From contig CALSFV010000054.1 in assembly GCA_943737045.1 (NCBI GenBank), forward strand, positions 186,001 through 250,000: a DNA stretch of 64,000 bases, read 5' to 3'. Shown one piece after another: positions 1 through 64,000 of this stretch (position 1 is the first letter of the stretch; each line of letters begins with the position of its first letter). Both the position numbers and the translations under genes were made by a program. The stretch is from Parapristionchus giblindavisi. Its lineage: Eukaryota > Nematoda > Chromadorea > Rhabditida > Diplogasteridae. The notes under the pieces were generated by a model. The model was not told the origin of the DNA. It did not search any database and saw nothing but the letters and a program-made list of their open reading frames with translations.

Positions 1-301
1 TCTTTTGTTTTACTGCATTTTGAACTCCTTTCTTTTATAATAAACTTTTTATTAATAACTCAGCTCATTTTACTTGAGTAACTATACAACCTAGCTTATA
101 TCTCTATAATAAACTATTCATATACATAATATTTTATTGATAAGGACGGCAGTGACCACCCTACCACACCGACGAAAGGTCGGGCGGAGTGTGGGGGTGT
201 AAAGCGGTCCGGCTAGTAGAGGTTCCCTATTTAGGGAGTCGCACCTCGGTGGCAGCCCCACCAAATTGTCCGTTCGACCGGCCCACAAAGCCTCGGGATG
301 A
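1..301. other. Unassigned left flank with GC-rich block
   Basis: Positions 1-135 are AT-rich with no recognisable gene. Positions 140-335 change abruptly to GC-rich sequence with a short hairpin (tccctatttaggga, about 221-234) between gaggt and acctc. An open frame on the minus strand here (336-118) has no recognisable domain and looks incidental. The composition differs from the AT-rich retroelement frame that follows, so this may be target DNA or the end of another repeat into which the truncated element is joined. Confidence 0.4.
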
Positions 302-469
302 GCATCCCTTAACCAGCTCGCAAAACCTAGCGCCAAAACAGCCTCCTCTCCATTAACTCTCTATAATATACTGAGCCGGGAAGAAGGAAAAAGTATTATC
401 TCACTGGGAAATTATTCAGATCATACAGGATCTTCATGTAATAAAGCAAGATGTGTTATCTGTCCTAAA

Positions 470-3133
470 ATGAAATGGAAGACAGCAGCTCTTAGCAATA
501 TTACTAATGACGTTTTTCTCACAAATAAACCTGAGAATCTATCATGTAAAACAAAGAATGTAATATATATGATCACTTGTGAAATTTGTGGTATGCAATA
601 TGTTGGAGAAACTACTCAAACTGTCAAAGCAAGAATGAGTCAACATCGTTACTCCTTTTCAAACAACAAATTGAAAACCTTTCTAAGTAGACATTTCAAA
701 GAAGTAGGTCATGATAAAGAATCTTTCACAATCGATATATTAGACTACGGAAAGGGTAAGAGTGAACTCCGAGAAAAAGAATTACTATGGATTAAAGCTC
801 TAAACAGTGCATATCCACTTGGACTGAATGACTCAATTAAAAACTTTGGATACATTTCAGAAGGTATTAATCCTTTGGAGAAAAGATCTCATCCATATTA
901 CTCTCTACATATCGAAGGTAACATTAAAAACCGTGGTAATAGAGCTCGAAATAGAAAACGAAGAAAGCCAAAATACAAATGCACCAAATCTATTGAAGAA
1001 ATCGTTCGTGAAATAGAAATTATCGAAACAAGAGAACTTTTTATCTACAGTAGAAAACTGCCACATCATACTCTTTCCAGGATAGAAATATTCACAGCAA
1101 CTAACGAGTTTAGTCAGTTATCACATGAAATGAAATACAAAATATATAGCGTTGTATGTCCTCACTACTGGAGAAATTTCAAGGAGAGACAATATGATAA
1201 CAGTAACAAGGTCATTTTGAAACTACCATTTTTGGGAAAATTCATGGAGAAAATAGGCTTGAGCAAGATGATGAACTCAGCAACCATGAAAGATTCATTT
1301 AAAACTCTTACAGAAGAAGATAAAACAAGAATTCAACTTTCATATTCTTTAGATAATCCAGTATCTTCAATATTCTGCAATTACGGACAGTTTCTCAAAA
1401 CCCTAAGTAGACATGACATAGATAGGATATTGTCTTCTCCTTGTTCTTGTTTCAAATATCACAGATATGTTGATAAACATTATGGACATGTATGTACTGG
1501 TAACATTGATATCGTACAAAATAAAGAACTAGCTAATATATTCATGAAAGGCACTAAATATAGAATACAAAGACCTACTACTGTCAGCAAAGTAATCAAC
1601 GATATTACTGTTTCAATAGAGAACACTGTATCAATTGTCGGAAAGAAACACCGAAAATCGCCGACTTTGATCAATGCCACTGTCAATAAAGTCATTGAAC
1701 ATATTATTCCTAGGCTAAAGGAAAAGCTTAATAAATTGAATTTAAATATTGATGCAAAAGACGTAACACGATATACTGATCAGTTAAAACAACTAAAAAA
1801 TGACTTTATAATTACTATGGTAGACAAAGCCTCTGGAAATTATGCATTCACTTGTAAAAAGTTATATATCATGATGATGGAACAAGAGATGAATACATCC
1901 AATGGTAATGAAAGAACTTATGTACAAGTTAATGACCTCGATTACGAATCAAAGATCAAAGATCACTTACAGTTCACACTCAGTATGTCAATTCCCAGAA
2001 ATATGGAATGTGCTCTCCCTCGTATATACGGAATACCGAAAATGCACAAAACACCAATAAAATTCCGATTTATCACTGGTGCACATAATAGTAGTCTTAA
2101 ACCATTATCAATTCGACTTCAAAGAATCCTTAAGTTCTTACAAAACCACTTTAAATCATACTGTAACTTTACTTCTAGACATAATGGGATTAACGTTTAC
2201 TTCTCTGTTCAAAATACTTTTAAAGTGTTAAACGGTTTTAAAAACATTACAAACGGGAAAAATGAGATATTCTGTGCTGATTTTGCATCACTATTTACTA
2301 ACTTACCACATAAAGTTGTTAAAGAAAAATTATATTATCTCATTGATTTACTATTCAAAAATGCTAATTCAGAATTCATTAATGTTCAAGGAACCTATGT
2401 TCGTTATGATAAAACTAATAGTTTAGAAAAAGGCATCACTTATCACAAAAATGATATTAAACTTATGTTGGATTATATATTAAAGAACAGTTATGCTTTT
2501 TATGGTGGAACATATTACAAACAAGAGCGAGGAATACCACAAGGAAATAATGCATCGCCACAAATAGCAGATCTTACCCTTGCTGCAATGGAATTTCAAT
2601 ATCTATCTAAGAAAGTCAAAGCTGGTCATGCATTAGCATATTCACTAAATAGAACGTATAGATATATTGATGATTTATTCCATATATCCAGTAAATGCAA
2701 GGATTTCATAAAATTAACTAGTAAAATGTACCACAAATCTTTATCTTTAGAACGAACTAACAATCAGGATAATAACTGTGCTTTTCTTGATCTACAAATA
2801 GATATAATTAATAACGGTCAAGTTAAAACCTCACTTTATAATAAAACAGATGATTATCAATTCAACGTAATTCGATATCCCCATTATCAATCAAATTCTC
2901 CTGTTAATATTGGTCTAAATACACTTCATGGTGAAACTATTCGCATCTACAGGAATTGTTCTGAATATAAAGACTTCGTTAACAGAATGAAATCATTGAC
3001 AAAGTACTTTGTATCGATTGACTACCCTATATACTTAGTGCATAAAAGAATATTCAGAACATTGAATACTAATCCATCAATATCCATTAAATATGCAACT
3101 AGTAATAGCGATATTTGCATGCGTTGTCTATGA
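470..3133 (+). CDS. GIY-YIG endonuclease / reverse transcriptase of a Naiad-type element
   Basis: The protein is 887 aa from the first ATG. GIY-YIG endonuclease lies at about residues 30-125 (YMITC, then QYVGETT, with R55 and the downstream E-rich helix). The CxC linker is PCSCF at C325/C327, followed by H-rich residues. Reverse transcriptase follows: GIPKMHK and the FRFITG block, motif A ADFASLFTN at about 603, motif B GIPQGNNASPQ, motif C YIDD at about 733, and FLDLQI after it. The frame stays open upstream without a Met, and this part encodes a zinc-knuckle-like CNKARCVIC (about 437-463), the cysteine pattern known just before Penelope endonucleases. The ATG at 470 is therefore probably not the original start. 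The frame is intact, with no stops and no in-frame TGA that would suggest selenocysteine. It would act in the nucleus, in target-primed reverse transcription. Confidence 0.88.
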   Translation: MKWKTAALSNITNDVFLTNKPENLSCKTKNVIYMITCEICGMQYVGETTQTVKARMSQHRYSFSNNKLKTFLSRHFKEVGHDKESFTIDILDYGKGKSELREKELLWIKALNSAYPLGLNDSIKNFGYISEGINPLEKRSHPYYSLHIEGNIKNRGNRARNRKRRKPKYKCTKSIEEIVREIEIIETRELFIYSRKLPHHTLSRIEIFTATNEFSQLSHEMKYKIYSVVCPHYWRNFKERQYDNSNKVILKLPFLGKFMEKIGLSKMMNSATMKDSFKTLTEEDKTRIQLSYSLDNPVSSIFCNYGQFLKTLSRHDIDRILSSPCSCFKYHRYVDKHYGHVCTGNIDIVQNKELANIFMKGTKYRIQRPTTVSKVINDITVSIENTVSIVGKKHRKSPTLINATVNKVIEHIIPRLKEKLNKLNLNIDAKDVTRYTDQLKQLKNDFIITMVDKASGNYAFTCKKLYIMMMEQEMNTSNGNERTYVQVNDLDYESKIKDHLQFTLSMSIPRNMECALPRIYGIPKMHKTPIKFRFITGAHNSSLKPLSIRLQRILKFLQNHFKSYCNFTSRHNGINVYFSVQNTFKVLNGFKNITNGKNEIFCADFASLFTNLPHKVVKEKLYYLIDLLFKNANSEFINVQGTYVRYDKTNSLEKGITYHKNDIKLMLDYILKNSYAFYGGTYYKQERGIPQGNNASPQIADLTLAAMEFQYLSKKVKAGHALAYSLNRTYRYIDDLFHISSKCKDFIKLTSKMYHKSLSLERTNNQDNNCAFLDLQIDIINNGQVKTSLYNKTDDYQFNVIRYPHYQSNSPVNIGLNTLHGETIRIYRNCSEYKDFVNRMKSLTKYFVSIDYPIYLVHKRIFRTLNTNPSISIKYATSNSDICMRCL

Positions 3134-3591
3134 TAAACGTGCTTTGGTATAGTTAATGTTTCCAATAAGAGGTAGAAGTAGACAGACCACTTCCCAGACG
3201 ATCGATAAGGACAGCGCAACCTAGTGATCTACCTGAACAGAGACACACATGCGCCTCTCTCACTCTATCCATTCTTCTCTCATTCTACCCCAGTCGACTC
3301 ACATCAATCGATATGAGAGGGACAACTACCCAGGGAATAAGGATTCAATCGATTCGGCTCAAGGATACGTAAGTATGGATTACAATATACATATTAGTGT
3401 CACTTTCGCTAAAAGATATATGCATGAATTTTGGTAATATTAGACTAATATTTTTCATACAGTTTTTATTTGTATTGTTTTCATGTATACGTTCACGTTA
3501 TTGTATTATTACTAACATTAGAAATGAGATTTTGCATGATTTTGCTATAGAACTATCATAATAAAATTTTTATGTAAACTAACTCAATGGG

Positions 3592-3675
3592 GGTTCTACT
3601 GAAGATGGCCAACCCCATTGGGTAGAGGTTCACTGTCTAGAACCTAATGGCCGAAACAGTGAATCTCGCCTCTAC
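3592..3675 (+). ncRNA. Hammerhead-like RNA in permuted (A-C-B) strand order, copy 1
   Basis: The core boxes are CTGAAGA (3599-3605), GAA plus A15.1 (3653-3656) and cleavage triplet GTC (3635-3637). Helix I is GGTTCTA (3592-3598) with TAGAACC (3638-3644). Helix II is GGCCA (3607-3611) with TGGCC (3648-3652), with one extra U at 3606. Helix III is TTCACTGT (3629-3636) with ACAGTGAA (3656-3663), extended by GTAGAGG (3622-3628) with CCTCTAC (3669-3675). By hammerhead rules cleavage would fall after C3637. The order of strands in the RNA is helix I 3' / CUGANGA / helix II 5', then helix III 3' / GUC / helix I 5', then a 3-nt linker, helix II 3' / GAAA / helix III 5'. This is not a cyclic permutation of a normal hammerhead; it needs a pseudoknot. 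The pairings are read from sequence; catalysis is inference. Confidence 0.68.
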
Positions 3676-3755
3676 TAATAACTACTTTAGATTCATTAAT
3701 ATCTAATTGTATGAGTACATTTGCATGTTTAACTATTTCATATTTCGCTTATAAT

Positions 3756-4135
3756 AAGGATAATCAAGGAGATAGATCTCCACAGAGTTCATTCCAAGAT
3801 AGGAAGCGACTCTTTTCCAGTGTTAGATCAATGATAGAGCGGACAGACCATAAGAGAAGATCGATGGGCAGAGACGCAGAGAATCCTCGCGCGCGCACAA
3901 CCCTAACTGGAGACACTGTGAGACGGGTTTCGGGCGGGGATAACATCACGAAATGAGAAAAATTTAAAAAATTAAATTTTAATTAATTTCATAATTTAAT
4001 ATATTAAGTAATTCTTAACATTGCACAACATATTTATTTTTCGCACAGCAATACATTAAATATGTTAAATATATATGTTAATATATAATAAATATGTTTA
4101 GTAAGTTATTCTCAGTTTATCATGTATAGTTTTTG
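3756..4135 (+). repeat. Outer left arm of the giant inverted repeat
   Basis: The arm begins with ataaggataatcaagg and includes agataggaagcgactc and a block ending in atgtatagtttttgag. All of these reappear in reverse complement at 13499-13786. It stops at about 4135, where sequence unrelated to the right arm begins. A short diverged direct repeat of the end of this arm recurs at about 4437-4520 (ctctggatactgtaac in both). Confidence 0.7.
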
Positions 4136-4257
4136 AGCAAGCAATTTGATGATACTCTCTGGATACTGTAACATGAGAAGTAATGTAATTATTTATTGAA
4201 ATTTATGGAATTATCGATTAATACTTTGTTTCGCTTTAGCATAAAGTAATCTTCTTT

Positions 4258-4773
4258 TTGTATTATTATTATTACTGTATTGTACGTTTGAAAATTGATT
4301 CTGTCCTTTTGGAAAGGCACAATGAAGACGGGTGGAGAACGCTTATAAATTTTAAAAAATTGAAAATTAATTGCATTTATAATATGTTTTTGAACACTTA
4401 TTATTCGCAAAGCAATTTATTTTCTAATGTTTGTTTGCTGAGTTATTCTCATTTCGTTCATAATGGAGGATTTTTGAACAAGATGATTTCCTCTGGATAC
4501 TGTAACATAATAAGTAATTCAAAACTTAAACTAGAAACGCTAGAAAAACGTGGACTAAATGTAGACGTAAGAACTTCCCTCAAAATTCTCAGAGGCAAGT
4601 TCAAAATTTCAAACAAGAATTCCCATTATTTCAATACCTATATAACCAGAAATGGGATAAATTTCAATAATCCCGGGTCACGGTTCCAATATAGGCACAA
4701 CAGTTTCTTTGCTAGGGCGGCACGTTTACTATCACTACCCGAAAATAAGATCGACTGCTCGATCCCAGACTGA
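4258..4773 (+). pseudogene. Non-LTR retrotransposon C-terminal tail (fragment)
   Basis: An open frame of 171 codons has a C-terminal half (about 4560-4770) with the layout common at the very end of CR1/L2/jockey-type reverse transcriptases. It has a basic stretch, an 'YITRNGINF...PGSRFQYR' segment, then a short 'NSFFARAARLLSLPE' segment resembling the '...FF..R....WNSLP' ending. No catalytic YADD box or finger is present, so only the 3' tail of an element could be here. The N-terminal half is AT-rich and uninformative. It lies in the insertion that interrupts the left arm. The family call is by motif layout only. Confidence 0.4.
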
Positions 4774-4952
4774 TCTATCTTTCCCTTGTACCGATTTATT
4801 TAACTCTTGTATCATTATCATCTACTGTCGTCCCCACTTGAATCAATGTTTGATCTCACGTATCATTCCATAATATTGTTTTACTTTCCCTTTCACCTCT
4901 CTGTTTATCGTTAAAGATAAATAAATAATTATATAAGTACTATAATTTAAAA

Positions 4953-5220
4953 GAGGCGAAGTGGTGTAGTGGTCTATGGCGCGCCCCATCATTCCATCTG
5001 TCCTGGGTTCGATTCCCGGTCGTTTCACCGCCTCCGCCTCACCAAGGCGCCCGAAAGGGGAATTGGTAGTGACTAGATCATGCGGTAAAGTAGGTCCGAA
5101 GAAGAGATTAGGCCCTCCGGACTGAATTGGCCTTGAAATATCACTGGCCTAGCAGTGATAACCCGCAGGACTTTGTGTGCCTTGAATAACGGGTTGTACC
5201 TTTACCTTTTACCTTTTTAC
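4953..5220 (+). repeat. tRNA-derived SINE
   Basis: There is a pol III A-box-like gtggtgtagtggtc at about 4961-4974 and a perfect B-box-like gggttcgattccc at about 5005-5017, spaced as in a tRNA. They are followed by about 180 bases of unrelated body and a tail of repeated acctttt units ending near 5220. The tRNA part is not a convincing functional tRNA, because its arms do not pair well and it is fused to a body and tail. It sits inside the left arm insertion. Confidence 0.6.
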
Positions 5221-6390
5221 TATAATTGAAGCGATTTATTGATTTATAAGGACTTTTCGATTATTACTAAGTTTTGATTTGGCATACAATATTCAGCCTT
5301 GGTATTATTGCTATTATTATTTAACACGGGTCTCCTGTAAAAACGTAGGAAAATGAGATCTTTTCCCGACAGTTTTTAAACTTTTCTCACCGATTTGGAT
5401 GAGATTTATATGATTGACCACAGTGAAGTAAAGGAGAAGGCCTAGGCACTTGATTTCGCCAAATTTGCATTTTTATCGATTTTTTGATCTTCCATTTCTG
5501 GCAGCCATATCTCACTCAATTCTTGACCTACAACAAAAAATTGTTTTTCCAATCGATTCGAAATGAACTACTCTAGATGATACTCAAGAAAGGATACGTA
5601 CAAAAATGCGATCTTCTACCTGTTTTCTTCAAAAAACTGATTTTTTGAGTACAAAATGCTAATTTTCTCAAAACATTTCCACAAAGGATACGATTGTTAT
5701 TCGCGATTCTGATTCCCCATCCTCGAATTGAGGTAAGTACACATTTCTTCAGTCATAACTCACAACAAGCCATATCCTCAGGGAGAGCCGGACTTGGCGT
5801 TATTTTTATTCAAAAATACATTTCTTATCTCACCTCTCCCCATTTTCATGCAAATTCTCAAACATAGTATACCAATCGAAAGCTCTCGACGAGCTCAACA
5901 AAAATGACTTAGTAGTACAAGTCATGAAATTTTACCGTATTCAAGATATTCAAGAAAATCCGTTTTTTCACTGGCAATTGTTGTGCAATGTAATCGATTC
6001 ACAACGAAACATTGCTCTTTGCGTTCTCCAATCCTGCCCTGTCATGAGACTGACACCCTCTTCCCCTCTCTTCGCATGCAGTCGGTGCTCTTCCAGCTTT
6101 ATTCGACACTCGAATCTCCTCCAGCACATCGACAAGGGACAACACACTATCAGACAGGAGAAGATCTCAGTACGATTTCGCCCTCGGTCTCTACAAGCGA
6201 ATGCTCGACGAAGTGCAGCAAGGAGAGGGAATCGATCTTCTCGTTGAGTCTTTGAAGGAGTACCAGCAGGCTGCTGATCATCCCAAGCCGATTGGATGGA
6301 CACTAAGGACTACGAAGAAGGGAGGGAAGTACAACCAAAAGGCGAAGGATCTGGTCACGGCACTGTTTAACGAGTACTACAATGCACAAT

Positions 6391-6540
6391 GTTCTATAGA
6401 CTTTGAAAGCGAAAACGACCGCTCAACATAGAAACTCTCTCAAATGCAATCGTCTTTCGCTTGTCTGGCTATGGAAACAAAATGGCTTGAACCAGAACAC
6501 TGTGAATGATGCCAAGAAGCTGCGTGCGTTCCGCAATTTT
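6391..6540 (+). repeat. Dispersed repeat fragment shared with 31150-31275
   Basis: The segments gaacgaccgctcaacata, aactctct and aaaatggcttg(a/g)accagaa occur in the same order at about 31155-31265. In one frame both copies read as a similar peptide (K.TTAQH.NSL..N.LS....WK.NGL.QNTV), which suggests a shared, possibly once coding, element. No family is recognised. Confidence 0.5.
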
Positions 6541-6546
6541 AGGGAG

Positions 6547-6782
6547 GCCAATAATTTGGTCGAAGTGGGGTCAATAATTTGGTGGACCGTAAAAGTTGAC
6601 CCTAAAATTTGGCTACCAGACAAGCCCCACTTTTAAAGTTGAGTCAATAATTTGGTTCGATGTGGGGTTGTTATTTTAGTCCAAAATTTTAGCCAAAATT
6701 TTTAAAAGTGTGGCTTGTCTGGTAGCCAAATTTTAGGCACCCATAAATGTTCGACCAAATTATTGCCCCCCCCCCCCCCCCC
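6547..6782. mobile_element. Palindromic MITE
   Basis: The ends are ccaataatttggtcga and its complement. The inner arms (ggctaccagacaagcc, ccctaaaatttggc) are also complementary, so the whole element folds into a hairpin. It splits the zinc-finger fragment. Its right end abuts a run of about 16 C residues (6767-6783) that may be misassembled. Confidence 0.6.
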
Positions 6783-6927
6783 CTAAAATTGCAGAGCGGA
6801 GGAGGTCGAGAAAAGAATGAAAGAAAAAGTGGACATCCTTCCCGCTAAGAGAATGACCCACGAACAAATCAAGAACCTCATCAGAACTCTCGTCGCAGCG
6901 AAGAAGAAACAACTCTAGAGTGAGGGA

Positions 6928-7149
6928 GTGAGGAGCAGAAGAAAAAGAGCACTTCTGTATGATATGCTCATGGATTTGGAGGACGAAGAGATTCAGATCG
7001 TGGAGGAGCTCGATGTAGAAGAGGATGATAGAGAGATCACTGCTGAGGCTATCTATGATTTCGTTCACACCGATCTCAAGGAGTATTTCAATGATCCGGA
7101 TAGTTTTTTCGATCATTCCGATTCCGATATCGGAAATCTCGATGAATAG
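6928..7149 (+). CDS. Hypothetical acidic protein within the foldback element
   Basis: The 73-codon frame begins MRSRRKRALLYDML and continues as a strongly acidic sequence rich in D and E (IVEELDVEEDDRE, then DPDSFFDHSDSDIG). It starts just after the stop of the zinc-finger remnant, and the frame is open a little upstream. The composition is protein-like rather than AT noise, so it may be a second exon or a trailing part of the captured gene. No domain is recognised. Confidence 0.3.
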   Translation: MRSRRKRALLYDMLMDLEDEEIQIVEELDVEEDDREITAEAIYDFVHTDLKEYFNDPDSFFDHSDSDIGNLDE

Positions 7150-7960
7150 TTTCGTATTTCAGAAAGTTTATTTTTCAATGATGAGATAAACCTTTTTGCA
7201 ATTTTATTTATTGTTCCTTCCTTTAACATTATTAACAAATAATTTTTAAAAAAACACATTGAAAAACGCAAAGAGCAATGTTTCGTTGTGAATCGATTAC
7301 ATTGCTCAACAATTGCCAGTGAAAAAACGGATTTTCTTGAATATCTTGAATACGGTAAAATTTCATGACTTGTACTACTAAGTCATTTTTGTAGAGCTCG
7401 TCGAGAGCTTTCGATTGGTATACTATGTTTGAGAATTTGCATGAAAATGGGGAGATGTGAGATAAGAAATGTATTTTTGAATGAAAATATCGCCAAGTCC
7501 GGCTCTCCCTGAGGATCGATATGGCTTGTCGTGAGTTATGACTGATGAAATATGTACGTACCTCAATTCGAGGATGGGGAATCAGAATCACGAATAAAAA
7601 TCGTATCCTTTGTGGAAAAGTTTTGAGAAAATTAGCATTTTGTACTCAAAAAATCAGTTTTTTGAAGAAAACAGGTAGAAGATCGCGTTTTTACACGTAT
7701 CCTTTCTTGAGTATCATCTAGAGTAGTTCATTTCGAATCGATTGGAAAAAAATTTTTGTTGTTGGTCAAAAATTGAGTGAGATATGGCTGCCGGAAGTGG
7801 AAGATAAAAAAATCGATAAAAATGCAAATTTGGCGAAATCAAGTGCCTAGGCCTTCTCCTTTACTTCACTGTGGTCAATCATATAAATCTCATCCAAATC
7901 GGTGAGAAAAGTTTAAAAACTGTCGGTTGGCTTCTTTCATTCTTACAGGAGATCCGTGTT

Positions 7961-9780
7961 ATTCTGTCACATTAGGAGCTAATCGTACTAGAATTTTAAA
8001 AAATCTTAACTAGACTCAAAACGAATTGCCTGACAAGAGTCATAGTAATTGTGTGATAGCATAACTCTCATATATATTCCTCAACCATTTTAAATCAAAG
8101 CGATATGTGAAAACATTACAAACTTTTTTATTCATATATAAAAATTATTATTACATTTATGTATAATTATATTTATTTATATTTACTTATCATATAAAAA
8201 ATATTTACAAAAATAATACTGCTCGAGGGATCGAACTTTCGTACCGACCAACGGTTCGGATCTCTAGTCCGATCTCTTATCCACTAGGCCATGGTACCCC
8301 AGTATCTTGAACTTGAACGAATCCACAAATACTCACTTGAGCCCCTACATATTTACCGATGTATGTCCCTTCTGGTAGACCCCGCAGATATACCGATTTT
8401 CATCCCGCCCTTTTAACTTCGCGGGCTTGGACACCACTGACAATGTGAACACACCCAAAACTCTTTATCAAATCTAAGAAGAACCAGAAGACGAATTTTC
8501 AACAGAACTCCGACGATCATCTCGCTTCTTCTGACGTTTGAGAAGAGCATCCACAAAGACGACGACCTTCTTCTGACCTGATGGCAACGACAGCATTCTG
8601 AAGACCTCATCAACGACGATGGTGAGAAGATGATTGGATCTGTTGAATGTGAAGTTACAATGGATTCAACGATTCGATCTTTCTACTAAGATCACAAAGG
8701 ACCATGACGTGCAACATCAGATCGGAGATGAGAAGAAGATAAGAAGACGTCGTCATTGACGGAACCTTGATGACACAGGGTAACTGGATCTGAAATGAGT
8801 TTGAAATGAAGTAAACGAATGCCAAAAAACCATATAACTCTCCTGATGAATCCGAGTTGTAATGGCATCTGAGTCATATCATCTTCTTCACAGTTCTTGT
8901 TCTTCAGAGTTCGATCATCGATGTCGGCGACGATCTTCTTAAGAGGACATTGGTTGACCACGACTTGTTGATCTATAAAATGAATAAGAGATTAGAATAG
9001 ATTCAATGATTTGACCTTTGTCAATGTTCTCAATAAGAAATCCCAAGTGGAAAACATTAAAAGACAAGGACAAAGAATTTCCACCTTAGATTTAAAACCC
9101 TATGAACTCTGACTTGTCACGTACGTATTGCAAAAGTTAGGTGGCGAGAAAGACAAATGTAATGATGTATAAACATGGTTAAAGATAAGCAGTACCAGTG
9201 AGAGAGAAGCGGATTCCTGATCCATCATAGTCCCAATCCACGAGTGTTGTCTAATCCGTGTCCTCCGACCTTGAGCGTTTGATCGAGTATCCGACGCTTA
9301 CATCATCTGACGTTTGTGACGTTTTATAGATGCATCCGTTCAGATAAGTGCTACTCTGTAAAGGATTCGAATGATTTCGAGAGGAGATAGGGGGAGGAGT
9401 AAAGATCAAAGATCAACTAAAAGAAAATAATCAATGCAGAATAAAACGTGAGATTTAACGATATACAGAAAGGGAGAGAGAGAGGGAAAAGGATAAAAGC
9501 AGAGATATAGATAGAGATGGAGAGGGAGGCAGTACGAGAGTCGGGAACGTTCGATCGAGAACACTGACGTTCGGGTACACAATGTTGAGAAAGTTGAAAA
9601 AGGCGGAGATTCTGGAGAATGGCAGGTACGTAGGTACGTGGGTTTCAGAATGATTTTTTTATAAAATATCGAAATTTAAATGGACTACTCTAGAAAAAGA
9701 GAGGTAGAGAAAGATTGATAGTGAAACGTAGAGGAATCAATCAATGAAGCAATAAACACTATTGAAAACGATCACTTAGT
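7961..9780 (+). repeat. Inner left arm of the giant inverted repeat
   Basis: The arm continues the large inverted repeat after the nested foldback element. It includes a tRNA-like sequence (8221-8300, minus strand), the block gcgggcttggacacc, a stretch rich in gacgatgaagaag-like words that reads open in short pieces on both strands, and the motif aaagatcaaagatcaac near 9404. Its complement occupies about 10690-12999. No gene is recognised. Confidence 0.65.
8221..8300 (-). repeat. tRNA-like sequence (SINE head), left-arm copy
   Basis: Read on the minus strand it has a D-arm/A-box-like cctagtggataagag, a possible anticodon arm around ctagaga, and a B-box-like agttcgatccctcg. The same sequence lies on the plus strand at 12655-12740 and, more diverged, on the minus strand near 14150-14220. 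It belongs to the repeat, and I do not call it a working tRNA gene. Confidence 0.5.
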
Positions 9781-9899
9781 GCTGCCCACGGTTGAAAAAA
9801 ATTGAATGATTTCACGAGAGAGATGGGAGTGAGACGAGGAACGCGAGAAAGTTCAAAGATCAAGATAGAAATTCTGACAATTTACACATGAGATGAACA

Positions 9900-10275
9900 A
9901 GTGCATTATTGATATGTGTGTAGAGAAGTAGACGAATAGAGAGAAGAAGGAGAAAGAGGTAGAAGGGGAGAGAGGTAGAGGCAGAGGGAGAGATAGGCAG
10001 AGGCAGAGAGAGGTAGAGGGAAAGAGAGGTAGAGGGAGAGAGAAATAGAGAGAGGTAGAGAGAAACAGAGGTAGAGGGAGAGAAAGGAAGAGGGATAAAC
10101 GGGTAGAAAGATAGTGAGATAGAGGTAGAGAGAGATAAAGGGAGGTATGGAGGTAGAGGTACAGAAAGAAATGTTTGAACCAATATAACTCGACATCGAC
10201 AAATGAGGAAAGGACGTATGACGCACGTTCCTCTGTTGAAATTGGGAGGAAATGATAGAGAAAGAGAGGAAGGAA
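9900..10275. repeat. Polypurine minisatellite at the centre of the inverted repeat
   Basis: Irregular repeats of gagaggtagag and gagggagagag make the plus strand almost purely purine over about 330 bases. It lies near the loop of the giant inverted repeat. Long open frames on the minus strand are Ser/Leu/Pro repeats created by the low complexity. Confidence 0.75.
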
Positions 10276-10689
10276 TCAATGATAGATAAACATTATCGAT
10301 GGTAGATCACTCTGATCAAAGTATCATCCTATTGTTATGTGATGATTGTTTGATCTGGGGAGAGAGTGTCCAGACAGAAGAGAGTACAGACAGAGATAGA
10401 GACAGAATGAGAGAGTATGGATGATTGAGAGAGTTCAAGGAAGGAAAGACATGGCGTGAATATGATCTAAAATCGATATTGTTTAGGAATCCCTGTTCCA
10501 CCTCCTTTTCTCCCGCCGATTTCACTGGAAGAACGTGTTGCTATACTTCTTTTCGTAATTTTGCAATATTCCTCCCTCTCTTCCCTCTTCTTCATTGAAC
10601 CTCTACCTTTCTATCATAATCGTATTATACCATATTGTTAGGTCAGTTTTGGTTAATTTGCCGTTAGTTTCAATGGTGTTTCTTGCCTT

Positions 10690-13056
10690 TTCTTCGTTTT
10701 TTTATTAATTGATTCCTCTATGTTTCATTGTCAATCTTTCTCGACCTCTCTTTCTCTAAAACACTCACTTTTAATCTCGATACTTTCTCCTCTGAAACCA
10801 TAAATACCGCCCATGCTCCAGAATGTCTACCTTCCCAAACATTCTGTACCAGAACGTCAGTGTTCTCGATCGAACTTCTCGACTGTCGTGCTGTCTGACC
10901 CTCTATTTTTATATCTCTGCATTATCCTCTCCCTCTGACTTTCCCTTTTTTCAAGTTGATCTTTGATCTTTACCCGGTCGCTCCCATCTCCTTTCTCAAT
11001 CGATCGATTTCCTTTCTAATTTGTATATATTATCCCAGTTGTTGTCTATCCATTCATCCATTCTATCCAAATTTGCATATGATTCATTATCATATGTAGG
11101 CTACGTGTTCCCATTGTTCATTTCATTTGCAGTTTTCAATTGCTCACCTTCCCGTCCTTTATCCAAGTTGCTCTTTGATCTTTACCCCGTCTCCATCCCA
11201 TTTCCTCTCGAAATTATTCGAATCTTTTACAGAACCGGCAGCCCTTCTGAGAGGAGGATCCATGACAAAGGTCAGATGAAAGAGACGTCGGACCATCACT
11301 TGGACGGTCAAGGACGAGGCGGATTAGACGAGGCGAGAAGGTGGACGATGAGGTGTCGTCACTCAAGGATTTGGACTGTGATGGATCCGGAATCTATTTC
11401 TCCATGACTGGTACTACTTATCTTTAGCTTTGTTTATCCATCGTTACATTTGTCATTTCCGCCACGTAACTTTTGCAACACGTATGTTTCGCGTCGGTGT
11501 TCATAGGGTATTGTATCTCAAGTGGAAAATCCTTAGGATCCATAGGGTTAATGTAAGAAGCAGTAACTCTCTGTCATTTAATGTTTTCTACTTGGGATGC
11601 CCTATAAATAACCAACGTGACATCTTATTGCATAATGTTTGTGCAAATTTATGTGACGACGTGGGCCTGCAATGTGACTGTTTTGCATTATCGACTTATG
11701 CCGTGTTCTAAAGTTGCAAAAAGAAACGAGGGGGACGCGTGAGAGTGTGTAATCAGTAAAGAGTCGAATCTTTTCTTTCCATTTCTTTTGAACATTGCAT
11801 CAGATCGAATATGTTTTATAACGTTTCTGAATAAACGGAACAGAAACCTTAGTCAAAGCCCTTTTAATCCTTCATTGCTCTCCTTTGGCAGAGATTAAAA
11901 ACTGTATGAAGTGATGAAAACTTTGACAAAGATCTAATCATTGAATCTATTCTAATCTAATCTCTTATTCATTTTATAGATGGACTCCTCATGGTCAATC
12001 AACGTTCTCCAATGAAGATCGTCGTCGACATCGATGATCGGACTCTGAAGAACAAGAACTGTGAAGAAGATGATATGACTCAGATGCCATTACAACTCGG
12101 ATTCATCAGGAGAGCTTTATAGTTTTTTTACATCAGTTTACTTCACTTCAAACTCATTTCAGAGCCAGTTGCCCTGTTTCATCGAGGTTCCGTGGATGAC
12201 GACGTCTTCTCATCCCCGATCTGATGTTGCACGTCAAGGTACTTTGTGATCTTAGTAGAAAGATCGAATCGTTGAATCCATTGTAACTTCACATTCAATA
12301 GGTCAATCATCTTCTGACAATCGTCGTTGATGACATCATCAGAATGTGGTCGTTGCCATCAGATCAGAAGAAGATCGTCGTCGTTGTGGATGCTCTACTC
12401 AGGCGTCAGAAGGATTCGAGATGATCGTCGGAGTTTTGTTGAAGATGCGTCTTCTGTTGGTCTTCTTCTTAGATTTGATAAAGAGTTTTGGGTGTGTTCA
12501 TGTTGGCATGTGGTGTCCAAGCCCGCGAAGTTAAATGGGCGGGATCAAAATCGGTATATCTGCGGGGTCTACCAGAAAGGGGCGGAGTCATACATCGGTA
12601 AATATGTAGGGGCTCAAGTGAGTATATGTAGATTCGTTCACGTTCAAGGTAATAGGGAACCATGGCCTAGTGGATAAGAGATCGGACTAGAGATCCAAAC
12701 CGTTGGTCGGTACGAAAGTTCGATACCTCGAGCAGCATTCTTTTTGTAAATATTTTTATATAATAAGTAAATATAAATAATTATAATTATAACTAAATGT
12801 AATAATAATTTTTATATATGAATAAAAAAGTTTGTAAAATTAGTAATGTGTTCACATATCTCTATGATTTAAAATGGATGAGGAATATACAAGAGAGTTA
12901 TGCTATCACACAATTGCTATGCCTCTTGTCAGGCAATTCGTTTTGAGTCTAATTAAGATTTTTTTAAATTCTAGTGCGATTAGCTCCTAACGTGACAGAA
13001 GACATAATAATAGCAATAATACCAAGGCAGAATATTTTATGCCAAAGCAAAACTTA
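10690..13056 (-). repeat. Inner right arm of the giant inverted repeat
   Basis: This is the reverse complement of 7961-9780 and 5262-5325, with an extra block (about 11520-11890) not found on the left. Landmarks shared with the left arm include the tRNA-like unit, the gcgggctt block, the ttgatctttgatctt motif near 10960, and caagtggaaaa near 11519. The arm stops at the TA-flanked MITE. Confidence 0.65.
12655..12740 (+). repeat. tRNA-like sequence (SINE head), right-arm copy
   Basis: The plus strand carries ggcctagtggataagag, a gga/tcc anticodon stem around ctagaga and agttcgatacctcg. It is the mirror copy of 8221-8300. The two agree closely, so the arms have kept this part well. Confidence 0.5.
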
Positions 13057-13498
13057 CACTCAGAGAAAAAACCCTTAAATGCAAGGGTTTAAAACCCTAG
13101 TTGGCATGCTGCGCTGTATATAACCCTTACGGGTAAGGGTTTTGATACCCTTACCCATAAGGGTTTCAGCCCTTACATGCTAGGGTTTGAAACCCTTAGT
13201 GACCTCGAAAAGACGCAGAATTAAAGTTGCAAAATATTTTGATCAGAGTAGGAATCGAACAGGCGGAGGCGCACCTCTGCGCACACTACCCAAGCGCTCT
13301 ACCCACTGCGCTACACGGACATGTTGTTACACTGACAGAACTCAGATATCATACAAAGGGGAGGCGTGGGCCTTGCAAATAAGGGTTTCAAACCCTAGTT
13401 GGCGCTCTGGTCAAACCCTTAATAGTAAGGGTTTTGTCTCTACAATTCCTTAGGATTTGGGTTAGGGTTTACAACCCTTAGGGTTTTTTCTCTGAGTG
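13057..13498. mobile_element. TA-flanked MITE with TIR cactcagagaaaaaaccc
   Basis: The left end cactcagagaaaaaaccct and right end agggttttttctctgagtg are complementary and flanked by TA on both sides, as in Tc1/mariner-type insertions. The interior is packed with variants of aagggttt and aaaccct in both orientations, plus a tRNA-like unit. The matching left arm of the giant repeat joins directly across this site, so the MITE inserted after the inverted repeat formed. Confidence 0.75.
13230..13335 (-). repeat. tRNA-like unit inside the TA-flanked MITE
   Basis: On the minus strand there is an A-box-like tagcgcagtgggtagagcg followed by a B-box-like gttcgattcctac, with near tRNA spacing. It lacks clean acceptor-stem pairing and is embedded in a MITE, so it is probably a pol III-derived passenger and not a tRNA gene. 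Confidence 0.45.
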
Positions 13499-13786
13499 TA
13501 GTTCAAAAACTATACATGATAAACTAAATGAGAATAACTTACTAAACAAACTTTTGAAATGTATTGCTGTGCGAAAAATAAATAAGTTACGCAATGCTAA
13601 AAATTACTTAATATGTGCAACTATAAAATGGATTAAAAATTTAATTTTTTTAAATTTTTCTCATTTCGTGGTGGTATCCCCCGATCTTCTCTCATGGTCT
13701 GTCCGCTCTATCATTGATCTAACAATGGAAGGGAGTCGCTTCCTATCTTGTAATCAATTTTGTAGAGATCTCTTTGGTTATCCTTA
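13499..13786 (-). repeat. Outer right arm of the giant inverted repeat
   Basis: This is the reverse complement of 3756-4135: ctatacatgataaact near 13510, cgcttcctatcttg near 13738 and ttggttatccttat at the end. It defines the right limit of the large foldback. Confidence 0.7.
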
Positions 13787-14149
13787 TGATCTGATTTAGT
13801 AGTACATAGTTTGGTCATGAGAATAGATGGTTCTTTGGAGGATATGGGAAATGGGAAAGGAACGGGCCTTGACACAGCCTCTAACACTAACTATAATGAG
13901 TTTAATACTTATGCAGTTTGCCATATTTCAATGAACTGGCTTTATTGCCAAAATTGCCATAAACATATCATGTGCAATTTTTCGTAGCAGCGTTTTGTTC
14001 AATGCGTTTTAATATTATGATGACACCAAGCAACGCTTTATGGTATCTAGATGTAAAAAGTACAATGATTAATCTATATTTTTAAATATGTGAGGCAATT
14101 TTGAGGAAAATAAGTTAGTTCAAAACAGTTGGGGACAGCGAAAGTGTTA

Positions 14150-14510
14150 ATCTTGTGCTAATAATCTTCAGAGAATCGAACTTGGAATGCATGTCTAACG
14201 ATTTATATATACTCCAACACTCGCGTACTTATATAATAATGCAATGCTCCGCCCCTTTATGATTAACGCAGTTCATATAGTGATGCTGACTCCGCCCACT
14301 TAACCGCGCGGGCTTAGACACCGAATTAAAACAATAACACACCCAAATCATCTTTATTACTTCTGAAAAAAAACAGTCGCCAAAGCAGCAGTCGTATAGA
14401 GGAGGACGAGGGTTGAGAGGCCGCTCACATCTTCGCCATTCCATCGAGAAGTTTACAAACGGCGACGAGATGATGATCTTTTTCAGCAACGACGACGAAG
14501 ACTTCCAGAA
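14150..14510 (-). repeat. Third, diverged copy of the tRNA-like / gcgggctt repeat unit
   Basis: It has the same order as 8221-8560: a tRNA-like end with agttcgattctctg on the minus strand, then a ggggcggag-type block, then gcgggcttagacacc and aacacacccaaa. Divergence is higher than between the two arms of the giant repeat, so it is an older or separate insertion. Confidence 0.5.
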
Positions 14511-14694
14511 ATCGACATGAAGAACGATAAATTATCATTTTGGTTCAACGATTTATGTTCCAACAATAATCTAATTTGTGATCAAAAGTCACTTAAGGAC
14601 AACTCTCCAGTGTTTATACTATCACAAAAATTGGCGATCTTCATTTTTTTCTCTTTTCGTTTTTAAACTTTCGAGCATTGCACAAGATTAAAAA

Positions 14695-14850
14695 TGGGCT
14701 CACTTCTTCCGATAACGACATCGCTCACTATGCATCACCCGTTTCATTTGAAAAGAGAATATGTTTCACTAATGATTTGAAAAGAAATGCGTGATAATTT
14801 GATTACTAATAAATTTTTAAAGATGCCGTTATCGGAAGAAGCGCCGGAAT
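14695..14850. repeat. Short inverted repeat (MITE-like)
   Basis: The words cttcttccgataacg (about 14703) and cgttatcggaagaag (about 14826) are complementary and enclose about 110 bases of AT-rich DNA. The ends are not precisely defined. Confidence 0.45.
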
Positions 14851-15235
14851 GGTAGAAATATGGTTTCAAAAGTAAGAAAAAGTGTCGCGTGAATAAAACG
14901 ATATTTATTCATTTCGTTTTACGACTGAACAGAGCCTAAGATTACCAGAGGGAGATTCGTACCTCAAAGAGCTGCTAGAAATCGTAGCTTGAAACATGTG
15001 ACGTCATCAGACGAATTCGTTTGTCAACCTTTCAGTGAACGATACTCTTGGGCTCCTGACGTTGGACTCAGTGATCTGAAATAGATTTGACATTATCCAA
15101 GTAACATTTGAATGACTATTATGTCATTGTACAGAAAAGTAATGAAAACGAATATTTTCCAGAGCGGAGAGCTTGAAATTTAAAATATGAATCTTATACA
15201 TTCGACTGATATCTACGGTCGGGGAATCGAGGTAA

Positions 15236-15600
15236 TCACAGATCGATAATTACCAGAGAGATAGAGGGGAGAGAGAGAGACGATAAGGAACAGACATAGC
15301 TGGATATGGCGGAAAATAACAGAGAGTGAAGGGACAAAACAACCGAAGACTGCATGCGAAAGGAATAAGAGGAGATTGCGCTAATTATGATAATCATATC
15401 CAAATTGAAAGACAAAAGATTTAGAACAAGACAACGACAGTACAAGGATGTCATAGCAACACTGATGAATGAGTTAGAATCAGGGAGGGGACAGAGGTAG
15501 AGAGAACATGTCAAGAGCATGGCCAGAGGGAGAATTGGAGAGAGAAGTAGAGTCGTGTAGAGATTGATAGTGAGGAATAGAAGAAGAAGAGGAAGAAGGA
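15236..15600. repeat. Purine-rich low-complexity tract
   Basis: The plus strand is rich in gagagag, gggagagag and gaagaagagg words. It resembles the centre of the giant inverted repeat. Open frames across it are compositional. Confidence 0.55.
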
Positions 15601-16895
15601 TAGCAGGGTCTGAACTACAAAAAAAACATGAAGAAAGGTATAACGATAAGTAGTTTCACTTAAACAGGTAGGAAGGCAACGTTGAATGAATGGAAACGCT
15701 AATGAATCAACATTATCGATGTCAGATCATGGGCGAGTACGTAGGTTTTCTTTCTTTCTCTGCACTTTCTCGCATTACCACTCTCTCACTCTGTCTGCTC
15801 TTTCGTACGTTAGCATGCTTTCTCTAGAAAGAGATCAAGTCGCAAGAAGGAAGGACACGAATGCAAAGATCAAAGATCAATCTCAAAATGGAAACGACAG
15901 GGAGAGAAGTGCGTGAATGAAATAGGGTTGGGATGAAGAAAAGAGGGAGGAAGAGTGACATGGACGACATAGCCGAAAACAGAGGGGAAGAGATTGATAA
16001 GTTAAGGAATCACCCATGGATCTCAACACTATTGATGGTAGATCATTGAAGAGGACGCAGTACTTCTTTCTCTGCACCCTCTCACTGACTAGCACTCTCT
16101 CGCTCTGTCTGTACTCTCTCACATTAGCTAGCTCTCTGCCATGATCAAAGAACGATCACATTATATCGTCGTAGCAAGGGAAGGACTAGGAGTTATATAA
16201 CACCGAATATTCTGACTCCCGCAACGAATAACATGATATAGAATGTTAATATTGTATGGAAATTAGCGTAAGTGACAATGGGAAAGTGAGAGAGTCAAGT
16301 ATACAAATCAGGCACTCTCTACTTGCCTGAAAAGTTGTACTTTCAATGCGCATAACAAGCTTCAAACATATCATTACGCAATATGAAATATGTCGTTCGG
16401 TTCATGTGATAAATCTCTATCATTCTACCCGAACAGTCAGTCTTGTTACGAAAAAAACTCGAAAAAAAGTCTCCATCTTTAAATAAAATAATTAATAATT
16501 GTTTTCATATTTTTTTTCATGCATTTCATGTGTTATTCTTTCCATTCATCTTTGGAATATTTGTTCATACGTGTTAAAAATATGATTTATTCAAATACTT
16601 ACATATGATCAGTTACAAATATGAATACTATCTCTATTTCACTACAACTACCGGGATACTGAAGGGCAAGTAGAAGGTGTTTTCAAAGGGAAAGAGCAAG
16701 GGAACTTGCGTAATGGTCATCAAAAGTCATATAAGTCAAGTTTACTGGGCTACAATAATCAATAATACAAAAGTTACAGTAGTCGTACACGCCGTTTATC
16801 ACACCGGAGGATCAGTGATATGTTTTCGGGTTCGCGCCGAAACGCGAATTTTAAAATAATATGGGCGGCAAATAAAAATATTTGAATATTATTGA

Positions 16896-19800
16896 TCAAC
16901 AATCGACGGCATCCAGATCATCACTTTCTGTGCTGTACTCGCTCACGACAGTCATCATGATATTCTGGGGATTCTGAAATTTAAATTATTTGTTTTAAGG
17001 GAATTATGTGAATATGCGTAGAGTTTCAAATGAGCTTGGGACGTGCATTTCAATATAACGCACGAAATAGAAACTTACGGAATGTGTGCGACGATGGCCC
17101 ATCATACAGTTTTTGACAGCACGAACGTTGCGTTCTTGATCTGATAGACCATCGGAGTGAAGGGCACCTACGAGAATATTTCACTCGTTTAGAGGTTTCA
17201 ATCAGAATTTCACCGCAATAACACTATTTTTTCGATAAAACGTTAGAAATATTATACATATTTTTACCAGATATAAACCTTATTGTGAAATACATTTCAA
17301 TGATTAATTCAATGATTAAACATAAATTAACCAGGTCGACAATAGGACTTTGTCTAGTGTTCATTGTCATCAAAAGGCAGAATCTACTAACCTAATTCGA
17401 GCGATCGCTCTATAGAATTGGCCATTGTCGAAGCCATGCTGTCGGTCAATCTGTAATTTTGAAATTTTCATAACTAATTTTCTTAAAATGATGAATTTAC
17501 ATACTTATCATGATGTCGTTTCCTAATTTCATCTAGTACGTCATCACCAGAGAAAGCGGCTACACCCGTATTTGAATCCAACGACGAGTCAAGGAGGTTA
17601 CTGTAAGTTATCTCTGATCTTTGATCTTTGATCTTCAGCCTCGACATACCCATTACGCCCGTCATCTTTCTCATCGTCTGAACTGCACTCTGCACTGGCA
17701 TCGGAATCACGTCGAGCGCACAACTGAAATATAGTCGATACTCAGTGTACCATTGTGATATACGCAGACAAATTTACCGATTGGGGATTATTTGAGTCGA
17801 TCGATGATAGAAGATCAACGTTGTTGTCGACAACGGAGAGTAGACGAGGTTCAGAAGGAGAAGGGAGGATAACCTGAAAAATAGTTGATTTGTTATTTTT
17901 AAATGTAATAAAACGATAGATACTAGGATAGGTCATGTTCCTAATGTTGCGCACACATGACTGGTCAACGATAAAGTATAGCAACGTATAGTATCTCAAT
18001 TAGACACCCATACTTTTTTTAAGCCAGAGGTCATGTTCTTCAAGACCGAAAGTTTTTTTTTAATTCGCAGGATTTATCCAGTCTCTCGATTTCACACACT
18101 ATTTCTTTGTGGTCTGACCTTCAACGGAGCCAATGGCGAAGTGGGCGGTGTACCCGGTGACTCCGACAGAGGATTGATATGAGTTGTGATAGGAGAGTGG
18201 TACATGGGGTTGCAATATCTGTAATAAGGATCAGTCAGCTACGCAGTCAAATTTATGATGCTCAGCGAACTCACTCGATAGTGGGCAAATCTCTTTCATA
18301 ACTACTCATTTCTCGATCGTCCATACCATCACCGCATTCATCACAAACTGACCGCAACGCTTCATCGTATGAAGATGAGCCGGGAAGCTACAAAGATGAT
18401 AGTCAGTGAAGAAACAATCAACGCAGTCAATATATCGAAATGATACTCAGCCATCACTCAATTACCTTGCTGGCGTTGAGTTCAACGAGTTGAATGTCAA
18501 CAATTTGATGCTGTGGTGAGATCAATGAAGAGACATGTGAGGGAGAAGGTTGAATGAGACTTCGCGCACTGCAATGATACTCAGTAAATATTATTCAGCT
18601 ACGCAAGTAAACCAAATGATACTCAGTCAAAGACTTACCGTTGCTTCCGACAGCATCTTTCACTACCACAATCGCATCCACTCTCTTCAACTGGTCCTGG
18701 AGTCACTACATCGTAATGAGAAGCGGGACGGTTCCTTCTATAATAGTCATGAAATTATACTAAACGAGACCGATACGGTATTATGTTTCGAATACCGTAG
18801 ACTAATCAAAAGAGTAATAATAGATAAAACTTCATTTACAGATGTAAGTTACCTTGCTGGTGAGACTGATGTTGCTCCACCATCAATCGGACACGACGAA
18901 CGTTTATCACGACTACGAGCTGCTAAAGATCAAAGAATAAAATAAAAAGATCAAAGATCAAAGGTCAAAACAAATAGTACAAAGATCAAAGATCGCAATA
19001 TCTTTACCATGAGGAATGCGAGCAGGACTGTCCCTTACGAAGGAAGTCTTCGAGGTTCTCGCACGTCTTCGTTGAACTAGACGACCATCGGACCAACGGC
19101 CATCAGCATTACGGTAGATCGATGACTAGAATAGTAGGCATTACGGTATAGGGTGGACTGGAATAATGTGACAGGTTTCTTATCGTTTAATGTAATTTGG
19201 TCACTTCCAATGGTAATTTACTAAAAATATAAGATAGAAATGTTGGATAAAAAAAGGTGATACCGGTGGGAGTCCAGCATCGCTCATTGTTGAGCCTCTG
19301 CAAATAAGAATATATAATATTGATCCATGACATTTTATATATTCCCGCTTTTGTCATTTAAAAAACATTCCTTCATATTTTTCATGAACAATGGAGACTA
19401 CCTCGCGGGTGATCCTCGTAGGAAGTCCATTTGCACATTCGATGAGATCGAATGGCGAAGTGATTGCTCTCGAGAGAATGCTGAAAATAATCCTTGATCT
19501 CTGATCTTTGATCCTTGAACTCTTACTTCCTCTCGGTTTGACTGGTGTCGTTGTGGCAGGCATCGGATTATGAATACCGCTTGACCTGGCAGAATTTTGA
19601 CGAGAGAAGTTGATAGAAGCTGACGATGGAACATATCCAGAAGAGCTGCAATTTCAAATGTTGATCTTTGATCTTTGATCTTTAGTCTTTGAGACCTGCT
19701 CGCTTGGCTACAACGATAAGGTGAGCCTCTAGCGTAGCTTCCTGTGCCTGCATAGGATGCCCCACTGGCGAGGATCTGCAATTATGAGTTTTTTTTTTAA

Positions 19801-22800
19801 ATTTTCTTCAACAATAGATACCTCTTCTTCCGAAGATGATCCATATCCCGCGTAACTGCCTGGAAGGCCATAACAGTGGGCACTAGCGATTGAGGAACAG
19901 AAGACACTACAAAATATTTGATGAAGACTATACAACAGCCGTATCCAAAATAACATAAAACAAATAGAAAAAGACTTACTCTTGTTCGTGTTGTCCTCTC
20001 ATCATCTTCGGTCCAGCTCTCACAACAACAGATGGTCTCTGGATAGCCGTGAATGATCCGATTCTCGGTCGTGGAAGACCAGCCGCATCACAACCTTGGA
20101 GAAGTAGACGTTCACGATGAGCTAGTTCCTATAAAGGGTATCGCATAAAAATATTGATTGAAATATCGAAAATGTTTGAACGTGAACCCTTAATATAAAT
20201 TCCTTCCCAATGAGTAATTATCTGCATTCAATGAACATTTCTTCTTTCCAATCGAGTTTTCAATAAAAAAGAATCTACTACACACATCTACTTTCATTTC
20301 AATTCACAGTATTATGTTCAAAACCACAAACTTCCTCTCGATCCTCGAGATCGGCCAGACAATTAGTCAACTGCGCGTACATCTTGTTCACACGCTGCAG
20401 CTTGATCTCGTACATCTCCCTGAACGAATGATCTTTGATCTCTACTTTTTTATCTCTCAGATCATACCTGATATCCATAGCATGTCTCAACTCCTCTTCG
20501 CGCTTTTTGCGCATCTGTTCTTGCTCTGAAAAGATCAAAGATCAAAGATCAAACAACAAAACTTAAGATCAAAGATCGGGTACCGTTTTGTTTCTGCATC
20601 ATCTCCGCTCCGTGTTTCTTCAAGGAATTGGGATATTCGATATTCTTAGCGTCTTCACGCCATTTCTCACTGCGTCGAATCCATTCCTGAATTAGGAAAA
20701 TGGTTCCTGTAGTCTACCTACATGACGGCTACGTATGAGAGGGTTATACAGGGACTGATTCTGAAAAAAAAGAAAAAAATAAGTTTTACCTCCTCTCCCA
20801 ATTCTTCCAATTCCTTCTTCAATATCTGTAGATGCTGTAAGATGTTTGTGAACGATGGGCGATTCCGTGGTTTGAGACTCCAACATTGTTTCATCAATAA
20901 TTTCAGTCCCTCTGGTGCGGTATTTGGAATAGGAAGAGAGAGTTGGCTGAAACAAATAAGGGATCTCTATGTCAGGAAGTGTGTTATTCTTCTAATTTTC
21001 TCATGGAAAGAGTTCCGAGAATCGGTCCTAAGTGTGCAAATAGTCTGAAACTCATGGCACGCTATAAAAATATTTGAAAATGGCGAATTTCCGGGGTCTA
21101 AAAAGTATCAGACAATGTTTACCTTGATCCTACTCCCCATATGATTGCCATCGAGTCGATGTTCTTGTACGGTTGCTCTCTCGTCAGCATCTCCCACAGA
21201 ACAACGCCGAAAGACCACACATCAACCTGCAATTATGATACTCAGTCAGCTACGCAGTCAAATCTGATGAGCATGATACTCAAGCTCGTCAGAGAACATA
21301 CCTTTTCATTGCACGGTTCTTTCTTGATCATCTCTGGGGCGATCCATGATACAGTACCGCAGAAGGACATTTGGGTGCTGCAGAGATCAAGTTCAAAGAT
21401 CAAAAAGCAAACTACGAATGAGTTGATACCTGTTCATTTTATTCAGCTGATGAGACGTTCCAAAGTCACAGATACGCAGCAAATTGTTTTCAGTCACGAG
21501 AATACTAGACAAGAAAGGTCAAACTACAAGCTGCAATTTTGGATTATCGTCCAAAATGCAGCAAGAGTATCGTTTAAAAAGATCAAAGATCGAAGATCAA
21601 ACTACACAATGACTCACTTGGGTGACTTCAGATCCCGATGAATGACCTTGTTCTTGTGGAGGTATTCGAGTGCGTCCGCGATCTGTCGCGCCCAGCCTAC
21701 CCATTGAACAGATCCTGAACGGAATTCGAATTGGATTACGGTAATGGGCGGAGTCAAAGTGGGCGGAGCTTACCAATTCGCTGTTCGCCCTTGAGCACTT
21801 CGCATAATTGCCCACGAGGACAGTACTCCATAACGATAGCGTAGACTGGAGCTTGTGAACAGATTCCACTGAAACGGCATGATACTCAGGCAAGAAAAGC
21901 AGTCAAAAATAATGATGCTCAGCTACGCAGACGAATGTACTTACAGGAATTTAATGATATTATCGTGCTGGAGGTGTCGAAGATGCGTGATTTCCGTCTC
22001 GCACTTCTCTTTTACCTTGAATATCGATAAATATTTGAAATTACACTTATTGAATACCTTCTTAACAGCGACAGATCTTCCATTCCATGAACCGAGAAAC
22101 ACTGCACCCTGTAATGAATTGCTCATTGCTATCGTTTTCCTAATCGTTTGTTCATCATATCCGCACACTACCGTAATCAAAATCAAATTCATTTCAGGAT
22201 TACCTGCGAGCCCGATCCGAGCCACTCGAGATCCTTGATTGTTCCGAAATCGATCTCCCAGTCATCCTCACCATTGTGTATCGATTTATTTCTGAATTGG
22301 ATTTTTATTTTAAGAACCACGCTCACATGAAAATTCTACAGTTGGCATTAAAAATCATTCATCTTTTTGATTTAATGCATAAACTCACAGGTTATCCTGA
22401 CTCTTTGCGAAGTAGCTGATGACAGGCCGAAAGCAGGCGAAGAGACCTTCATATAGATTTAGTGGAGTACGGTAGTATTTGCCACATTGGGGACGTTTCA
22501 CGGCTCCAAATGCGCCTGTAGGACCCGATGAAGATGATGAAGAGTCACCTGAAAATGAGTTTTTTAAAGGAAATAGATCATTGAAGATCATTGAGATAAA
22601 CGATTTATTTGTCACATGGAATACCCCTCATAACATCTTGACAAAGGGAAAATCTTTCATAAAAATATCCTTTCGGAACTTCATATCCTTATTCTCGATA
22701 AGATCACTGTACGCTTCGTATGAACTGTTTCAAATACCCACCAGCCTTGTTCGCGTCCCCTAGCGGACTTCCCGTTGTCGCTGCAACAATATCCCGTCTT

Positions 22801-23243
22801 GCGGATAGTGGCGTCGTCGGTGCACTTTGTGACTCCTGCGGTATGAATGAAAAACGCGCCGAACGAGCTGCAATCGTATTTTACAATAGATCAAAGAGGT
22901 TCATCAAAGTGCCCTTTGTAAGCCAAACAACATATTTACTTTTACTTTTTTCGATAATGCCAAAGGAAAACGTCGGCTGTTTTTTCTTCGAAAATAATAG
23001 TCATAAGGTCTTATGTTCTCTGTCCAACGATAAAGGATAAGATAAGGAGGCTAGAAAAACCATCTTGCTATGCTGTTTCATCTGATATTTACGTACTTGT
23101 AGAGTCCAAATCGATTTCACTCATCATATCCGAATCAATTCCACTGCCAGGATTGTGTCTAACATTGACGCCCAAGGTATTGACATTAGGTGGCCCCTGG
23201 CTGGCCACCTCCACCTCTCCCACCGCCGCCAATGGCGCCAGAT
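16896..23243 (-). CDS. dlk-1: DLK-1 / MAP3K12-13 mixed-lineage kinase
   Basis: A MAPKKK upstream of p38/JNK in axon injury and synapse signalling (family knowledge). About 33 exons and 1,030 codons. N-terminal region, then kinase: GSGSQGAVFLG loop (22204-22108), VAVKK, HRDLKSPN (21714-21618), CDFGTSH, WIAPEM, ending at 20790. A coiled-coil/leucine-zipper region follows (20686-19980; [18 protein letters not shown]). The tail is Ser-rich and ends with HSDGLSDQE (17167-17079), the activating hexapeptide known from nematode DLK-1, then a last exon with TGA at 16896. Exons, 5' to 3': 23243-23097?, 22835-22742, 22548-22389, 22291-22204, 22108-22058, 22015-21945, 21868-21774, 21714-21618, 21504-21430, 21377-21302, 21226-21123, 20946-20790, 20686-20584, 20525-20468, 20419-20332, 20128-19980, 19906-19822, 19775-19696, 19645-19527, 19480-19402, 19297-19264, 19125-19008, 18919-18853, 18737-18639, 18568-18466, 18387-18275, 18218-18119, 17873-17778, 17723-17650, 17600-17505, 17450-17392, 17167-17079, 16973-16896. 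The junction 23097/22835 is out of phase, so a small exon may be missing and the start codon is not fixed. Confidence 0.92.
18224..21935 (-). repeat. Shared sequence motif in five dlk-1 introns
   Basis: Variants of gatactcag, tcagctacgcagtcaa and gatgctcag occur in the introns at about 18224-18264, 18395-18450, 18569-18630, 21231-21290 and 21880-21935. In gene sense the motif reads ttgactgcgtagctga...ctgagtatcat and in several cases sits next to the 3' splice site. The 75-nt intron 21227-21301 consists almost wholly of it. It looks like related intron sequences copied within the gene. Confidence 0.6.
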
Positions 23244-24370
23244 CTGTAAGCGGAATGTGAGTTATGACCGGAACATTAAAATCAGGGGTAAAAAGTTAGC
23301 GGCACGCGTCATACGAATCAGTGATAGAATAGCGATGTGTTGAGTCATTGACAGATAAGAAGAAGAATCGAATTGTGCAGATAAGAGATGGATGAGAGTG
23401 CAGAGGAGTAAGACTATGAGGGAGCAGGAAAAGGGGACACGGAGGAAAAAACAAAAAAGTAAAGAAAAGAAATGAAAAATGGATGATAGAGTAAAAAGTA
23501 GTGAGTATCATGTTTTCGTCCTATATTTTTGACAAAGTATTATAAATAATAATATAGTGATGAGTTTATAAGTGACTGATATCAATGGAGAGAGGAAGAT
23601 GAGTTGGAAGGTGATTACAATCTATGATAGCACTTTGAGAGCGGTGAAAACATGAATGAAAACTGTGTAGTGTGTCCCACTCTCAGAAAATACTATGCAA
23701 ATAAACATAGAGTGTGTAAGGGGATGACCAAAAATTGGGAACCTATGGGATACTGTTGTATGGGAGTGTCTCTTCTTGGAGCCATATCCGTATCAAAAAA
23801 CGATAGTGAATCAGTCCCAATCACTATCACTTTCATCGTATTATCTGTCTAAAAGGTGTCATGGCGTGACGGGAGCGTCCACTGTTGACAAAAATTTTTT
23901 TTTTCGAAATTTTTTTAAAGTTGTGGAACGGAGTACATTCTTCCGACATTCTGTGGAACATTCTTCTGCCTTTTCTCTCTGCGGTTCGGTCGGTTGGACT
24001 ATTCTCTCTCCACTCTCGACTCATTCGCCTATTCCATCAAGAGAAGAGGACCAACAGTTGATTCCCCTCCTAGTAGACTTTGGAAAGTCAGGAGCGGTAT
24101 ATCCGTATTGTCAAGCAGGCCGATTGGACGAGCAACGTCAAGTTTTCGTGGGTTATTTGACTATCGTAATCAAGTTTCATATGCTGACGTTTTCTTGAAT
24201 GGAGATGAATTCTCTCAGAGACGAAAGGATAAATCTTGTGGATAAGAAGATTCCCCCTGTTTTGGCCCCCTCTGCATTTAATGTGCTGATAGGATAAATA
24301 TGTATGTATGGAACGGAGTACATCAGAATAAAAAAAAGTACATCATGCTTATTTAACATTCCATTGTGGT

Positions 24371-24374
<4 letters not shown>

Positions 24375-24402
<28 letters not shown>
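24375..24402. repeat. (CT)n microsatellite
   Basis: Fourteen uninterrupted CT units. Confidence 0.9.
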
Positions 24403-24406
<4 letters not shown>

Positions 24407-25810
24407 AATCTAAAGTCAACATAAGTTGGGGATAAATAGCATCGTCTACTTTCCTATATGTTATGATATATAGATGATGTGGATAAGTAGAGATAAGGAA
24501 AAATAGATCTTATAGCGATCTATTTCAGATTGATTGAGAGATAAAAGGTGATAGAGAGTGTTTGAATCTAGACGATGAAAATTGATGATAAATTATCTGT
24601 TGATTGTGAGTGAATGATCTGAAACATATCCAAAGAGTGCGAAACAACCATGACTGTGCTGTATTTTGTTCTTATTTTATGAAGAAGTTAGAGGTTTGAA
24701 TTGAAATATGAAAATGTGACTGAAATTATAAGTCTCTTCTTTTCCATTCACAAATGTTTCCTCCCTCGCTTCCTACACTATGAGACTTATGAAATCTCTA
24801 AAGACTTCACTCTTTCTAGTCTCATTCCTCTTCATCGCTCACTCTGTTTTCCATGTCTTTGGTTAATAATTACACTGTGTTTCGAGAAATTCCTTAGGCA
24901 TTCGCAATATTTCTCCGAGGTAGCCATTCATTCTCAAGAACGATTATCCTCATCCACCCTCGCATAATAATGGGTTAGAGGAACGATGAATGGATAAGGA
25001 AAGAATAAGGAAAAGAACAATTGAAAGCAAATCCAGAGCAGAATACGCTCACAGCGATTAGGATTGTCAAAGTGGAGTGTGGTCCTTTAAGGAACAGAAA
25101 CCAAAGACTAACTTCTCTGGTAGAGAATAAAGAGATACTGTGAGAAATGAAGACAAAGTTAACCATCCTTGGAGGAGTGCTTACCAGTTTGTAACAGTTT
25201 TAAAAAAAATATAAACATCGATATGATAGATTTATCTCCTAAGATCTTATAAGATGCAGATGATCATTAGGATATTGACAAACATCCACTTGATGATATA
25301 ATATTAATGTTATTGATAGATGTCAGAGATAAGAAAGAACAGATCTTGTAGAGAACCATTGCAGATTGATTGATAGATAAGAGATGAAAGAGTGTTTGAT
25401 TGTGAGAGAGAACAGACAGTCAGAGATTACGAGAGAGTATGGAACAATGAGAGAGTGTTTAGGTGAGGTAAATGATATGGACATCCCATGGAGAAAAAGA
25501 TGGCACCGAGACGGTTAGAGAGTCTAGGAGATGAGATGATGCAGAGAAAAAGAGGTTATGTGAGAGTATGGAGAGTACAGAGAAATAGAGATGTTTAGAG
25601 AGCATGGAAAAGCGAGTGCAGAGAAAAAAGATGTGGTGAGGGCGCACTGGGGATAGAGAGAGTGGGCGTAATTGATATCCAATGATAAGATGGAAGGAGA
25701 GTCTCATTTCGCAATAGGGCAGGTGGTGAAGTTATGTGAGTGATAGAGTAGGATAGGAGAAGTAGGAGAGAGAGTGTACTGAATGGAGAGGGAGGATATA
25801 GAACGAGATG

Positions 25811-25861
25811 GTGAGAGAGAGAGGGAGAGAGAGAGAGAGAGAGAGAGATAGAGAGAGAGAG
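25811..25861. repeat. (GA)n microsatellite
   Basis: GA repeats with single interruptions, inside a longer purine-rich stretch (25700-25880). Confidence 0.85.
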
Positions 25862-26599
25862 TATGTGTGGGATGAAGAGAGTCCAGAGAAGAAGAGGGAT
25901 TGTGGATTACTAGAGGCAGAAATCATGAGATGAGGAATAATAATTGGAATTGGGCAATCATCAAGAACATAAACAAGAAAAATGGATTTTAAATATGAAT
26001 AACAGTGAAGAGGGAGAAATTTCTTTTCTTAGTGTGCTGTGATAAGTCATACTTATCTTACAGTTAATTGTATATCAACCAACAACAAAGAACACATCGT
26101 TCTTTAGAGTATATTATTATTGAAAAGGTTGGCGATAGTAAAGATGTCTCTAGTTTGTAGTTGAATTTTTCGGTTTTATAATGCGGCGAGCAACTGGACA
26201 CTTGATCGACCACTGTTAAAAGTATCATAGAACGGAACGGATTGTTGTAAGAAAATAGATAAAAAAATGGACAATAAAAAGAGATTTGATAACGCTTGCA
26301 AGGAGTGGGCGACAATGAAGGAACAGACGAAGAAACCATAATATCTAGATAATAAAATTAAGCCAAACGAATTTAGACAGAGTTCGCATAACTTTAATAT
26401 CAGAATTCGATTTGCTTCAAAATCAATTAATTTTTTTCTTTTCTACTCAAAAGAATTTAAATAAAAGAATAAAAACATTAAACGACAGGATAAAAACAAG
26501 AAAACCACGTGTTGTTATGATTAAAAGAAGAAGTTGAAAGAAGGATTTCAGTGAGGGAAAGAACATGCGAGAGTCCGTGGAACAAACAAAAATCTTTTT

Positions 26600-26695
26600 T
26601 CTACCTCTCCATCTACCTCTCTCTCTACCTCTACCTCTCCCTTTGCCTCTTCTTTTGCCTCTCCATCTACCTCTCTGTTCTCCGCACTTACCTCT
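26600..26695. repeat. CCTCTACCT-type minisatellite
   Basis: Irregular tandem words ctacctct, cctctccat and tttgcctct. It is the same kind of repeat as the complement of 9900-10275. Confidence 0.7.
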
Positions 26696-27200
26696 ATACT
26701 TCAATCGCCTTTTCTTCATGTTCACTGTTGTAGTCAAATTGAGGTCACTCAATGCGATCGGATCATGTGATTCTTGTAAGATCAAGTGGTAGGGAAGATC
26801 TTTCTTTAATCTCTGATCTTTGATCTTTGATCGCCACAAGAGCTTTCGGTTGAATAAGAAGAGATTCAGAAAGTTGACTTTAAGATGAGTGGGTGGATGT
26901 TGGCAAGAAGTTCAGTCAAGCGAAATTGGGATTGGTTTGGTTGAGTTGTTGGAGGAAACGGGGGGAGAGTAGAGGATAAACTTTGTCGTCTCTGCATATA
27001 ACATATTATTTCTGTGTCCATGGAAGACTGAGAGATCGAGAATCACCTTCATTTTAGTAAAGGGAATTGGTAAAGGACTTGAAGAGACTGTGTGCGCCAA
27101 AAAGAGAAGAGAATAAGGGGAAGTCATTCTTTATGCAAGCTTGACTACTCGTTAGCAACACAGACTGTGGACAGTATGCGTTGGGAGGGGAAGAGGCAGA

Positions 27201-27202
<2 letters not shown>

Positions 27203-27259
<57 letters not shown>
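27203..27259. repeat. (GA)n microsatellite
   Basis: About 28 GA units. It also underlies the R/E repeats seen in any translation here. Confidence 0.9.
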
Positions 27260-27262
<3 letters not shown>

Positions 27263-28649
27263 GAGGAAGGATGGAAACAAATATATATAAAGGTTTCAAA
27301 GAATCACAAGGAAATGTTCAAAGATCGAGTGACCTTCAAGATACATATCCCCTCTGACAGAAGTTATCGTAAGAGAAAGAGAAACATTCTGTCAATCTTA
27401 TTTCCCTAGAAGGTCTTCTTCAACAGGAAGAGATTACAGTAGTAATTTATCGGCTGTTCAAATGTTTCGAAAAGAAAAAAAAGAGAAAGTATTATCCTCG
27501 ATTTAAATACTCTCTCGCATCTTTTCTTTTCTTTTCTCAACTTTTCAACACCGCACATAAAAGTACAGGGCCATAACTATTGTTCATGTTCATGATCAAT
27601 TGCTGATATTTTTAAGTGTTTGTAATGCATTCCCAAGCAATCAATAACTGAAGATGAAATATAAAAATCAATACTACTGAATGAATTATCCCCAGTTCGA
27701 GAAATGGGCGATTTGAGGAAGGGAGAATAGAGAGAACATAATCGTTTTATCGACGATTATAATGGACCCCATTGATATTTTTGTAGATCCGATAAATAGA
27801 GAAAGTCAGAAAAACGAGAGTGAATGAAACGGAACGGACAATTATGAGATCAAGACAAATGTTCAGGAAAATAAATATACATATAATATAATAAAATTTT
27901 AATGTGATGCTTCAAGAATCTGTCCAATCTTTGTTAGAAATTCACTAATAACTATGGAGCATACACAAATTTTCGACCATTTCTAATTGGAAATTGTGTG
28001 TGAATGAAGTGATTCCTGAAAATTGTCGAACTATCTCGCACCCTAATAGATACATGAAACAATATGGAATAAAAACAGCTGCAACATTCAATATGGATGG
28101 AATTAATAGTTTGTAATGTACTATTGTATCTCTGGTCGTTGACATAAACGTGGACAAGGGGTGAATCAATCGATAAAACATGAATTACTGTATGGAGTAT
28201 GATTGAAGCGATCAATAAACGGGGTTAGAGAGGCCGTGGCTTGAACGCCCTCCATGGACAACCAAATGCCTCCATGATTGTTCATCTGTCGTTGAGGTTA
28301 GAGACTACATGAATGTGAGAGAGCAGGCGGTCAGAGAGACGAGAGACCACAGAGAAGTGAGAGAGTGGTCAGAGAAGCAGAGGAACAGTGCATGACGTCA
28401 AAGATCGCTACCTTGTACGAGCGAGATGTGATAAACACCATATTTTTTTGATTTGCAGGCTATGAAGAGATTTTGATGCAAGAACGAAAATGTGCTAAAC
28501 ACAGTAAGTTTTCGATCGAATATGGTTAAGATTCAGTAGGAGACCTTGAATTAGCCGCTAAGGGACACGGGAGAGTAGAGAAAGGAGTCCGGGAGAGTAG
28601 AGAAAGGGGAGAAAAGAAGAACACGTAGAGGGAACTGGTTATCCTGCTC

Positions 28650-28687
28650 TTCTCTCCCTCTCCCTCTCCCTCTCCCTCTCTCTCTAC
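28650..28687. repeat. (CTCTCC)n microsatellite
   Basis: Five tandem ctctcc/ctccct units followed by CT repeats. Confidence 0.85.
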
Positions 28688-29697
28688 CTTTCATCCCATC
28701 ATATTGCATGACTCAGCACGAACGATTTGGTATAGTGAAACGTTTTAAAAAGTAGACAAACAACGGAATATGAGAAGAGAAACATATAGCAATAAAAAGA
28801 TAATGATGATTATTGTTAAATGATAATGTTATTATACTGTATTATGTATATTGGCCATGTATAAATTGCATCAGAAACATGGAGGGGAATAAAGTTAGTA
28901 TTACGATTTGTGTTTATTATGAATATTGGATAGAATTATATAGGAATTGTAAAATTTGGCCACTGCTACGGAACGTGGATGAGTATTGGAATGGGGATAG
29001 ATATAAAATGAAAGAATGGGGCATTTCTGCTTTCATTATAAGCTCTATTAAATGATCTATTAGATTATAAGGTAGTAATGAAGTGTTCCATGACCATCAA
29101 AATAAAAACTCAATAGTGTTCATTATACAAAATGAATCAATAGTTGAACATTATTGTGGCTCCGATATGTGGAATGTATTGAAGAAATTGACATATACTT
29201 AAAGGGAAGCGGCGATATGAGCCAAAGGTATTGTCCACACTTTGACATTGTTCACACTAAGAAAGAAGATGACAGAATGAAAATATGGAATCAGGATGGA
29301 GGGGAAGGAAGAGACAGGCGCCAAGATTGATTTTGCCCCATTCTTGCTAATGAAAAGGGTGTATGGGTGTCAGTGAAAGGCAATGAAATAGATGGAGAAC
29401 GAGGAAGAGTAATGGATGCAAAGAGAGGATTTATTAGGTTTAGTAGGATGTTGGGATGAATGGTGTCCATCCCCACGCAGTCATGTATACGATATCTGTT
29501 CCTTTGCTCATAGAAGCTGCTGTATCTCATTGATTATTGATTGATGTCAAAAAAGTTCTAAAAACAATAAGAAGCAACAGAAGAAGATGTGCATTGTCTG
29601 GCAAAAAAAGTTGAAGACGCGTGGGATGTTAGTAAAAGAGACGAGAAAGATCACAGACAAGTAGACATGATTAGAGTGCATCGAGAGTATTGATTGT

Positions 29698-29701
<4 letters not shown>

Positions 29702-29743
<42 letters not shown>
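29702..29743. repeat. (CT)n microsatellite
   Basis: About 21 uninterrupted CT units. Confidence 0.9.
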
Positions 29744-29746
<3 letters not shown>

Positions 29747-30121
29747 TCTCTTACTATTAACTCTTATCTATTTATTTTTGTACGAGGGTAACCAAAATGC
29801 CATATTTGCCCGTTCTCGAGAAAAGGTCAATTGCAGAGAAATATAAAATCAGTAAGTACAGAGTGAAATAATCAAAGAACAATAGACCATCGGGCACACA
29901 TCAAACATTGAGGAGAAAAGCTAGATTATTGTAAATCAATTTGATTTAAATTGATATAGAACTAGAGTTTTTATGTAATCTCTGAAAATTCAATCAAATC
30001 CAAAAACGCAATAGATAAAGCATGAAAATGATCGAAAGTTCAAGAGAGGAAAGTCAATTGAATAGTTCAAAAGCTATAATGGCAAAGAGAGGAAGGGAGA
30101 ACAAATAGTGAAAGGGTGGGG

Positions 30122-30160
30122 GCAGAGGGAGAGGGAGAGGGAGAGGGAGAGGGAGAGGGA
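30122..30160. repeat. (GGGAGA)n microsatellite
   Basis: Six tandem gggaga units, about 190 bases from the second hammerhead-like RNA. Confidence 0.85.
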
Positions 30161-30349
30161 AGCTATGAGTAAAAAAAAGTTGGGATGATGTAGGAAGAGC
30201 CTAGTGTATTTTTGAGGAATGTAATATTGATTGGAAATAAGGAAAAAATAAATATTAAATTAATATTATTAATAGATGTACAAGAATAAGTATGCATGCA
30301 CTTTAAATATAAATTTTTTTTAATTAAATAAGTTAACTAGCAATGTGCC

Positions 30350-30420
30350 TTATGGTGTTTCGGCCGCTACGTCTAGACACCATAAAGCGTTGCCTGGTCT
30401 CGCGGCCATCTTCAGTAGAC
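30350..30420 (-). ncRNA. Hammerhead-like RNA in permuted (A-C-B) strand order, copy 2
   Basis: Minus strand. The boxes are CTGAAGA (30415-30409), GAA plus A15.1 (30361-30358) and GTC (30378-30376). Helix I is GTCTA (30420-30416) with TAGAC (30375-30371). Helix II is GGCCGC (30407-30402) with GCGGCC (30367-30362), with the same extra U at 30408. Helix III is TTATGGTGT (30385-30377) with ACACCATAA (30358-30350). The strand order and the 3-nt linker between helix I and helix II match copy 1, while helix I and III sequences differ with pairing kept. Predicted cleavage is after C30376. An outer pair of arms, CCTGGT (30429-30424) with ACCAGG (30398-30393), encloses the first box. No retroelement coding sequence is seen beside this copy; it may be a solitary element end in microsatellite-rich DNA. 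Confidence 0.66.
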
Positions 30421-30952
30421 AGCACCAGGTCTTTCTAGAACCTTTATAAAACTAGATTTTAATATGAAAGTGTAAAATTGTTTTAATTCTACAACTAAAC
30501 TATTAAACAACATGTAAAGCGAACTAAAAAGAAAAGAAAGATTCCATAGAGTGAGAGAAGTGTGAGAGAGTAGGGAAAAGTGAGAGAGCGCAGACATTCC
30601 ATGTTGGCACTGTGACCAAGGCGACTGAAGATGAAGTCGATCTTTTGAGGGAGAGAGGAGGGGAGAGGAAGAGGGGATGAGAGGGAGGATGCGTCGAAAT
30701 TATTTCAAGACTCAGAAATTTATGACAAATATAATTGGAAGTTGCTATTTTGGATAGCATTTGGCATTTAGTTGGTTAGTTCTTACAGATAACGGGTGAT
30801 AAATATCTTCGCCACTACATGTTTTATGTCCGCTAAAGGAATTAAAGAGGGGAATTATATGTGGAATACACATGTGGTCTTGATCTATATAGAATGATAT
30901 ATATAGGAGGCGTATACAGCTGCTGGTTGGTGGCAACGTCGAGCACCATTCT

Positions 30953-31040
30953 GACTCTCTGAGTAGCCAGAGCGCACTCTCTGAGCAAGCTCCACTCTGA
31001 CTGAGTAGCCAGAGTAGACTCTCTGAGCAAGCTCCACTCT
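30953..31040 (+). repeat. Tandem repeat of about 57 bases
   Basis: The block ctgagtagccagag...actctctgagcaagctccactctga is present about one and a half times, in direct orientation, between the microsatellite region and the repeat fragment at 31150. Confidence 0.6.
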
Positions 31041-31149
31041 GATTTTTTTAGTTTGGGTGCACCTTCAAGAGTTTAATCGAAGTAAAAAGGAGTGGATAGC
31101 GTATCTTGTAGGTGGACGTTTCATCAAAAGTATGGTTACATTCACAGCG

Positions 31150-31275
31150 TTCTCATGACTTTCAAAGCAAGAACGACCGCTCAACATACAAACTCTCTCG
31201 AATACAATGGTCTCTCCTTTGTCTTGCTTTGGAAGAAAAATGGCTTGGACCAGAATACTGTGCATTATGGTCACA
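31150..31275 (+). repeat. Dispersed repeat fragment shared with 6391-6540
   Basis: It carries gaacgaccgctcaacata and aaaatggcttggaccagaa in the order seen at 6400-6500. Similarity ends abruptly on both sides, so this is a copy of an unrecognised repeat. Confidence 0.5.
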
Positions 31276-31529
31276 TGTACGAATAAAATATAGAAAACAA
31301 TATGACAGAAATATGAGGTATGTAAAAGTGGAGGTTCAAAGTGAAGTGCAATAGTCCTTGTTTTTGTTTCGATTAGAAACAATTGAAGCGAATATAAATA
31401 AGCCCTCCATGTGGATTAGAAAAGAGAGTTTTTGGAGTGAAACACGAGTGAAATACATATGTAATGAGTTAGAGAGAGACTGGAGGGGATTGACTCAAGC
31501 AACATTGCAAAGAGAAGTTATATGCATGT

Positions 31530-31735
31530 CTATCTATTACTCTCTCCCTCTTCCTCTTCCTCTCTCTCTCTCCTTCTCTACTCCAGCTTCTTCTGCTATC
31601 TCTCTACATGCTTCAAATCGATGTTCTGTCGCCCAGTTTCTCCCTCTCCTTCTCTCTCTCCCCTTCTCCCTCTCTTCCTCTCCTTCTCCCTCTTCCTCTT
31701 CCTTTAACTCTCCCTCTCCTTCTCCCTCTCCCTCT
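31530..31735. repeat. Polypyrimidine low-complexity tract
   Basis: Irregular ctccct, cttcctct and tctctc words; the plus strand is almost pure pyrimidine. Open frames are Ser/Pro/Leu repeats and not genes. Confidence 0.75.
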
Positions 31736-31926
31736 CCAGACCCTCAGGCCAGCTTCTATTTACGATGACCGCCAAATGGGACTGAATTAAGTTAAGATGA
31801 TGTCATAGATAGTGATACTGGACAGTGAAGGGACTGATGACGTCACATGTTTTCAAACCTTCTTGTTTTTACAGAGATTTTGTGAGAGTGATTAGATTGC
31901 AGGTGGGATAGTGCAGAATAGAGTTG

Positions 31927-32166
31927 GCTATTCGGGAGCGATTGCGGGCCCGCAATGGCATTACAATGGTATGCATCGCAACGACTCTTTATTCCTACCC
32001 TTCTCTTTTTTGTGATCGGTCGTTATTCTCTATTCTCTTCACTTTCCTTCGTTCTCTCCTTTGCTTCCCCAAGTTAAGAGAACAGAGAAAAACAACCGAT
32101 CACCAAAATAGGCCTGGTAGGAATAAAGAAATCGTTGCGGGCCCGCAATCGCTCCCGAATAGCCCC
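31927..32166. mobile_element. Palindromic MITE with TIR ctattcgggagcgattgcgg
   Basis: The left end ctattcgggagcgattgcgg and the right end, its complement ending in cccgaatag, are exact over at least 20 bases. Complementarity continues inward with interruptions (gtcgttgcgatgc / cgttgcgggc; tattcctacc / ggtaggaata). The interior is unrelated pyrimidine-rich DNA. The flanks read ttgg and cccc, with no clear target duplication. Confidence 0.65.
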
Positions 32167-32824
32167 AACCCTAGTGCAGAAGGGGCTTATTGTTAGAAAA
32201 ATCTTACCCGAGCTAATTTTACCGTCCGCTATGGCGACACTCTCTCGTAGACAACGATAGAGGATTGGAATATCTTATTGTTACAGTTTAAAATTAGCTC
32301 GGGGAGTGATTTAAATCCTTATGAAAATTGCAACATCTGCACTTTCATTATCTCCAGGAAGAAAATCATGGAACATTTTGAAGATCTGTCTGAAACCTTT
32401 TTTCATAGAAATTTAATTTATTGTAGATCCAACAACACCTGCAATTAAATATTTTTATCAAATGAGACAATAGCATTGCACTTGCATTTCTTGCATACAT
32501 GGAGTTTTAGGATAGTAGCTTCTGGCCTAGCAGCAGTGAATTTGTATCTTTTAAATCGACCGCAGTACAGATCTACCGTAATTTATTACAATATGACGAC
32601 ATACAGTACTACTTTAGGTATCCGAAAACAGTTGCAATGAAATTTTGTTATGTAAATTATGATTTGACTATATATTTCGCAAGTTATGATTTGGGTCTCG
32701 GGAATTGGACTAAAAATAGAATTGAGTTGTTATGAGGAAAGTGGGTTTCGAGTCAAGACTTGGATCCATTCATGGCTGGAAAGAGGTCTTGAGGGAAATC
32801 TATAGGGAATGAGTTGAAAGTGTC

Positions 32825-33230
32825 ATCTCTCTCTCCATCTTTCTCCCTCTCCCTCTCTCCCTCTACCTCTCTCTCTCCTCCTCTCTCCTTCTCCTTCTCT
32901 CAACCTCTCCCTCTTCCTACCTCTCTGTCTATAGAATGGAGACACACGCAGTATTGGATGAGTCATAGAAAGGAATGAAGAGATGTTGATGGCCACGGAA
33001 TATAATAGAGAGAGGGAGAGGGAGAGGAGAGCGAAAGGGAGAGGGAGAGAGAGGAAGAGGTAGAGGAGAAAGAGGGAATGTGAGAGGAAGAGGGGAGAGG
33101 GAGGGAGAAGTATAGAGAGATGAGGTACAGGAGAGGGAGAAGGAGAAGTAGAGGAGGAAGAGAAAGGTAGAGAGAAAGAGGGATACTTACAGGAAGAAGG
33201 AGAGGTAGAGGCATGTGAGATAGATGAAAA
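32825..33230. repeat. Polypyrimidine tract followed by polypurine tract
   Basis: Plus-strand pyrimidine words (32825-32930; tctccctctctccctc) are followed by purine words (33005-33205; gagggagagggagagg), which could pair into a long imperfect hairpin or form triplex-prone DNA. No gene. Confidence 0.7.
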
Positions 33231-33836
33231 GATGCAAAATGAAATGAATGACGTAGAGAGAGTCAAAATGAAGGAAGATAAGAGGAGCAATGAGGACGAA
33301 AATAGCCTAAGGCAGGAATATTATTAGGATGTTTGCGTCATGAAGTAATGAAGTACGGTTGCATACGGGAAATACAATTAAGAGTGAGAGGGTACGATAG
33401 TTATGACTGAAAATGGTTGTTTAATGAAATCTTAAAATAGTAAATAGAAAAAATATATATTATCTAAATAGCTTAAACAATGTTAGGAAGGATACATAGA
33501 GAGAATAAATCATTTATTGTAAATGAAAAAAAATCTTGTTGTCCCACTCGACGCTCCAATGAAGTGTGCACGCGACGCGACCGCACCACGCATTAGTCGC
33601 CTTGGCAACTAGCCAAATTTGGATTTGGAAGTTTCCTCACTTTTTGTTTGTTCATAGCCACGTTTTCACCTGTTATCAATGCTATCATCTATTTCATATG
33701 CATATGATCCATTGAAATGTAAGATTTGTAATGAAAACCGTTGTTTAGGTCGCGGACGACTCTCTCGAATAGGGAGAAGACGGTTCGTGCTCGAGGTAGT
33801 CGGAGTTGAGCGGAAAGTGATCATCTACTAGTAAAG

Positions 33837-43869
<10,033 letters not shown>

Positions 43870-45047
43870 GGAGGACTACCGTACCCCTCCCAATATCGAT
43901 TGAATTAGAATCAAATTCCCGCGTCAAGATTGTATCGATTGGTTTTACTACTGTATACGTGCTTTGTTTGTAACGATTCTTTTGTTGTATGTGTGTTATA
44001 ACAGAGAGAATTTTAGAGTAATAATTATATTGGTCTAATGTACTTATATATGTGTGCATCAGTATCTTTTGCAAATTGTAGATATAAAAGTGTACTGTAG
44101 ATTTATCTTTCCCTGAATGAAGGTTACTGTAGGTTGCTCTTGTCGAGACCTCTTTCCCGTCAACATTCATTGCATGGTTGCTTGCTCGTTGTTTTTCTCT
44201 CCCATTGAACTGTGTTGGCTCGCCAGTCTATGAAAGAGATGGTGTGATCATGGTTGTGTCTTTTCCCAAACTACCGTACTCTTCTACACCAATTCTGCCT
44301 ACGGTCCTCCGTTTCTTGTTGGACTTTTCAGTCTCAGCTCCCCCTTCTTTGTGATGTGATTTTGTATTTGTCAATTGAGCAATGTTTAGGATTATTGATC
44401 GACTAATTATGATACAGTGCTCTCCACTTACAGTAATTTAACATAACACATCCCCCTTTTCGCTTAATTTGTACTGTATTGTGTTCTCACAGAAGCTATG
44501 ATATCATACATATTTATGTTCATGAAGCACACGCGGCAAAAGTTTCTCCTTTTTTATATTGTATTGCTTTCTATCACTATTTTGATTCAGACTATATATT
44601 TATTCTATTTGAACCATTTTTGTTATAAGTATACTTTACATAAAGCTATAAAGGATAATGTAAATTCGTTCGTTAGAATGTCCTTAAAGTTGAATGCAGA
44701 GGTGTGTTAAACAAAAAGATGTATGGATATAGTGTGGACAATCTCCATTGGACATAAAAAAACTTCTGAAAATTAAAAAAAAACAGTTCATGATAATAAA
44801 ATACAGTTACAGTAATATAGCGCGTGTACTTAAGGAATTCTCTCTTATCCCATTTCAACAATTGTTACACCAACACATACGTACTACGTTTTGAATCGTC
44901 CTATTTTTGTTAAGTTATTCGTTTAAATGTGCCTAGGGCAGTGTTTCATGTGTTCTCCATGCTTGGCTCTACTTCACTCGTAATGCCTCTGTTGAAAGCA
45001 AGCTTAATCTGTCGATATATTCTTGAAAATTTAAATATTCAGTGGCC
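43870..45047. other. Intergenic region between AP-1 gamma and UPF1
   Basis: It is the 3' UTR of AP-1 gamma followed by the UPF1 upstream region, 1.18 kb, AT-rich, in the same orientation. No RNA gene or promoter box is identified with confidence. A 70-codon hydrophobic open frame at 44498-44710 is probably AT-composition noise. Confidence 0.5.
45030..45042 (+). promoter_or_regulatory. Splice acceptor 5 nt before the UPF1 ATG
   Basis: The sequence tttaaatattcag ends at 45042, and the ATG starts at 45048. An acceptor this close to the start suggests either a 5' UTR intron or an SL trans-splice site, as is usual in nematodes. Confidence 0.5.
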
Positions 45048-48000
45048 ATGGCCGATCTAGACGACGTCTATGGCGGCGATGGTGGAGAAGCTTTGACGTT
45101 CATTGAAACGATAGATGATGACGATGATGGAGGAGGTTTGGCGGCTGCCACGCAGGACTCGCAGTTTGACTATCGCGACTTCACGACCGGCACCCAGCAT
45201 ACACAACAGGTATGAAGATTCAAGTTTTAATCAACTTATTAGTAAACCATTTTTATAATTTTAACAACCATGATGAACGTTAAAAAGTAGTTCTAGCTCC
45301 TTCTATTTTGCCCTTGGTTAGAAATATCACTTTCAATGAGTGATCATACATAATAAAGTGAGACTTTCTTTACTTAGTTCACAGACTTAAATTGAGAGTG
45401 CTAACTGATCCTGAATTGGTCTATAGAAAACCAGAAATGTGTATTTCGTCGATTGAAAGTTATTGGTATACATTTTATTCAATTTACTCCCATATATCAG
45501 TACAAAATGTCGCAAGTAGTTCGTATTACATTGGTCTTATTAGGAATTGTTTTTCATTTCATACTTTGATGGATAGTGGAGTTTACAAAAGTTAGCGAGC
45601 CACTTACTGTTTGAAAGTTGAAATATGGAGGTCATCCCTGAATTGAATGCATTCTTTCCATCCGTTTACACGCCCATTATTTCAAAACACGATTAAAATA
45701 CTCGTGACCCTAGTCAGTTGACCATCATGGTGCCTCATCTTCTTGCTGGCGACAGAATCTTCAGACGTAAGCTATGGGAGATGGAGAAGAAGAAACCGAA
45801 GAATGAGAGGAATTATTCCCTACGTCCTCCTCGACCGTTTCACTTTGACTCTCCATCATTGTTGATGACGAAACTGTATGGGAAGATCTCGGATGGGTTA
45901 GTGGAGACTGGTCGTCTACTGAAGAATTGCCTAAAGTCGTGTCACTTCTACTCCGGAAAGGAAGGATTTCGCCAACCCACGGAGCGTTGATCTTCCTTCT
46001 CACTAAGACGTTTCCCGGTGTTTCAAGTTGCACAAATTGTACCTTCTTTCGATCTTTGTTTATGTTTGAATCTCGTCTAGTTGATGAAATTACGATTTTG
46101 ATGTTGAGTGTTTGCCTTTAAGATTCGCAAGTGGAAGAGATTAAAAAAATGTTTGTTTGACATTAAGAAAGAACATATTGATCCATAACGTGCATGACTT
46201 TTTTGGGTGGGAAAATGATTGTATCTTTGTTTCTCATTGTGCACTTCCATTTTTCATGGAGTGAGAAGTATTATACAGTTTAGAAGGAGGAACGTTTCTG
46301 TTTTCTTTGAATTCATTTTAAAGATCGATAAAGCAAATCATACGTGGACTACCATTCACTTTTTGTTTCTGCACGCAAGAAGATACTTGATTTGTGCCAT
46401 AGTCTGCAAAAAAGCTCACTTTGTCTCTGAATTCTTTGAAGATTTGCAGATCTTTTGATCTTGCAGCCAAGCACGCAGTTTTGTAAACTGAAATGAATGT
46501 ATTCATTAGAATTCGTAATAGATCAACAAATGATAAACCATTTTAACCATTCCAAGCACATCTATTTACAGCATCATCATCATCATGATTCTGGATCGCT
46601 CTCGCTCGCGGACAGCCGCGTTGCCGCGAGTGCTGTGGACGATCTACAGTTCCAGGATGTGGATGATGAATCTGGTGGAGCGATCGTAGATGCAGATCTC
46701 CCACCCCATGCCTGCAGGTGGGAATATTTTGTGTATTGATTGGGATGATTATTGATTTTTCATTAGTCTAAAGTTCAAAGATCAGACGATATCTTTCAGA
46801 TATTGTGGCATTCACGAGCCTGCCAGCGTTGCCATGTGTACGATCTGTCATAAGTGGTTCTGTAATGGGAAAGGAGCGACGAGTGGGGCGCACTTGGTGC
46901 ACCATATGGTGCGATCCCAACACAAGGAGGTATACGGTATTTTCGATTATTGATTGGTTGTTGTATAATTATCATTGAAAATGAATTTCGCTTGTTTTAT
47001 TTGTGTCTTGCGATTATAACTTTATATATTTACTGAACATGAAATACTTGTTGATATCACGTTTCAATGTCTTTTTAAGGATATCTTTGTTACCTTTTCT
47101 GCTATTATACAGTGCGGGACATAATGATATGACACCCCTAATATTTTGGGATTCTGACCGAATTTGGAATGGAAATCAAAAGAGGTATATACCATTTGTA
47201 TCCACCTCTCGGATAACTAAGGTAGCCCACGTATGAGGAAATTCAATTTCCCGGTCAACGAGAAAATAATGATTTTCCGAAATTTTAACGGGACATAATG
47301 ATGCTTTTTTTTCATGAGATATTATTTCATGAGATATGAGATACCCTGCTTTTTTCATGAGATATTATTTTTTTCAAACTTTTGCATAACAGCAATGAAT
47401 CATCAACAGGTTAGTAATCAATGTTATGGCACTTCCTCGAGATTGTACCTAAGATCCGAATGGGCACGCTTCCATAGAGGGCAGAAATCACATGAGGCTC
47501 GATGCCGTCGTTCTCGTTTTTGATGCCATCTTTCAACTCGGCAACGGACGCATATTGTTTGTTGTTCTTGTACACACGACTAACAAGGATGCCCCACATG
47601 TTCTACATGGGGTTTGCATCGAGGTTGCCCGCAGGACATGGAATAACTGGGATGTTCTCGACTGTGAACAATGGTTTTGAGGGAAGTTGTTGGCGAAGGA
47701 GGCGCCGTCTTTCTTGGAGATCAGATGGTCCTCATGAACGGAACGAGGGTAGTCTGGTGCATCACCCGATACTCCCCATCATACATTTTCGGTACCCTCG
47801 CCGTCTATTTTTATATAGTGGGTCAATTCTCGAAATAGGGTGGGTTGATTCACAAAATTCGTTATTTTCGCATAAAAATCGTCATTTTTAGCTTCATTCT
47901 TTTATCAAGTGGCCTAAAATGGGCCTTATATAGTGGGTCAATCCTCGCACTGCGAGGGTATGGCAATGTATGCTCCCCATAGTCCATCCTGCTGGAGCGG

Positions 48001-51000
48001 AAGGAGATGGGCGGCATGTCGAATTTTAAGTACGCGCCACAGTACGGTACGATATTGTTTTTCTAAAAAATTGAAATTACCAGTTTCTGATCGCATTCAC
48101 CGATGAGAAGAAGATCAACCCCTATAGTCCGGACGGCTATAACTGCTTCTGACGTGAGTTCCTCAAGGAATCACGTTATTTCAGCAGGATGAACTTCGGT
48201 CATGTTCTGCGGCGCGTTCTTAAAATTCGACATGCCGCCCGTCTCCTTCCGCTCCAGCAGGATGGACTATGGGGAGTATTGGGTGATGCACCAGACTACC
48301 CTCGTTCCGTTCATGTGGAAGAGCCGTGCCCGCCATCTGATCTCCAAGAAAGACGGCGCCTCCTTCGCCAACAACTTCCCTCAAAACCATTGTTCACAGT
48401 CGAGGACATCCCAGTTATTCCATGTCCTGCGGGCAAGCTCGATGCAAACCCCATGTAGAACATGTGGGGCATCCTTGTTAGTCGTGTGTACAAGAACAAC
48501 AAACAATATGCGTCCGTTGCCGAGTTGAAAGATGGCATCAAAAACGAGAACGACGGCATCGAGCCTCATGTGATTCTGCCCTCTATGGAAGCGTGCCCAT
48601 TCGGATCTTAGGTCCAATCTCGAGGAAAGGCCATAACATTGATTACTAACCTGTTGATGATTCATTGCTGTTATGCAGAAGTTTGATAAAAATAGTAACT
48701 CATGAAAAAAACAGGGTGTCATATCATTATGTCCCGTTAAAATTTCGGAAAATCATTATTTTCTCGTTGACCGGGAAATTGAATTTCCTCATACGTGGGC
48801 TACCTTAGTTATCCAAGAGGTGGATACAAATGGTATATACCTCTTTTGATTTCCATTCCAAATTCGGTCAGAATCACAAAATTTTAGCGGTGTCATATCA
48901 TTATGTCCCGCACTGTATACGAGTTCATTTTTATATAATTAATTAACATGGTTGCAGCTCTGCTTACACAAGGAGTCAGCACTGGGCGAGACGCAGATCG
49001 AGTGTTACCAATGTGGATGCAAGAATATCTTCCAGTTGGGATTCATCCCTGCTAAGGTTTATTAATCTAGTGATTATTGATTTATCGATTGGATGCGTCT
49101 TGAGATTTTACACTAATTAGAATGGAGATTTCAATGGTTGGATAAGCATGTTGATCTTTGATATCTAGCAAAAATTCTTTGCTTTACTTCTTTACTGATC
49201 TGTTGTTAGTCGATAATAAATTGATAAATATGATTCACGATATTGATAATCCCATCGATTAATCGTTACTATTAAGGCTGATTCTCTCGTCGTCATTCTC
49301 TGTCGTACTCCATGCGCACAGCAGGCTGCTCAGGTGGATGAGAACTGGTCCAGCGACGATTGGAATCCATTGGTGAGTGGAGTATGGCGTGTAGATGTCG
49401 ATTTACTGTTTTAAAATTTATAATTGGTCGTGCATATGAATTTATGGGATTGCTGGCATGTATTAGAAGCTAAGGGTGGGTTGAATGAATGAATAAGCTA
49501 TGAAACATGAATGTGCGAGGTAGTTTGGTTGACGAGTATTGATCGAGTAATCGATTGATGGGTAACTATTTTTATGTTTGTATTAAAATTTGACTTGGAT
49601 TTATTGCTTGACGTGGTTGACGGATTGCAAATTTGGATCATTTAATTAATCTTAGGTCGCGGTTTTTTGCTACTTGATTATTGGCACGTATCAATATAGT
49701 AGAGCAGGTTGTACTAATGAATAAGGCTTGAAACTTGAATGCGCGAGGTTTATACTAGGAAGAATAACTGTTATTTTTCTTTAAGGAAAGATTCAGTGGT
49801 TGTTTATGTTAAAGTGAACTAAAACTGTTAAACTGCAATTCAACTTGTTGCATTTGTTGCATGCATAAATCGCATTGACCTCGAAATGTATCCTGGATGT
49901 ATATTTTCATTTACATTGACATTTTAAACAAATTTATCGGCTGGTTTTGTTATGCTGGGTTGCCATGAAATTTCTCCATTATGATCGATCATTGGATGTG
50001 TCTACGATTAAATATGAAATGTCAATTTCATCATAATTAATGTAGGTATCCGAGAAGGCTCTGCTCCCATGGTTGCTCACCGTACCCTCTCAGCACGCAC
50101 AAGCTCGTGCTCGTCAGGTACGGTATCTCTTGTTACGGTAGTAGTTCAATTGGGTCAGGCCCTTGCCTGGCTACAGTTATTGTCCGAGGTGTTTGATTAA
50201 TAGATTTTTGCATTTTAATCAATCAATAATCGATAATCTTACAGGTGAAGGCAGCCCAGATCTACAAGTTGGAAGATGTGTGGAAGGACAATCCAAATGC
50301 GACCCTGGAGGATATCGAGAAACGAGGAATGGCCACTGAGTTGGAGGCTGTACAGTTGGCGTAAGTCTATGTCGGATTAGTGGTTCTTATTAGATTGTAG
50401 CTGAAACGGGAGTACGCAGGGTTACTTTGGAGTGGTTTTTGTGCCGAATGACTCTTAATATACTCTAAAGGGAAGTATAGACAGAAATTATTTGTTGTTC
50501 TTAACCTGGTGATTTGTTGTTTCTATTCTTTCTAATTAGTCACTTGTTCATCTGGCCAAGTGGTTTTAGCATATCCGTTTTTTTTTAAATATCAGATATT
50601 ATTAGGTATCAAGATGCCTTCCAATATCGTCGCATCTTCACTGCTCTCATTGAGGAGGAGGCTGACTTTGACAAGCGAATGAAGGTCGGTGTGGTTTAGA
50701 AAGGGGCGGAGCTCATTTTTACAAATTAAATTAATTAAATAAATTTGCATTTCAGGAGTCGCAGACACAATCGGTGGGCCATGTTCGATGGGATGTAGGG
50801 CTGAACAAGAAGCATATCGCGTACTTCAAACTGCCAAAGTTCCAAGAAGGAAGTAAGGGACTTATATCGTGATTTATGGAGGGAAGGCGAGTTAGTGCGG
50901 GAAAAGTAGAAACCATTGACAGAGGGTAGCAGTATCCTTGTAATGTCTTGCATCTGTCTTATCACGGGTCTCCTGTAAAAGTGTAGCAAAATCGGCCCTC

Positions 51001-54000
51001 TCTGCCACTAGGAAAATTTTTTGTCTCCGATTTCCATGAAAGTCTTTTGGTGGATGTGGTTGGGGGTCATGAGAAGGTAAACTTTTCGATCTCCTTTTCG
51101 AGAGAATCATTTCTATTTTTTTGAAAAGGTAATTGGAGAACTTTGAAGTGAGATACGATCAAAAAACGGAAATAGATCAAAAATCGGCTAAGTCCGTGAG
51201 CTATACAGTAATCGACCCTGACGGCCAAGAGATACGGGCAGTGAACTAGATAGTGATATTGTGCGTAGTTTGAAGACATAATTTTTGCAATAAAACGGAT
51301 GGGGTCAAGAAAAAAATCTCGAGAAAACTTCGCTTTTTTGGTCAATAAAAATGATTTTCGCGTTTTTCGCCCTAAATACGACTTAGCAGCGAACGGGTCA
51401 TAAACAACATTTTTGGAGAGCTTTAGAATAGGGTTCGAATGACACCTCTCTGTTCACTGTACGATCACAATTGATCGAGTTATGATCGTTTATGTGGTAG
51501 GTCACAAAAAATCGATAATCTGCGATTTTGGCTCAATCAAGTAGCTAAGCCTTCTCATGACCAACAACCACATCTACCAGAAGACTTTCACAAAAAATTT
51601 TTCCTAGTGTCAGGCGTTGCTACACTTTTGCAGGAGCCCCTTTGTTATTTGCACTATGTGAAAAAAAACCACTACTAGTCGATTTCTTGTTTCTGGTTTG
51701 ATTGATGAGTGTGATGTCTTGATGCTGTCAGTTATATCTTCTCACTGAACTCATAAATGAAAATCAATCATGTTTGTATTTATATTTTATTATATATTTA
51801 TATCTTACAGTTATTTCGTTAGTTATTTCCATTTGTTGAGGTATGAAACTGATGATCGGAGATGAGCTTCGTCTACGTCATCAACAGACTCTCAATGGAC
51901 AACCATGGGAGAAGATTGGACAAGTATTCAAGATTCCTGATAGTGAGTTATTCACTGATCAGAGGATCCAATATTGATTGATTTATTGGGGATGAGTTAT
52001 TGATTGATTGGAGAGATATATTGTATATTTTCACTTATTATTATTATTATTCCATCTTTGAGCCTACCCTAGATAAATGTGTCTATGTTTAAACTGTATT
52101 ATTCCACTTTACAGATCACACGGATGAGATTGGTCTGGAGATGAGAGCGGGATCGAATGAGAGAATGCCAACGGATGTGAGGATCAACTATACTTGTGAG
52201 GTGAGGAAGGACACGCCCACTTTGGGTAACAGACCTATTTGACTGATTGAGATAATGAATATATTATCTACTTTGAATAGGTTGATTTTAGTAGTGTCTG
52301 TAATTTTCATCCCGGTGCTTTCACGTTTCTGAAGCACGACTTGGTTTGGTTTAGTTTGATTCCACATTGGCTGTGCTTTTGGTAATAATAATATGTTTGA
52401 GTGGTTTACATCAACCATGAATATGTAATATTATTATTAATAATTAGGTTGTATGGAATGCGACATCGTTCGGACGTCAGACGAATGCGCTCAATCTACT
52501 ACAGAATGATGAGAAGTGTGTGTCTCCATTCATCTATCACAAACTGATGGGACACGATGTGGAGGAGATCCTATTCAAGGTATACTGTAGTCAGCAGGAG
52601 CACATGCTTGATCAACGAGATACTTACTCCGAGTATACTCTACTCGCACTACTCTACTCTACTCGAGTACTCGCAGTATACTCTACTAACTTTCAGGGGG
52701 GGGGGGGTGATTAGACTTGCTATTAATGATTTAAATTCAATTTTATCATTTGAATTCAGGTGAAAGTTCCCGCCCGTTTGACGGCTCCCGGTCTGCCTGA
52801 GTTGAATCCATCACAGATGCAAGCAGTGCGTACCGTACTCCATCGACCTCTCTCCCTGATTCAGGGACCACCCGGAACAGGAAAGGTTGGTGCACTGTAG
52901 ATATGTTATAGAGTTGGAGAATTGGGCTAAGCGTGTAAAATCACTTGTTGATTTGCCGTTTCTCATAAGGGACATCTATCAGTTGTTCGTCGTTCTTTGT
53001 TTTGTTGTGGTTCGGAAAAATATTTACCGAAAGTCTGATTTTTTCGATAAAAATATCGAAAAATTGAAAAAGAAAAACTTTCTATATTGTTTGTTGTGAA
53101 TATTGTTTTATAATTCAGACTGTGACCTCGGCTACGATCGTGTACCATCTGGCGAAGCAGACACAGGGACAGGTTTGTACTGATCATTCTTTCTTTGTAG
53201 TTTGTAGTTTGATCACCTTGATTATCATTATGCTCATTATTCAGGTGCTCGTGTGTGCTCCTTCAAATGTGGCCGTCGATCAGTTGGCGGAGAAGATTCA
53301 CGCAACCGGACTCAAGGTATACATGATCTTTTGGTTTCATTTTGAATATTAACTAGATTTATCTGATGATGTGTAAGTTTAAATGTTTAGCGCGACCTGA
53401 ATTCATCGGGTTGATCTTTCTGTGTGCATGTTTGGGAAACTTGTGTTGATATTTTTTGTTCAAATTCTTGTGACTATATCGTATGTTTGTATAGATGATC
53501 ATCTACAACTATCCTAATTAATGTATTATATATATATAAATAAATAAAATAATCATAATGATCATTCCTTAAGGTTGTCCGTGTGTGTGCCATCTCTCGT
53601 GAATCTCTCGGTTCCAACGTCGAGTTCCTTACTCTTCATGCACAGTTGAAGAATGTCAAGAACGCTGCAGAGTTGAGGAAGCTCCAGCAGCTCAAGGTAC
53701 GGTAGGAGTACTGTAGATGGAAGGGGGAGGATATGGTATGATTACGGTAATTGCTCGGGATTTCAGGACGAGATGGGAGGTCTCGATGAGGCTGATCAGA
53801 CCAGATACCTCAAGCTGAAGCGAATTCAGGTGTGTTTAGAATTTTACGTTGTACACCATTAGCTCTTGAGTGAGACTAATAATAATATTATATTTATCAT
53901 ACATGGTCGGGGTACCTGGAGCTCGATTCTACAGGGGGCATTCGAACGAAAAATGGTTAATTTTACAGTGGGCCTTAATTTTTTTTGCAAAAATTTCGCC

Positions 54001-57000
54001 TGAACGCCTTTTTTTACTTGGGGCATTCCACAAATTTTCGAAAAGCAATAATTTTACAGGGGGCACCCCCATGTTTGCGCCCATGTATGATATTTATTAT
54101 GCGGGAACTCTAAGAACATTTCATTTGAGGACACTTAGAAGAAAATGGCTACTGTGGTTAATAATGACTACTGTGAATACTTTGTTAATAACATACATGG
54201 GCGAGTTACCTGGAGCTCGATTCTACAGAGGGTATTCGAACGAAAAATGGTTAATTTTACAGGGGGCCTTCACTTTTTCTTCAAAAATTTCACCTAAACG
54301 TCATTTTGTGCAGGGGGCATTCCACAAATTTTCGAAAAATCTTAATTTTACAGGGGGCACCCCCATGTTGGCGCCCATGTATGGTTAATAATCATAAACA
54401 TTGTCATACCCTCGCAATTCGAGGATTGACCCACTATATAAGGCCCATTCTAGGCCACTTGATATGAAAGGAAGCTTTAAATGACGATTTTTAAAGCAAA
54501 AACAACGAATTTTGTGAATCAACCCACCCTATTTCGAGATTTGACCCACTATATAAAAAATAAACGACGAGGGTACCGGTAATGTATGGTTAATGATGAT
54601 AGTATAGGAAGCGGAACTGATGATGGCAGCAGACGTCATTTGTTGTACGGCGAGCACTGCTGCAGATCCGAGAGTGTCCAAATTGAGAATCAAGTAGGTT
54701 ATTGATTGCTTATATTATACTTGTCATTACTGTTTAATGACTAGAGAAAGGGATGAATTGGCTTCATAGGAGGGCGCGTGAAAACGAATTTTTTGACCGC
54801 ACAGCCTTGCCTTTCCATTGGTGCATTGCGCATAGCATTGTTCCGCAAGAATTGGAAAAAATTCCAGTCGAATTCGTCAAAAAATAGAAATGCGCACAGC
54901 CTTGCACCCCCTTCCCCGATTTGCGCACAGCCTTTCCTCCAGCGTGCCCACCTATGATTGGCTTATATAACATGAAAGTGAACATTCGTTCGCCGTATCT
55001 AAAATATGCTTACGCTCATGTCTACATAAATTTTTGGTGTATTGGGTCTCAAACGGAAAGCCCTGATTGTCAATAGAAGTTATCGTATCCATAGTTCAAT
55101 GATACAATAATTGGCTATCGTAGCCCACAAAAGGGTTTTTCACTTTCTACTCAACACACTCCAAAATGTACGTCGACCTGTACGTAAGGCAAATCTAACG
55201 ACAAATTATTATTGTTTATTTTGAGTCTCGTTAATTTCAACAAAATGGTGCACCATTGTATCATATTTATGTTTATGTACTACATGTATGTGATAAAACA
55301 TGAAAGTGAAGGGTGACTTGAAAATGTGAAAATGTAGGAAAAATCACTGTCATAATTGTATGCCCTCAAAGTGAGGTCATCTGAAAAAGTGACTTTATGG
55401 AGTACTTTTTGATGTCCAAGCGATTTTTTCAAAAATTGTGGTTCTTGTTCTAAAATGTATTTTTCTCAATTTAAAAAAAACACTAGGACACCAAAAATAA
55501 CACCAAAAAATAACTTTTTCAGATGACCTCACTTTGAGGGCATACAATTATGACAGTGATTTTTCTAAAATTTCGGTTCTTGTGCTAAAATGTGCCAAAA
55601 CTATCATAGAATACGTCTACATGCTTGGGAGAACCCATCTTGCAACCTCTCGGTGCCACATCAGTCTTTCCCGCACGCACTCACTATGCGTGCGCGCGCC
55701 CCTCCCCTCCCTTCCCTCCTCTGGACGTGCGCATCCGAAACGAGTGCATGCCCGCTTGACGTTTGCCGTGAAGATGGGAAGCAAGCTGCTTTCACCAAAC
55801 TGTGAGGATCACTTCTGGGATGGATTTAGCATATTTTAGCGCAAGTACTATATTTTTAGAAAAATCACTCTCATAATTGTAGGCCCTCAAAGTGAGGTCA
55901 TCTGAAAAAGTTACTTTTTGGTGTACTGAAGGCAATTGTGGTCCGATCAATACCAAACTTTCACGGTGTATTTGGGACATCATAAGGATCATTTTGGTCC
56001 CAAGTACGAGTCTCTAGCTTGTCTTGGAGCTGAGATGAGTTTGCTGCCGCCATTTTGCATCAAGGCCGCTGCGGTTGAAAAAATCGCAGCAACCTAAAAA
56101 AATTTTCTGATTAGCCGAGGCGTAGATCTCAAACTTATAGAAGAACGGTAGGTTGGAAAAAAATTTTCCTCGGAGTTATGATTTTTCAAAAAAGTGGACT
56201 TCGATTGCGTCATCATTACGCAATAACGAGAAATTTTCATGAGTCCACAATATCAGGGCCGGATTCCTCGATAAATTTCCCATAAGAACTCGCGAGAGCG
56301 GCCCCATAGCACGCTTGGTTCAATAAATATAACAAAAACAAAAAGTTGGCACTGACTTTCCGGCACTACTGTAGCTCAAATCTTGCCGTTTTCCAGATGT
56401 GTACTCATTGATGAATCGACACAAGCAACCGAACCGGAGGTATAATTATTTATTTATTTATTAATCGTTATGCTGGGCAATTAAACATGAATAATGAAGA
56501 TGGCATTGATGGAGTTCCGTCGCTTTTCGCGATTTTGCTTTATTCAAGTGAATGTAATATTTTAAGGTAAGGTCGGTAAACACATTGTTTTCAAAAGCGT
56601 ACCACTGACTTTTAGGATTAAGTTATGCATAAGAATGACATATGACTGATTATTTTCTTCATCTCCCTTATCATCATCATACCCTATTATAGGTTCTCAT
56701 TCCCATCGTCCGTGGTGTTCGTCAGCTCATTCTCGTCGGTGATCATTGTCAGCTCGGACCGGTTGTACTCTCGAAGAAGGTACGGTAGTCCTGGATATGC
56801 ATTGATTGATTTGATTGATCTATTGATTAATCTTTTCTTTTAGGCTGCCAAGGCTGGCTTGACTCAATCACTCTTCGAACGTCTCGTTATGCTGGGCAAT
56901 CGACCCATTCGTCTACAGGTACGGTAGATCTTTGGTTCTCGATTAATTTCTGTCATAGACACGGTGACAGTGGCAGATTCAGTGTTATATCGGTACGTGG

Positions 57001-60000
57001 AACTGTTATCGCTGTCATTCGAATGGCGGAAATTAATTTTGTCTAATTAGTAGTTGTTGTGTGAATTGATTTGTAGCTACGGAATTGACCCGTTGAATCG
57101 GTGTTTGTCATACGTCACAAGTGTGATGCTAGACTTTAGTTTATTGTTAGCGTTATTTGATATTTGCCTGATTTAGGTTCAATACCGTATGCATCCAGTC
57201 CTGTCAGCCTTCCCATCCAACGTCTTCTACGAGGGATCACTGCAGAATGGAGTGACGGAGTCGGAGAGAACGCTCAAAGGGGTACGGTAGAAGGAGATTA
57301 ATATATCGATTAAATGGAATCATGATATATTGATTGAATAGAATCAATCAATAAATCAATATTGTAGATTGACTGGCGATGGCCCATTCCTGATCGTCCG
57401 ATGATGTTCTGGTCGTGCTATGGAAAGGAGGTAATGAATTAAATAATTAATTAATTAATTAATTAAATGAATGGTGTTATTCCCGATCGGTATGGGGTTC
57501 TCGCGGTGCGTGTTCCTAAATTCGTCTGACAATGAGAATTTTTTGTTGTAGCTTCATTAGAGAGCTTCTAGCCGAATTTTCCGCTCAATGTTTGGTCATA
57601 TGTGTTGGTTGAGGGGGGGGGGGGGTAATTAATTCATTTATCTACGCCCGAGGCGCAACGAGACATGAGAAATTTAAAGAGATAAAGAACATGATATAAT
57701 ATATTATTGACTCTCCAGACTGGGGGGGGGGGGGATTTACAAAGGACGTAATTCGTGAATGATGGGGTGATGGGTAAGCCGGTATTTGAATATATTGGGA
57801 TTGGTTGATGAAGTGATGAGTGGAGGTAATCGGGAGTACCATCTGTAGGGAGGACACACGATAATTGAAGCTGAGTTGATTATATACCTATTGGGGCTGC
57901 GCTAAATCTGATTGTTGTGAGATATAAACTCGGTTGAAATAAATTTATGGCTTTATCAATTTAGGAAATGTCAACATCCGGTACATCATTCCTGAATCGT
58001 GCGGAGGCTGCGAACGTGGAGAAGATCGCATCGAGACTTATCAAGTATGTTTGACAGTCTTAACTATCCTTTGGGTCAACGTAAGGTCTTAAGGTTGCCT
58101 TAATATCTTAAAATCCTGTAAGATATAGATACAGTATAATTTATTTAGTTAGTTTGCAAGTCTTGGTGCATTCTCGTTTCGTTATTATGTTGAAAGTAGT
58201 ATTTTATGCCTTCGGGGATGATATCATGTAATAGACTTTTATTCAACACTTTTCACAGGGGTGGCATGCGTCCGGAGCAGATTGGCATCGTGACACCGTA
58301 CGAGGGACAACGATCGTACATCGTACAGTACATGCAGGTTCGTATCAGGATTACGGTAGTTTTGGTTCCTGCAGTGATGATTACCGTAGTCTTGGTTATT
58401 GATTTTATGATTATTGTAGTCGATGAAACTAATATTGTATCTATTACAGAGTCAGGGCACGACGAGTTCCAAATTGCTCATGGATCTTGAGATCGCCAAT
58501 GTTGATGCCTTCCAGGTGTGCATTATTTAGTTATTTATTTATCATAAATCATAAAGACGTTACAACGAGTAAAAAAACTAATTTAGATGAAGACATTTGA
58601 AAATTATGACTGCCCTAGTTTCTTTTAACTTGTCTTTTTTACATCAAGTAGTATCGAGAATATCGTCTTGTCACTCAACAGTGCGAGGATTATGTGTTAC
58701 ATGAAACATAAATCTCACTGGGTCATAGCATTTTTTTGTTTTCTCTTCTGTAGCATGAATGTTCCCATCATTTTATGATAGTTAGTAGATGGAGAGGCTA
58801 GGATAACTTAGTGCTTATCATAACTACATATTATACATTTTTAAATATTATATTTATTTTCTTTGCGCCATTTTTTTGCATCTGACAGAGATTAAAAACA
58901 GAGATCTGAATTTCCAGCTACAAAGATATGCTCGTGATAACAAAAATGATGTGATAACGGAAGTTAATCTCTTGTATTGTATTACAGGGTCGTGAGAAGG
59001 ACGTCATCATCGTGACATGTGTGCGATCGAATGAACAGAATGGAATCGGATTCTTGAGTGATCCAAGGAGGTATTGATTGACTGATTTATTGATTTTGGA
59101 GATTATATTGATTGATTGATACCGCGGAGTATATTCGTTTTGAGAATAGTGTAGTATTTGTATTTTCCAAAGAATAGTGTAGTATTTCTATGATTAAAAC
59201 GCATTCTCCCTTACAGCGGAGGGGCGGCATCGGGGGCATGGCACAATGTTTCAAAATCATCCGAGGCGACTCATATTTGATGGTTGGAGTCCCTAGGGGC
59301 CGTATACACTTCATTCAAAAAATTGACCAAAATTATCGATTTTTGATCTACCAAAAGTCAAAAAATCAAAGTGTGATTTCCACAGCATGTTACATACCAT
59401 TCGATAGAGGATCCAAAGTTATATAAGAATGCCAAGTCTCATAAGATTTCATAGCACCATGTTCGAGAAATACCCGATTTTCCGAATTTTGACAAGATTT
59501 TTTTGTTTTGATCTCATGGCTTACTATGTTACCATTATTTCCAGGGACTGAATTTTTCGATATGTTATGTAAAAATGAATGGGCTATCCGAATATCACAC
59601 TTATTTGTACCAAAAACCAGCCAGGCATAATGATATCGCCAGTCATAGTGGTCATTTTTAACGCCCAAACACCGACGCAGGTTCGAATACGGGCACAGAC
59701 ATGAATTTTTGCAAATTTTTATTCGGCTCAAATTTGACTTTAAATTATACTTTCATGTGTTTTACCTTGTTTTCATTAATTTATACTATGAAATTAACAT
59801 CAATATTATCATAAATACTAAAAAATCGTATAACTTATTTAATATCGGGAAAAAGTCATGGGATGAGGGAAATAAAGGTTTTTCGACAGTGTCACTTATT
59901 TAAAATGCAGTATTTTCTTTCTTGTGATAAAATGCATCGATTTCACTTAAAACTGGGTTCTCCACGTTAGACCCAGTTGTCGAATTTTTCGCTCGAACTT

Positions 60001-63000
60001 CCGTCATCCATGGTTTTCCCGAACAAATGCTCTATTTTCCAAACGATTGGTGCGGAATTGTGGTCTACTCAAAGTGTACAGGTGAGACGAGTAAAATGAC
60101 ACAAGATGCCCAGCACTTGGATCATTTTGAAAACATTTTGAAAATAAAAAAAAATGATTTTCACGACCCCGGTCATGCTCCGAAAATTTCAAAATTTCTC
60201 AAGTTTGAAATGTTTTCATTTATACGGCTTATTGTGAAGTACTAACGATGTGAATAATATTCAGCCTATGCTCAATGGCAGATCTCTCCTTTCAACCATT
60301 TTTTTTCATTCTGATTGCGTGCCAAAAATCTGAATTGTGTTTGAATCAGTTTCCAACTTGCTTTCTGTAACATTCTGTGATAGTACTTTACAATGTACAT
60401 AATCAATATGAAAATCGTTAATTTTCGAAAATTCATGAAAATCATGAAAATCGAAATTTTCAAATTGATCCAAGTGAAGGGCTTCTTGTGTCATTTTACT
60501 CGTCTCACCTCTACACTTTGAGTAGACCACAATTCCGCACCAATCGTTTGGAAAATAGAGCATTTGTTCGGGAAAACCATGGATGACGGAAGTTCGAGCG
60601 AAAAATTCGACAACTGGGTCTAACGTGGAGAACCCAGTTTTATGGCTCGTTAAAAAATAGTGGAAAACCGAAATCGGCGACTTTCCACCCGTTAAAAAAG
60701 TACCCGGAAAGTCGAAAATGGAAACACGAAATTTGAATTCGCGCGCGCTCAAAGAGGTGCGGGAACTCAAATTCCGACTTTCCGTCACCTATTTTTAGCA
60801 GTAAAATGGAAATTCAACTTCCTTCTTGCTAAAAATGGAATCCACGAAAATTCGCTGTCGGAATTTGAATTCCCGCACCTCTTTGCGCGCGCGCGAATTC
60901 AAATTTCGTCTTTCCATTTTCGACTTTCCGGGTACTTTTTTAACGGGTGGAAAGTCGCCGATTTCGGTTTTCCACTATTTTTTAACGAGCCATTAAGTGA
61001 AATCGATGCAGAATTTCTTATGCTACAATACCTGGTCGGAAAACTCTGCAGCAATCTACAACAAGCGATGATTAGTTCGAAAAAACCAAAATTTTGAGTA
61101 AAAAAAAGTGGTTTAGGAATCAACGCGCATTCGATGCTAATAGTGAATTAGCAAGGTATGTGAACCCTAGGCGCATCGCAAATGATATTTAGACTTCATC
61201 TCAACAATTTGAGAAATTATGATTTTTAAACTTTTTCGCACTTAAATTAATTTTTCTTATAGCCTGAGGGCACAAACAGGAAATTTCTACTATTTTGCGT
61301 AATAAGGGCCGGTGACACTCCTAACACCCAAGTATGAACCCCCAGTTCTCATTGCTAGCGCACGCGTCCGGGGGTGGTCGAATATGATCGAGTCTTACGG
61401 AACATGCCTCTTAAAATGCAGTATTTTCTTTCTTGTGATAGAGAGTTCCCATCCGATTTGCATACTTGGCTCTCTCATTTTCTCATTGTCCCTCACGCCA
61501 ATTACTTTATAATATAAACAATATTCGACATGCTTATCGTGGCGGGAGACAGCCATGCCAACTCAAGGGTCTCCTAATTTAAAGATGCATAGTTCCTTAG
61601 TGAAAAATTTGGTTTTTCTGAAACATTGTGAGAGTGGAGGCCTTCACTAGGGTTGCCGAAGGTATACAAATCAGGAAGTCTTTGACCGATTTCAAGCTCT
61701 AGCGGTACTGCAAATTTTTTGAACTAAAATTTAATACTCTTCTTGTAGATGCGCTTTTAAGTGACAAAACGATGCTAGAAGCGAGTGATGTTTATGTACA
61801 TTACGGTAGTCATAGCTCCCTCAGGACATTTAAAAAATCTTATTGGAAGGACTGATTTTGAGACCCTACCGTTCGGAGTAGTATTCTAAAATTATGGTTC
61901 TTCCGCAGGCAGATTATCAAGTAATGATTTCGCTGAGTTTGATTTGGTTATGACTCTTTTCAGACCCGCAGAAAACTTTCTTCTGAGGTCTACTGGATTT
62001 CAGCGTCTAACAATAAGCTTAGACTTATGCTTTTTTTTCTTTTGCAGTGGTTGCGTCCCAACGTTTGTATTGATGAAATCTTTCATTTTAAAGCTCCGAT
62101 ATATGCTGAAAATGTTCACAAAAGTATTTACTCTATTGCTGAACTTTGGTCTCTGATCTTTGATCTTTGTCAACAATTTTCCAAACAATTTACCATTACC
62201 GAGATTTGAAGAGTTCAAGCGTAGATGGATCTTATTTTATCACAAGAAAGAAAATACTGCATTTTAAATAAGTGACACTGTCGAAAAACCTTTATTTCCC
62301 TCGTCCCATGATTTTTTCCCGATATTAAATAAGTTATACGATTTTTTAGTATTTATGCTAATATTGTTGTTAATTTCATAGTATAAATTAATGAAAACAA
62401 GGTAAAACACATGAAAGTATAATTTAAAGTCAAATTTGAGCCGAATTAAAATTTGCAAAAATTCATGTCTGTGCCCGGATTCGAACCTGCGTCGGTGTTT
62501 GGGCGTTAAAACTGACCACTATGACTGGCGATATCACTATGCCTGGCTGGTTTTTGGTACAAATAAGTGTGATATTCGGATAGCCCATTCATTTTTACAT
62601 AACATATCGAAAAATTCAGTCCCTGGAAATAATGGTAACATAGTAAGCCATGAGATCAAAACAAAAAAATCTTGTCAAAATTCGGAAAATCGGGTATTTC
62701 TCGAACATGGTGCTATGAAATCTTATGAGACTTGGCATTCTTATATAACTTTGGATCCTCTATCGAATGGTATGTAACATGCTGTGGAAATCACACTTTG
62801 ATTTTTCGACTTTTGGTAGATCAAAAATCGATAATTTTGGTCAATTTTTTTGAATGAAGTGTATACGGCCCCTAGGGACTCCAACCATCAAATATGAGTC
62901 GCCTCGGATGATTTTGAAGCATTGTGCCATGCCCCCTCCGCTCTTACGGAGAACGCGTTTTAATTGTAAGAGATGGAGAAATTAGACCTGTGAGATTTTG

Positions 63001-64000
63001 GTGCCTTGTCTTGCATATGTCATTGTGTGAACTAGGCTTGTTCGATTTTTTAACAATTGATAATTTATGATAGCAATTCAATTCCATATCTAACTTTCAG
63101 ATTGAATGTAGCCATCACACGTGCCAAGTACGGTCTTGTCATCATTGGTAATGCCAAGGTGAGACTGATTTATCGATCGATGATATTGAGAATTGAAATT
63201 TATGACGTCATCGTATGCGCGAAACCAGTTTGTTTCCAGTTTCAAGATATCGAGATTAACTGAATGTAATCGTGTATTTGATGCGAGTTCAATTTCTTGA
63301 AGTAATGTATTCAATATTTTGCAACAAGCCATTCTTGCATATCATAGGTGGGCGTGTGAAAACGAATTCTTTTTGCACGCAGCCTTGCCATCCCTTGCGG
63401 ACCCTTGCGCATAGCTTTGCCTCGCAAAAATTGAAAAATTTCTAGTCAAATCTGCAAAAAATGGCCATGCGGATTGCCTTGCCTTACAATTCCCCAGTTG
63501 GCGCACAGCCTTTCCCTCAGCGTGCCCACCTATGTTGCATATTTATTGTGAGCTTGGTATTCTGACTAAAGGTTTACGAAAAGGTGCACAACGATTTTGT
63601 TCCTCGGATTACATTGGATCAATGTTAACCGATCTTATTTCCGATGTACCAAAGAAACCAACTTCCAATGCAGTTCAACCCTAACCCCTCTCAATTTCCC
63701 TCGTACTATATTCAGCCACTAAAATTGTCTGAAACTTGCAACAATTGTCTGCGAAGACTTTTTGAGAACCCGCTATTTTGATGTTTCACTGTGTCTAAAT
63801 AGAATGCATGCATATTATTCTGTGTTCATATTATCGTTATGGCTTCAGGACCTTATAAAATAACTAATCGTCTTGACTCTTTCAGGTTCTCTCGTGTCAA
63901 CCTCTGTGGCATGATCTTCTATCATCATTCCTTGAGAGAGGATTGGTAATGGAGGGACCACTCAATAATCTCACACGATCACCGCTCATTCTGCCAAGGA
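45048..64000 (+). CDS. UPF1: UPF1 / SMG-2 RNA helicase (3' end beyond window)
   Basis: ATP-dependent helicase at the centre of nonsense-mediated decay. Acidic N-terminus ([18 protein letters not shown]). Zinc-binding CH domain, exons 46572-49372 ([32 protein letters not shown]). Helicase: GPPGTGK|T split by an intron (52885/53119), [60 protein letters not shown]. About 898 codons seen; the last exon runs off the edge. Exons: 45048-45209, 46572-46717, 46800-46929, 48958-49056, 49277-49372, 50046-50117, 50245-50360, 50606-50684, 50756-50852, 51841-51942, 52115-52200, 52448-52579, 52760-52885, 53119-53172, 53245-53316, 53574-53696, 53767-53829, 54608-54693, 56397-56439, 56693-56779, 56844-56918, 57177-57281, 57368-57430, 57965-58044, 58259-58337, 58450-58515, 58988-59070, 63101-63158, 63886-64000. 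All junctions keep frame. Confidence 0.97.
47391..47790 (-). pseudogene. Tc1-type transposase C-terminal remnant, inverted copy
   Basis: The minus strand repeats the region of 48280-48680 almost exactly. Frame-shifted open stretches translate to the same peptide blocks as the plus-strand copy. Confidence 0.55.
47781..47971 (-). mobile_element. MITE of the ATACATT...CCCTCG family, copy 1
   Basis: Ends atacatt and aatgtat. Internal blocks taccctcg, gggtcaat(t/c)ctcg, aatagggtgggttgattcac and gggccttatatagtggg match copy 2 at 54397-54587 in reverse orientation. It is nested in the Tc1-like foldback, so it is younger. Confidence 0.7.
48189..48610 (+). pseudogene. Tc1-type transposase C-terminal remnant
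   Basis: Reading across an in-frame TAG (48456-48458) gives ...[36 protein letters not shown]...VAELKDGI. This is the 'W P..SPDLNPIEN.W..L...V' end of Tc1 transposases. The stop replaces the Glu of the PxEN block (DANPM*N), the place of the third acidic residue of the catalytic triad. Only this tail is present, so the copy is inactive. Confidence 0.6.
50964..51641. mobile_element. Foldback element with gggtctcctgtaaaa ends in UPF1 intron 9
   Basis: The left arm cacgggtctcctgtaaaagt...gatttccatgaaagtctt...gggggtcatgagaagg pairs with the right arm ccttctcatgacc...agaagactttcac...acacttttgcaggagcccc. It is the same family as 5323-7960 but shorter and without cargo. Confidence 0.7.
53899..54089 (+). 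mobile_element. MITE of the ATACATGGGCG family, copy 2
   Basis: Blocks ggtacctggagctcgattct, cattcgaacgaaaaatgg and acagggggcacccccatg; ends atacatgg and gcgcccatgtat. It lies in UPF1 intron 17, 100 bases before copy 3 in the same orientation. Confidence 0.7.
54193..54382 (+). mobile_element. MITE of the ATACATGGGCG family, copy 3
   Basis: It is collinear with copy 2 (gttacctggagctcgatt, gtattcgaacgaaaaat, cacccccatgttggcgcc) and closer to copy 2 than to copy 1 by eye. It could be a local tandem duplication or two insertions. Confidence 0.7.
54397..54587 (+). mobile_element. MITE of the ATACATT...CCCTCG family, copy 2
   Basis: It begins acattgtcataccctcgcaa and ends cgagggtaccggtaatgtat. 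Internal sequence is collinear with the complement of 47781-47971. Confidence 0.7.
54765..54956 (+). mobile_element. MITE of the CATAGGTGGGC family, copy 1
   Basis: Ends cataggagggcgcgtg and agcgtgcccacctatg; internal gcgcacagcctttcctcc and tgcgcatagcattg. Copy 2 at 63343-63534 is collinear. Confidence 0.7.
55338..55566. mobile_element. Palindromic MITE in UPF1 intron 18
   Basis: The arms aaaaatcactgtcataattg...ccctcaaagtgaggtcatct...aaagt and their complement pair over about 60 bases. The same intron has the diverged palindromic remnant at about 55020-55200. Confidence 0.7.
55859..55925 (+). repeat. Single arm of the 55338-55566 MITE family
   Basis: It repeats aaaaatcactctcataattg...ccctcaaagtgaggtcatct without the matching second arm. 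The rest of intron 18 up to 56396 has nothing recognised. Confidence 0.6.
59619..59698 (+). repeat. tRNA-like unit in the left arm
   Basis: It has catagtggtc as an A-box-like core and caggttcgaatac as a B-box. The other arm's copy has the better B-box ggttcgaatcc, so this one carries a substitution. Acceptor pairing is weak. Confidence 0.4.
59933..61011. repeat. Two adjacent foldbacks framed by an 18-base inverted repeat
   Basis: The words tgcatcgatttcacttaa (59933-59950) and ttaagtgaaatcgatgca (60994-61011) frame two hairpin elements: 59951-60640 (ends aactgggttctccacg) and 60643-60992 (ends tggctcgttaaaaaatagtg). This suggests serial insertion into one site, or one composite element. Confidence 0.6.
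60643..60992. mobile_element. Foldback MITE related to 38061-38360
   Basis: The arms tggctcgttaaaaaatag...aaatcggcgactttccac...cgaaatttgaattcgcgc and their complement fold around a loop near 60815. The family is shared with AP-1 gamma intron 11. Confidence 0.7.
62463..62552 (-). repeat. tRNA-like unit in the right arm
   Basis: On the minus strand there is catagtggtcag followed by caggttcgaatccggg. This is the mirror of 59619-59698. Pol III promoter elements in both arms would give opposing transcripts. Confidence 0.4.
63343..63534 (+). mobile_element. MITE of the CATAGGTGGGC family, copy 2
   Basis: Ends cataggtgggcgtgtg and gcgtgcccacctatg; collinear with 54765-54956. It lies in the last intron seen of UPF1. 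Confidence 0.7.

Follow-up and report, generated by a model that had tools for sequence, protein, structure and literature searches.

Minimal type I hammerhead ribozymes are known from Penelope-like elements with a C-terminal endonuclease, and Cervera and de la Pena are said to have described them in 2014 from Penelope-like elements and Terminons. Naiads reportedly lack canonical hammerheads (so Craig et al. in 2021), and the earlier note on the DNA studied here agrees with that account. The cellular role of the hammerheads in Penelope elements has been described as still a mystery (PMC7761336). For the hammerhead of the Anolis Poseidon element PAc, no RNA-seq reads that begin or end at the cut site were found by its authors (PMC11167929).

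Hammerheads in which the strands follow a non-circular order were described by Eckert, Friedrich, Weinberg and Weinberg in 2023 as types SGC and CSG (PMC10085705). Nearly all motifs in the cited sections of that study come from metatranscriptomes (PMC10085705). Type SGC comprises 583 sequences, and its linker between blocks S and G is typically three nucleotides long (PMC10085705). Type CSG comprises two similar sequences, which were found only in metagenomic DNA and show modest covariation, and for which the cited sections name no host (PMC10085705). In vitro, both type CSG RNAs cut the homologous bond, at rates of 0.004 and 0.026 per minute, and the authors rate the evidence for the relevance of this type as weaker (PMC10085705). 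The premise of the earlier note that known hammerheads are cyclic permutations only is thus outdated, since non-circular orders, including the one described below, were published in 2023 (PMC10085705).

The DNA analysed here, termed the window, is a stretch of 64,000 nucleotides from the nematode Parapristionchus giblindavisi. It very probably contains a non-circularly permuted hammerhead ribozyme of type CSG, located in the 3′ UTR and pseudo-LTR of Naiad-type Penelope-like retrotransposons and predicted to cut itself between C3637 and U3638. In the literature searched, no paper was found that ties CSG or other permuted hammerheads to Naiads or other Penelope elements.

Anatomy of the permuted hammerhead

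All invariant parts of a hammerhead can be read directly at window positions 3583–3666 on the forward strand, in the order CUGANGA, cleavage site and GAAA. These parts form block C (the CUGANGA strand), block S (the cleavage-site strand) and block G (the GAAA strand), which bears out the earlier proposal of a strand-swapped hammerhead in which no invariant part is missing. Stem I consists of 7 bp between GGTTCTA (3592–3598) in block C and TAGAACC (3638–3644). The conserved core CTGAAGA (CUGANGA, 3599–3605) follows the first of these strands and, apart from its N, is invariant in the seven representatives compared below. Stem II consists of 5 bp between GGCCA (3607–3611) and TGGCC (3648–3652) in block G, and an extra U (T3606) lies between it and CUGANGA. 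The observation that this extra U departs from the consensus is real, but its reach is limited to families 1, 1b, 1c and 2 of the seven compared, and it is missing from families 3–5.

Stem III is formed by AGGTTCACTGT (3626–3636) in block S, which ends at U16.1, and by ACAGTGAATCT (3656–3666). It comprises 11 bp, among them one G-T pair and the A15.1-U16.1 pair, A15.1 being the last A of the conserved GAAA (3653–3656). C17 lies at 3637, and by analogy to other hammerheads cleavage is predicted between 3637 and 3638, the same position that had been assigned before. A 3-nt linker, TAA (3645–3647), connects stem I to stem II at their far ends, as had also been claimed.

A fourth helix pairs CTCAATGGG (3583–3591) with CCCATTGGG (3614–3622). 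It contains 9 pairs, including one T-G, holds stem I and stem II together at their outer sides, and is the counterpart of the “stem I-II interaction” in the published permuted hammerheads. The coordinates given in the earlier note exclude the 5′ strand of this helix, and the note missed both the helix and a second site in the window (see below). Each of the four helices uses separate nucleotides. The minimum free energy (MFE) fold of the family 1 motif contains both hairpins, including the one formed by the fourth helix, with a z-score of −4.1 and with 0 of 200 shuffles equally good; an MFE fold cannot show pseudoknots, and its first hairpin absorbs two bases of stem I. The motif has the block order of type CSG and all invariant nucleotides of the core (CUGANGA, GAAA, A15.1-U16.1 and H17), together with stems I, II and III and a stem I-II helix with covariation, which is weakest for stems I and II.

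The host element

The motif lies 3′ of an open reading frame of 887 aa from its ATG (window 470–3133, forward strand; 943-aa open frame), which encodes a GIY-YIG endonuclease followed by a reverse transcriptase. The earlier note was thus correct in placing a Naiad-type element beside the hammerhead. In Pfam searches, GIY-YIG matches residues 30–113 of this family 1 protein, and RVT_1 matches residues 585–753 at 22.8 bits, which is under the cut-off of 29.6. Both domains are above their cut-offs in the family 5 protein, while the family 2 protein gives a match to GIY-YIG only and aligns end to end with that of family 1. For families 3 and 4, the evidence consists of translations whose frames are interrupted. 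Between endonuclease and reverse transcriptase, a CxC motif can be seen by eye, as CSC in family 1 and CTC in family 2; a CxC motif at this place has reportedly been described for Naiads by Craig et al. in 2021. The elements form tandem units with pseudo-LTRs, with periods of 4419, 4531 and others. We take the endonuclease placed before the polymerase, the CxC motif and the tandem pseudo-LTRs to be the Naiad layout.

Window positions 1–3755 (forward strand) are part of a family 1 unit of 4419 bp, whose start is taken as C54:185337, before the window. The motif has a 3′ location relative to the reading frame, and the tandem arrangement of the unit places it at both ends. Aligned copies of family 1 mostly end at, or a few bases from, window position 3755, which is 118 nt past the predicted cut.

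Among the protein relatives listed, only one carries the name of an organism, a Pristionchus pacificus product that is 61% identical over 30% of the query; by this match, the host would probably be a diplogastrid nematode. This protein (P0004) is named a lipoprotein receptor and holds a stretch of Naiad-like reverse transcriptase; it is probably a mis-joined gene model. Window 4953–5215 (forward strand) contains sequences that by eye resemble the A and B boxes of tRNA genes, and may perhaps be a tRNA-derived SINE. ARAGORN finds no tRNA in this interval.

Families and copies in the genome

The motif is linked to the element. Out of 692 candidates, 51 matches to the reading frame were scored, with identity down to about 63%, and the motif is present in 13 of 15 fetched 3′ flanks. 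The two flanks that lack it are L048, which was fetched with too short an end, and L049 (C256:196500–198300), a tandem array with 61 bp spacing built from a piece of the element coding region. Sequences gathered before the pattern searches contain 65 intact CSG sites, with overlapping loci entering this count twice, and 50 of them are identical to that of the window.

Pattern searches of the genome extended this set. The first pattern gave 74 matches, mostly of family 2, compared to 0 for a reversed-pattern control. The second gave 269 matches compared to 6 for the control, with families 3, 4 and 5 among the first 100 listed. In families 1–5, the motif is found at both ends of the tandem unit, and in families 3, 4 and 5 each tandem unit has the motif twice. 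Family 2 has a reading frame of 883 aa, which is 50% identical to the family 1 protein, and a period of 4531; the protein of family 5 is 54% identical to that of family 1. Within C48:107263–123617, the family 4 motif occurs three times on the minus strand and then twice on the plus strand, about 4.4 kb apart within each strand, an arrangement of tandem units that face away from each other.

Other pattern candidates, for instance those at C85:278548, C2:208811, C5:501560 and C244:346042, have stems that are weak or broken by eye and were not counted as families. Of the patterns run on viral contigs, one gave no match and another gave a single match (L054), which by eye is a chance hit inside a phage gene and has no stems. 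A protein scan of genome contigs matched 10 stretches, none of which is a relative.

Expectation by chance and a second site in the window

The chance of such a motif was estimated with a descriptor open to any strand order and 2000 shuffled windows, in which dinucleotides were kept approximately. At a threshold of 4/4/4 pairs, the shuffled windows gave 695 matches, 81 of them CSG, and at 5/5/7 pairs they gave 5 matches and no CSG. With the same descriptor, the real window gave 3 matches. Two are CSG sites, one of 8/5/10 pairs and one of 6/6/10, both above the level reached by CSG in the shuffled windows; the third is weak, with 5/5/4 pairs in GCS order.

The second type CSG site lies on the reverse strand at 30347–30432 and belongs to family 2. 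Its CTGAAGA starts at 30415, and the predicted cut falls between 30376 and 30375. It sits in a truncated family 2 3′ end (window 30254–30505, reverse strand) that is 82% identical to L055, and no element reading frame was seen beside it. A 34-bp piece at window 14022–14055 (forward strand) matches the central part of the family 2 motif with 88% identity and has no GAAA strand.

Rfam models gave no match in the window at gathering scores, and none within 3000–4600 at E-values up to 10. When five element loci were compared to the Rfam ribozyme models, the only match was that of Hammerhead_3 to L071, at 24.9 bits compared to a gathering score of 48.5. RF00163 had zero matches across the genome, and the control genomes were equally silent.

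Conservation and covariation of the helices

Pairing in the helices was scored in seven representatives, which are related and all come from one genome. The strands were paired by structural position, because MAFFT alignments misplace gaps in diverged rows. When each strand is paired with the partner from its own family, 174 of the 175 scored pairs are standard: 34/35 in stem I, 35/35 in stem II, 56/56 in stem III and 49/49 in the first 7 pairs of the stem I-II helix. Exchanging strands between families lowers these values to 182/210 for stem I, 183/210 for stem II, 261/336 for stem III and 176/294 for the stem I-II helix (60–87%). Positions with double changes occur in all four helices, with 2 in stem I, 1 in stem II, 5 in stem III and 6 in the stem I-II helix. 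Covarying copies at other Naiad ends had been named in advance as the support to look for; they are found in families 1–5.

At position 5 of stem II, the pair is A-T, G-C or C-G, and at positions 4 and 5 of stem I both sides change. Positions 1–3 of stem I and 1–4 of stem II show no variation in the seven representatives, so that these two pseudoknotted stems rest on few double changes; the search patterns required some of these bases, which favours such invariance. In family 3, stem I is reduced to 4 bp. In the MFE folds of families 2–5 (L055, L071, L072 and L073), part of the CUGANGA strand pairs locally with the 5′ flank, and this pairing would have to open for the hammerhead to fold; as a feature of the modelled folds, it is perhaps an inactive or off-state. 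The family 4 fold, computed on a stretch shortened at its 5′ side, does not stand out from shuffled sequence, as 22 of 200 shuffles did equally well.

Genomic 5′ ends at the predicted cut

If the RNA is cut at the site given by the hammerhead model, copies reverse-transcribed from the cleaved product should begin with the base that follows the cut. A copy of this kind was seen by chance in L028 (about 5520–5661), where a family 2 tail has its first matching base directly after the predicted cut, and this sighting prompted a test of 5′ ends. For family 2, a pattern that excludes the consensus base at −10 relative to the cut matched 519 copies, compared to 0 in the control; a few of the 519 are intact copies in which a base has changed, or are other sequence. 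In the first 100 of the 519 in contig order, 23 start at +1, 5 at −9 to −1 and 72 at +2 to +11; the start was scored as the first base of exact match, and a point mutation therefore also counts as a later start. Twelve copies were fetched, of which 11 had been scored +1 and one −1 because a C precedes it. Each of the 12 is a short insert of roughly 110–130 bases, which aligns from +1 to near the 3′ end of the element and is followed by unrelated sequence.

Evidently, cut family 2 RNA has served as a source of genomic copies, which persist as short inserts extending from the cut to about the element 3′ end. The ends of these copies resemble the mark that cutting in the cell would leave in the genome.

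An edge of this kind at the cut was not found in the other families examined. Among 80 copies of family 1, 5 start at +1, 26 before it and 49 after it, and none of the family 1 alignments at the element level starts at +1. In family 4, 8 of 71 copies start at +1 and 21 before it, and in family 3 no peak of 5′ ends was found by eye in 19 copies. A search for family 2 copies that lack the part after the cut gave 3, none of which ends at the cut. A single family 1 copy on C123 (L016, locus position 996) ends one base before the predicted cut, which is too little to count.

Proposed mechanism and alternative explanations

The data show the anatomy of the motif, the conservation of its helices with double changes, its linkage to the element and the 5′ ends of family 2 at the predicted site. 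For catalysis, the order of folding and the role in the life cycle, we infer the following course. The RNA would form two hairpins: the stem I-II hairpin, with CUGANGA in its loop, and the stem III hairpin, in whose loop the sequence following the cut is succeeded by the linker and the GAAA strand. Pairing between the two loops would then create stems I and II and so rebuild the hammerhead core, and the RNA would cut itself between C3637 and U3638. Since the units are in tandem, a read-through transcript would hold one ribozyme per unit, and cutting it would yield unit-length RNAs with defined 5′ ends at U3638. The cut would also sever a 3′ tail of about 118 nt, at whose end genomic copies stop, and so cutting before copying would leave only short inserts. 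It is slightly more probable than not that the Naiad clade has retained the hammerhead found in other Penelope elements, but in CSG form, that the cut belongs to the life cycle of the elements and sets the 5′ end of the template RNA, and that cut RNA is itself reverse-transcribed into hundreds of short inserts matching the 3′ cleavage product; considerable doubt attaches to this scenario.

The MFE folds show two hairpins, and these carry most of the covariation, as would be expected if only the hairpin pair were conserved, for example as a binding site for the protein of the element, with the hammerhead likeness as a by-product. We regard this as very improbable, as CUGANGA, GAAA and UC are kept next to the stems in the published type CSG order, position 5 of stem II and positions 4 and 5 of stem I change on both sides, and the predicted cut is a frequent starting point of family 2 copies. 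It is only slightly less improbable that the hammerhead is assembled from strands of two different RNAs or units and not within one copy. The tandem arrangement of the units would permit this, and type I hammerheads of Penelope elements have been reported to cut as dimers (PMC10085705, PMC7761336). However, the fourth helix and the short linker give a compact fold within one copy, and published type CSG RNAs of 77–78 nt, present as one copy, cut while they were being transcribed (PMC10085705). Some contribution in trans may nevertheless exist.

An alternative of more weight, which we nevertheless consider unlikely, concerns the family 2 inserts alone. With 519 copies, and with families 1, 3 and 4 lacking an edge, these could form a SINE-like family of their own, with a fixed 5′ end that coincides by accident with the predicted cut. 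Against this, the site had been predicted from the hammerhead model before the search, when one such copy (L028) had already been seen, and the 12 fetched inserts differ from one another immediately beyond the core that they share, and extend to about the element 3′ end.

Comparison with known hammerheads

The minimal type I hammerheads of Penelope-like elements and Terminons are similar to the present motif in that they lie in tandem pseudo-LTRs, but they have the cyclic strand order and little or no helix III, and are without loop interaction (PMC7761336). Anolis Poseidon PAc is likewise a tandem Penelope-like element with a hammerhead near the border of pseudo-LTR and reading frame, and with an internal start of reverse transcription (PMC11167929). 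Its stems, in contrast, are canonical, and it cuts only with added protein (PMC11167929).

Type SGC (HRIMA-1 and variants) likewise has a stem I-II helix and connects blocks S and G by about three nucleotides; type CSG is its circular permutation (PMC10085705). It differs in that block C comes last and in that the cited sections give no link to a retrotransposon (PMC10085705). The closest match is type CSG itself, which has the same C-S-G order, the same invariant nucleotides and a helix that brings stems I and II together (PMC10085705). Its published 3′ fragment is 29 nt long compared to 27–29 nt here, counted to the end of stem III (PMC10085705).

Compared to the published CSG sequences, those described here number hundreds of matches in at least five Naiad families, some of which carry the extra U. 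They also show double changes in all four helices and, in one family, genomic 5′ ends at the cut. The CSG topology was already known; what is new is the host element, the number of sequences, the covariation and the genomic trace in family 2. The CSG form offers an answer to the question of why Naiads were reportedly found to be without canonical hammerheads, and the role of the ribozyme for these elements becomes testable. Type CSG, which until now consisted of two orphan sequences, acquires a host element, covariation and matches that number in the hundreds.
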